Source: a virus | DNA: 37,248 nucleotides | Direction: 5' to 3' (one strand) | Virus record (IMG/VR): IMGVR_UViG_3300019761_000004 | Span: 1 to 37,248 of that record | In this document: positions 1 through 37,248 of the stretch, piece by piece | How the letters are laid out: every line of letters begins with the position of its first letter | Numbering within the stretch: position 1 is the first letter of the stretch | Made by a program: the position numbers and the translations under genes | Notes under the pieces: model-generated | Database searches by the model: none | Told to the model about the DNA's origin: nothing | The model's input: only the letters and a program-made list of their open reading frames with translations

Positions 1-123
1 AAGCCAAAACAGAGAAAGCGCAGCAACATCGACACTATCGGCGTCATGCCCCGGCACACATGCGGGGGAGGGCCTAAGAGCCGCCGGGCTGCGGCTCAGA
101 AAACCAGCGCAAAGGCGCGCGAG
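1..123. repeat. Terminal direct repeat, left copy
   Basis: These 123 bases are identical to the last 123 bases of the window. The repeat lies inside a 62-codon gene that is continuous only if the two ends are joined. That fits an assembly overlap on a circular or circularly permuted genome better than a biological terminal repeat. Confidence 0.95.
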
Positions 124-180
124 ACAACAGTGCCGATCACGCTATCAAAGGCACCATGGGAACAGGAGAAAACGCAATGA
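1..180 (+). CDS. Small basic protein, C-terminal part (gene crosses the junction)
   Basis: This is the 3' portion of a gene whose ATG is at 37117. Joined across the repeat it encodes 62 residues starting MTKKPKQRKRSN and ending KAPWEQEKTQ. The protein is rich in Lys, Arg and Ala, has no membrane segment, and has a short Gly cluster after a His/Cys pair (PRHTCGGG). Its stop overlaps the start of the next gene in an ATGA arrangement at 177-180, and its own start overlaps the stop of the preceding gene in the same way. Such spacing supports a real gene in the operon that begins near 35.9 kb. I do not recognise the family. A nucleic-acid-binding role is possible from charge alone. Confidence 0.75.
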   Translation, partial: KPKQRKRSNIDTIGVMPRHTCGGGPKSRRAAAQKTSAKARETTVPITLSKAPWEQEKTQ

Positions 181-902
181 CACAAGAGACACAAGAGACA
201 CAAACAGGAACACTTGAAGAGCTGGACGTGAAGCCGGGTGATGCGGTGGAGTGGATTGGATATGAGCATGTTGGCCACCATACACTAGATTTTATTGCCG
301 ACGATGGGGCTTATGTTTTCGACACAGAACAAGGCCAATTTGCCCACGGACCAGATGACCCATCGTTCAGCCTAATCTCACGCGCCGCCACACCACCATT
401 AACCATCGAAGCCGGGAAATACTACAAGACGCGCGATGGGCGTAAGGTGGGGCCTATGTGCGGCATGATCTCTAAGTGGAATAATGACGGCACTTGCCGT
501 AGGGCTTGTGACACGCGTTGTGACGAACTCATCGCCGAGTGGATCGACACCCCCGCAGACACCCCACCCACATGGGGCGATATGACCGACGCTGAGAAGG
601 GCGCGCTGTTGTTGGCCGAGTTGGATGGAGAATGCCTTGAGCAAAAAGGGAGGGTTATTGTTAATGGTGAAAGTTTGTTTCGCTGGGCACCTAAGCAAGA
701 GGGGTGCTGGCTAGACAAATTCGCATACCGCATCAAGCCGGAGCCACTAGTGGAGAATGTGACGCTTATGGTTTACGACAATGGTGAGGGGCAGCCACAC
801 ATTGCAGAATACATGAGTGACCCGAATTACCGCATGGTGTACACGCGGACCAACGGCGAGCCAGACCTCGACAGCATCAAGATGGAGCGGATCAATGACT
901 GA
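177..902 (+). CDS. Phage protein of unknown function, 241 aa
   Basis: The start is set at 177 (MTQETQETQ) because it forms an ATGA overlap with the preceding stop; an upstream in-frame ATG at 156 would lie deep in that gene. The N-terminus is a short Thr/Gln/Glu repeat encoded by a 9-bp tandem repeat. The body carries a Cys-containing stretch (CGMISKWNNDGTCRRACDTRCDE) and then segments such as MTDAEKGALLLAELDG and FAYRIKPEP. Those segments recall small early proteins of many lambdoid and alphaproteobacterial phages. It looks soluble. No catalytic motif is recognised and the function is unknown. It sits in an operon of similar small accessory genes. Confidence 0.8.
   Translation: MTQETQETQTGTLEELDVKPGDAVEWIGYEHVGHHTLDFIADDGAYVFDTEQGQFAHGPDDPSFSLISRAATPPLTIEAGKYYKTRDGRKVGPMCGMISKWNNDGTCRRACDTRCDELIAEWIDTPADTPPTWGDMTDAEKGALLLAELDGECLEQKGRVIVNGESLFRWAPKQEGCWLDKFAYRIKPEPLVENVTLMVYDNGEGQPHIAEYMSDPNYRMVYTRTNGEPDLDSIKMERIND
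180..206 (+). repeat. Short tandem repeat (9-bp unit)
   Basis: The unit acacaagag is repeated about 2.7 times at the 5' end of the 177-902 gene and encodes a Thr-Gln-Glu repeat. Slippage here would add or remove three residues without changing frame. Confidence 0.8.
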
Positions 903-1302
903 CAAAGCACGAGAGGCGATTGCGGAAATCGTAAACAGCAATATTTTCTTTGGTTCTGCAGGGGTATCTGTTGGTGATGCTGCCACTATTTCAGCACAAG
1001 CCACTGACGCTATCCTTGCCGCCCTGCCCGAGATCATCCGGCAGAACCCTTCCATCATCGCGGATATGGTGCCGGGTCTGGTGCCGGATCTGGTGTGGGA
1101 GGGCGACGTATGGTGCCAAACATCGGACAATTACATGGCTTGGTATGATGGATTTGATCAAGCTGGAGACGTTTGGGCGAACAGCGTCGATGAGATCAGT
1201 TACCGGAACCTTGGCGATGCAAAAGCGGCAGTGCAAAGAAAACACAACGTGGACACCATCGTCGCCGCACTAGGCATGAAGGATGCCAAATCAAGTGGGT
1301 GA
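895..1302 (+). CDS. Hypothetical phage protein, 135 aa
   Basis: The start at 895 (MTDKAREAIAEIV) overlaps the upstream stop by 8 bp; the longer in-frame ORF from 817 is rejected because it would run far into the previous gene. The sequence starts with helix-rich Ala/Ile segments (TISAQATDAILAALPEII). It continues with an acidic, Trp-rich middle (VWEGDVWCQTSDNYMAWYDG) and ends in a Lys-rich helix. No transmembrane segment or known motif is seen. It is one of a chain of overlapping small genes that probably share one transcript. Function unknown. Confidence 0.75.
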   Translation: MTDKAREAIAEIVNSNIFFGSAGVSVGDAATISAQATDAILAALPEIIRQNPSIIADMVPGLVPDLVWEGDVWCQTSDNYMAWYDGFDQAGDVWANSVDEISYRNLGDAKAAVQRKHNVDTIVAALGMKDAKSSG

Positions 1303-1498
1303 CACATCAGCGCTAATTGCCATTCCCATGCTGATGTTTCTGCTGCTTATCGGCGGGGTTTCTCAATGCGTCCTTGTCGAGATACCCAAGGTGAACAAAA
1401 GGGACGCTGAAATATCACTTCAAAAATGTATTCGAGCGGCAAAAGATGATGGCCACAGCTCGGGATACATTCAAAAAATATGCGGAGAGAACCGATGA
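1283..1498 (+). CDS. Small single-pass membrane protein, 71 aa
   Basis: It overlaps the previous gene by 20 bp and the next by 4 bp (ATGA). One strong hydrophobic segment lies at about residues 11-32 (IAIPMLMFLLLIGGVSQCVL). The short N-terminus is outside the segment and a charged 40-residue tail with two Cys follows. Small early membrane proteins like this are common in phages and are often toxic or modulatory to the host, but nothing here identifies a target. Confidence 0.65.
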   Translation: MPNQVGDTSALIAIPMLMFLLLIGGVSQCVLVEIPKVNKRDAEISLQKCIRAAKDDGHSSGYIQKICGENR

Positions 1499-1680
1499 CC
1501 CAGCGACCTAAGTCAAAATATAAACGCTGCAAGGTTTGTAGGGAGCTAGTGGTTGATCCGGACAACTGCGCCAACTGCGAACACCAAGACCCATGGCAAA
1601 CCCACCCATACCCGGGAAATGGGAAGCGCGGATCACCTACCCTTGATATTCAAGAGGGCAATTCGGAGGAGAACTTCTGA
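1495..1680 (+). CDS. Small zinc-ribbon-like protein, 61 aa
   Basis: The start at 1495 makes an ATGA overlap with the preceding stop. Two paired-cysteine knuckles (CKVC at about residues 12-15 and CANC about 14 residues later, followed by a His) suggest a small treble-clef or zinc-ribbon fold. The C-terminal half is polar and rich in Gly and Pro. The protein is probably cytoplasmic. A nucleic-acid or protein-binding adaptor is plausible, but no specific family is recognised. Confidence 0.7.
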   Translation: MTQRPKSKYKRCKVCRELVVDPDNCANCEHQDPWQTHPYPGNGKRGSPTLDIQEGNSEENF

Positions 1681-2015
1681 TGGCTGACATCGACACCAGC
1701 AAGGGAGCTGTGGAGCGTTTCATTGCAACCCCCCTGACAGAGATAGCACTTTCTGTTGGTTTGCCAGTTACGGGCGACGATAAGGAAGCTGTGAAACAGG
1801 TTGCCGTAATACTCCGCGCCCTTGTAGCTGAACGCGACACCCTGCAAGCCAAGGTGGCGCGACTGGAGGTTGATTTAGCGGAGGCTGTGACAGCATTGAA
1901 GCATGTGTTGGCGGGAAAACCTGTTTGCAATGCAGATGAAATCATCGCCCGCAACCCACTCAAGTCGGAGCCAGCCCCGCGCCAGAGCGTGAAGGAGGGA
2001 AAAGCCGATGAATAA
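1680..2015 (+). CDS. Hypothetical coiled-coil protein, 111 aa
   Basis: It starts on the last base of the previous stop (TGATG). A helical region from about residue 48 to 80 (ALVAERDTLQAKVARLEVDL) has heptad-like Leu/Val spacing typical of a dimeric coiled coil. The C-terminus is Lys/Glu-rich. There is no catalytic motif and no membrane segment. Comparable short coiled-coil proteins are common in phage accessory operons. The function is not known. Confidence 0.75.
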   Translation: MADIDTSKGAVERFIATPLTEIALSVGLPVTGDDKEAVKQVAVILRALVAERDTLQAKVARLEVDLAEAVTALKHVLAGKPVCNADEIIARNPLKSEPAPRQSVKEGKADE

Positions 2016-2145
2016 AGTAGCGATGACCTTCTGGGAGTGGTTGACCCTATTCATGCAGGCATTGGCGCTGGGATTTGTTGGTGGTATGGCGCCCGTCTAT
2101 GAGGTGCGATACCCAGACACGCGCAGTTGCAGCCGATCCATTTAG
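2008..2145 (+). CDS. Small membrane peptide, 45 aa
   Basis: The ATG at 2008 overlaps the upstream stop by 8 bp, with GGAGGG upstream. The peptide starts MNKVAMTFWEWL and has one hydrophobic segment (residues 10-28) followed by a short polar tail. It is the last gene of the rightward operon and ends 8 bp before the convergent Rz1 stop. No clear terminator separates the two convergent units, so transcripts may run into each other here. Confidence 0.55.
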   Translation: MNKVAMTFWEWLTLFMQALALGFVGGMAPVYEVRYPDTRSCSRSI

Positions 2146-2153
2146 CGCGTTAC

Positions 2154-2387
2154 TTAAAACGGCGCGGATACCGAGGCAGACCTGCCAGATAGCGTTTCCA
2201 CCTTGTCGCCGCAGCTCAGCAGCTCTTTTCGGTCCTGAGACCAAAGCAATTCGATTTTCCTATCATCCATCCAACCAGCCGGGATCTGCACGGGCCGGGC
2301 GCATGGGTCTGCCCCATCAACGTATGGCGTTGAGCCGCTGCACCCTGCCAGGGCTAAGGCAGCGCTTAACAATAATGGGGTCCGCAT
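2154..2387 (-). CDS. Rz1: Outer-membrane spanin lipoprotein, Rz1-like (o-spanin)
   Basis: The 77-residue protein starts MRTPLLLSAALALAGCSGS, a signal peptide ending in a lipobox (LAGC), so Cys15-16 would be lipidated after signal peptidase II cleavage. The rest is short and polar, as expected for the periplasmic part of an o-spanin. Its first 71 bp lie inside the Rz gene in another reading frame, the classic overlapping Rz/Rz1 arrangement. With Rz it should bridge the periplasm and fuse the two membranes in the last step of lysis. It has fewer prolines than lambda Rz1, but position and lipobox make the call firm. Confidence 0.85.
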   Translation of the reverse strand: MRTPLLLSAALALAGCSGSTPYVDGADPCARPVQIPAGWMDDRKIELLWSQDRKELLSCGDKVETLSGRSASVSAPF

Positions 2388-2595
2388 AGGCCTGCTCCTT
2401 CAATTGGTCCGCCAGCTGGTCGCGCTCTTGCGCAATGCGGCGGCGGTCGGCTTCCAGTATGCGCCCGGCCTCGATCCGGGCCAGATCCTCGGCCTGCCGT
2501 GCCGCTTCGGCTGCACCATATCCCATTCGATAGCCTTGAAGCCCAATGGCGGCGACAACCGTCAGCGCTATGGCATATGGCAGAAGGCGGATCAT
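2317..2595 (-). CDS. Rz: Inner-membrane spanin, Rz-like (i-spanin)
   Basis: Start taken at 2595 (MIRLLPYAIALTVVAAIG), in ATGA overlap with the endolysin stop; an upstream in-frame codon at 2622 is less likely. About 92 residues: an N-terminal transmembrane anchor at 5-22, then a long charged amphipathic helix (ARQAEDLARIEAGRILEADR onward) of the periplasmic coiled-coil type. The 3' end overlaps Rz1. The protein is expected to sit in the inner membrane and pair with the Rz1 lipoprotein. Confidence 0.85.
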   Translation of the reverse strand: MIRLLPYAIALTVVAAIGLQGYRMGYGAAEAARQAEDLARIEAGRILEADRRRIAQERDQLADQLKEQAYADPIIVKRCLSPGRVQRLNAIR

Positions 2596-3341
2596 GCCGC
2601 CTCTTTCAGCGCCTGATGGCACATGGCACGTTCTGCCCCGCGCCGATTGACCAGACCGGCCCAGACGCGACCGCCTGCCCTGTTCCAGCGCGGCAGCTCA
2701 TTGCATGCGCCCGTCAGATCCCCGGCATTGGCCTTGCGCACCAGGGTCGAGCTACAAGCAGCCCCGGCCCCGACATTGTAGGTCCAGCTGACCAGGGCAA
2801 TCTTCATGCCCACCGGAACCGGATGGGTCAAACAGCGATCCAGCGCAGCCTCATAGGCAACGATCTCGCGCGCCAGCATGTCATCGCACTCAGCCTTGCT
2901 GTAGCTGTCGCCTGGCTGCACCCCTTTGGTCTCGCCATAGCAAACGGTCCAGATGCCAACCACATCCCGATATGCCTCCGTGCGCAAACCCTCCCACTGA
3001 CCGATGAAGCCAATGGCCGAGGTCATGGCGATGCCGCCGCCAGCGATCATACCAACTGTTCGCCGCCGCATCGCGCCTTTGGTATCGCGCCGGAAAGCTG
3101 CCCATAGGCCAGATGACGGCTGCACAATCACCCTGGCCGGGATTGCGATCAGGTTCACCAGCGCCGCGATGCCAGCGAAGATCAACGGATCTATGCCAAG
3201 CAGACCCGGCGACACCAAGGCGATGAACACCGGTAGCACCGAAAGCACGGCGGCGAAGATCAGCAGGCGCACAGACCAAGATTGGGTCAGCGTGGATTTC
3301 CAGTCTGCGATCAGTTTCATTCGTATGCCTCTGTCACTCAT
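2592..3341 (-). CDS. Membrane-anchored GH24 lysozyme (endolysin) with holin-like N-terminus
   Basis: About 249 residues from the ATG at 3341, which overlaps the preceding small peptide stop (ATGA). Another ATG at 3320 has a good Shine-Dalgarno (AGAGG). The first ~90 residues, beginning MKLIADWKSTLTQSWSVRL, contain two transmembrane helices (about 24-43 and 52-72) and resemble small holin-type proteins of the DUF7940 kind. A third, Gly/Ala-rich segment (95-114) looks like a signal-anchor-release helix. The GH24 domain follows, with the catalytic E-x8-D-x5-T pattern (E117, D126, T132; WEGLRTEAYRDVVGIWT). The C-terminal half matches the T4/P22-like lysozyme fold length. It cuts peptidoglycan during lysis. 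The fusion of holin-like and lysozyme parts is unusual. Confidence 0.85.
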   Translation of the reverse strand: MSDRGIRMKLIADWKSTLTQSWSVRLLIFAAVLSVLPVFIALVSPGLLGIDPLIFAGIAALVNLIAIPARVIVQPSSGLWAAFRRDTKGAMRRRTVGMIAGGGIAMTSAIGFIGQWEGLRTEAYRDVVGIWTVCYGETKGVQPGDSYSKAECDDMLAREIVAYEAALDRCLTHPVPVGMKIALVSWTYNVGAGAACSSTLVRKANAGDLTGACNELPRWNRAGGRVWAGLVNRRGAERAMCHQALKEAA

Positions 3342-3418
3342 AACAGTATCCACCCCGCGAACTCTCCAAGGCCGCTCCCCATGCTGAGAAAAAATGCAGT
3401 GCCAATTAGTATCTTCAT
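3338..3418 (-). CDS. Tiny membrane peptide in the lysis cassette, 26 aa
   Basis: The ATG at 3418 overlaps the stop of the upstream holin-like gene (ATGA), and its TGA overlaps the ATG at 3341 of the endolysin gene (ATGA). It reads MKILIGTAFFLSMGSGLGEF and ends GWILL, almost entirely hydrophobic, so one membrane segment. The double overlap is strong evidence for a translated cistron. It could be a small holin, an antiholin or only a coupling peptide. Confidence 0.6.
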   Translation of the reverse strand: MKILIGTAFFLSMGSGLGEFAGWILL

Positions 3419-3636
3419 GATAGCCACCCTTTCATCATTTCTAGGACATTCTTCAGAGAGCCTGCCGCGCCGATGATAGCAGCCAAGGCAAATAGACGCC
3501 AATTTCTAATGACCCAAGCAAGCTTGCTCAATACGGACAGGTCTGTATCGCTGAACTCGTTCCATTCCCTAAGCATGGCGCGTACCTTTTCGGCCTCTTC
3601 CCCAGAGATAGGGCTGGCGTTTTGGTTGTCACTCAT
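3415..3636 (-). CDS. Putative holin or lysis-associated membrane protein, 73 aa
   Basis: The N-terminal 40 residues are acidic and helical (SGEEAEKVRAMLREWNEF). They are followed by a single predicted membrane helix (WRLFALAAIIGAAGSL, about 46-61) and a short amphipathic tail ending MMKGWLS. It lies directly upstream of the tiny peptide and the endolysin and overlaps the preceding membrane protein by 4 bp. Size, topology and location suit a holin-class protein, but holins are too diverse for a motif-based call. Confidence 0.6.
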   Translation of the reverse strand: MSDNQNASPISGEEAEKVRAMLREWNEFSDTDLSVLSKLAWVIRNWRLFALAAIIGAAGSLKNVLEMMKGWLS

Positions 3637-4115
3637 TTCTGGACACCACGCTTTTTATTGCTTCCCATATCGTTTGAACCACTTCCTGTATGGTAACGCC
3701 CTCCGCCCATAGAATGGCGAGTATCAAAACCACACATCCGGCGTATAAAAAACTGTATGCTGCCATATAGCTTTCCAAACCCACCGCTACCCAAAACGAC
3801 ATACTGAATACATGCCAATAAGTTGACTATATCATATAAACCGATGCGTCCTAGTTGTTGCTCAAACCTATACAAAACAATCATCACCAAAAATATGGCA
3901 GCAATTACGTAATTTCTGCGAACTTGGGACCAGAGCAAAGCCGCAACGCTGGCTATGTCCACGACGCCAACTGCTAATGGCGAACTGTCGAGCGCCGATG
4001 TCGCACTGAAATTCAACCACAAGACAGATATTGCAAACCATCTGTCGCAGGTGGTCGCCGCGCCAGACCCTAGCAAAAGCGCCGCTAGAACTATGCTCTG
4101 GTCCCAACTCATCAT
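3633..4115 (-). CDS. Multi-pass membrane protein near lysis genes, 160 aa
   Basis: The start codon at 4115 shares its A with the preceding stop (TAATG). Three to four hydrophobic segments are seen: about 7-22, 45-60, 69-83 and 95-110 (VIAAIFLVMIVLYRFEQQLG is the clearest). The C-terminus is a Gly/Ser/Arg-rich polar tail (SMGGGRYHTGSGSNDMGSNK). It could be part of the lysis system or a superinfection-type membrane protein. I do not recognise a family. Confidence 0.6.
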   Translation of the reverse strand: MMSWDQSIVLAALLLGSGAATTCDRWFAISVLWLNFSATSALDSSPLAVGVVDIASVAALLWSQVRRNYVIAAIFLVMIVLYRFEQQLGRIGLYDIVNLLACIQYVVLGSGGFGKLYGSIQFFIRRMCGFDTRHSMGGGRYHTGSGSNDMGSNKKRGVQK

Positions 4116-4357
4116 TACCGACCGCTGCCGCCGCCGCCGCGTGTTGTGACGCTCGCTGTCAATTCTGGATAATGCTTATCCAGCGCCTCTGTCGCCTTTG
4201 CATGCCAAGCATTGAGCTCGCCGAGCAAGCCCATTGCAGCGTTTGCCGCCATCGGGCGACCTGCATCTGCGTTCAGCTTTTGCAGCTCTTTGAGGCCCTG
4301 TTTTACCGGGGCGATGCCGTCCTGCACTTGGTCAATCATTTCGCGTTCTGTTTTCAT
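4115..4357 (-). CDS. Small helical protein between fibre-assembly and lysis genes, 80 aa
   Basis: The start is chosen at 4357 (MKTEREMIDQVQDG), which has an AAAGG Shine-Dalgarno. The ATG at 4402 would overlap the upstream gene by 28 bp and lacks a good site. The protein is mostly helical (APVKQGLKELQKLNADAG, LLGELNAWHAKATEAL) with a Gly-rich end. No motif is recognised. It is probably a minor tail or lysis-linked accessory protein. Confidence 0.65.
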   Translation of the reverse strand: MKTEREMIDQVQDGIAPVKQGLKELQKLNADAGRPMAANAAMGLLGELNAWHAKATEALDKHYPELTASVTTRGGGGSGR

Positions 4358-4374
4358 TTTCGTATAACCTTTGT

Positions 4375-4836
4375 TTACGATTGGGTTAATGGAAGATTGC
4401 ACCCAAAAATATCGTCTAGGGTGCTGTCGGGGATGTTCAGGTTTTCCGGTGCCGCCACCTTCAACAGCAGCGGGTGCATCCGGTGAATGCTGGTCGAGGA
4501 CGCCCAGATGATGCGGGCCTCGGCTTCCTCTGCATCCGTCATGCCTTCAAGCATGGGTAGCAATGCGGTAGGCCAGCGCCCCTCTGCCGCCATCGTTGCG
4601 TCGGTTGGGGTAAGGATCTCGCGGGCGAGCAGGTCCAGGCAGAACGCCTGCCGGGGCAAAAACGCGACGTCTCTGCGCTCCTGCGTCAGGTCTGGATCGA
4701 CCCAAACTCCGTCCACCATTTTTGCGGCAGCGTGTTTTGGCGGCGCGTCGCATTCGATTGCACCTTCTGGGGGCTCGGTGTCAATAAAAACACCAATGAA
4801 AGAACCGTCCGCGTGGCGGTAATATTTAGTTGTCAT
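4375..4836 (-). CDS. Putative tail fibre assembly/accessory protein, 153 aa
   Basis: The start at 4836 (MTTKYYRHADGSFIG) is in ATGA overlap with the tail fibre stop. The N-terminal pattern, a short beta segment describing a displayed value followed by PPEGAIECDAPP and DGVWV, is typical of tail-fibre assembly or fibre-tip proteins that follow fibre genes. The middle (LPRQAFCLDLLAREILTPTDA) resembles the DUF4376-like helical part of such proteins. It likely helps fold or trimerise the adjacent fibre. The call rests on position and these weak signatures. Confidence 0.55.
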   Translation of the reverse strand: MTTKYYRHADGSFIGVFIDTEPPEGAIECDAPPKHAAAKMVDGVWVDPDLTQERRDVAFLPRQAFCLDLLAREILTPTDATMAAEGRWPTALLPMLEGMTDAEEAEARIIWASSTSIHRMHPLLLKVAAPENLNIPDSTLDDIFGCNLPLTQS

Positions 4837-5942
4837 CGCAGTGCCTCGATATAATATTCCCAAGAAGTGTTTGTCAGCCCGTTGGTCACGCCCGTTGTTT
4901 TGTTGGATGCGTTGAATGCTGTGGCGTTGTTGGTCAACCTCACACTGATCTGGGTGTCTGTGATGACAGGTGTACTGTCTTTTGATTGCACTGAATTTGA
5001 CTGGTTGATGGACAGAAGTATTTCGTCGTCAACGGCATACCCGGCATCCGCGACAAGACACTTACCCCGGAACGCGATAAAGCGCGGGGGTCCAGACATT
5101 CCGTGGCTAACCGTAACGAGCCCCGCGGCGGTCGCGGTAAATGCCGAGCTTGTGTACTTCTCAATTACTCCCGCCTGAGCAGCAATGGCCTGAGCTGTCC
5201 GTAGTGCGGTCATATACTTATCGTTATCAGTTCCGGCCTCCGCCTCTGGCTGTGTTGCCTTGCTGGCGGCAGGCAGAGCGGCATCCGCCTTAGTACCCTG
5301 CGCTGCCGTTGCAAAGTCACCTGTTGCGGACGTTGCCGCAGTCCCCAATCCTAGATTGGTCCTAGCTGTCCCCGTGTTAGCAAGCCCTGCTAGATTATCA
5401 GCCTTTGCCAAGAAATTTGTTGGGTTAATAGATGCCGCACTATTAGCAGCCGCTATCGCAGATAAAGCTGCATCATCTGCATCGCCAGACGCAGACGCAG
5501 CATCAGCAGCCGCGCTATCAGCCGCCGCCGCCGCCTCAGCCGCCGCCGCCGCCAGTTGCGCTATGTACTCCTCAACCGTCGCATCGGGGGGCGGCTCTAC
5601 GCCAAGAAGGTCGTTAAGATTGTACGGGCCACCAGTGTTTGGCACAGAGATAGACGCAATAGGAACGCGCACCGGGCGGTTAAGCTGGTGTACCTGCACC
5701 TCGACGCGATACAGCGTGTTGCGCTCCCCCTCTTGGTTGGGCCACAGGTCAACGTCAATCGTCCCATCCGCCGCGATGGGGAACCCGTCCTCGTCGTCTT
5801 TTCCGGGGACTGGGTAAATCACTGCGTCATCATCGGCGTCTGTGTCGTACCCTGTCATCACAAAGAACACGCGGGAACTGGTGTCAGGAACGCCAGTGGG
5901 AGGCATGACTTGGCCGACGATATTGATGGTGTTAACTGTCAT
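4833..5942 (-). CDS. Tail fibre protein, 369 aa
   Basis: Three parts are visible. The N-terminal ~120 residues are beta-rich (VFFVMTGYDTDADDDAVIYP) and probably attach to the tail tip. A low-complexity Ala/Asp helix at about 124-175 is encoded by GCC-rich DNA at 5500-5560. Next comes a fibre-type repeat region with the phrase NLAGLANTGTARTNLGLGT, a hallmark of phage tail fibres. The C-terminal ~100 residues (SHGMSGPPRFIAFRGKC through WEYYIEALR) form a beta-rich tip that would contact the host surface. The fibre most likely determines adsorption. Confidence 0.85.
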   Translation of the reverse strand: MTVNTINIVGQVMPPTGVPDTSSRVFFVMTGYDTDADDDAVIYPVPGKDDEDGFPIAADGTIDVDLWPNQEGERNTLYRVEVQVHQLNRPVRVPIASISVPNTGGPYNLNDLLGVEPPPDATVEEYIAQLAAAAAEAAAAADSAAADAASASGDADDAALSAIAAANSAASINPTNFLAKADNLAGLANTGTARTNLGLGTAATSATGDFATAAQGTKADAALPAASKATQPEAEAGTDNDKYMTALRTAQAIAAQAGVIEKYTSSAFTATAAGLVTVSHGMSGPPRFIAFRGKCLVADAGYAVDDEILLSINQSNSVQSKDSTPVITDTQISVRLTNNATAFNASNKTTGVTNGLTNTSWEYYIEALR

Positions 5943-5968
5943 TTGACTTTTCCGCTCTTCTTCATTTG

Positions 5969-6508
5969 TTAGATCAGTTCTTTGCGGCGGCGCAGATAAA
6001 CCTTGCCAGCATTGAAGTTAACGCCAGTAATTTCAAAGTACCCAACAACCGCAACGCTCTTTGTTGTTGCCGCGTCCGCATCACGCCAGTAATCATCAGA
6101 TATAAAATCCAAATGACCGCTTGCTATTGAACCTGCACCAACAGAGCTGGAGGTATTGACAGTACCGATCAGCGCGGCACCAGATGTGTAAAAGTTTATT
6201 GTAACATTAGCGGGCCCGGTAACGCCGCCAAGGTTCCTCCATTCAATTAAGTACCTATAGCCAGAATCTATACTTGGAGAAACAATTGGGTTAACAGTTC
6301 CGTCAACAGCACCATCGTAAATAACACCATCTCCAGAGTCACCTACAGTCACCTTATCATACGGATAATAGGCCGCCTCATTGACTGGAGACGTGCTATC
6401 CTGCTCGATGAAGGCAATAGGGTTCTCCACCACCAGCAGGGCCTTGGCGGACGTCCACGGCTCGCCGGGGAGGTAGTCGTTCAGGTCTGGCGTGCTGTAT
6501 GCGGCCAT
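5969..6508 (-). CDS. Tail tip/fibre-associated structural protein, 179 aa
   Basis: It overlaps the previous gene by one base. The N-terminus (MAAYSTPDLNDYLPGEPWTSAKALLVVENPIAFIEQD) is of a kind seen in phage tail appendage proteins that start with a short tail-binding segment. The rest is beta-strand rich (YRYLIEWRNLGGVTGPANVT) and consistent with a jelly-roll or carbohydrate-binding domain. It lies between a small upstream gene and the fibre. The exact role is inferred from position only. Confidence 0.6.
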   Translation of the reverse strand: MAAYSTPDLNDYLPGEPWTSAKALLVVENPIAFIEQDSTSPVNEAAYYPYDKVTVGDSGDGVIYDGAVDGTVNPIVSPSIDSGYRYLIEWRNLGGVTGPANVTINFYTSGAALIGTVNTSSSVGAGSIASGHLDFISDDYWRDADAATTKSVAVVGYFEITGVNFNAGKVYLRRRKELI

Positions 6509-6858
6509 TATGCAAGCCTCGCATGAAATGCGATGATGTCAGAACCAGGATTGCTGCGGCCAGGATATGGCGAGTGCTGCCACATGGCGGCGCGGGCTGG
6601 CTCGGGGAACCCCGGATATATCGCAGGCCCGATGTATGGGCGGCGATCTCTGAACAGGCATCGCACCTCGGCGTCTGGTGGAACAGGGCATTCCCCGCCG
6701 CTCCACTCGGTGATAGGGCCGAACACATAGTCAGGCAGGCCGCGCACCCATTCAGGGCGGTCGGGTGCAGGCCGACCATTCAGCAGGTTGCCGCGCTGGC
6801 CTTCCTCATACTGGTGGCCGTTCGCTTCATTGAACCAGACGTTTGTTTGCCGCGTCAT
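6508..6858 (-). CDS. Small tail-region protein, 116 aa
   Basis: It starts MTRQTNVWFNEANGHQYEEG with an upstream AGGAGAGA site. Composition is Pro/Gly/Arg-rich with many aromatic residues and few hydrophobic runs, suggesting an extended structural or adaptor protein. It lies downstream of the tail hub gene and overlaps the next gene. No family is recognised. Confidence 0.6.
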   Translation of the reverse strand: MTRQTNVWFNEANGHQYEEGQRGNLLNGRPAPDRPEWVRGLPDYVFGPITEWSGGECPVPPDAEVRCLFRDRRPYIGPAIYPGFPEPARAAMWQHSPYPGRSNPGSDIIAFHARLA

Positions 6859-6867
6859 ATCTCTCTC

Positions 6868-8676
6868 CTATTGCAACAGGTACCCGTCTGACCCGTCAGG
6901 CATAAACCCTGTGTTTTCTGCGATCCAGCACCCATCGAGCCGCTCCTCTTCGGTGGCGTCGGCATAATTGGGCGCGTCATTCGCCATGATAATAGCGAAC
7001 TTTCCAACGAATTGGTAGGACTGCAAAACGGTCCTGACCTTTTCGCCAGTTACCGTTTCCTCTGCCTCGATAACCTGCCAGCGCGTCGAAAGGCGGTTTC
7101 CCTCAGTGTCGATCTGGTTGCGGGTGTCGAGATCAACAACATCACCGATGGCAATGCTGCGGTCCTTGGCGTCCACGCTCACAGTGATATACTGCGGCGG
7201 CAGGCGGTATCTAAGAAGCTGGGACTTGCCAATAAGCAGGGCCTGTCCAAATGTCTGGATCCAGCGCGAGAAAATGGCGTTCTCTAGAATCTCCCCACCA
7301 GTCGCCTCTGGAAGCTCCACTTCACCATCAATAGATATCCTGATGTTGGTGTAATTGCTCGCGCTGTCTTCGCTCTCAAACGGGTCACGCGGCCTGAAGT
7401 ACATAGAGACCCGTGTAAGGCGGTCATCTGGACGCGCTGAGCGGGAATAGCTGCCCTTGATGATATTCAGCGCGTCAGACCATACCACGGGCGTTTCTCG
7501 CGGCGGTCGCACGGCAAGCAGCGGGATAGCCTGCTGCCTCTCATCCCACCAGATCGAAAACAGACCGTCCCGGCACAACTCGCCAAGCAGATCCTCAACA
7601 GCGGTGGGTTCCGCAACCGTCGCGGTCGCCTTGATCGTCGAGAGGTATCTCTGCCCCTCTTCATCCCACTGCCCCCCGGCGTTGACATAGGCATTATCAA
7701 CCTCGGTGTGGTTGTCCAGCAGATCCTCTGCTACCTCGTAAGGCCGGATATTCTCGTACCGGCCCACACGCTGCATCGCATCGTCTGCATCGTGGCTATC
7801 CGGTGACGTGCCAAGCTCGGCGCGGGACACGCCAGAGAGAGTGAAGTCTGGCTCTGTACCGGTGTATCCAGTGTACTTGATTATCTCATCACCGATGGCG
7901 ATGTATTTGGTCGCGCCGGTGTTTCCGTATTCAGCGGTCAGCTCGCTTTCCAAGCATGTGACAGCAACGGTCTCAGTGGATTCATTGATATCAGCCGCAA
8001 GCTCGATTTGCGATGTCGCCGGGAACTTCGCCTTTCGCTGGCGGGCCTTGTCCAGAGGGTCGCGCCCGGTGATCGTCACCTTGCCGTTGTCATCTGGGCC
8101 GTTGACGTTCTCCAGGTCATAGAGACGCACCTGCATATCTGCCAGCGCCTGCCCGGCGTATCCCTCATAGATACGAATCTTGATGTTGGGGTAAAACGGG
8201 TTGCGAACCACCCATAGAGCCCAGAACCCGGCCAATGTCGCGGGCGGCGTCCGGTCGCCAATGTAGAAGTCGCCAACGTGGTCGTCCCATGGCTCGTCCA
8301 TCATGGATATGGTCACGCCAGCGCGGGTGCCAAGCGGGCTTTCGCCCTTGCGATTGGCGGCAACATTGATCCGGCTGGACGTGGTGGACACGCTGCGCAG
8401 CATGGGCAGGCAGTTCGTGGCGATGTTGTCCGTGTCCGTCTCTTCATAGGTCAGGCGCAGAACGTCTTGCGGGCGGCAGAACCGCCACTTTATAGACCCG
8501 GTGCCATCGTAGTTCGTCTTTGCGCCGCTGCTGTCTGTGCATGTCCAGAAGCCGTTGTAGCACTTCGGCGTACCTGTGGCGGTACAGGGGGAGACCCCGA
8601 ATCGGTTCACGCACCGGGGCTGCTCGATCTCAACGATCTGGACCGTCTCGCGGCCATATGTCATTTCATCAGCCAA
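6868..8676 (-). CDS. Tail hub / tip protein, 602 aa
   Basis: This is the largest gene after the tape measure in the tail-tip position, and it overlaps the preceding gene by 8 bp. The N-terminus contains a four-cysteine cluster (CVNRFGVSPCTATGTPKCYN and then WTCTD) that could bind metal. Such clusters occur in tip proteins of Mu-like and GTA-like tails. The middle and C-terminal parts are beta-rich (ITVSVDAKDRSIAIGDVVDL; TRWQVIEAEETVTG), like tail hub proteins that form the central baseplate ring. Role inferred from size, order and cysteines. Confidence 0.6.
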   Translation of the reverse strand: MADEMTYGRETVQIVEIEQPRCVNRFGVSPCTATGTPKCYNGFWTCTDSSGAKTNYDGTGSIKWRFCRPQDVLRLTYEETDTDNIATNCLPMLRSVSTTSSRINVAANRKGESPLGTRAGVTISMMDEPWDDHVGDFYIGDRTPPATLAGFWALWVVRNPFYPNIKIRIYEGYAGQALADMQVRLYDLENVNGPDDNGKVTITGRDPLDKARQRKAKFPATSQIELAADINESTETVAVTCLESELTAEYGNTGATKYIAIGDEIIKYTGYTGTEPDFTLSGVSRAELGTSPDSHDADDAMQRVGRYENIRPYEVAEDLLDNHTEVDNAYVNAGGQWDEEGQRYLSTIKATATVAEPTAVEDLLGELCRDGLFSIWWDERQQAIPLLAVRPPRETPVVWSDALNIIKGSYSRSARPDDRLTRVSMYFRPRDPFESEDSASNYTNIRISIDGEVELPEATGGEILENAIFSRWIQTFGQALLIGKSQLLRYRLPPQYITVSVDAKDRSIAIGDVVDLDTRNQIDTEGNRLSTRWQVIEAEETVTGEKVRTVLQSYQFVGKFAIIMANDAPNYADATEEERLDGCWIAENTGFMPDGSDGYLLQ

Positions 8677-9490
8677 AGTCTTGCCTATACGCCATCAAGT
8701 TCAAATTCACGGTGCCGGACAGCCTGCGGTTAGGTGTCTCCCGGCTCATCATCACGGTTTCAGAGGACCACGCAAAGGCAACCTCGTCGGGATAATACGC
8801 GGGCCGGGTCGCGATGAAGAAAAGAGACTGCCCCTTGTTTGCGTATGCCTTGAAGGCCTTGAACCCTGCACGTCTCCAGTCCTCTGGCAGGTTGTTGACT
8901 GTCACCTGAAAAGATAGACCGTCACTGGTGAGCGTCCGCCCCAGCATGACGCCTGTGTCGCTGCTGTTGTTGGTGAAAGACAGGTTGTCGCCCTCGGTGA
9001 TTGGCGTTCCGGTCCAAACGGCCTTGCGGGGCCACTCATCTACCGCGCCCGCGCCGATCACGCCGATTGTGGGGGCAGCGTCTGCGGTCACAATGGTCAC
9101 GCGAATGGCGCTCATTTCAATTGCACCGAACAGGAATAGAATGGGGTCATTATCAGCCGGCTCATGGTCTCCGCCAAAGTCAATCTCGGTCCACGATCCT
9201 GCGCCCAGCTTGTACTCCACCTTGACGGTTGCGGCCTGTGCTGCCAGGTTGTGCGCCGCGATGCCAAGATAGCTGACCTCAGCATCTGCATCCAATGTGA
9301 GCGTCCACGTCGCAGGCACCGCAGTCGGTTGCCAGAAGTTGTCAAGCCTCACACTGTTCGCAAAGGAGGCAGAGAAGCCCGCCGCCTCGGTGGTTGCGGT
9401 CGCGGTCCCGGCCTCTCGGTCCCAGCACAGGCGGGGGTGCTCAAGGTCATAGTTGATGCCAAAGAACTCTTCCTGAACCACAACAGTCAT
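8669..9490 (-). CDS. Distal/minor tail protein, 273 aa
   Basis: It follows the tape measure gene with an ATGA overlap. The N-terminal half is a beta-sandwich-like domain (SVRLDNFWQPTAVPATWTLT; VKVEYKLGAGSWTEIDFGGD) resembling discoidin or galactose-binding folds. The C-terminal half (SFQVTVNNLPEDWRRAGFKA and RRLSGTVNLNLMAYRQDFG) is like distal tail proteins that seal the tube and hold the hub. Placement after the tape measure and before the hub matches the usual siphophage order. The domain assignment is a visual judgement. Confidence 0.6.
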   Translation of the reverse strand: MTVVVQEEFFGINYDLEHPRLCWDREAGTATATTEAAGFSASFANSVRLDNFWQPTAVPATWTLTLDADAEVSYLGIAAHNLAAQAATVKVEYKLGAGSWTEIDFGGDHEPADNDPILFLFGAIEMSAIRVTIVTADAAPTIGVIGAGAVDEWPRKAVWTGTPITEGDNLSFTNNSSDTGVMLGRTLTSDGLSFQVTVNNLPEDWRRAGFKAFKAYANKGQSLFFIATRPAYYPDEVAFAWSSETVMMSRETPNRRLSGTVNLNLMAYRQDFG

Positions 9491-11382
9491 CGCGCCAAGA
9501 TCCCCTCAATTCGTCCGCCATCTCGGATAGCGTCGTTGATCTGCTCGATCAGTGCAATGCCGCCCGATCTGCTGAACGTATCGCCTTGGAAGTCAATCAC
9601 GATATTCTGTCCGGGGGGTTGCGGGGCTGGTGCTGCCGATGCGCCAGTCGCGCCTGCGCCACCGCCTCCCGCTCCGCTATCCGACACGCTTTTGATGTTT
9701 GCCACCTGCGCCAGGCCGGATGCCAGAGTCGATGCAGCCAGAGCGGTACGCAAGAACGGCTGACCGATCAGCGACGGGTCCGCCAGTACCTCAGTATAGG
9801 CGCGGTAGCTGTTGATAAGACCCTGAGCCACAGAGAACGCCTTGCCTATCTTTAGAAGTTTGCCGCTGCCAGACTGGAACGCGGTTGCGAGATTCCCAAA
9901 CAAGGTGCTGTAGCTGCCCAGAGTTTGGGATTGCTCTTGCTGCTGTAGGGATTGCAGTCGGTTAAGATATTCCTCTTGAAGTCTCAGCTTGGCCTCATTG
10001 TGACCACCGAGAATTTCAAGCTCCTGCTCGTTGGCCTGCACAAGCAAGTCCATGCTTTCGGTGCGCCATGCCTCTAGGGTCTCGCGCTCTGTTTGCAGGC
10101 TTTCCAGCAGGGTATCAATGCGTTCGCGACTTTCTTCACCCCCACCACCTGCACCACCACGGGTCGCGGAGGGAATAAATTCGCCGCCCATTCCGGCCAA
10201 AATTACCCCGGTCGCGTCCATGCCAAATTGGCGCGGATCACCACCACGGCCTCCCCCGCGCCGCGTTGCCGAGCCGACAATCTGAGCGCGCGCCTTAGCC
10301 GCCTCAAATAGGTTATTGGCCAAGTCTGCCGCAGCATTGGCGGCTTGCCTCACTGGCCCCTCAAGAGATCCTGCGACCTCGGCAGTGCTTTGCATAGCGC
10401 GCAATACGCCCTGCATCGCCTCATTCAGGGCGGTTGCCGACGCGCTCTCACGCTTGGTCGCGTCAAGGCGCAACTCAACCAACTCAAGGGCGCGGGCAAT
10501 TTTGGTTAGAAGCTCGTCCTCCTCAGCAGTGATGCCCCCGGTCTCATTGGCAAGCGCTGTTGCTTGCCCGATCATTGTGCGGAGAATGCGAGATTGTGCC
10601 TCAAGATCGCCCTTTGAGTTCTCAAGCTCAATCTGAGACAGGGCAAAAGCCTCTGTCATTTCCCGCGCCCGGTCCCTCGCATTTATTGCAGCGCGGCCAA
10701 CCGCCAGACCCGTGTTGACGTCAAACAAGGCCGCAAGAGCCGCAGTTTCTCCGCGAATACTCTCTGCGCCTTGCCCTGCCTCGCGACCAAACAAGGCGAC
10801 TAGATCAACCGCCTCTTGAATGCGATTAAGCGCCTCGCGCCCGGCGATACCCTCAATGGCCTCGGCAAAGGCAACGGCTCCTGGCGTTACCTCAAAGAAC
10901 CTCTCCCCAAGAGCGCCCGTAGATAGATCGGCTTGCTTTACAGCGTCATTGTAGGCATCAAGTGCTGCCGATGCGCGGTTAATAACGTCCTTATAGTCCT
11001 CTGCCTTGTCCTCTCCAGACGCAAAGGCTGAGAAAAGAGCGGGCATAGCAACGCCAGCAAGCGCGCCAACAATCGTGCCAACCGTGCCAAATGCTAGACC
11101 AATATCCGCAGCCTGAACCGCGAGTGCTTGCACCACATTGCCGGTTGCCGTTGTTTGCTGCGCTACCTGCGATAGCTGTTGCGTAAGCATGCGGCTGCGG
11201 TTGCTTGCGAGAAAAGCGCTTGCTCCGGTGCGGTCAAATGCACCCGCCAAGCCGCGCGAAGACGCCTGAGCAGACTTAGAGGAGGCGGCCAGCCCATCAA
11301 CGGCACCGTCAACCTTCTTAATTCCCGCAACCGCCCGATCTACATCGGCGGAAACCACGACCTTCACTGGAATGTCAGCCAT
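9487..11382 (-). CDS. Tail tape measure protein, 631 aa
   Basis: The N-terminus (VKVVVSADVDRAVAGIKKVD) is the standard beta-alpha opening of phage tape measures. It is followed by long Ala/Gln/Glu-rich helices and a hydrophobic stretch near 85-120 (ADIGLAFGTVGTIVGALAGV) of the type found in many such proteins. Further helices (LLTKIARALELVELRLDATK) and a Gly-rich linker lead to a C-terminus ending GRIEGILAR. Tape measure length sets tail length; 631 residues imply a tail near 100 nm by the usual ~0.15 nm per residue rule. It lies right after the frameshifted chaperones, as expected. Confidence 0.9.
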   Translation of the reverse strand: MADIPVKVVVSADVDRAVAGIKKVDGAVDGLAASSKSAQASSRGLAGAFDRTGASAFLASNRSRMLTQQLSQVAQQTTATGNVVQALAVQAADIGLAFGTVGTIVGALAGVAMPALFSAFASGEDKAEDYKDVINRASAALDAYNDAVKQADLSTGALGERFFEVTPGAVAFAEAIEGIAGREALNRIQEAVDLVALFGREAGQGAESIRGETAALAALFDVNTGLAVGRAAINARDRAREMTEAFALSQIELENSKGDLEAQSRILRTMIGQATALANETGGITAEEDELLTKIARALELVELRLDATKRESASATALNEAMQGVLRAMQSTAEVAGSLEGPVRQAANAAADLANNLFEAAKARAQIVGSATRRGGGRGGDPRQFGMDATGVILAGMGGEFIPSATRGGAGGGGEESRERIDTLLESLQTERETLEAWRTESMDLLVQANEQELEILGGHNEAKLRLQEEYLNRLQSLQQQEQSQTLGSYSTLFGNLATAFQSGSGKLLKIGKAFSVAQGLINSYRAYTEVLADPSLIGQPFLRTALAASTLASGLAQVANIKSVSDSGAGGGGAGATGASAAPAPQPPGQNIVIDFQGDTFSRSGGIALIEQINDAIRDGGRIEGILAR

Positions 11383-11614
11383 TTGCCACTTGCTCCTTCT
11401 GAACCCTCAGATTGTGCGCGTCCATCATCTTGCGGAGCCTCTTAGCGTCTTTTCCCGTGATGCCCTTTGGCTTGTGCCGCGTGGCCTGTTCAGCCTTTTC
11501 CGAAACCAAATACCAAAAGTGCCGGGGCCGCATGTTCCAGAACTCAGATGGGGCGATTCCCATGTGCAGAACGGCGGTCTGATAAAGCCCCTTTACGAAG
11601 CGGCCTTCTTTCCG
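11375..11614 (-). CDS. Tail assembly chaperone, frameshift extension (T part)
   Basis: This frame has no own start before the 11563 ATG, but it stays open upstream to the GGGAAAC site at 11620-11614. Read in -1 frame after that site it gives RKEGRFVKGLYQTAVLHMG, then APSEFWNMRPRHFWYLVSEK, a typical tail chaperone T domain. The fused G-T product would be about 196 residues (117 + 79). In siphophages G and G-T act on the tape measure and tail tube during assembly and are not in the virion. It overlaps the tape measure start by 8 bp. Confidence 0.8.
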   Translation of the reverse strand, partial: RKEGRFVKGLYQTAVLHMGIAPSEFWNMRPRHFWYLVSEKAEQATRHKPKGITGKDAKRLRKMMDAHNLRVQKEQVANG

Positions 11615-11964
11615 TTTCCCGGCTCCTTATCCCCCTCCGAAGGCTCCGCGCCATCCATAAGGATGTTGACAAGCCCAGCAAGCGCTTCCTGCGCCTTCGC
11701 AACACCGTTCGCGGCGTTCCCCGTCAAGGATTGCCGAAACTCCCTGTGCATCTTCTGCGCATCGACAGGAGCGCCCGCCTCACGCAGAAGCGCGGCATAA
11801 GCCGACGCCAGCTTGGCAAATCTGATCTTTCGGCTGTCCTGCATCATCTCAGCCATCTCGCCAAGTGTCAGAACATCCTCGATTGCATCGCAGACGGTGA
11901 ACACCTCATTTTCATTAATGGTGTATTCTTTACCGTCGTACTCTAAGCCGATAACTTTGGGCAT
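11593..11964 (-). CDS. Tail assembly chaperone (G-like), 123 aa
   Basis: It lies between the tail tube gene and the tape measure and starts MPKVIGLEYDGKEYTINENE. The protein is helical and Ala-rich after residue 30 (MAEMMQDSRKIRFAKLASAY). It ends in a polar tail (AEPSEGDKEPGNGKKAAS) that contains the slippery heptamer near its 3' end. Position, size and the overlapping second frame fit the G/G-T chaperone pair of lambda-type tails. Confidence 0.8.
   Translation of the reverse strand: MPKVIGLEYDGKEYTINENEVFTVCDAIEDVLTLGEMAEMMQDSRKIRFAKLASAYAALLREAGAPVDAQKMHREFRQSLTGNAANGVAKAQEALAGLVNILMDGAEPSEGDKEPGNGKKAAS
11614..11620 (-). promoter_or_regulatory. Programmed -1 ribosomal frameshift site GGGAAAC
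   Basis: On the minus strand the zero-frame codons are CCG GGA AAC, so the heptamer G-GGA-AAC has exactly the X-XXY-YYZ phasing needed for tandem -1 slippage. The -1 frame then continues open for 79 codons. The zero frame stops only seven codons later (at 11593), with an AAAGAAGG purine run downstream. This is the classic arrangement for making a small amount of the fused tail chaperone. Confidence 0.85.
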
Positions 11965-11973
11965 TTTTGATCC

Positions 11974-12372
11974 TTACACGGCTGCGGTATAGGTCCACTC
12001 ACCAGACGATTGCAGAGTGACCTCGTAGGTCTCTTCATTGTCATGGTTGCCCGCGCTGGTGTTGCTGGCGAGATAGAAATCCCCCGACAAGGTTGCCCCG
12101 TCGCCCCACGCCAGTGTGATATCGGTCAGAAGCTTTGTGGTTCCGGTGCCGCCAAGGGAGATTGCGCGCAAGGTGTCATCTTCCCATACGCCGCTTGCGG
12201 TGATGTCGATGCTTTCGACACCAGAGAAACTGGCCAGGGTGCGATACCCGCTGTCGCCCTTGCTGGTGATGTCAATTGGTGACCCATCATGCGCAATGGA
12301 TGTTTCGCGAAGGCCGGCAATAGCCACCGCGTTCTTTAGTACGAGTAGGTCGCGACCTGATTGTGCAGCCAT
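11974..12372 (-). CDS. Major tail tube protein, 132 aa
   Basis: Begins MAAQSGRDLLVLKNAVAIAG and is dominated by alternating beta strands (SPIDITSKGDSGYRTLASFS, SGEWTYTAAV). It has the TP901-1/lambda-V-like pattern in which a phrase near IDITSK is typical of phage tail tube proteins. A strong AGGAGG Shine-Dalgarno lies 6 bp from the ATG, and a well-formed promoter with a repeated 15-mer sits immediately upstream. It is therefore probably expressed at high level, as expected for the tube subunit. Confidence 0.85.
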   Translation of the reverse strand: MAAQSGRDLLVLKNAVAIAGLRETSIAHDGSPIDITSKGDSGYRTLASFSGVESIDITASGVWEDDTLRAISLGGTGTTKLLTDITLAWGDGATLSGDFYLASNTSAGNHDNEETYEVTLQSSGEWTYTAAV

Positions 12373-12399
12373 GATGGCCTCCTATGCAAGTTTGCAATC

Positions 12400-12430
12400 A
12401 CCATACCACCAACTAGCAAAGTTGCAAAGT
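12400..12430 (-). promoter_or_regulatory. Structural-gene promoter P2 with ACTTTGC repeats
   Basis: Reading on the minus strand: the 15-mer ACTTTGCAACTTTGC (12430-12416) includes the -35 TTGCAA (12427-12422). A 16-bp spacer follows, then the -10 TATGGT (12405-12400). Transcription would start near 12393, just upstream of the AGGAGG site of the tail tube gene. Further TTTGCA-type motifs flank it at 12386-12397 and 12437-12442. The same 15-mer at the same spacing occurs at 17683-17669. Confidence 0.65.
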
Positions 12431-12431
12431 G

Positions 12432-12851
12432 TCACTCTGCAAAGCGGTAGGTGATCCGATATGTGCCGATCTGATGTGACGTGACTCCATCCGGGTCATC
12501 GAACTCGGCAGAACTGTCAAACCGGCAATCAATGACGTTCACGCCCGCCACGGCCAAGGCGTCATACTTTTGGAGCGCGTCATACACATCGTCAGCAATC
12601 GCGCGCCACGTAAGGGCGGACTGAGACCGTGACCAAATGTGAACATCGAACAGAGCCTGCGCCCCGTTGTCCGTCTTTGAATCATCTGGCGTCACTGCCA
12701 CAGGGCCAAGCGTGATGTAAGGAAACGCGCTGTCATCCTCGCTCTCTGGAGACTGCGGCACACTGGTGTAGATCCCGGTCACTACATCGGTTATTGCGGT
12801 CACGCTGTTAAGGCGTGTGTACACTGCCTGCTGTACGGCTGCGATCTTCAT
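12432..12851 (-). CDS. Tail completion/terminator protein (DUF3168-like), 139 aa
   Basis: The N-terminal helix (KIAAVQQAVYTRLNSVTAIT) and the following phrase (GIYTSVPQSPESEDDSAFPY ITLGP) are the usual signature of the DUF3168/gp17-like family that caps the tail tube at the head side. Its C-terminus forms strands (GTYRITYRFAE). It lies in the canonical position between the HK97 gp10-like protein and the tail tube. The stop is immediately before the P2 promoter. Confidence 0.75.
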   Translation of the reverse strand: MKIAAVQQAVYTRLNSVTAITDVVTGIYTSVPQSPESEDDSAFPYITLGPVAVTPDDSKTDNGAQALFDVHIWSRSQSALTWRAIADDVYDALQKYDALAVAGVNVIDCRFDSSAEFDDPDGVTSHQIGTYRITYRFAE

Positions 12852-13321
12852 TGCGTGGCTCTCCTTACTGCGGCCTCAAGGCGCTTTACGAACTTGGCGC
12901 GCATGGCCTCAACTGCGGGGCGGAAATAAGGGCGCGCTGCCATCCGGCTCGTGCCGTACTCCAGCCAAAGGGCATAGACAAGGCGACTGCCAACAGTTGC
13001 CGTGAGCGGCCCCTGAGTGTCGAAGAATATACTACCAGTAAGCCTGCCGGTGTCTGATGCAGGCGACTCGCCTGGGGCTGATGCTTGGTGCGGACCACCT
13101 GGTCTCGGCCCCATCGGCACAACGCGACCATTGATCGTGCGAAATATGGTATCGTAAACTGCGCCCGTTTTCGGCCCGCGCTGAATACGCTTCTTCACAT
13201 CGCCCTGAAGCTCAAGCGCTGTTCCGGTCACAGCCTTGCCCACCTCGGCCTCCAGCTTAGGCCCCATGGCCTTGAGCGCCGCCTGTAGCTCCTTTCCGCC
13301 GCTGAGAGTAATCGTCACCAT
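12848..13321 (-). CDS. HK97 gp10-like head-tail joining protein, 157 aa
   Basis: Contains the family's usual landmarks. An N-terminal helix (ALKAMGPKLEAEVGKAVTGT) is followed by an Arg/Lys-rich stretch where these proteins contact DNA. The phrase YALWLEYGTSRMAARPYFRP (WLEYGT...ARPYFRPA) is highly typical of the gp10/HK97 family. A helical tail (AMRAKFVKRLEAAVRRA) ends it. The ATGA overlap with the next gene supports co-translation. Role: completing the neck between connector and tail. Confidence 0.85.
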   Translation of the reverse strand: MVTITLSGGKELQAALKAMGPKLEAEVGKAVTGTALELQGDVKKRIQRGPKTGAVYDTIFRTINGRVVPMGPRPGGPHQASAPGESPASDTGRLTGSIFFDTQGPLTATVGSRLVYALWLEYGTSRMAARPYFRPAVEAMRAKFVKRLEAAVRRATQ

Positions 13322-13322
13322 G

Positions 13323-13673
13323 CTAGATCGCCACCCCCAAGCGCGCCTTGATCTCCAGCCAGCGGTCGTTCATCTCAACATTGTTCGGCGGGTCAAGGTT
13401 ATACTCTCGCCCCCGGATCACCGCCCGCATGGTCTCGTTGATCGCATCGGAGTAGCGGACAACGATCATATGCGTTGACCGCCCCTCTGTACGCTGTGAG
13501 GCCCATTGCTCGCCGCTGGATAGCTGCCGGACATAGGCACGGGTAGGCGCTCCTGTGACAGCCTCCCAAGATTCGGTATAGCCACCAGCCCCGTCGGGTG
13601 TGCGGGCGCGCTCCTGGAAGGTTATCGCCTCTCGGAGCATGGTTGCCCTGTACTTATCGCAACATGCCGCCAT
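13323..13673 (-). CDS. Head closure / head-tail adaptor protein, 116 aa
   Basis: The sequence TFQERARTPDGAGGYTESWE, followed by REYNLDPPNNVEMNDRWLEIKARLG, is the signature of the SPP1 gp16-type head closure family (phage head-tail adaptor). In these proteins a small beta-barrel closes the connector channel. It lies in the expected slot after the gp6-like connector and before the gp10-like protein. The start is ATG at 13673, directly adjacent to the previous stop. Confidence 0.85.
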   Translation of the reverse strand: MAACCDKYRATMLREAITFQERARTPDGAGGYTESWEAVTGAPTRAYVRQLSSGEQWASQRTEGRSTHMIVVRYSDAINETMRAVIRGREYNLDPPNNVEMNDRWLEIKARLGVAI

Positions 13674-14318
13674 TTATCCACCCCACGGCAATTCGTCCAT
13701 ACGCCGATATGGCGCTAGGAGCTTGTGAAAGTCATCATTAGCCCCGGCGCAGCCATCGTAGGCCTGCGTTACGTAGCCGCGAATAGCCTCGAGGATCGGG
13801 GCTGGGATGTTGCCGTTTCCATAGCCTGCGTCGTATGTAACTTGGACAGCGTTTGTATCCCTGAGATTTACCGGCCACGTTTCCCCCTCGTTTAGCGTGA
13901 TGCGCCCAGATTGCAGATCCACGATATACTTGGCGCTATCGAATGTGCTGGATGTGTTGTCGCGGTCATAGGTCACAACGCTGGTGACGCTCTGAATAAC
14001 CGGGAACGGGATGTCGAAGCTTGCGCCGCCTCCAAGGATATACGGCACAGACATTTGATGAACGCCAGCACCCAAGGTCATCAGGCGCTCATCGCCATCA
14101 GGCTCAGTGAACCCATCAGCGGTAAAAACAAAGGTCTCGGTCAGGATCGCCCGCCGGGTGTACTCCTTAACCATCTCTGTCGCCGTGGCGATGTATGCCG
14201 TGATGATGTCGTCATCTGCGGACCCATCAACGCGCAGAAACGTCTTCATGTCGGCAAGCGAGATTGCAGGGCTGTCATTTGACGCCGTGACCTTGATGCT
14301 TTTTCGGTTGAACCTCAT
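13674..14318 (-). CDS. Head-tail connector protein (gp6-like), 214 aa
   Basis: Carries the characteristic motif ISLADMKTFLRVDGSADDDI, then IATATEMVKEYTRRAI, defining the HK97 gp6/phiE125 gp8-type connector helices that dock onto the portal. A beta-rich insertion and a C-terminal helical part (ILEAIRGYVTQAYDGC) follow. It is larger than the shortest gp6 proteins, as in the phiE125 gp8 group. It should form the dodecameric ring between portal and head closure protein. Confidence 0.85.
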   Translation of the reverse strand: MRFNRKSIKVTASNDSPAISLADMKTFLRVDGSADDDIITAYIATATEMVKEYTRRAILTETFVFTADGFTEPDGDERLMTLGAGVHQMSVPYILGGGASFDIPFPVIQSVTSVVTYDRDNTSSTFDSAKYIVDLQSGRITLNEGETWPVNLRDTNAVQVTYDAGYGNGNIPAPILEAIRGYVTQAYDGCAGANDDFHKLLAPYRRMDELPWGG

Positions 14319-14536
14319 TTGCGGCCCTTCCTTTTGCGTTGCGGTGCGCCGGTCCGCATTTTGTTCTCTGGCGCAGGCCCATCATTTTTAGCCTCCGAGA
14401 TCTCGCAAGCGCCCTCATCAATCAGGATGCGCAGCGTGTCATCGCCAACCGTCTTGACGTCTCCTGCTTTCCACAACTCCACGCGCAGACCATCCGGGCT
14501 GATGCGGAACGGCTTTAGGATCTTCACTGTGTTCAT
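14315..14536 (-). CDS. Small head-region protein, 73 aa
   Basis: Start chosen at 14536 (MNTVKILKPFRISPDGLRVE) because it makes an ATGA overlap with the upstream stop. The longer in-frame start at 14584 lies within that gene. The protein has a compact beta-rich N-terminal half (VKILKPFRISPDG) and a basic tail (APQRKRKGRK) that might contact DNA. Such short proteins occur next to connectors in many HK97-like phages. Function not established. Confidence 0.65.
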   Translation of the reverse strand: MNTVKILKPFRISPDGLRVELWKAGDVKTVGDDTLRILIDEGACEISEAKNDGPAPENKMRTGAPQRKRKGRK

Positions 14537-15135
14537 GGCTGGCTCATCCTCTGGATTAGAAGTGCCTTGTCGTATATGTCGCAATTGACGTTTGGCGTGA
14601 CGTAGAACTTGCCACCATTGGCAAGGAATGTATCAAGCGCGAAGGTCGGGATAGAAAACGAGAACCTAGACGGATCGTTTTTGATCATCGGCACGGTGAA
14701 TTGAAAGATCACACCGACTGGGGCGCCAATGTCCAGCTCGATTTCAAGATAGTTGCCGGAAGCGCCGGTTTCCGGGTCCGCGATGAAGCTAGGGCGCAGC
14801 AGGTAGGTTTCCCCCGACGCCTGCACAAAGAAGGTGTCACCACTCCATGCGTCTACTGGCAATCCGTCACGATATTCATAATTGGTGGTTGGTCCAAGGG
14901 CGTCCAGCGTAAGCAGAGTGCGCACACCGCTGGATACCGCTTGCGGGCTTCCCTGCGTATGCTCACTGTCGGATATGTTGATCCACCCGCGCCCATCTGC
15001 CTGCCTCAGTTGACGCAAGGTCGCCTTGTACGCAACCCCGCCTGACACAACAATTGCCTCATCTGTGGCAAGAGGTGTCCCCTTGTACGGCGGGAACCAA
15101 TCCCAATCGTTTGCAATTTCGTGGTTTTCGCTCAT
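14533..15135 (-). CDS. Structural protein of unknown role, 200 aa
   Basis: Lies between the small capsid-adjacent protein and the connector genes. It is beta-rich with many aromatic/Gly turns (DWDWFPPYKGTPLATDEAIV, SGGVAYKATLRQLRQADGRG). The C-terminal half (VIFQFTVPMIKNDPSRFSFS) looks like a jelly-roll domain, as in head-decoration or head-fibre proteins. A good promoter (aTGACA-17-TATACT) and an upstream GAGGG site precede it. A head-surface role is inference only. Confidence 0.55.
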   Translation of the reverse strand: MSENHEIANDWDWFPPYKGTPLATDEAIVVSGGVAYKATLRQLRQADGRGWINISDSEHTQGSPQAVSSGVRTLLTLDALGPTTNYEYRDGLPVDAWSGDTFFVQASGETYLLRPSFIADPETGASGNYLEIELDIGAPVGVIFQFTVPMIKNDPSRFSFSIPTFALDTFLANGGKFYVTPNVNCDIYDKALLIQRMSQP

Positions 15136-15162
15136 AGCGGACCCTCAAACAAAGACAGGGCG

Positions 15163-15191
15163 AGTATAACACCCGCCCCGCCCAATGTCAT
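15163..15191 (-). promoter_or_regulatory. Promoter upstream of the 200-aa structural gene
   Basis: On the minus strand, ATGACA (15191-15186) is a five-of-six match to the sigma-70 -35. The 17-bp spacer is GC-rich and the -10 is TATACT (15168-15163). It falls in the 70-bp gap between the decoration-like gene and the 200-aa gene. The flanking GGGCG/CGCCC arms could form a weak stem. Confidence 0.6.
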
Positions 15192-15205
15192 TGCCGTGTT
15201 TGCGC

Positions 15206-15655
15206 TTAGGTCGCGGCGATAGCGGCCTGCACGGTGGCGGTTGCCATGATCGCGCCTTTGTCCTTGCGGGCATGTACGGACACAGCGGCGTCGGTGCCAG
15301 CGGTGCCGGTCGCCACAATACGCACGTAGCGCTTTTCTCCGCGATAGCCGATGGACCCCACCAGCGTGTCGTCGTCATCATCGCTGGTCACGGTCAGCGC
15401 GCTCTCCAGGCCGATCAGGTCTGCGTCGGCAACGGCGGTAAAGTCGCCATCCGCCGTGGTGTCGCTCTCCTGGACCTCGAAGGCAAAGCCAGAGGCTGTG
15501 CCCGCGTCGGTTACGGTGCCTGTCGATACGGTGAAGGTCAGGGCTTCCCAACCTTGCATGTCGATCAAGCCGCCTGCGCTTGGCGTGGTGCCGGACAGCG
15601 TGGCAGAGAGTGCCATCGCATATTCGGCGGGGTTGCGCATGTCGAATTTAGCCAT
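15206..15655 (-). CDS. Putative capsid decoration protein, 149 aa
   Basis: Immediately downstream of the major capsid gene, the usual place for decoration or stabilising proteins. After a short N-terminus (MAKFDMRNPAEYAMALSATL) it is a beta-sandwich-like sequence (FAFEVQESDTTADGDFTAVA; EKRYVRIVATGTAGTDAAVS) rich in Thr, Gly and Ala. The length suits a trimeric or Ig-like decoration protein on HK97 capsids. Assignment is by position and composition. Confidence 0.6.
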   Translation of the reverse strand: MAKFDMRNPAEYAMALSATLSGTTPSAGGLIDMQGWEALTFTVSTGTVTDAGTASGFAFEVQESDTTADGDFTAVADADLIGLESALTVTSDDDDDTLVGSIGYRGEKRYVRIVATGTAGTDAAVSVHARKDKGAIMATATVQAAIAAT

Positions 15656-15674
15656 TTGATATACCTCCTATGGC

Positions 15675-16892
15675 TTACGCGGCAACTTTGCCGATTTTGT
15701 ACGCATCGTAAGACGTGACGTCGCCGCCGGTGCGCTTGGTGGTGTAGTAGCTGATGAAACCGTGCGAAGAATACGGGTCACGCAGGACAATGATGCCCTC
15801 GCGGTCGTAGATGGTATAGCCCTCAGACCAGTTGCCATATGCCACAGACAGAGCATTCGCGGCAACTGTAGGCATGTCAGCCATAAAGGTGACAGGCTTG
15901 CCCAGGAGGCGAAGATCAAACTGCCCATCACGCAGGAGAACCGGCGAGAAAAAGTAGTTGTCGCTGCCCTTGAGCTGCAGAGCCTTGGTAAAGGTCGTGC
16001 GATGCATCAGCCAGCTTGCGCCCATCTGATAGTCCTCAATCAGAGAACCTTGCACATTCATGAGGCCATCAGCGGTCAACGCAGCCGCAGCGCCCATGTT
16101 GACCTGTTCGACCTTGCCACGCTCGTAGGTATCAGCGACAGCCCAAGCGTCATAGGTCAGGATGCCCCGTGCCCGGTTGACGCCATTGCCCAAAACAAAG
16201 TCGGTATTTTCCATCCGAGAGATCTTGCGGGACACCTTGCCGGACAGCCAGCTCTCCACGTCGAAGTAGGAATCTTCTACCATTTCGGGGGTCAGCTTGG
16301 GGGTGGCATCGTACTTGTGAGCCGCGATCACCTTGACGCCGACCTCAGGGGTATCGGTCTCGCCAGAAGACGCACCTTCACCCACGCGATTAGCCGCAGC
16401 CTCATCGTCATCAATCAAAAGCTCGATTGACTTCGCGCCGCCACGGATCACGTCTGCAACCTGCCGCATAGGCGAGGTTTCAAACACGCGGCCAACGGTC
16501 TTGTTGACGAACTCTGGGCGCACCAGATAGCCGCCATCAGGCGCGACATCTGTGGACATGGATTTCAGCTCGATGCCGAATTTCACGTCGCCACGGTCTG
16601 TGCCGTCCAGAGCAACGCCCTTGGACAGGAAGTCGCGGAACTGTGCCGCAGATTTGGCCTCGGCTTCTTCGCCCTGATCCCCGCCTGGGCGGTTCATCGC
16701 GGCTTCAAGCTTGGCCTGCGCGGCCTTGATGCTTTCCATGTTTGCAACAATTTCGCCAGACATCTTGTCCCATTTGTCTTGGGTCAGAACGTCCTTTTGT
16801 CCAGCCTTAAGGCCATCCACTTCTTCACGCAGGGCGACGAGGGGCTTGTTGATACCCTCGACCATCTGCTTGATTTCTGCAAAGTCGCTCAT
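15675..16892 (-). CDS. HK97-fold major capsid protein, 405 aa
   Basis: The N-terminal ~75 residues form a coiled-coil delta domain (FAEIKQMVEGINKPLVALRE; KAAQAKLEAAMNRPGG) that acts as scaffold and is normally removed by the adjacent protease. The mature part holds HK97 landmarks: GGYLVRPEFVNKTVGRVFET SPMR near the N-arm, VEVGVKVIAAHKYDATPKLT EEM-type strands, and GYTIYDREGIIVLRDPYSSH near the end. Length is typical for the family. The ATG follows a GGAGG site within the overlapping end of the protease gene. Confidence 0.92.
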   Translation of the reverse strand: MSDFAEIKQMVEGINKPLVALREEVDGLKAGQKDVLTQDKWDKMSGEIVANMESIKAAQAKLEAAMNRPGGDQGEEAEAKSAAQFRDFLSKGVALDGTDRGDVKFGIELKSMSTDVAPDGGYLVRPEFVNKTVGRVFETSPMRQVADVIRGGAKSIELLIDDDEAAANRVGEGASSGETDTPEVGVKVIAAHKYDATPKLTPEMVEDSYFDVESWLSGKVSRKISRMENTDFVLGNGVNRARGILTYDAWAVADTYERGKVEQVNMGAAAALTADGLMNVQGSLIEDYQMGASWLMHRTTFTKALQLKGSDNYFFSPVLLRDGQFDLRLLGKPVTFMADMPTVAANALSVAYGNWSEGYTIYDREGIIVLRDPYSSHGFISYYTTKRTGGDVTSYDAYKIGKVAA

Positions 16893-17623
16893 TTTGGAGC
16901 CTCCATCTTTTGCAAAGTTTCTGTTAGCAGTGCTTTGAGTTCGTCAACCTCGCGTTGATCGGTCTCGGGTGGCAGGGCGTCTGCATCGCGCAGAACATTC
17001 TTGCGGCCCTCCAGCGCTCCAGCGGCCATGGCCTTTGCCATCGTGCCGGATACGTTGATTTCTTTCAGCGACTTTTCAAGGTGCCGCTTGATTTCAGCCT
17101 CGCTCATGTCTTCGACAGACTTCATGGCGTAGATGTTGGCCAGCTCATTCATGGGGAACGTCACGACACTGGTTTCCCAAAGGTCCAGCTTGGTGAGCTT
17201 GCGGGTGCCTTCGTCAACGTCCATTTCATAGTCGCGGGTGCGATAGCCGATGCTAAGGCCTTCGATGGCCCCCATCTTCACCAGCGCAGCAACCTCTGCG
17301 CCCTTGGCCGCTTTCTTGGAAATCCGCCCCTTCATATACAGGCCGTTTTCGTCCTCGCGCATTTCGTCCCATGCGCCGATTGGCTGAGACGGGTCGTGCT
17401 GCCACAGCATCTTTGGCTTGCGACCAGAGGCGATGCACTCCTTGAACGCTCCAGGCATCACGATATCGCCGCCATTGTCCTTGACGCCAAAAACGGATCC
17501 ATACCCGCTGACGGTCAGGAACTCGTCGCTTTCGCCATCCTCATCGGCCTTTATCTCAAGGGTCGCATACTTGATTTCAAGATCGACCATCGCGTCCTTT
17601 TGGCCCCAAACGTGTTTTGGCAT
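16889..17623 (-). CDS. HK97-type prohead protease, 244 aa
   Basis: Start taken at 17623 (MPKHVWGQKDAMVDLEIKYA). A second ATG at 17590, with an AAAGGA site, is possible. The catalytic residues of the S78 family are visible: His76 in LWQHDPSQPIG and Ser124 in EGLSIGYRTRDYE, with an acidic partner in LWETSVVTFPMN. It cleaves the capsid delta domain and itself during maturation. The final codons overlap the capsid gene start (ATGA). The P1 promoter sits just upstream. Confidence 0.9.
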   Translation of the reverse strand: MPKHVWGQKDAMVDLEIKYATLEIKADEDGESDEFLTVSGYGSVFGVKDNGGDIVMPGAFKECIASGRKPKMLWQHDPSQPIGAWDEMREDENGLYMKGRISKKAAKGAEVAALVKMGAIEGLSIGYRTRDYEMDVDEGTRKLTKLDLWETSVVTFPMNELANIYAMKSVEDMSEAEIKRHLEKSLKEINVSGTMAKAMAAGALEGRKNVLRDADALPPETDQREVDELKALLTETLQKMEAPK

Positions 17624-17652
17624 TACAAGCCCCACTTTGCAAAGTTTGCAGG

Positions 17653-17683
17653 AGTATAGCACGCATATGCAAAGTTGCAAAGT
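17653..17683 (-). promoter_or_regulatory. Structural-gene promoter P1 with ACTTTGC repeats
   Basis: On the minus strand the 15-mer ACTTTGCAACTTTGC (17683-17669) carries the -35 TTGCAA (17680-17675). A 16-bp spacer leads to the -10 TATACT (17658-17653), giving a start near 17646. Just downstream is a perfect 12-bp palindrome ACTTTGCAAAGT (17634-17645). It would drive protease and capsid. The arrangement matches P2 upstream of the tail tube gene base for base in the 15-mer and the spacing. Confidence 0.7.
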
Positions 17684-18519
17684 TAGTCGTCATCCAGGCC
17701 AACAACTGTGTGAGCTACGGCGCACCTGCAATTGATGCTCGCCGCAGCGGGCAAAGTGGGGTCGCCTGGGAACTGGCACAGAACGTCAGGCCCCTTGATC
17801 CATGGCATGTGAAACAGTTCATCTATGCCAACTGTCTGCCCGTCCATGGACCGATGATCGAACTCATCAACAACGCCATCGCCCTCGCCAAAGTCGCGGG
17901 TTCGGTGGTCCTCTACGGACACCCATTGCTTCCGAAGATCAAGCCCGGTCTGCTTGGCGGTCTCGTTTGCCCCATAGTTTGCTGCACCGTGTAGCTCCGT
18001 CCTGGCGATCAGCGCACCGCGCCACCGGGATATGCCGGGAATGCGTTCCTCAATCAGCGCCGCGATTGCACCCACCCCAAGACCGTCACGTTGCCCTTTC
18101 TCGATCTGGGCAATGATCTGGTTGCGCGTGGTCTCAGCAACGGAAGTGATCCGGCGGCGCATGCTCTCGAAGTTGATGTAGTTCAGGGCTAGGCTGTGGA
18201 AGAACTCGGCAAAGCTGAACTCTTTGGTTTCCAGATCTAGGCCAAGCGCCTTGCCTTGCACAGTCATCCTGCGCCCAAACGTGCGAATAGCCATCTCTGC
18301 CATGTCGAGATATAGCGCGCGAATAGACCGCATGTGCGCGTCATCGTCCATCGGCGCGAATCCAAGCTCACGGTATGCAGATAGGATGCGGTCAGACTGC
18401 GCCGATATCTCTGACGTGATATGGCGACGGAACCGGCCCTCCATGACCGCAAGCAATCGGCGCTGTATCTGCGCCTCTCGCTCCCGGCTGTGGCTGATGA
18501 ATGCTGGCTTGCGTGGCAT
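17683..18519 (-). CDS. MuF-like minor head protein, 278 aa
   Basis: The C-terminal half has the Mu gpF/SPP1 gp7 domain pattern: ARTELHGAANYGANE, then KQWVSVEDHRTRD, FDHRSMDGQTVG and a closing INCRCAVAHTV. The paired Cys and conserved His/Asp are the family hallmark. The N-terminal half is helical (RRLLAVMEGRFRRHITSEIS). These proteins are carried in the head next to the portal and may enter the cell with DNA. It lies in the usual portal - MuF - protease order. Confidence 0.85.
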   Translation of the reverse strand: MPRKPAFISHSREREAQIQRRLLAVMEGRFRRHITSEISAQSDRILSAYRELGFAPMDDDAHMRSIRALYLDMAEMAIRTFGRRMTVQGKALGLDLETKEFSFAEFFHSLALNYINFESMRRRITSVAETTRNQIIAQIEKGQRDGLGVGAIAALIEERIPGISRWRGALIARTELHGAANYGANETAKQTGLDLRKQWVSVEDHRTRDFGEGDGVVDEFDHRSMDGQTVGIDELFHMPWIKGPDVLCQFPGDPTLPAAASINCRCAVAHTVVGLDDD

Positions 18520-18523
18520 GCGT

Positions 18524-18871
18524 CTACAGGGTCACTTCAATCTGAATGGTTATTTCGAAATAACCTCCAGGGTTAGTTGCCCTGATGACAAGGTTTGTCA
18601 GCGCCAAAACCGCCAGAGTGCTTACCGTGACAATGCCAGTCGCCGCATTGATAACGCACCCCAAAGGCGGCGATATCAGAGAATAAACGATCTGGACGCC
18701 AGAGAACCAAGGGGAACAGTCAAAGGTGGTTTCTCCTCCGCCCTCACCCGTTGATAACGACTGGTCCTCTGGTGACGTGCCAGAAGCGGTAGGCGCTGGC
18801 GGAATCACGGCCGTGGAGCACTTCCTGAGAGGCGATATAATGCCGCAAAGAGGTTGCGAAATTTTACGCAT
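18524..18871 (-). CDS. Ig-like (He_PIG-type) accessory head protein, 115 aa
   Basis: Start taken at 18871 (MRKISQPLCGIISP), overlapping the previous stop by 8 bp. A longer in-frame ORF reaches 19165, but its first half is out of phase with the genuine 94-aa gene there and is rejected. The C-terminal ~60 residues (VYSLISPPLGCVINAATGIV and NPGGYFEITIQIEV) match the look of a putative Ig domain (He_PIG): a Tyr-Ser-Leu opening and a NAATGIVTVST turn. Probably displayed on the capsid or bound to the neighbouring protein. Confidence 0.6.
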   Translation of the reverse strand: MRKISQPLCGIISPLRKCSTAVIPPAPTASGTSPEDQSLSTGEGGGETTFDCSPWFSGVQIVYSLISPPLGCVINAATGIVTVSTLAVLALTNLVIRATNPGGYFEITIQIEVTL

Positions 18872-19148
18872 GGGAAACAAACACCCCCACCGACTCATCG
18901 CACAGCGCCCAAAGTCGGGCCACGCCAGACAGGCCGGGGAACAGGTCGGCCAGATCCGTGTTGCACTCGCCTTGGCCGGGGCTGTACCGGATTGACCCAA
19001 TAGCATCGGTCGGCTGCGTTGCATCCGTGGTTCCTTTGACCAGCATATAATACGCTCCAGTGTTCTGGAATGTCGCGCTGGTGGCGTCTGCGTTTGTAAG
19101 CTGCGTCCAAACGCCTGATTCAAGTGTGACTGTCGTATTCTGGGCCAT
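18864..19148 (-). CDS. Small beta-rich structural protein, 94 aa
   Basis: Starts MAQNTTVTLESGVWTQLTNA with a GAGGTG site. The sequence (ATFQNTGAYYMLVKGTTDAT) resembles short virion decoration or tail-tip beta domains that handle noise-like Thr/Ala repeats. It lies between portal and MuF-like genes and is translationally coupled to the Ig-like protein, suggesting a two-component virion accessory. The family is not recognised with certainty. Confidence 0.6.
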   Translation of the reverse strand: MAQNTTVTLESGVWTQLTNADATSATFQNTGAYYMLVKGTTDATQPTDAIGSIRYSPGQGECNTDLADLFPGLSGVARLWALCDESVGVFVSHA

Positions 19149-19192
19149 GTGTTCACCTCATTCATTTGAAGGTAGATTTGGTTTGCCTTAAC

Positions 19193-20434
19193 TTACTTGC
19201 GTTCAAACCCAGCTCCGTACACAAGCGCCTTTACATCATCCAAAGGTAGCTCGTTTGTGGGGTCTGCTTTAAGCGCGCCCTTGGGAGTTTCCTCATACCC
19301 GATCAGGATGCGGCTCTCTTCAAGCGTCAGGATGCCTGCGGTGTACATGCGCTCGGCACGGTCAAACATCTTTTGACGCAGCCCCTCAAGGGCCGGGATG
19401 CTGTCCATATCAAGGCGCAACTCATACCCATCGAGGTTAAACATCGGGAAGAGCCAGCGAGACAATGCGCCCAGAAAATCTTGCATCAGGGGGATAACCG
19501 TATCGGTGTACAGCCGCTCCTTGGCCTGCTCCAGGTTGTTGAACGTGCTGGCATCATTGTCTACCAGAGGCAGGGGCACGCCATAGGCGCTGGCGATCTG
19601 CTTTGCCATGCTTGCCATGGTGGCGCTGAAGTCCATGTCACGCGCGGTCTGGCTCAATTGCACCCACTCGGCATCGTCTGCCAGCATGGGAACCTCGCCA
19701 GCGTTCTCACTGCCCTGGATCTGCTTCTTGAAGTACTCGCGCATCTTCTGGATCATGTCGCCGGATGGGTATGACCCCTTGAACCGGATCAGCCCGCTAG
19801 GCTTGGCGCTATTGCGGAGAAGGTTGAAGTTCCACTTGCCGCCTGCGTTGTGCGTGTCAGCCGCTAGGGACGCCGCCATGAGGGGCGACTGCCCGCGCCA
19901 GTAGTCCGCCGGGTTGTACAGCTTGGAATAGAAGCACGGCCCCAGCCCAGTCATCGGGTCTACCGCATACGGGCGCTTGCTGTTGCCAGCTTCGTGGATA
20001 TACGCCTGTGCAATGCCGCCGCGCCCAGGCTGCACCAGCATGTCAACCGGGTTCAGCGGCCACATCTCAACGGGCCTGCCCGCCTCTGGCGATGCAACGC
20101 AAAACTGCTCACCGATCAGCAGGCGGTTTACCAGCATTTCGGTCAGCCATTCACGATAGGACATGGTAGGCGTTGGATTGGCCAAAAGATCAAGAACAGG
20201 GTGTTTTTCCACCAGCGTTTCGCCGTTGTATAGCTCCACCTTGATAGACGTTGCTGCGGTGACGATCTCCTTGATGGACCGATACACCAGAACGTTCATC
20301 TGATAGCCTTCGCGGATGTAGTCGCGCGGCTTTGACCACCTCGCCCACCCTACGGCCTGATTGACAAAGAACGCCGCGCCGCTTGGGTGTTCCTTGGTTT
20401 CGAGTTGGTTTCGCTTAGAGAAAGGCCACGCCAT
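19193..20434 (-). CDS. Portal protein (HK97 type), 413 aa
   Basis: The ATG at 20434 shares its A with the TerL stop (TGATG). The sequence shows the HK97 portal pattern: VNQAVGWARWSKPRDYIREG, VYRSIKEIVTAATSIKVELY, then HPVLDLLANPTPTMSYREWL and LLIGEQFCVASPEAG. The stem/crown region follows (NNLEQAKERLYTDTVIPLMQ). Length is within the family range. It forms the dodecameric DNA gate and docks the terminase. Confidence 0.92.
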   Translation of the reverse strand: MAWPFSKRNQLETKEHPSGAAFFVNQAVGWARWSKPRDYIREGYQMNVLVYRSIKEIVTAATSIKVELYNGETLVEKHPVLDLLANPTPTMSYREWLTEMLVNRLLIGEQFCVASPEAGRPVEMWPLNPVDMLVQPGRGGIAQAYIHEAGNSKRPYAVDPMTGLGPCFYSKLYNPADYWRGQSPLMAASLAADTHNAGGKWNFNLLRNSAKPSGLIRFKGSYPSGDMIQKMREYFKKQIQGSENAGEVPMLADDAEWVQLSQTARDMDFSATMASMAKQIASAYGVPLPLVDNDASTFNNLEQAKERLYTDTVIPLMQDFLGALSRWLFPMFNLDGYELRLDMDSIPALEGLRQKMFDRAERMYTAGILTLEESRILIGYEETPKGALKADPTNELPLDDVKALVYGAGFERK

Positions 20435-21987
20435 CAAAGAACCCCAAAGACTGCGCCAGTTGACGGTTTGACATACGTAAAGTAGAGCGCATCAATCATA
20501 ACGTCCGTCTGGTCATCGTGCTTGTGTGTATCGTCATGAGTGAAGGCCGCGACCTCACTCACAAATTCAAAGTTATCGCCGTCAGCATACGGCAAAGCAA
20601 CACGTTTGGCTATATGGTGCGGCTGCACGTCCATTGCGCGGGTCAGCTTGTCTTTATCGCGCGGTACGGCAGTGATTTCTATAGGCAACCTGCGCCTAAC
20701 CTCCTGGATCAGACCGGTGCCGCTGGACTTGTCCTCCACATATGCAGTGCGAAGGGTTCCCCACCTGTTTCCGTTGCGACCATATGCCGATTTCACAAAG
20801 GTCTCGAACTCTCGCCGCAGAACATCAGCAGTCATCCGGTCTCGGCTCATGCTCAGCCGGTGAATGTGGGTATCTGTTACCCCCCATTCGGCAAATACGG
20901 TCCAGTCGTTCCATTCATTGGTTTTCTGCGCTGTGTCCACCGTAATGAATCGGTAATTGTATACTTCAGGCTCTGGCATATCCGCGCCCTGGTCCACGTC
21001 ACCGAAATATACGAAGTCGTCAGCCTGGAAAATGCCGCCCTCCAGCGTGTCAGGTGCCTGCATGTATTGGCTGAGAAAGGTGTACGGGTGCGCGTCACGC
21101 AGCGCCAACAGGTCCGCTAGGCTCTCCTTGGCTGGCCAATAGCTCCACTTGCCATCAACGCTGTCGTGCTGGCACACATCCCGGATGCAGCGCTCCTTGA
21201 TGCCGGGGGGCAGCTTGTCGATATACTCCTTGTCGATCAGTGCCGGAATCTCGATGTGCAGATCCACCTTGAGACCCATGCCGCCGGAGAGGATAAACGC
21301 GCTGCTGTCGTCCATGTGCAAGCGCTGCTGGATGAACGTGAACGGCGTGTCGTGCTGCGCCCTACGGCTGCGTAGAGTGTTGACTAGGCGGGTGTGCGAC
21401 CGGTTGCGCTTGGGGTCGCTGAACATGTCATCGGGCTTGTCCCAGTCATCGGCAGAGACATAGCCGGAGAAACCGTCCCCCATGTATCCGCCGCGCGCCC
21501 CGGTGATCTGCCCGCCATTGGACCGGCTGAATAGCTGGTGCGCCCGCTTGCCGTTCTTCTCAACCGTCCAGTTGTCGACCTTGTCCTTGGCGATCTGGAA
21601 TTGGTACATCTCTTGGAACTCAGAGGATCGGACTAGCTCACGGCTGCGACCGCTGTTTTCGTCCACCAGATCCTTGGAATAGCTGCCGTTGAGGATACGC
21701 ACCTTGGGGAACTTCACCATGGCATAGACAGGCAGGTGAATGCTCCAGAACTCGGTCTTGGTCGCGCCGGGGGCGACGTTGATAACGATGCAACGCGCCT
21801 CGCCAGATAGCAGCTTGTTTGCCGCCCATGCGTAATAGTGGTGGTGCCAGTTGGCGCGGAAGCTCTCGCCCTGTGTTACGTTGAACCAGCACGACGTAAA
21901 CGACAGCGGGTTTTGTTCCGCTGCCGCTGCTAGGGCTAGTCTCTCTGGCTGGGATAGCCCGTCCCACTCGATGGGGGGAAGGGGCAT
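20434..21987 (-). CDS. terL: Terminase large subunit, 517 aa
   Basis: Start set at 21987 (MPLPPIEWDGLSQPERLALA) because it shares a base with the previous stop (TGATG). The ATPase P-loop is the slightly divergent VAPGATKTE at residues 71-79, followed by a Walker-B-like acidic region (YVSADDWDKPDD). The nuclease part shows the RNase-H-like acidic positions in RFITVDTAQK, AYVEDKSSGTGLI and DDQTDVMIDALYF. This is the gp17-like group of packaging motors. No clear hint of cos versus headful packaging is visible. Confidence 0.92.
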   Translation of the reverse strand: MPLPPIEWDGLSQPERLALAAAAEQNPLSFTSCWFNVTQGESFRANWHHHYYAWAANKLLSGEARCIVINVAPGATKTEFWSIHLPVYAMVKFPKVRILNGSYSKDLVDENSGRSRELVRSSEFQEMYQFQIAKDKVDNWTVEKNGKRAHQLFSRSNGGQITGARGGYMGDGFSGYVSADDWDKPDDMFSDPKRNRSHTRLVNTLRSRRAQHDTPFTFIQQRLHMDDSSAFILSGGMGLKVDLHIEIPALIDKEYIDKLPPGIKERCIRDVCQHDSVDGKWSYWPAKESLADLLALRDAHPYTFLSQYMQAPDTLEGGIFQADDFVYFGDVDQGADMPEPEVYNYRFITVDTAQKTNEWNDWTVFAEWGVTDTHIHRLSMSRDRMTADVLRREFETFVKSAYGRNGNRWGTLRTAYVEDKSSGTGLIQEVRRRLPIEITAVPRDKDKLTRAMDVQPHHIAKRVALPYADGDNFEFVSEVAAFTHDDTHKHDDQTDVMIDALYFTYVKPSTGAVFGVL

Positions 21988-22181
21988 CAGTCCAAAACCC
22001 AGCGTTCGCCCATTAGGTAGTATGTGCAATTTCCCACAACGTCATATATCTGCACCATATCATCCTCGGATGAAGCCTTAACTCCGATCCTCTTTGCGTT
22101 GCACATGGTGCTTGCAACCCCGTAAAGGTCATCGATTCCCCCAAGCTGGTCGTGACTTCTGTATGCGAAAACCAAAAACAT
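21987..22181 (-). CDS. Small protein between TerS and TerL, 64 aa
   Basis: Both ends are set by one-base overlaps (TGATG with TerS upstream and TGATG with TerL downstream), which strongly support translation. The sequence begins MFLVFAYRSHDQLGGIDDLY and continues through VQIYDVVGNCTYYLMGERWV. It is compact and mixed alpha/beta without a membrane segment. Nothing identifies its job. A packaging cofactor is possible from context. Confidence 0.7.
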   Translation of the reverse strand: MFLVFAYRSHDQLGGIDDLYGVASTMCNAKRIGVKASSEDDMVQIYDVVGNCTYYLMGERWVLD

Positions 22182-22588
22182 CAGTCTGTCAGCTTATCCA
22201 CGAGGGCAGAGACAACGGCCTCTGTCACCTCTGACGGTGCCTTTGGCGTCATGGTGCCTTTCTCAGATTCGTGGTTGACGTCGTGGCGGTCTTTCCAGTC
22301 CTCCTTGAAGCGGTTCTTCATGTTGAAAATGAAGCTTGTCGGGTTGAAACCTTCGACTTCCCCAATGGTTGCCTGTCGGCCCAAACGCTCCCACCAACCC
22401 TTGGAATTCTGCTCTGCCCTTTTTACGGCCTTGGAAAATTCTTCATGCTTTTCCTGCCATGCGAGGAACGTGGTGTAGTCAATATCCAACTCAAGAGCCA
22501 TCTCAGCCTTGGATGCGCCATACTTGCCCATTGCGACAACCTGCTCGCAAATGGATGGATCGTACTTTGTAGGACGCCCTGCTGGCAT
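22181..22588 (-). CDS. terS: Terminase small subunit, 135 aa
   Basis: Starts MPAGRPTKYDPSICEQVVAM, and the next segment (GASKAEMALELDIDYTTFLA W) is a helix-turn-helix typical of TerS DNA-recognition domains. A helical oligomerisation region follows (HEEFSKAVKRAEQNSKGWWE), then a Lys/Arg-rich stretch. It sits directly before TerL, with one 64-aa gene between. It should recognise the pac or cos site, which I could not locate. Confidence 0.88.
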   Translation of the reverse strand: MPAGRPTKYDPSICEQVVAMGKYGASKAEMALELDIDYTTFLAWQEKHEEFSKAVKRAEQNSKGWWERLGRQATIGEVEGFNPTSFIFNMKNRFKEDWKDRHDVNHESEKGTMTPKAPSEVTEAVVSALVDKLTD

Positions 22589-22591
22589 GCT

Positions 22592-22672
22592 CTACCGCCC
22601 CTCCGACAGGATGAATCCTGCCACGCATACGAGTGCGGTAATGGCTGCGAAGGTGCTGAGAAATGTTAGCAT
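22592..22672 (-). CDS. Tiny membrane peptide, 26 aa
   Basis: Reads MLTFLSTFAAITALVCVAGF and ends SEGR; the ATG shares a base with the preceding stop (TGATG), with GGAGGAGG just upstream. One membrane segment covers most of it. Too short to assign. The coupling and the very strong ribosome site support expression. Confidence 0.55.
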   Translation of the reverse strand: MLTFLSTFAAITALVCVAGFILSEGR

Positions 22673-22830
22673 CACTCCTCCTCCGTCATAAACATGGCGA
22701 TAGCCACGCCGATTGGCCCGAGTAGAAGGCCGAAGAGTGCGGCGATTCTTGCCTTGCTCGGCGCTCGGTCGTTGGCAATGCAGTAGGCAGCTACTGCGCA
22801 GGCGGTCCAGATCAATATTGCGAGGCCCAT
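22672..22830 (-). CDS. Small two-helix membrane protein, 52 aa
   Basis: Begins MGLAILIWTACAVAAYCIAN with an AGGAG site 8-9 bp upstream. A second helix follows after a basic turn (RAPSKARIAALFGLLLGPIG). The length and helix-basic loop-helix plan resemble small phage inner-membrane proteins. Ends EEE and overlaps the next peptide start. Unknown role. Confidence 0.6.
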   Translation of the reverse strand: MGLAILIWTACAVAAYCIANDRAPSKARIAALFGLLLGPIGVAIAMFMTEEE

Positions 22831-23039
22831 GAGGCGTCTCCTCTTTGTGTTACATCATACCCTTGCGCGGTGCGCTGGGCAAGGTCTGTTGATTGACGGG
22901 CCACGCCGGAGAAAGGACTGAGCGCCTTACCGTCTGCGGTGATAGGGGCCAATGCTCCCCGGCTCTGAACCGCCTTGCCGCCCGATTTAGCCCATCGGGT
23001 CAGGGCGTCTCGTGCTATGAAAGCAGGCCGATGAACCAA
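22812..23039 (-). CDS. Possible small protein, 75 aa, with TTG start
   Basis: The frame fills the only gap in this gene array. Its end overlaps the next gene start by 19 bp and contains that gene's ribosome site. No ATG occurs in frame; the first candidate is a TTG at 23039 without a clear Shine-Dalgarno. Composition (TRWAKSGGKAVQSRGALAPI) is plausible for a protein but not diagnostic. Confidence 0.4.
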   Translation of the reverse strand: MVHRPAFIARDALTRWAKSGGKAVQSRGALAPITADGKALSPFSGVARQSTDLAQRTAQGYDVTQRGDASWASQY

Positions 23040-23284
23040 ATGCTTGCCGCGTAAAAAACAGCGTATTGGATTGCCAGTTCTCGCATCAGCTTGTCCCTGC
23101 GCGCCTGCCTTACCTCGTTATCTGCGAGCATGATCAACATGCTGTCAAGCGTATCGGCAACGTCTGTCTCGCGCTCTAGTATCTTCACAAGAGCCAGTGC
23201 CTCATCTCTGCTTAGAGATAGGTCCACCGTCTCGCATATCGCGGCGCGAACGCGGATCTTCTCGGATAGCGTCAAGTCACTCAT
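23015..23284 (-). CDS. Hypothetical helical protein, 89 aa
   Basis: Start at 23284 (MSDLTLSEKIRVRAAICETV) in ATGA overlap with the upstream stop. Acidic helices (SRDEALALVKILERETDVAD TLD) are followed by a hydrophobic C-terminal segment (QYAVFYAASIWFIGLLS) that may anchor it to the membrane. No family recognised. Confidence 0.65.
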   Translation of the reverse strand: MSDLTLSEKIRVRAAICETVDLSLSRDEALALVKILERETDVADTLDSMLIMLADNEVRQARRDKLMRELAIQYAVFYAASIWFIGLLS

Positions 23285-23718
23285 TCCCTGCCCTCCTGCT
23301 TGTTGGCCTCTAGGGCAGCGATGGCCGTTGTAAGCCATTCGGGGTATGGACCCGATATGCCAAGCCTCCGCCTTGATATTGGCGTGTTCACATACCCCAA
23401 CATGTTTTCAAGCGCCTCCCTAAGCGCCCTGTTCTGCTCTTGTAGGGCGGTCACGGTGTCGTCGTGGTGTACGTATCTAGCCCTGTATGAAACCTTAATG
23501 TAAGGTGACTTGGTGAAACGTCCCGGCACGTGTTTACTTTCAGTTCCGTGATTGCATTGGTCTTCAATTGCCTCATTCGCGGTGTCATGGGTTTCCAAAA
23601 TAGTTTCAGGCCCAGTGTGTTCCCAATACTGACCTACTGGATACGACACTACATCCCAAACAATGCGCGCCATAGAATTGCACTTTGGGCAGCGTGTCAC
23701 TTTCGGTGCTTCACTCAT
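23281..23718 (-). CDS. Hypothetical protein with Cys motif, 145 aa
   Basis: Start at 23718 (MSEAPKVTRCPKCNSMARIV), overlapping the preceding stop by 8 bp. The CPKC knuckle near the N-terminus and a later Cys/His pair (DQCNHG) suggest a zinc-binding N-domain. The C-terminal part is a short coiled coil (TALQEQNRALREALENMLGY) seen in many phage early proteins. Function not known. Confidence 0.65.
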   Translation of the reverse strand: MSEAPKVTRCPKCNSMARIVWDVVSYPVGQYWEHTGPETILETHDTANEAIEDQCNHGTESKHVPGRFTKSPYIKVSYRARYVHHDDTVTALQEQNRALREALENMLGYVNTPISRRRLGISGPYPEWLTTAIAALEANKQEGRE

Positions 23719-24394
23719 CGCCCATCTCCTCCTGTGCGAGGGCACGGAGGGCGGGAAGGCACTCTTCAATTGCCTGCCGCGACACCAGTACCATGACCCC
23801 ATCCATGTCTCCCTGGCTGTAACTTGCCAATGCCTTCACAGCACTAGGAAGCACCTTCGCCGCCTCCTGCACGGATACTGCGCGCGGGGCCGTTGCGATT
23901 GCCTCGCCGCGCTGATGCAGCATCATGGCGAAGTTTGCGACGTCCACAGGGTCGCCCTTGTCAACGTGCCCGATCAAAAGGTCGGACAGGAATTGCTGGC
24001 TGCATTGGGTCTTATCGTCCCAGCCTCCGCGACCGTCTTCGCGCTTGACCGAGAGTTTGGACTTCATCGCGGCTGCAAAACGATCAACGGCTTCGTCGTC
24101 AGGGTGGCGCGGGGCTGGCTCGGGCTTGAGGGCGCGGATGGCCCTCTCAACCCGTTCAAGCATGGCCTCCTGATCTGTCCCTTCGTCAAACGGGAAATCC
24201 AGTATTTCCGACTCCGCCCGATCCCAAGCATCCCCCAGCGCCGCATTCCGCGCCTCTGCCAGTTGCGCTTGCAGGGCGTCATACTCCGCCCACGCATCGC
24301 AGCAGGGGCAGCCAGGCTCTGTATCGGGGCAGCGCTCGCCCCAGTGCTCAGTCAAGGCCTGCTCAATCGCGCTGGTGTTGGTGGTGTCAGTCAT
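23711..24394 (-). CDS. Hypothetical early protein, 227 aa
   Basis: Start at 24394 (MTDTTNTSAIEQALTEHWGE) with a CGGAG site. An N-terminal Cys-rich patch (CPDTEPGCPCCDAW) precedes a long helix. The segment GGWDDKTQCSQQFLSDLLIG, followed by HVDKGDPVDVANFAMML, is a recurrent phrase of accessory proteins in enterobacterial and rhizobial/roseo phages. The biochemical role of that domain is not known to me. It lies after SSB in the replication block. Confidence 0.7.
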   Translation of the reverse strand: MTDTTNTSAIEQALTEHWGERCPDTEPGCPCCDAWAEYDALQAQLAEARNAALGDAWDRAESEILDFPFDEGTDQEAMLERVERAIRALKPEPAPRHPDDEAVDRFAAAMKSKLSVKREDGRGGWDDKTQCSQQFLSDLLIGHVDKGDPVDVANFAMMLHQRGEAIATAPRAVSVQEAAKVLPSAVKALASYSQGDMDGVMVLVSRQAIEECLPALRALAQEEMGDE

Positions 24395-24521
24395 TGTCTG
24401 TTTCTCCGTTTCGCAATATCCGCTCGATCTTCTCAAGCTGCTCTGGTGTGGCTCCCTTGACTGCCTCCGATAGGGATAGGCGACGGTCTGCTAGGGATAG
24501 GCTGCGTTGTGCTGGTGTCAT
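24387..24521 (-). CDS. Small helical protein, 44 aa
   Basis: Fills the gap between SSB and the 227-aa gene. It reads MTPAQRSLSLADRRLSLSEA and ends NGETDND, overlapping the next start by 8 bp and carrying that gene's ribosome site. A duplicated SLSLADRR/LSLSEA pattern is visible. Role unknown. Confidence 0.55.
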   Translation of the reverse strand: MTPAQRSLSLADRRLSLSEAVKGATPEQLEKIERILRNGETDND

Positions 24522-24523
24522 GG

Positions 24524-24940
24524 CTAAAAGGGAATTTCTGATTCGCCCAAATCACCTGCCCCGCCGTAACCGCCTGAATTGGCGCTGCCGCCAGATCCAT
24601 ACCCGCTGTCCTGCTGGCCACCGTAACCTCCGCCGGAGTCGTTGCTCTTCTGCCCGCCGCCCATAGGCGTAAAGTCGGATGCGTTGACTGTCAGATAGGT
24701 CTTGCCGTTGTGTTCTCGCGTTCCCAGATCCCCAGTGACAGTGATCTTTGCGCCCTTGTTCAGGAACTGCATGGCTGATTCACCGCGCCGACCCCAAATC
24801 GAGCAATCGAAATAGTGAACTGTCTTTTCCTTGTTTGCGTATCCGTTCACAGCGACTGAGAAGCTGGCGACCTTGTTGCCGCCTGCCTCGCGCAATTCTC
24901 CGTCGCGTGTGATGTTTCCTGAAATGGTGATATTTTTCAT
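24524..24940 (-). CDS. ssb: Single-stranded DNA-binding protein (SSB), 138 aa
   Basis: Start at 24940 (MKNITISGNITRDGELREAG). An OB-fold core is seen through VASFSVAVNGYANKEKTVHY FDCSIWG and GAKITVTGDLGTREHNGKTY LTVNASD. A Gly/Ser-rich linker leads to the acidic tip ESEIPF, close to the bacterial SSB tail DDDIPF that binds host replication proteins. It coats ssDNA during phage replication and recombination. Confidence 0.9.
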   Translation of the reverse strand: MKNITISGNITRDGELREAGGNKVASFSVAVNGYANKEKTVHYFDCSIWGRRGESAMQFLNKGAKITVTGDLGTREHNGKTYLTVNASDFTPMGGGQKSNDSGGGYGGQQDSGYGSGGSANSGGYGGAGDLGESEIPF

Positions 24941-24941
24941 C

Positions 24942-25115
24942 TTACTCACTCTCTCCGTTTTTCTCTCGATGCACCTTGAGGCCATCCGTCCCTGCGATGA
25001 TGCAGATCAATGCGATGATGATCAACGCGCCACCAGCTGCTACTTGCGCCCCTACTGCGGCTATGACAACTGCCCAGAAGAGCAAGCCCAGCGCAAAGGC
25101 TATAAGCCAGATCAT
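24942..25115 (-). CDS. Small membrane protein, 57 aa
   Basis: Runs from the ATG at 25115 (ATGA overlap with the upstream stop) to a TAA one base before the SSB start. Two strong hydrophobic helices (MIWLIAFALGLLFWAVVIAA and GGALIIIALICIIAG) are followed by a charged tail that holds the SSB ribosome site. A signal-like short membrane protein of unknown role. Confidence 0.6.
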   Translation of the reverse strand: MIWLIAFALGLLFWAVVIAAVGAQVAAGGALIIIALICIIAGTDGLKVHREKNGESE

Positions 25116-25480
25116 GCGTCACCATCCTTCGCCACCAGCGCCTCAAGGAGCGCGATTAGGAGCGCGCGGGAGGGGGTGGCTGCGTATGCGTTGAATTCGA
25201 GCGTAACAGCTCCATCCTCTGACTTCCTTACCCACATAGTTACATCACGATGATGTGCGTTCTGACCTCCGTGCCAAGTCCACCCCGGCAGCACCGCCTC
25301 ATGCAGGGATAGGGCGGCGTCCATGGAGCCGTTGTATGCTTTCCACGCTATACCTTGATCTTTCATGTCAAATGCCTGCCAGTATGTCTTGACGTATGCC
25401 TCCCTGAACGGGCTGTATTCTGGCGCGTTCCCCGCCTTTACCTTCACCAGCAGGTCTTGAAGTGCTTCTTTGCGTGTCAT
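25112..25480 (-). CDS. Hypothetical protein, 122 aa
   Basis: Start at 25480 (MTRKEALQDLLVKVKAGNAP) with an AGGAG site; two earlier in-frame codons are less well placed. Contains SPFREAYVKTYWQAFDMKDQ and ends in a helical ALLEALVAKDGDA. A similar phrase, GNAPEYSPFREAY..., occurs in small proteins of roseophages and rhizobial phages. The role is not known. An operator and a possible promoter lie just upstream. Confidence 0.65.
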   Translation of the reverse strand: MTRKEALQDLLVKVKAGNAPEYSPFREAYVKTYWQAFDMKDQGIAWKAYNGSMDAALSLHEAVLPGWTWHGGQNAHHRDVTMWVRKSEDGAVTLEFNAYAATPSRALLIALLEALVAKDGDA

Positions 25481-25510
25481 GTCGGTCTCCTGTTTTGGCA
25501 TATCCACCAC

Positions 25511-25535
25511 TAAGCCATTTACGGCTATTCGTCAA
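25511..25535 (-). promoter_or_regulatory. Operator-like inverted repeat and weak promoter upstream of the 122-aa gene
   Basis: On the minus strand the element reads ATAGCC-GTAAAT-GGCTTA (25528-25511), adjacent to a -35-like TTGACG (25535-25530). The -10 candidates (TTAGTG or TAGTGG) are poor. It belongs to the ATAGCC-N6-GGCTAT set found also near 28.84, 33.1 and 35.9 kb. Confidence 0.5.
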
Positions 25536-25555
25536 TAGCTATCTTGCCCGTGCAA

Positions 25556-25975
25556 TCACCTATTGCTTGGGAACATGCGCGCAACGATCCGCGCTATCTC
25601 CTCCCGCTGCTCTGGGGTGCCACGGTCTGCGGCTGGCTCGTCAAGAACCTTTCGCGGCTGGTATCCGTTACCGCTTTCGATGCACATCCGGGCGGCGCGT
25701 ACTGGCATCATCTCGGCGCGGCACCGGTCAACGATATCACCCTCCAGAGGGCGGCGGCGACGGTCAGGGTTGTTCTCCCCCTTCCACCATCGAACAGCGT
25801 TTGTGATGGCCCACTGGGGGAAGTCTTGCAGCGCTTCGGCCCAGTCCTCGGCCTCCATCTTGCGCACCCCCTGCGGCACGTCCTTTTCGTAGTAGGGGCT
25901 TAGAAGGGCGGCTACCCTGGCCAGCATCCATGTCCGATCCGCCGAGATCTCAAGAAACCTCGCGACGTCCTTCAT
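25556..25975 (-). CDS. Replication-associated protein, 139 aa
   Basis: The start is placed at 25975 (MKDVARFLEISADRTWMLAR), one base after the initiator stop, with GAGGGA upstream. The ORF to 26161 would overlap the initiator by 185 bp. The phrases LLSPYYEKDVPQGVRKMEAE and FPQWAITNAVRWWKGE recur in small proteins that follow phage replication initiators in alphaproteobacterial phages. Probably a helicase-loading or replication accessory protein. Confidence 0.6.
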   Translation of the reverse strand: MKDVARFLEISADRTWMLARVAALLSPYYEKDVPQGVRKMEAEDWAEALQDFPQWAITNAVRWWKGENNPDRRRRPLEGDIVDRCRAEMMPVRAARMCIESGNGYQPRKVLDEPAADRGTPEQREEIARIVARMFPSNR

Positions 25976-25976
25976 C

Positions 25977-26756
25977 TCATCCCTCGCCGTCTCTCCCCTC
26001 TCTGGCAAGGTCAGCAAATGCCTGAGCCGTTCCAGACCCAAAGCCGCCCGATCTGGTGACAGCGCCCCGTCTGGCGTTGAAAGATCTCGCGTTGCCAAGC
26101 CATGTGCGCCAAGCTGCGTCCCAGTTTTTGAATGTTGATCCTTTTGCGAGGTGGTAGTCACGGAATCGCTCCCCTTGTTCGTTTATCTCTTGCTGTGTGA
26201 AGTCTTTGGCCAGCGCGTCTGAAATGTTCTTGTCGCTTGGAACCCAGTTTTCAGGGATTGAGGTGGCGCGTTTTGGCTTTGGCTTGACCGCTTCAACTTC
26301 GAAACCTTCCAGAAAATCTGCTTGACCCTGATCGCACCCATAAGGGTCATCTGGTTTATGATCTGGTTTACTATCTGGTATTGGTTGGCCTTTTCGGGCC
26401 GTTCCATTGGCCTTTTCGGGCCGTTCCATTGGCCCTTTTGGGCCAGTGGGGGGAACCCAATCAACAGAACACGCCGGGGAATACCAAGAGGTTTTGTCAT
26501 AGTTGGCCTTGTTGTACTCACCTTTGACGATCAGGCCAGCTTTCACGAGTTTATCCAGGCAAAGGCGGATCTGCTTTTCTGTGAGATAGTCGAACTGATG
26601 TGAAAACGCTTTGCGCGAGTTGTACGTCCACCAGAGACCATCACGAAACGACTTTCCGTTGCGCATGTTATGCTCTGCCCAGAACACGATATTCTGATAA
26701 AGAACGGCTGCATTGACACCAACGCGCTTTGCGATGCTTGGTTCAAAATAGTGCAT
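25977..26756 (-). CDS. Replication initiator-like protein, 259 aa
   Basis: The start at 26756 shares a base with the upstream stop (TGATG). The N-terminal ~100 residues are a winged-helix domain (YFEPSIAKRVGVNAAVLYQN IVFWAEHN; LTEKQIRLCLDKLVKAGLIV) as in phage replisome organisers. A Pro/Lys-rich linker (PTGPKGPMERPEKANGTARK) leads to a C-terminal helical domain with SIPENWVPSDKNISDALAKD and FKNWDAAWRTWLGNA, a region shared with helicase-loader-type proteins. Likely binds the phage origin and recruits the host helicase. Confidence 0.7.
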   Translation of the reverse strand: MHYFEPSIAKRVGVNAAVLYQNIVFWAEHNMRNGKSFRDGLWWTYNSRKAFSHQFDYLTEKQIRLCLDKLVKAGLIVKGEYNKANYDKTSWYSPACSVDWVPPTGPKGPMERPEKANGTARKGQPIPDSKPDHKPDDPYGCDQGQADFLEGFEVEAVKPKPKRATSIPENWVPSDKNISDALAKDFTQQEINEQGERFRDYHLAKGSTFKNWDAAWRTWLGNARSFNARRGAVTRSGGFGSGTAQAFADLAREGRDGEG

Positions 26757-27247
26757 CACGCAGACCTCTTGGCCAAATAGTGCATAAACTCAGAAACTGT
26801 TTTAGCGCCCTTGGATGAGTTGCAGGAACGGCAAGCGCATGTGAGATTTTCCACCTCATCACCTCCGCCCCTCGACCTTGGAATCTTGTGATCAATGGTC
26901 AAATCGTTTTCTGACCCACAGTAAAAGCACTTCCACCCGCAGGAATCAAAGACCATTCTTCTTTTCCTTGGTATCGTCTTTTTGGACGCGACTGGATCAT
27001 ATCTTCCAGATTCAACCTCGAACATTGGAACATTGACCAGCCTTCCGTCTACGAGGCTAAGAAATCCAAGATTCCAAAGCTCGGAAATTAGATCTGTTGC
27101 CAGGCTCTCGTCAGACAGGTTGCACCATCTCACAATGGATGCTGTGTGAACACTTCCCGAGCAATCACCTATTGCCATCAGCGCCAAACGCAGATCGCCC
27201 GTTAGTGTCGGCTCATCAATAGCCATCATCAAACATTCAGAAGACAT
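26756..27247 (-). CDS. HNH endonuclease with N-terminal helical domain, 163 aa
   Basis: The last ~65 residues are a treble-clef HNH nuclease: paired CFYC, then LTIDHKIPRSRGGGDEVENL, then CRSCNSSKG, with the usual His/Asn/His positions and zinc Cys pairs. The first ~90 residues form a winged-helix-like domain (LRLALMAIGDCSGSVHTASI) that could direct DNA binding. It ends in a one-base overlap with the initiator. May be a homing enzyme or a replication/packaging nuclease. Confidence 0.8.
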   Translation of the reverse strand: MSSECLMMAIDEPTLTGDLRLALMAIGDCSGSVHTASIVRWCNLSDESLATDLISELWNLGFLSLVDGRLVNVPMFEVESGRYDPVASKKTIPRKRRMVFDSCGWKCFYCGSENDLTIDHKIPRSRGGGDEVENLTCACRSCNSSKGAKTVSEFMHYLAKRSA

Positions 27248-27276
27248 TTTTGCCCCTATATTCGGGCCGAGACCTC

Positions 27277-27389
27277 TTGCAGCAGATACCCCTATCCGCT
27301 ATCCTAGTCTCAGCATTAATACTGCGAACACGATACGCCGCCACCCACGGCATTGCAAGGCCCGCTAGGTTGATCCGGCGGGCCTTTTT
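27277..27389 (+). ncRNA. Candidate small RNA, about 78 nt
   Basis: A plus-strand promoter-like TTGCAG-17-TATCCT (27277-27305) lies ahead of a short stretch without any ATG and a strong terminator ending at 27389. The 3' part (27327-27365) matches the region before the terminator at 30286-30318 (gccgccacccac versus gccaccacccac). The flanking genes run on the minus strand, so this is an intergenic transcript, antisense to nothing known. No family recognised. Confidence 0.4.
27357..27389 (+). terminator. Rho-independent terminator
   Basis: GGCCCGC (27359-27365) pairs perfectly with GCGGGCC (27378-27384) around a 12-nt loop, and five Ts follow (27385-27389). Plus-strand orientation only. Confidence 0.85.
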
Positions 27390-27444
27390 CATTGCCTACC
27401 CCGACATAGCGTAGGATGTGAGAATGGCTGTGGGGGTGAATAGG

Positions 27445-27663
27445 TCAGGCATCGCAATCGCACTTTTGGGGGTGCACTACATCCCCGTCAGCATCCACAA
27501 ATTCACCAGATGGATAGCCGTGTTTGCGTATATTCCAGGCCCTCAGTGTCCTGCTGTACATGCGTAAAATAAAAGAAAACACAGAACCAACGCCAAGAGA
27601 CATGCCAACCCAAACCCAAAATCCAGAAACGTACAACTCTGCAAACTCGTTAAGATCCATCAT
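27445..27663 (-). CDS. Small membrane protein, 72 aa
   Basis: Start at 27663 or 27660 (MMDLNEFAELYVSG) with an AGGGG site; overlaps the previous gene by 14 bp. One membrane helix (FWVWVGMSLGVGSVFSFILR) precedes a basic stretch and an acidic, Cys-containing tail (QKCDCDA). Unknown function. Confidence 0.65.
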   Translation of the reverse strand: MMDLNEFAELYVSGFWVWVGMSLGVGSVFSFILRMYSRTLRAWNIRKHGYPSGEFVDADGDVVHPQKCDCDA

Positions 27664-27814
27664 CTTTCCCCTTTCCCTCGATAATCTTGTCCACCTCCTC
27701 CGCCGTTAGGAGCTTGTCCTGTATGGCGGGGGCCGTGGCCTGGTCGGCGTAGCCGGACACATGTACGTATCCGGCCTTGTTGCGGGCACGCTTGGCCTTC
27801 TTCCAATCAGTCAT
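27650..27814 (-). CDS. Small basic/acidic protein, 54 aa
   Basis: Start at 27814 (MTDWKKAKRARNKAGYVHVS) in overlap with the previous stop. Basic first half, acidic second half (LLTAEEVDKIIEGKGKDDG). Possibly DNA- or protein-binding. No motif recognised. Confidence 0.6.
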   Translation of the reverse strand: MTDWKKAKRARNKAGYVHVSGYADQATAPAIQDKLLTAEEVDKIIEGKGKDDGS

Positions 27815-28112
27815 TTGTGACTGCCTTGTACGTTTCGAACGCTTGTTTCGCATCGTACCAAAACCTCTCAGAAATAGGCATCAGCTTTGGCTTGTCGTTC
27901 CAGTGATCATGAATCTTGACCAATGCAGCGGTTCCAGTGACCGCCAGCACCTCAATAAAATTTGTGGTGTATGAGCGATCCCCGCAAACGAAGTCTGGCG
28001 ATACGGTATAAATCCCGCCGACTTCTGGTGTCACTCCAGGGTCTGACATTAGGCGTGATTGCTCGCCATCTTTTCTTGCTTGCTCTCGGATTTTCCCAAA
28101 ATCATCAGACAT
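27807..28112 (-). CDS. Hypothetical protein, 101 aa
   Basis: Start at 28112 (MSDDFGKIREQARKDGEQSR) with AGGAG upstream; a TTG two codons earlier is rejected. The C-terminal two thirds are beta-rich (GGIYTVSPDFVCGDRSYTTN FIEVLAV). A small-barrel fold is likely. Function unknown. Confidence 0.65.
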   Translation of the reverse strand: MSDDFGKIREQARKDGEQSRLMSDPGVTPEVGGIYTVSPDFVCGDRSYTTNFIEVLAVTGTAALVKIHDHWNDKPKLMPISERFWYDAKQAFETYKAVTND

Positions 28113-28230
28113 TTGCAATCTCCTCTGTATGTTGCCCGGTCACATTGCCATGCATGGCAACTGCTGTCAACACCTTTTCCCCACAGTTAGGGCAAGTCAC
28201 CGGGTGGAGGGGTGCGCGATCCAATGGCAT
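28105..28230 (-). CDS. Tiny zinc-ribbon protein, 41 aa
   Basis: ATG at 28230 with a perfect GGAGG site. The central CPNCGEK (after MPLDRAPLHPVT) is one half of a zinc knuckle. The stop overlaps the next start by 8 bp. The start lies inside the preceding gene (44-bp overlap), which is unusual but supported by the ribosome site. Confidence 0.5.
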   Translation of the reverse strand: MPLDRAPLHPVTCPNCGEKVLTAVAMHGNVTGQHTEEIANV

Positions 28231-28363
28231 TTATAGCCTCCTGCGTCTCTTCTGCGGTGTACCCTCGCTCAGTCATCGCCGCGAGAACCTTTGCCACGGT
28301 TGGTATGTCAGATCGCAAGACGTTCATAAGATCTCGGGTCGCGTCAAACTCTCTACCCGTCAT
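28187..28363 (-). CDS. Small helical protein, 58 aa
   Basis: Start at 28363 (MTGREFDATRDLMNVLRSDI) with AGGAGAGAG upstream. Two helices (TVAKVLAAMTERGYTAEETQ EAINAIG) of UBA-like type end in a Pro/Gly tail. Function unknown. Confidence 0.6.
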   Translation of the reverse strand: MTGREFDATRDLMNVLRSDIPTVAKVLAAMTERGYTAEETQEAINAIGSRTPPPGDLP

Positions 28364-28553
28364 TCGCTCTCTCCTCTGTGCGGGTGTTCCATGCGGATCT
28401 GGCCTCATCAAATGTCTTGTGGTTCTTTCCGGTCCTCATGTTTACTGGGCATCCTGAGAGCCTATTGGAGCATCTAATTACACTGCACTCCAAGCGAGGC
28501 TCGAATACTGCATGTCCGCCACAAAACGGGCACGGCTTCAGAGCCTCACTCAT
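28353..28553 (-). CDS. Lar-like restriction alleviation protein, 66 aa
   Basis: Start at 28553 (MSEALKPCPFCGGHAVFEPR). The CPFCGG knuckle, then a second cysteine set (CSNRLSGCP) and a C-terminal KTFDEARSAWNTR, is the Lar/Ral family pattern. Lar proteins modulate type I restriction-modification so phage DNA escapes cutting. Expressed from the early minus-strand promoter. The family contains many zinc-ribbon relatives of unproved activity. Confidence 0.75.
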   Translation of the reverse strand: MSEALKPCPFCGGHAVFEPRLECSVIRCSNRLSGCPVNMRTGKNHKTFDEARSAWNTRTEERANDG

Positions 28554-28773
28554 CGCTCTCTCCTCTGTGCTGGTGGGTGGTGGTGACGATTGGGCCAACC
28601 GGTTCGCCATTCAGATCCATGAGGATATTTCGACCGTTCAGTGCCACCGTGTACCTGTCACCGGCAAAATATGACCCATACCAAGCCATGATGCTGGCAA
28701 CAGACCCGGCATCACATTTTATTTTCACCGTCTTTGGCTTCGCATCTGCGTTGTTGAAAACTAAATCATCCAT
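28546..28773 (-). CDS. Hypothetical early protein, 75 aa
   Basis: First gene of the leftward early array, with AGGAGAGAG before the ATG. Beta-rich core (TVKIKCDAGSVASIMAWYGS and RYTVALNGRNILMDLNGEPV). Unknown function; early position suggests host take-over or regulation. Confidence 0.65.
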   Translation of the reverse strand: MDDLVFNNADAKPKTVKIKCDAGSVASIMAWYGSYFAGDRYTVALNGRNILMDLNGEPVGPIVTTTHQHRGESDE

Positions 28774-28821
28774 ACTCTCTCCTACACTTCATCGCCATTC
28801 TCATATCCACGTTTAAACCTG

Positions 28822-28856
28822 TTGACACTATAGCCTAGAACGGCTATCAAGGGCAA
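28822..28856. promoter_or_regulatory. Divergent early promoters sharing one operator
   Basis: Operator ATAGCC-TAGAAC-GGCTAT (28830-28847) is a perfect inverted repeat. Plus promoter: TTGACA (28822-28827), 17-bp spacer, TATCAA (28845-28850). Minus promoter: TTGCCC (28856-28851), 18-bp spacer, TATAGT (28832-28827). Occupancy of the repeat would block both promoters. Confidence 0.75.
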
Positions 28857-28875
28857 GTCAAAACAGGAGATAATA

Positions 28876-29103
28876 ATGCAAATCACAGCAGAAGTTGCAG
28901 GGGCTGACATCCAGATGGAGCACGCCACCATCAAGGCGGGAGCGATCAAGCACGTTGAAGAAATCCGCATCCCGCGCACCGAAAACATGGGGCTGATGAT
29001 CGAGGTCGAGGGCGGCGAGGTTTGGTTCACCGATCTGCCGGAGGGTCTGGGCGAGGCGCTGGCCGTGGCCTATGGCAAGTGGAAGGACGCGCAAGATGAT
29101 TGA
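28876..29103 (+). CDS. Hypothetical early protein, 75 aa
   Basis: First gene of the rightward early unit, with AGGAG 7 bp upstream. Beta-strand pattern (MQITAEVAGADIQMEHATIK, then GLMIEVEGGEVWFTDLPEGL) ends in an Ala-rich helix. No motif recognised. Confidence 0.7.
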   Translation: MQITAEVAGADIQMEHATIKAGAIKHVEEIRIPRTENMGLMIEVEGGEVWFTDLPEGLGEALAVAYGKWKDAQDD

Positions 29104-29224
29104 TCAGATCCGCGAAGTTATCCGCAACAGCACCCCGGCAGAGCTTGCCGTTGATACCATCGGCGCGGCCTGCGTTGCCATCATCTTTGTCGGGGCCATG
29201 CTTTCCCCTCTGGTGCTGACATGA
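29096..29224 (+). CDS. Small membrane protein, 42 aa
   Basis: Overlaps the genes on both sides (8 bp before, ATGA after). A polar N-terminus (MIDQIREVIRNSTPAELAVD) precedes one membrane helix (IGAACVAIIFVGAMLSPLV). Unknown role. Confidence 0.6.
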   Translation: MIDQIREVIRNSTPAELAVDTIGAACVAIIFVGAMLSPLVLT

Positions 29225-29424
29225 GCGATAAGGGACAAGGAAACCACGGGGCGCGACGAATGCCCGGCCTGTCAGAAGACCAGCGAAACGCGTCGTATAT
29301 CTTGGAAAAGATCATGCTTCGTCGCAACTATTCGTCACAGACCCGCGATGACATAGCTGATTGCCTAGAGGTGGTGCGGCAAGGCGGGGAGCTTGGCAAG
29401 GCGCACAAGGTCAGAGAAAGGTGA
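29221..29424 (+). CDS. Small protein, 67 aa
   Basis: ATG in ATGA overlap with the previous stop. Begins MSDKGQGNHGARRMPGLSED; a helix (ASYILEKIMLRRNYSSQTRD DIADCLEVV) follows. Basic, probably soluble. Unknown role. Confidence 0.65.
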   Translation: MSDKGQGNHGARRMPGLSEDQRNASYILEKIMLRRNYSSQTRDDIADCLEVVRQGGELGKAHKVRER

Positions 29425-29645
29425 CAGCCACCAGACAGCGCGCCGAGGCGATCAAGGACGCGTTTCACGGTTGTACCAGCGTTGCGGAGGTGAACGTCTG
29501 CGCCCGCGATCACGCCGCCGAGGTGACGGCCCTAGAGCGCGACCCACTGAGCAGGCCTTACGCCATCCACATCAAAAACCTTGCCGCGTACATGCGGCAG
29601 GGTTTCATCCACCACAGGGTTGACCCGCCATCCCAAGGCGGGTAA
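29421..29645 (+). CDS. Small protein with GTG start, 74 aa
   Basis: The GTG at 29421 overlaps the preceding stop (GTGA), which is preferred over an ATG 60 bp upstream that lies within the earlier gene. Helical with Cys/His (TSVAEVNVCARDHAAEVTAL) and ending DPPSQGG. A 6-bp CCCGCC/GGCGGG stem covers the end, without a T-run. Confidence 0.6.
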   Translation: MTATRQRAEAIKDAFHGCTSVAEVNVCARDHAAEVTALERDPLSRPYAIHIKNLAAYMRQGFIHHRVDPPSQGG

Positions 29646-29748
29646 TCATGCACCCATTGCGAAGATCCCATGCTGTGGTCTCGTTTTGGCAGTCCTTCGG
29701 GGCGCGGCGGCTCGCTTATGGCGGGCCGTTTGCCGTTGGGGGTGGCTC

Positions 29749-29928
29749 CTATTTGGATTCCATATCGTCTAAGCGGTCACGCCTATCCCTGCCGTACATC
29801 CACCCGTCAATGAAGCCGACCCACAAAGCGGCCTCATCATGGACCTTTATCGCCTCACCGTACTCAGGTGTTTCTTGGTACATTGCCCAAGCTGCACACG
29901 CCGGGTGGCTATCCGTCCTGCTTATCAT
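29749..29928 (-). CDS. Small protein, 59 aa
   Basis: Has a strong GGAGGG site before the ATG at 29928 and overlaps the upstream gene by 20 bp. Reads MISRTDSHPACAAWAMYQET and ends in a charged GWMYGRDRRDRLDDMESK. Acidic/aromatic, probably soluble. The 103 bp between its stop and the convergent stop at 29645 contain no gene that I can support. Confidence 0.65.
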   Translation of the reverse strand: MISRTDSHPACAAWAMYQETPEYGEAIKVHDEAALWVGFIDGWMYGRDRRDRLDDMESK

Positions 29929-30082
29929 ATTCCCTCCTCTTCTCCTTCCTGATCCGAGCCTCTGCCCGGCTCTTTAGCCTGTCGCGAATGGCGTTGTGTT
30001 CCGCCCTGGCAACATTTCGGTTGCGCTCTGACCGCTCTAGCTCGGCCCGCTCTTTCGGGTTCAATTTATCTCGCCATGTCAT
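29909..30082 (-). CDS. Highly charged helical protein, 57 aa
   Basis: Start at 30082 (MTWRDKLNPKERAELERSER). Nearly all residues are Arg, Lys, Glu, Asp or Ala (ARIRKEKRREYDKQDG at the end), forming one long helix. Possibly RNA- or DNA-binding. It is the first gene of a leftward unit with a TTGCAA-16-TATACT promoter. Confidence 0.65.
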   Translation of the reverse strand: MTWRDKLNPKERAELERSERNRNVARAEHNAIRDRLKSRAEARIRKEKRREYDKQDG

Positions 30083-30088
30083 AAAATC

Positions 30089-30144
30089 AGTATACGCTAA
30101 AAATTAGCAGTTGCAATGGGCGCTTTTCTGGCGTAGCGTATATT
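30089..30144. promoter_or_regulatory. Divergent promoters inside a 9-bp perfect inverted repeat
   Basis: Minus promoter: TTGCAA (30116-30111), 16-bp spacer, TATACT (30094-30089). The plus -10 is TATATT (30139-30144), with no good -35. The arms TATACGCTA (30091-30099) and TAGCGTATA (30134-30142) overlap both -10 elements. A second small palindrome, GCTAA-AAA-TTAGC, lies at 30096-30108. Confidence 0.6.
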
Positions 30145-30191
30145 TGTCGGGATTGACCCGGCCACAGCAACCAAACCTAGGAGACCAAAAC

Positions 30192-30260
30192 ATGGCAATT
30201 TACGCATTCATTCTTATCGTGGGCATCATCGAAGCTGCAAGCCAGTCCGGCGCACTCTGA
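30192..30260 (+). CDS. Tiny membrane peptide, 22 aa
   Basis: It has its own promoter region, an ideal AGGAGA site 7 bp upstream, and its own terminator 26 bp downstream. The peptide is one hydrophobic helix (MAIYAFILIVGIIEAA) with a polar tail (SQSGAL). It is the only gene on this transcript. Such a unit could be a small toxin-like or regulatory membrane peptide. Confidence 0.55.
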   Translation: MAIYAFILIVGIIEAASQSGAL

Positions 30261-30285
30261 TACCAAGCCACCACCCACCGCAATC

Positions 30286-30318
30286 AAGGCCCGCCGGGGT
30301 TTCCTAGCGGGCCTTTTC
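30286..30318 (+). terminator. Rho-independent terminator
   Basis: GGCCCGC (30288-30294) pairs with GCGGGCC (30307-30313) and is followed by TTTT. Nearly the same stem as the terminator at 27357-27389. Confidence 0.85.
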
Positions 30319-30323
30319 TGTTG

Positions 30324-30351
30324 TTGACTTGCCATGTGGCGCGGGTAATAT
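30324..30351 (+). promoter_or_regulatory. Promoter of the tRNA cluster
   Basis: TTGACT (30324-30329), 16-bp spacer, TAATAT (30346-30351). The predicted start is at or next to the ATG at 30358. Confidence 0.55.
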
Positions 30352-30357
30352 GGCGGC

Positions 30358-30405
30358 ATGAACAAACTGATCACCATAACAAGGCGAATGACGACGCGGC
30401 GTTAA
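30358..30405 (+). CDS. Possible leader peptide of the tRNA cluster, 15 aa
   Basis: Reads MNKLITITRRMTTRR and stops inside the following hairpin. With the -10 ending at 30351 the transcript would be leaderless or nearly so. Four Thr and four Arg codons include the run ATA-ACA-AGG; the cluster encodes Thr(TGT), CAT and Arg(TCT) tRNAs. Very short, so chance is a real alternative. Confidence 0.35.
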   Translation: MNKLITITRRMTTRR

Positions 30406-30414
30406 GCCGTTTTT
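30397..30414 (+). terminator. Weak terminator/attenuator-like hairpin before the tRNAs
   Basis: CGGC-gttaa-GCCG followed by TTTTT, four bases before the first tRNA. The stem is only 4-5 bp, so termination would be partial at most. Confidence 0.4.
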
Positions 30415-30417
30415 CGT

Positions 30418-30493
30418 GCTGGTGTAGCTCAGTTGGCAGAGCGCTTTCCTTGTAAGTAAGATGTCGTGGGTTCGAATCCTTCCACCAGCACCA
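30418..30493 (+). tRNA. tRNA-Thr (anticodon TGT)
   Basis: 76 nt including the encoded CCA. The acceptor stem GCTGGTG/CACCAGC is perfect, the D stem is GCTC/GAGC, and the anticodon loop CTTGTAA gives TGT. The anticodon stem has one T-T mismatch and the T stem has two non-Watson-Crick positions. Confidence 0.9.
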
Positions 30494-30494
30494 T

Positions 30495-30569
30495 TGCAGT
30501 ATAGCTCAGCGGTAGAGCGCGGCGCTCATAACGCCTCTGTCCCAGGTTCGATCCCTGGTGCTGCAACCA
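30495..30569 (+). tRNA. tRNA with anticodon CAT (Met or Ile2)
   Basis: 75 nt with CCA. Acceptor TGCAGTA/TGCTGCA, D stem GCTC/GAGC, anticodon loop CTCATAA, perfect T stem CCAGG/CCTGG. The CAT anticodon could be elongator Met, or Ile2 if modified to lysidine; the sequence alone does not decide. Confidence 0.88.
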
Positions 30570-30570
30570 A

Positions 30571-30647
30571 GCATCCGTAGCATAATTGGATAATGCAGGG
30601 GGCTTCTATCCCCAAGATTGCGGGTTCGAATCCTGCCGGGTGCTCCA
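30571..30647 (+). tRNA. tRNA-Arg (anticodon TCT)
   Basis: 77 nt with CCA. Acceptor GCATCCG/CGGGTGC, D stem GCAT/ATGC, anticodon loop CTTCTAT, T arm GCGGG-TTCGAAT-CCTGC. It decodes AGA and AGG. Confidence 0.9.
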
Positions 30648-30718
30648 CCTTTCTCTTTGCCCCTCTCTCTGCATGTGATACCTTGCCGGGGCGCGGCTTT
30701 CGAATTAAGCTTCCTTGT

Positions 30719-30747
30719 CCGGCGCCTCTGCCATTGGTACGCGCCGG
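30719..30747 (+). other. GC-rich hairpin between tRNA genes
   Basis: CCGGCGC and GCGCCGG form a perfect 7-bp stem with a 15-nt loop. It is followed by ATTTC rather than a T-run, so it is more likely a processing or pausing structure than a terminator. The remaining gap between 30648 and 30758 shows nothing else I can support. Confidence 0.5.
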
Positions 30748-30758
30748 ATTTCAACTAT

Positions 30759-30832
30759 TGCGCAGTAGTGTCAAGTAACACGCTAGGCTCATAACCTGGA
30801 ACTGAGGGTATCAAATCCTTCCAGCGCAACCA
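30759..30832 (+). tRNA. Degenerate tRNA-Met-like sequence (anticodon CAT)
   Basis: Folds as acceptor TGCGCAG/CAGCGCA (one mismatch), D arm GTGT-CAAGTA-ACAC without the usual GG, and anticodon arm CTAGG-CTCATAA-CCTGG. The T arm is irregular (GAGGG/CCTTC with an 8-nt loop). CCA is encoded. May be functional, decayed, or a tRNA-like RNA. Confidence 0.55.
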
Positions 30833-30847
30833 ACTTCCCCAGCAAAG

Positions 30848-30870
30848 AAAAACCCGGCACAATGGCCGGG
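30848..30870 (-). terminator. Rho-independent terminator (minus strand)
   Basis: On the minus strand CCCGGC-cattgt-GCCGGG is followed by five Ts. It ends the leftward unit whose last gene is the methyltransferase-like gene. Confidence 0.85.
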
Positions 30871-30935
30871 CAGTGACAGGGAGGGCACGCGTAGATCTTA
30901 TTTAGCTCGCACTCGGTGCTGAACCGGTCACTGCC
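30869..30935 (-). other. Structured 3' UTR candidate
   Basis: GGCAGTGAC at 30935-30927 can pair with GTCACTGCC at 30877-30869 in the minus transcript. An inner GCAC-CGA-GTGC hairpin lies within. The outer stem abuts and shares two bases with the terminator stem. Confidence 0.45.
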
Positions 30936-31008
30936 GCGCTCCCCCACCATAAACGAGTAAGGCCCCAGCTACAAGAGCCAGGGCCAAGATGGTGGTCTGG
31001 CTGGGGTG

Positions 31009-31641
31009 TCAACACCACTGGTCTGCAATAGCGTTGGCGATGCCCTTGGCGGTCTCGCTCCGCTTCTCCTGCCGATCCGGTCCTGGAGCCATGCGATGCA
31101 CCCAAGACCAGCGCTTGTGCTCATCAGTGCTAGGCTTAGGCGGCGTCAACTTGTTTGTCGCCTTGAGCTTTGGAAGGCCTTGAAGGTGAAAGCCTGTCGC
31201 CTTGAACATCATCTCACCGAACCACCACGGCTGCACAAACTGAGTAGCGCGCGCCCCAACGAGCGCGGCGGCAAGCTCATGCATCACCGGGTTTTCTACA
31301 GCGACCTTCGGCGCGTTTGCCTCCATGCACAGTTTGAAGAACTTGGCACCCTCCACGCAGTTCCACACACGCTGCGTGTTCATTGGGTTTTCTGTTCCAT
31401 CTTCATTGTACCGCTTTGCTCCAACATACAGGTGCTTTGCTCCGGCGTTGGTTAAGAACGTGCAGACCGGGTGAGCAATCACACCAGCCCAGCGCTTTTG
31501 CAGCAGGTCGGTAACGTCGCCTTGAATATGCGGACCAGGCGTGCGGGTTGGCATTAGGTCGCAAGACACGGCGTCAATGCCACGGGCGAGCATGGCGTCC
31601 CTGATCCTACCGGAACGCTCACAGGCTATCAGCCATGTCAT
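31009..31641 (-). CDS. DNA methyltransferase-like protein, 210 aa
   Basis: Starts MTWLIACERSGRIRDAMLAR, a nucleotide/SAM-binding-type opening, with a GAGGAC site. Motif-like elements include DLMPTRTPGPHIQGDVTDLL, AHPVCTFLTNAGAKHLY with Cys60 at the catalytic place, and later VAVENPVMHELAAALVGA. Related phage proteins are usually annotated as DNA cytosine methyltransferases and normally read HPPCT; here the second Pro is Val. Modification against host restriction is the likely role, but the enzyme type is uncertain. Confidence 0.65.
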   Translation of the reverse strand: MTWLIACERSGRIRDAMLARGIDAVSCDLMPTRTPGPHIQGDVTDLLQKRWAGVIAHPVCTFLTNAGAKHLYVGAKRYNEDGTENPMNTQRVWNCVEGAKFFKLCMEANAPKVAVENPVMHELAAALVGARATQFVQPWWFGEMMFKATGFHLQGLPKLKATNKLTPPKPSTDEHKRWSWVHRMAPGPDRQEKRSETAKGIANAIADQWC

Positions 31642-31808
31642 GGCGTAGTCCTCACCAGCCTATCCCAGATCCTACGCCACAGAGGGCGCGAAAGAACCGC
31701 CTGGGTGGCCTTTCGCAATTCCCGCTCCGCATGGTGCATCCGGCGGGTGTCTCCGCTCTCTCTGGCCTCCCTGTAGGCGCGTAGGGCTTGGGAACGGGGG
31801 GGGGTCAT
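31638..31808 (-). CDS. Small basic protein, 56 aa
   Basis: Coupled on both sides: the start overlaps the previous stop and the stop overlaps the methyltransferase start (ATGA). Reads MTPPRSQALRAYREARESGD and continues as an Arg-rich helix ending PLWRRIWDRLVRTTP. Nine consecutive Cs at the start (31797-31805 in plus as Gs) make this a slippage-prone site. Confidence 0.65.
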   Translation of the reverse strand: MTPPRSQALRAYREARESGDTRRMHHAERELRKATQAVLSRPLWRRIWDRLVRTTP

Positions 31809-32005
31809 TCCGATGCTCCCTTTCCAAGAACGCCCCAGCTGTCAACGCGGCGGGTAAAGCCTGATCCACAAAGGCAGCAAAGAACAAATCCCCCTACAAT
31901 CCACCATCCATTTCCGCTACTATGCGTAAGCCATGATCCACCAGCGATGAAAACAATTTGCTGCACGCAAATGCATATGATGTAAGTCACCCTCAACACG
32001 TTCAT
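31805..32005 (-). CDS. Small membrane protein, 66 aa
   Basis: ATGA overlap with the previous stop. Two hydrophobic stretches (MNVLRVTYIICICVQQIVFI and NGWWIVGGFVLCCLCG) with several Cys are followed by a basic tail. Function unknown. Confidence 0.65.
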   Translation of the reverse strand: MNVLRVTYIICICVQQIVFIAGGSWLTHSSGNGWWIVGGFVLCCLCGSGFTRRVDSWGVLGKGASE

Positions 32006-32283
32006 GCCAGAACTCCAAGCATTTCCGCGTACATCTCAATCATGGCGCGCTCGTTTGCCATGTCATCTGGATCTTTCTTGCGCGCGGCCAGCACCTTTTT
32101 CAGCGCAGGCACATCGAATCCAGCTCCTTTCGCTTCTGACCACACATCCTTGATCGCATCGGTGCGCTCTTTCTTCTCAGCCTCCAGAACCTCGACGCGC
32201 TCTAGAATGGAACGCACTTGGCTTTCTGTCACTGCATGCACCCGGTCGCGGGTCTCGATGTCGGCGGGGGTCTCTTTCATCAT
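32002..32283 (-). CDS. GapR-like DUF2312 protein, 93 aa
   Basis: Strong family pattern: SQVRSILERVEVLEAEKKER TDAIKDVWSEAKGAGFDVPA LKKVLAARKKDPDD, then MIEMYAEMLGVLA. DUF2312 proteins (Caulobacter GapR is the model) are alphaproteobacterial nucleoid proteins that bind overtwisted DNA ahead of replication or transcription forks. A phage copy could influence host nucleoid or phage DNA topology. The start (M1 or M2) overlaps the preceding stop. Confidence 0.85.
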   Translation of the reverse strand: MMKETPADIETRDRVHAVTESQVRSILERVEVLEAEKKERTDAIKDVWSEAKGAGFDVPALKKVLAARKKDPDDMANERAMIEMYAEMLGVLA

Positions 32284-32621
32284 TGGGTCTCTCCTCGGGC
32301 TTTCTTGTAGGCGGTAAGGGCGGCGTTGAAAGTTTCAATGTCATCCTTACCTGTATCTGCGCTTAGTCGCGCCAATGCGTCGTGTCCGTCTTTTTTGGTT
32401 TCATGCCAAAGGTATCCTTTGGACGCATCAGACGCGTAATCCAAGGCAGTCTTCAATGCCTCCGCCAGCTCATCAGCCGCTTTGACAATGAAGTCGTGGG
32501 TGTCGGCGCGGATGTATTGGGAAGACTGTACGTGCGGGAACGGGAAGTCTGCGCAGGCCATTTCAAAGGTTGGAATGTCGTGGTCATATGTCGCCCATAT
32601 TTTTTCCGGTAATTCCGTCAT
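32280..32621 (-). CDS. Hypothetical protein, 113 aa
   Basis: Start at 32621 (MTELPEKIWATYDHDIPTFE) with an AAGGAG site. Aromatic N-terminus (VQSSQYIRADTHDFIVKAAD) resembles short phage early proteins that begin with a predicted beta element and end in a helix. No function assigned. Confidence 0.65.
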   Translation of the reverse strand: MTELPEKIWATYDHDIPTFEMACADFPFPHVQSSQYIRADTHDFIVKAADELAEALKTALDYASDASKGYLWHETKKDGHDALARLSADTGKDDIETFNAALTAYKKARGETQ

Positions 32622-32626
32622 GTCAC

Positions 32627-33031
32627 TCACTCCTTGATCTTCTCTCTGAATCCAACGCCCCACTCCTGAAGGCACTTGCGCACGTCATCAATGGACCTGA
32701 CAACGGCGACGTGATACCCTAGGCGGGCAAGTTCGGCGTGTACTTCCTTCTGCGCGGGGCTGGCGTAATTGCCCTTTGCTTTGACCTCCAGGAAGAACGC
32801 GCCAATGTTGGCAAACGGCAGGACAAGCAAGTCGGGAAAGCCGGGGATCGTGCCTTTTTTCTTTGCCTTGCCGATCTCTAGGGCGATGTTGTTCTGAACC
32901 CACCCCTTTGCCTTGCCCTTCTTGTTGATCTCGTTCTTGCAGTGATAGACCATCGCGTCAGGCATCACCACTCTAAGCCAATCCACGATAGCCTGATGCA
33001 CTGGCCCCTCTCTGTCTACACGACGCCCCAT
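32627..33031 (-). CDS. VRR-NUC domain nuclease, 134 aa
   Basis: The restriction-endonuclease-like core is visible: GPVHQAIVDWLRVVMPDAMV, then GFPDLLVL with the acidic D67, and FFLEVKAKG with E82 and K84, followed by SPAQKEVHAELARLGYHVAV. The D...ExK spacing matches stand-alone VRR-NUC proteins, which act on branched or flapped DNA. In phages they sit in replication or recombination regions, here back-to-back with the Rad52-like operon. Start ATG at 33031 with AGGAG. Confidence 0.85.
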   Translation of the reverse strand: MGRRVDREGPVHQAIVDWLRVVMPDAMVYHCKNEINKKGKAKGWVQNNIALEIGKAKKKGTIPGFPDLLVLPFANIGAFFLEVKAKGNYASPAQKEVHAELARLGYHVAVVRSIDDVRKCLQEWGVGFREKIKE

Positions 33032-33062
33032 CGCTTCTATCTCCTCTCGTTATGACCTCCAC

Positions 33063-33091
33063 AGCATAGCACGGCCTTTTCTTTCCGTCCA
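33063..33091 (-). promoter_or_regulatory. Promoter for the leftward nuclease/methylase unit
   Basis: On the minus strand TGGACG (33091-33086), 17-bp spacer, TATGCT (33068-33063), upstream of the AGGAG site of the VRR-NUC gene. Moderate match. Confidence 0.45.
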
Positions 33092-33097
33092 CATAAA

Positions 33098-33143
33098 AAA
33101 GACCGTTTCGGCTATTTACGTGCCGCAAATGGCTTGCTATAAA
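33098..33143 (+). promoter_or_regulatory. Promoter and two operator-like repeats of the recombination operon
   Basis: TTTACG (33115-33120), 17-bp spacer, TATAAA (33138-33143). Operator-like copies: AAAGAC-N6-GGCTAT (33098-33115) touching the -35, and GCC-N6-GGC (33119-33136) filling the spacer. Degenerate members of the set that is perfect at 28830. Confidence 0.6.
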
Positions 33144-33171
33144 GGGGCGTCAAAACGAGAAAGGACACGAT

Positions 33172-33924
33172 ATGAGCGATGATGACCGCGTAGAGGATGG
33201 CGGCAATACCAGCGCGCCGACTGGCCTCGATCTTATGCGAGCGCCATTTCAGCCGAACCAGATTTCAAAGCTGCCAAAGCCGACCCGCAAGCAAACAGAT
33301 GAAGTGAGGGCAAATTTCAAAGCCGGTATCCGCTGCAAGATCTGCGGCGGCTGGCACCATAAAGACGTGGTGCACCTTGACTACGTTGGCCATGCGGCAC
33401 TGACTGACAGGCTTCTAGAGTGTGATCGGCTATGGAACTGGGAGCCTGTTGCATTTGATGACCGGGGCCAGCCAATGCTTGACCAGAGCGGCGGCATGTG
33501 GATCAGGCTGACCGTATGCGGACAGACGCGGCTTGGTTACGGTCACGCCGATGGGAAAAAGGGCGGCGACGCCATTAAGGAGGTCATTGGCGATGCTCTC
33601 AGGAATGCCGCGATGCGCTTCGGTGCGGCTCTTGATCTTTGGCACAAGGGAGACCTGCACGACGCTGCGACAGAAGAGCCTGAAACTAAAGAGCCAGAAT
33701 CCCCTGCGACAATCACCGAAGAGCAGTTCATGAAGCTGCGCGACTTGGCGGAAAAGGCTGGCGTGACCCATGAGCAGATTTGCGAGAGGGTTGGGGCAGA
33801 ATGCCTTGACCAATTCCCCGCAGGCCGTTTCGCTGCCGTGGCAAAGGGGCTGCAAGCAAAGATCGACGCCGCAAAGACGACATCACCTGATGTTGATCTT
33901 GATGGCGATTACATCCCTCACTAG
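33172..33924 (+). CDS. Rad52-like single-strand annealing protein, 250 aa
   Basis: Start at 33172 with AAAGGA 7 bp upstream. The core is the Rad52/Sak pattern: VGHAALTDRLLECDRLWNWE, then GYGHADGKKGGDAIKEVIGD and ALRNAAMRFGAALDLWHKG, in which the last helix is the hallmark. A Cys/His region (CKICGGWHHKDVVH) precedes it. The C-terminal ~90 residues are an acidic linker and a short helical domain (ITEEQFMKLRDLAEKAGVTH). Anneals complementary ssDNA in phage recombination. Confidence 0.8.
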   Translation: MSDDDRVEDGGNTSAPTGLDLMRAPFQPNQISKLPKPTRKQTDEVRANFKAGIRCKICGGWHHKDVVHLDYVGHAALTDRLLECDRLWNWEPVAFDDRGQPMLDQSGGMWIRLTVCGQTRLGYGHADGKKGGDAIKEVIGDALRNAAMRFGAALDLWHKGDLHDAATEEPETKEPESPATITEEQFMKLRDLAEKAGVTHEQICERVGAECLDQFPAGRFAAVAKGLQAKIDAAKTTSPDVDLDGDYIPH

Positions 33925-33935
33925 GAGATAAGCAT

Positions 33936-34598
33936 ATGGAAAAGACAGTATTTATCGACATCGAGACAATCCCAAGCCAGTCTGATGATTTGCTTGAAAA
34001 GTTTCGTGGGGAGGTAAAAGTCCCCGGAAACATCAAGAAGCCTGAAAGCATTGAGAAATGGCTTGATGAAAACCGTGACAGTGCGGCCAAAGACGCCATC
34101 GCCAAGACAAGTTTTGATCCCGCTTTTGGCCACATTTGCACAATCTCTTGGGCTACCGATGATGAAGAACCAGTGACAGCTCATGCCGTTTCAGTCGATC
34201 AGGAGAAAGGTATTCTGGAAACTCTTTTCGACAGCATAAACCCATTCCACCGGATCACATTTGTTGGCCACAATGTTGGCGCGTTTGATCTTCGGTTCAT
34301 CCTATGCCGATCTGTTGTTCTTGGCGTCCGGGTGCCTGAGTGCATCCCAAGAGACCCGAAGCCATGGGATAAAACCGTGTTCGACACCATGCAGGCGTGG
34401 TCTGGCGCTAAGGGAAGTATCAGCATGGACAAGCTTGCCAAAGCCCTAGGCCTCGAGGGTAAAGACGGTTTTGACGGGTCGATGGTGGCGGAGGCTTGGG
34501 CCAATGGCGAGCATGATCGTATCGCAGAATATTGCGCCGATGATGTGGTTAAAACGCGTGAAATCTGGCGGCGTTTCAAATCCGCCGGGCTGACATAG
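33936..34598 (+). CDS. DnaQ-like 3'-5' exonuclease, 220 aa
   Basis: All three Exo motifs are visible: Exo I FIDIET with D8 and E10; Exo II around FVGHNVGAFDLRFIL; Exo III in EYCADDVVKTREIWRRF. It follows the Rad52-like gene in one operon, so it likely makes or trims single strands for annealing. The start has AGGAGA upstream. No polymerase domain is attached. Confidence 0.88.
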   Translation: MEKTVFIDIETIPSQSDDLLEKFRGEVKVPGNIKKPESIEKWLDENRDSAAKDAIAKTSFDPAFGHICTISWATDDEEPVTAHAVSVDQEKGILETLFDSINPFHRITFVGHNVGAFDLRFILCRSVVLGVRVPECIPRDPKPWDKTVFDTMQAWSGAKGSISMDKLAKALGLEGKDGFDGSMVAEAWANGEHDRIAEYCADDVVKTREIWRRFKSAGLT

Positions 34599-34610
34599 GG
34601 AGGGGGCGAC

Positions 34611-34790
34611 ATGGCCTCCAACATCACCAAAGCGGTATCGGAGTTTCTGCGCCGCGAGAAAGAGCAGAACGCCACGCCGGAGGGGTGCGACTATGCCGCG
34701 CTGCTATCGGACGTGGCGTTCTGCCACGGTGTTAGCATGGATCTGCTGAAAGAGGGTGTGCGGGCCGCTACCGTCATGCCGCCGAACTGA
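34611..34790 (+). CDS. Small helical protein, 59 aa
   Basis: ATG at 34611 after GGGAGGGGG; the stop shares its last base with the next start (TGATG). Two helices (MASNITKAVSEFLRREKEQN; YAALLSDVAFCHGVSMDLLK) give a compact soluble protein. Unknown function within the recombination operon. Confidence 0.65.
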   Translation: MASNITKAVSEFLRREKEQNATPEGCDYAALLSDVAFCHGVSMDLLKEGVRAATVMPPN

Positions 34791-35242
34791 TGACTTCCCG
34801 CGTACTCAGAAGCCCAGAGGATGTGGACGCGCTGGCAACCATGCTGCGCGCCCGCACCAAATGGCCGATCACGGTGGCGGTGGCGCAGGGGGCGAAGCGG
34901 ACCAACCCGCAGAACGCGCTTGCGCAGATGTGGGCGAATGAGGTGGCACAGCAGCGCGGGGATCACTTCGAGGACGTTCGGGCTGAATTCAAGCTCAGAC
35001 ATGGCGTTGCTATCCTGCGCCGGGAACTGCCCGCCTTCAAAGAGGTGTACGACCGCCTTCTAAAGCCACTGGACTATGCAAGCAAGATCGAGGCGGTGCG
35101 CCGCCTTGACCTAAGCGTTACCCGCCTGATGACCACCAAGCAGCAGAGCGAGTACATGGAGAGCATAGAGCGCGAGTATCGCTCGCAGGGGTTTAACCTA
35201 ACATCGCCCGCGACCATGGGTTTAGAGGAGTTGAAGCGATGA
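34790..35242 (+). CDS. NinB-like recombination protein, 150 aa
   Basis: Begins MTSRVLRSPEDVDALATMLR; the phrases WPITVAVAQGAKRTNPQNAL and AQMWANEVAQQRGDHFEDVR recall NinB family proteins, whose shared feature is an RS(L/T)xQN-type core followed by MWA. Position in a recombination gene group before a small HTH protein and a DUF968 nuclease also resembles the lambda nin region. The match is moderate. Confidence 0.55.
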   Translation: MTSRVLRSPEDVDALATMLRARTKWPITVAVAQGAKRTNPQNALAQMWANEVAQQRGDHFEDVRAEFKLRHGVAILRRELPAFKEVYDRLLKPLDYASKIEAVRRLDLSVTRLMTTKQQSEYMESIEREYRSQGFNLTSPATMGLEELKR

Positions 35243-35451
35243 AATTCACCACCGCACAAGTAGGCCAGATTTCACGCTGGCTGCAAAACGGATACGGGGC
35301 TGAGGACATCGCCTTGGAAATGAAGGCCCACCCTGAACACGTTCGAATGCAGATCCGCAAGTTTCGCGCCAATGGTATCTTGGGAAATATCGCGTCAGAG
35401 GCGCGGCAACGTCTCAAGATCGACATGAAGCGCCGGGGTGTATCGTGCTAA
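35239..35451 (+). CDS. Small helix-turn-helix protein, 70 aa
   Basis: ATGA overlap with the previous stop. The segment VGQISRWLQNGYGAEDIALE MKAHPEHVRMQIRKFR has the helix-turn-helix pattern of short Trfa/sigma-like DNA-binding proteins. The C-terminus is basic (RQRLKIDMKRRGVSC). It may regulate the operon or help DNA processing. Confidence 0.65.
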   Translation: MKFTTAQVGQISRWLQNGYGAEDIALEMKAHPEHVRMQIRKFRANGILGNIASEARQRLKIDMKRRGVSC

Positions 35452-35810
35452 AGCGCACCGGGTTCACCAGCAAGCCCAAGCCCATGCGCAAGGTGTCAGC
35501 CAAGCGCAGGGCGTACCGGGCCAGCGAGGAGGGCAAGGCGGCTATGGCATACATGCGGGCGGTGAAGTCGCTACCTTGCTGCGTATGCGGCGCGCCGGGG
35601 CCATCAGACGCCCATCACCCCATCCACGATAGGTACGGGACGCGCAAAGCGTCTGACTTCGACGTGGTCCCACTCTGCAAAATTCACCACCAGGACGGGC
35701 CGAACGCCATCCACAACGGCAAGCAAAGCTGGCGAGAGCAGCACGGCCCCGATCACGGCTTCATCGACCAGACGCGCAAGGCGGTTGACGGAACCGTCGT
35801 TCCCAGATAG
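35445..35810 (+). CDS. DUF968/HNH-type nuclease, 121 aa
   Basis: GTG start at 35445, overlapping the preceding stop by 7 bp. A zinc-bound treble clef is clear: CCVC at 45-48, AHHPIHDRYGTRKASDFDVV PLCKIHHQDGPNAIH with paired His and Cys78. This is the DUF968/Ref-like recombination nuclease pattern. N-terminal ~40 residues are basic (FTSKPKPMRKVSAKRRAYRA). Ends just before a strong terminator. Confidence 0.8.
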   Translation: MLKRTGFTSKPKPMRKVSAKRRAYRASEEGKAAMAYMRAVKSLPCCVCGAPGPSDAHHPIHDRYGTRKASDFDVVPLCKIHHQDGPNAIHNGKQSWREQHGPDHGFIDQTRKAVDGTVVPR

Positions 35811-35863
35811 GCTTTATGCAATAAGACCACCGCTCACGAACTCTCCCTGTTTCCTCCCCAACT

Positions 35864-35887
35864 AGCCCCGCTTCGGCGGGGTTTTTC
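35864..35887 (+). terminator. Rho-independent terminator with UUCG tetraloop
   Basis: CCCCGC-TTCG-GCGGGG followed by TTTTT (35866-35886). Six perfect GC-rich base pairs and an extra-stable tetraloop make it very efficient. Confidence 0.93.
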
Positions 35888-35901
35888 TTTGCGCATACCC
35901 C

Positions 35902-35931
35902 TTGCAATGGATAGCCGTTTAAGGCTAGAAT
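35902..35931 (+). promoter_or_regulatory. Promoter with operator, rightward accessory operon
   Basis: TTGCAA (35902-35907), 18-bp spacer, TAGAAT (35926-35931). The spacer carries ATAGCC-GTTTAA-GGCTAG (35911-35928), an almost perfect operator copy. The next gene starts at 35958. Confidence 0.7.
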
Positions 35932-35957
35932 TATCCTGTCAAAATGAGGGATACGAT

Positions 35958-36218
35958 ATGACTTTTAGAGAAAAGATTGCAGACTGGATTTCGGGCGGGG
36001 GACTGAAGAAGGCGAGAGACAGCCGGGATGGGTGGAAAATCCTTTATAAGGATAAGCGATGGGATTTTGAATCGTGCCGAGACGCATCAGACAGAGGATG
36101 GGTCGAGGCGAACAAGGCTCACAACGTATTGCGAGACATCGCCGCACAAGAGACCCCCGGCGCAAACGCAACAGTCAAGCGCATGGCCCGCATCGCCCGC
36201 GAGGGGCTGGGCGAATGA
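35958..36218 (+). CDS. Small protein, 86 aa
   Basis: Start at 35958 (MTFREKIADWISGGGLKKAR) with a GAGGG site; an in-frame upstream ATG at 35889 is inside the promoter. Helical, charged (DKRWDFESCRDASDRGWVEA). It heads the operon that crosses the junction. Unknown role. Confidence 0.7.
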   Translation: MTFREKIADWISGGGLKKARDSRDGWKILYKDKRWDFESCRDASDRGWVEANKAHNVLRDIAAQETPGANATVKRMARIAREGLGE

Positions 36219-36526
36219 CACCTGACGAACAGCTATATGACGCATCTCTTGCGCTGGCCGGGATCTGCGACACGGACACTGCCGCACTTCTCGGCAAGGC
36301 TCTTCACGGCGACGGGCTGGATATGGACTATGTTTTTTCTGGGCGTAATGCGTCCAGAGCCATCGCATCTACCATGTGCCAAACGAACAAGGCAGAGATA
36401 ATGCCCGCTCTGCGTGAGCTGAACGAAGCAATCAACGGGCTGACAGGTCGGGGAATCATCGACCTTGCCAATATCGTAGACAACAAACTGGACCTGACAA
36501 ATGAAAAAAACAATCACCCCAGCTGA
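36215..36526 (+). CDS. Hypothetical helical protein, 103 aa
   Basis: Start at 36215 (MTPDEQLYDASLALAGICDT) in ATGA overlap. Helices include AIASTMCQTNKAEIMPALRE and IIDLANIVDNKLDLTNEK. Mostly acidic; no motif recognised. Confidence 0.7.
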   Translation: MTPDEQLYDASLALAGICDTDTAALLGKALHGDGLDMDYVFSGRNASRAIASTMCQTNKAEIMPALRELNEAINGLTGRGIIDLANIVDNKLDLTNEKNNHPS

Positions 36527-36794
36527 GTTCCGCGCATTCCGCGAGAGCCTCGGCCTCAATATCCAGCAGATGGCCGAGCGCTACGGATATGCGCACAAGT
36601 CGAAAATCTCCAACTTCGAAACCGGATGCCTGCCCGTCCCGGCCCGGCTGGCCAGCGAGATCCGAAAGGACATGCTGCTTATCCGCATCGACAACATGCT
36701 GTCTGAGATGATGGATACCAAGGGGCCGATCACAAAGGCCATGCTTCAGAGCCTTATTGACGATATTCGCGCGGTCACAGGTGGGGCGGACTGA
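36501..36794 (+). CDS. XRE-type helix-turn-helix regulator, 97 aa
   Basis: The N-terminal ~55 residues (ITPAEFRAFRESLGLNIQQM AERYGYAHKSKISNFETG) form the five-helix lambda-repressor-like DNA-binding domain; the recognition helix would be HKSKISNFE. The C-terminal part is helical (LIRIDNMLSEMMDTKGPITK). It overlaps the preceding gene by 26 bp and lies in the operon downstream of an operator-bearing promoter. It is the best candidate for the regulator binding the ATAGCC repeats, though this is inference. Confidence 0.7.
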   Translation: MKKTITPAEFRAFRESLGLNIQQMAERYGYAHKSKISNFETGCLPVPARLASEIRKDMLLIRIDNMLSEMMDTKGPITKAMLQSLIDDIRAVTGGAD

Positions 36795-37117
36795 TGGCGG
36801 TGCGCAGAGACCCGCATTCCATCAGAGATCCGCGCTATGGCCTGACAGAGAGGGCGTACAACGCGGTCCAGTTCTCTGCCTATGAGGATCGGCTCGCCGC
36901 CATGGGCTGGCGCTTCGACAAGACGGAGCCAACGGTCTGGTGGGCAGTGTGCGGATCCAGGGGGATGTATATCACGCCGGGCCGCCTGCTGGTAGACCAG
37001 ACCGGGTGCGAGAGGTTCCATGAAACAGCAAAGGATCTGTTCATGTGGATGAGGGCCGTTGCCACGGAGCAGGCCGAGAACGAAGAAGACGAACACCGCA
37101 GAGCAAAGGCAAGCTGA
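36794..37117 (+). CDS. Hypothetical protein, 107 aa
   Basis: ATG at 36794 in one-base overlap with the XRE stop. The sequence (LTERAYNAVQFSAYEDRLAA MGWRFDKTEPTVWWAVC) is alpha/beta and aromatic-rich, and ends in a charged helix (EQAENEEDEHRRAKAS). Not recognised. Confidence 0.7.
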   Translation: MAVRRDPHSIRDPRYGLTERAYNAVQFSAYEDRLAAMGWRFDKTEPTVWWAVCGSRGMYITPGRLLVDQTGCERFHETAKDLFMWMRAVATEQAENEEDEHRRAKAS

Positions 37118-37248
37118 TGACCAAGAAGCCAAAACAGAGAAAGCGCAGCAACATCGACACTATCGGCGTCATGCCCCGGCACACATGCGGGGGAGGGCCT
37201 AAGAGCCGCCGGGCTGCGGCTCAGAAAACCAGCGCAAAGGCGCGCGAG
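37117..37248 (+). CDS. Small basic protein, N-terminal part (gene crosses the junction)
   Basis: Starts at 37117 in ATGA overlap with the previous stop and runs off the window end; it continues at 1-180. MTKKPKQRKRSNIDTIGVMP is the start. See the entry at position 1 for the whole product. Confidence 0.75.
   Translation, partial: MTKKPKQRKRSNIDTIGVMPRHTCGGGPKSRRAAAQKTSAKARE
37126..37248. repeat. Terminal direct repeat, right copy
   Basis: Exact copy of window positions 1-123. Removing one copy gives a 37,125 bp circle with an intact gene across the join. Confidence 0.95.

Follow-up and report, generated by a model that had tools for sequence, protein, structure and literature searches.

A palindrome of the form ATAGCC-N6-GGCTAT is found at promoters in four places of this phage genome, and these four copies are probably operators of a phage repressor, the likely one being the XRE-type protein encoded at 36501-36794, which would act by promoter occlusion and regulate its own synthesis. 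The window, that is the whole stretch of DNA analysed, comprises 37,248 nucleotides. As the sequence-only reading had proposed, an operator set through which one regulator controls several early transcription units describes these sites best. Three of the four are placed in promoter spacers, and the best matches are enriched in intergenic DNA; their binding is predicted, and we infer that the units concerned are early.

The palindrome family and its genomic setting

The genome carries a 123-base repeat at both ends and thus closes on itself at about 37,125 bp. The structural genes are oriented leftward, beginning at about 22.6 kb and ending at about 2.3 kb; early-type genes occupy 24.5-37.2 kb and extend over the junction as far as about 2.1 kb. 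Among the early functions annotated are an annealing protein, a 3'-5' exonuclease, a NinB-like protein, HNH endonucleases, a replication initiator, a single-strand binding protein and a DNA methyltransferase. No tyrosine integrase was found in the genome by a search that was positive in 14 of 14 control genomes, and no lysogeny gene appeared in a PHROGs comparison that covered all but a few small ORFs, which agrees with the earlier description of a phage devoid of a recognisable lysogeny module. According to gene annotations, no repressor gene lies directly beside the 28.84 or 35.91 kb sites. Three tRNA genes (Thr-TGT, Met-CAT, Arg-TCT) are located at 30418-30829; a fourth, weaker tRNA-like match (30759-30829) was positive in Rfam and negative in ARAGORN.

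When the whole genome was scanned for ATAGCC-N6-GGCTAT, six sites matched at least 10 of the 12 specified bases. Four of them are intergenic, three of these being in promoter spacers, and the remaining two, both 10/12 matches, lie within genes (27514 and 28233). Intergenic DNA makes up 10.6% of the genome, yet it holds four of the six best sites (Fisher p = 0.0016). With up to three mismatches allowed, 16 matches were found against 12.6 +/- 3.9 expected; there is no excess at this level, and what carries the claim is therefore the strongest matches and where they lie. Because the motif had first been chosen by eye, all 6-bp half-sites with spacings of 0-10 were evaluated in intergenic DNA and in 160 dinucleotide shuffles. 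ATAGCC-N6-GGCTAT, not chosen beforehand in this test, came out as the top palindrome family in intergenic DNA, and a motif equally good occurred in 2 of the 160 shuffles, so the test is moderately strong only. A literature search on the two half-site strings gave no relevant match.

Most copies named by the sequence-only reading were recovered: the perfect one between divergent promoters at 28.84 kb, the near-perfect one filling a promoter spacer at 35.91 kb, and the one near 25.52 kb, which is situated in a promoter spacer. Of the two degenerate copies placed at 33.10-33.14 kb, that at 33098 stands, whereas the other matches at only seven positions. Confinement to intergenic DNA holds for the four named copies and fails for the two 10/12 matches inside genes. 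All coordinates are given in Table 1.

Table 1. Palindrome copies, their promoters and the genes behind them (positions in the window).
Feature	Position	Strand	Remarks
Perfect operator-like copy ATAGCC-TAGAAC-GGCTAT	28830..28847	.	12/12 specified bases; common to two divergent promoters
Near-perfect copy ATAGCC-GTTTAA-GGCTAG	35911..35928	+	11/12; spacer of XRE-operon promoter
Copy ATAGCC-GTAAAT-GGCTTA	25511..25528	-	10/12; spacer of TTGACG-N17-TAGTGG
Copy ATAGCC-GAAACG-GTCTTT	33098..33115	-	10/12; immediately 5' of -35 (33116-33121)
Very degenerate copy	33120..33137	+	7/12, weak; within spacer of 33.13 kb promoter
Rightward promoter TTGACA-N17-TATCAA	28822..28850	+	by eye; palindrome in spacer; GTCAAAA at predicted +1 (28857); gene start 28876
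Leftward promoter TTGCCC-N18-TATAGT	28827..28856	-	consensus scan; palindrome in spacer; first gene start 28773
XRE-operon promoter TTGCAA-N18-TAGAAT	35902..35931	+	consensus scan; GTCAAAA at predicted +1 (35938)
Promoter TTGACG-N17-TAGTGG	25535-25507	-	by eye; palindrome in spacer; GCCAAAA at 25499
Promoter TTTACG-N17-TATAAA, 33.13 kb	-35 at 33116-33121		before single-strand annealing protein gene
First gene right of 28.84 kb palindrome	28876..29103	+	75 aa
First gene left of 28.84 kb palindrome	28546..28773	-	
HNH endonuclease	26756-27247	-	farther left of 28.84 kb palindrome
Replication initiator	25977-26756	-	farther left of 28.84 kb palindrome
Single-strand annealing protein gene	33172..33924	+	behind 33.1 kb site
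phrog_23823 gene	25112..25480	-	behind 25.51 kb site
Single-strand DNA-binding protein gene	24524-24940		downstream of 25112..25480 gene
First gene of XRE operon	35958..36218	+	86 aa; C-terminal motif NATVKRMARIARE common to other phage proteins
Second gene of XRE operon	36215..36526	+	103 aa
XRE-type helix-turn-helix protein	36501..36794	+	97 aa; third gene of 35.91 kb operon; proposed repressor

Promoters and the shared leader

The promoters are of the sigma70 type, and the palindrome fills their spacer at 28830, 35911 and 25511. Two of them were found unaided by the consensus scan (28856-28827, minus; 35902-35931, plus) and two were recognised by eye. The promoter context assigned to the palindromes in the sequence-only reading proved correct. 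Read in the direction of transcription, they are TTGACA-CT-ATAGCCTAGAACGGCTATCAA (28.84 kb, plus), TTGCCC-TTG-ATAGCCGTTCTAGGCTATAGT (28.84 kb, minus), TTGCAA-TGG-ATAGCCGTTTAAGGCTAGAAT (35.91 kb, plus) and TTGACG-A-ATAGCCGTAAATGGCTTAGTGG (25.51 kb, minus). The 35.9 kb and the 28.85 kb minus-strand promoters are indeed alike, as had been noted, both reading TTGC-N4-GATAGCCGTT-N2-AGGCTA. Distances are also regular. The centre of the palindrome is 10.5-12.5 bp from the -35 element in the spacer-type promoters of this phage, of two related records (L091 and L092) and of Paracoccus phage Pkon1. Where a spacer operator reads directly into a gene, its centre precedes the start codon by 37.5, 38.5 or 39.5 bp; under random placement in gaps, distances this even arose in 0.16% of trials (p about 0.002).

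All four operator genes, and no others, have G(T/C)CAAAA as a leader situated 19-23 nt ahead of the start codon, approximately where transcription is expected to start. The heptamer occurs 18 times on both strands of the genome, five times at most 30 nt before a called start, and the fifth of these start-proximal copies lies 14 nt before 17590. The shared leader indicates that the four genes belong together and supports the 25.51 kb promoter, whose -10 is poor, as well as the 33.13 kb promoter.

Further repeats are present in the genome. Late-type promoters of the pattern CTTTGCAACTTTGCA-N7-8-TG-N-TAT(A/G), followed by another TGCAAA, exist in two copies (17604-17690 and 12376-12440, both minus) that precede head and tail genes and are distinct from the ATAGCC palindrome family. 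This TTTGCAA-repeat pattern was detected in two copies in each of three records (L091, L092, L095) and in one copy in L031, and its reversed control pattern had no match; it is a conserved, putative late-regulator site separate from the operator set. Two similar units at 27270-27395 and 30083-30325 have a promoter-like TTGCA and, within about 100-200 bp, a near-identical terminator (CAAGGCCCGC...GCGGGCCTTTT). A reading frame of 22 aa (MAIYAFILIVGIIEAASQSGAL) is present in the 30.1 kb unit; the 27.3 kb unit showed none and is possibly a small RNA.

The XRE operon and its counterparts in related phages

The inverted repeat at 35911-35928 lies inside the core promoter (TTGCAA-18-TAGAAT) from which the XRE protein's own operon is read, and a strong terminator (35864-35883) separates this operon from upstream genes. 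In a phmmer comparison with solved structures, the XRE protein matched only Aca2 proteins (best E = 0.0027). Its structure model (pLDDT 87) is nearest to SO3848, Aca2, Aca10, HigA2 and MqsA, all of them helix-turn-helix proteins (Z about 9 to 10), with SO3848/Aca2 at the top (Z about 10, residues 4-84, rmsd 6). Foldseek E-values of the model were weak (best 0.09), helix-turn-helix domains of this type all looking alike. The Pfam model Aca2_YdiL scored 12.5 bits, below its cut-off of 23.8, and the protein is therefore not filed as Aca2. Aca proteins are known to act as dimers that repress their own operon by binding inverted repeats within its core promoter (PMC9410906, PMC8434428, PMC9410881). 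Being encoded in one of the controlled operons and predicted to fold like palindrome-binding autorepressors, the XRE protein is a plausible candidate for the binder.

The two small proteins encoded before it match no known family, and no known anti-CRISPR gene was recognised. We make no claim of an anti-CRISPR operon at 35958-36526, as its small proteins are unrecognised and the tail of the first is also found in scattered phage proteins. This tail, a NATVKRMARIAREAL-like C-terminal motif, recurs in otherwise different small phage proteins (L079-L084) and represents a putative mobile C-terminal module.

Relatives were sought with the annealing protein, the 35958 ORF, the XRE protein, the 28876 ORF, the 25112 ORF and the large terminase. 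The palindrome letters are absent from promoters in all 19 related records, so comparative proof is lacking for these exact letters; the relatives' annealing-protein genes do not start behind a promoter, and their upstream regions are thus not comparable. The expected conservation in related phages consequently fails for the letters, and it holds for the anatomy. Both L091 and L092 have the late gene block in common with this phage. They encode a weak XRE homologue (E about 1e-5), preceded at a distance of two genes by the promoter TTTACA-N17-TATATA, whose spacer holds a different palindrome, GGACA-GAA-TGTCC (in full, TTTACA-CACC-GGACAGAATGTCC-TATATA). A search with this homologue led to operon p72-p71 of Pkon1, whose promoter TTGACA-AC-TAGCGCCATTGGCGCTA bears a palindrome at the same distance. 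L092 and Pkon1 have the leader GGGCAATGAAGCCCGC in common, which indicates that their operons are probably homologous though their operators differ. Pkon1 carries its own CI, Cro and integrase, so the XRE operon does not serve it as a lysogeny switch. These relatives thus appear, by sequence comparison, to keep the operon anatomy, in which the promoter ahead of small genes and an XRE gene contains a palindrome, and not the operator letters. Since the spacer palindrome is single-copy in L092 and in Pkon1 as against four places here, the arrangement in this phage resembles an autoregulated XRE operon in dispersed form.

A leader hairpin GGGC-AATGAA-GCCC is found just before the ribosome-binding site in the XRE operons of L092 and Pkon1 (L092 8740-8784, L112 2760-2816), and the Aeromonas phages phiA005 and AsC4_1 have a leader that differs from that of L092/Pkon1, the two being mutually similar. 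The leaders of these XRE operons are possibly a means of RNA-level control, which is known for Aca2.

A scan of viral contigs for TTGAC-N2-4-ATAGCC-N6-GGCTA returned 21 unrelated contigs. By a rough estimate chance could yield as many in such a collection, and we set these matches aside as evidence. A promoter-length pattern had no match in viral contigs, and one such match in an Ardenticatenaceae contig was taken as chance. Promoters with TTGAC and ATAGCC-N6-GGCTA, with several more half-sites nearby, are present in L009 (3443-3467, 3622-3646) and L014 (4627-4652), two of these viral contigs; they may be real but unrelated operators, which suggests that similar palindromes are used independently.

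Proposed regulation by the operators and competing explanations

Against an operator function it can be said that two of the four copies have two mismatches, that equally good matches exist inside genes and that four sites are few. The palindromes might also be operators of a different protein, either a host regulator or another helix-turn-helix protein of the phage, for instance the one of 70 aa encoded at 35239-35451. The XRE protein has no direct tie to the letters of this palindrome rather than another, and the 70-aa protein shows a weak helix-turn-helix match (HTH_38, E 0.008) and a model that is all-helical at low confidence (pLDDT 68). We nevertheless consider a different binder unlikely: absence of the motif from promoters of the 19 related records, some of them probably with similar hosts, is unexpected for a common host factor, and in L091/L092 and Pkon1 the spacer palindrome is found at the promoter of the very operon that encodes the XRE protein.

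The promoters resemble one another outside the palindrome too, the leader G(T/C)CAAAA being among the shared parts, and this could mean that a promoter cassette (-35, spacer, -10, leader and ribosome-binding site) was copied around the genome and that the palindrome is a copied spacer which binds nothing. This is quite improbable, as the symmetric half-sites are kept while the central six bases and flanks vary, the 28.84 kb copy works for both directions, and the 33.10 kb copy keeps its half-sites outside the spacer, beside a promoter with the same leader. Chance similarity among promoter-like sequences, with which the missing excess at three mismatches and the moderate strength of the shuffle test would agree, is very improbable in view of the intergenic placement, fixed start-codon distance and independent leader match taken together.

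If the XRE protein is the repressor of this operator set, its dimer would occupy the DNA between -35 and -10 at 28.84, 35.91 and 25.51 kb and block the host sigma70 RNA polymerase, a single dimer at 28.84 kb closing both divergent promoters. The 33.10 kb site directly adjoins the upstream side of its -35, and the effect there may hence be weaker or even positive. As the XRE protein is made from the 35.91 kb operon, it would also keep its own level in check. On entry the early genes would be read strongly, to be throttled later as the protein accumulates; the outcome would be an early-to-late turn-down, not lysogeny. A doubtful extension of this scheme is that an Aca2/MqsA-like autorepressor, acting on its own operon only in relatives, has become phage-wide here by operator spread into other early promoters, in which case its two small upstream neighbours in the operon could be anti-defence genes.

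This kind of system is already known, and the dispersal is a modest variation of it. In lambdoid phages, one small repressor, CI or Cro, acts at the OL and OR operators inside several early promoters. The operators described here likewise lie in several early promoters, a divergent pair included; unlike in lambdoid phages, there is no CI/Cro pair and no integrase, and instead of tandem operator triplets there are single operators spread over about 10 kb. With Aca1, Aca2 and Aca10 the phage shares a small helix-turn-helix protein encoded behind small genes and an inverted repeat in the operon's core promoter, and the Aca group is structurally nearest to the XRE model (PMC9410906, PMC9410881). 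In contrast to Aca systems, the repeat is found at several promoters and not at its own operon's only, the Pfam Aca2/YdiL score is below cut-off and no known anti-CRISPR gene was recognised.

Stoperators of Cluster A mycobacteriophages are similarly sites for one repressor distributed across the genome, early promoters included. They are asymmetric 13-bp sequences, numerous, present also within operons and able to stop elongation as well (PMC9283540), whereas here there are four strong symmetric sites at promoters only. Short dyad or start-linked repeats scattered genome-wide and absent from other phages are likewise known from Cluster O, whose 17-bp dyad repeats exist in more than 30 copies, mostly off promoters and about a third in genes, and from Cluster K, with translation-start motifs (SAS) in many copies and ESAS, which combine inverted repeats with a start-linked motif (PMC4351075, PMC3203893). 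The present family differs from Cluster O repeats and Cluster K SAS in having few copies, located at promoters.

If the proposed regulation is true, a phage without a lysogeny switch shuts down its early genes by means of one small XRE protein, in what is otherwise ordinary phage transcription control. It also offers a comparative case, in which the operon anatomy is the same and the operator letters differ, the operator being present once in relatives and at dispersed places in this phage; how a regulon grows out of a self-limiting operon thereby becomes testable.
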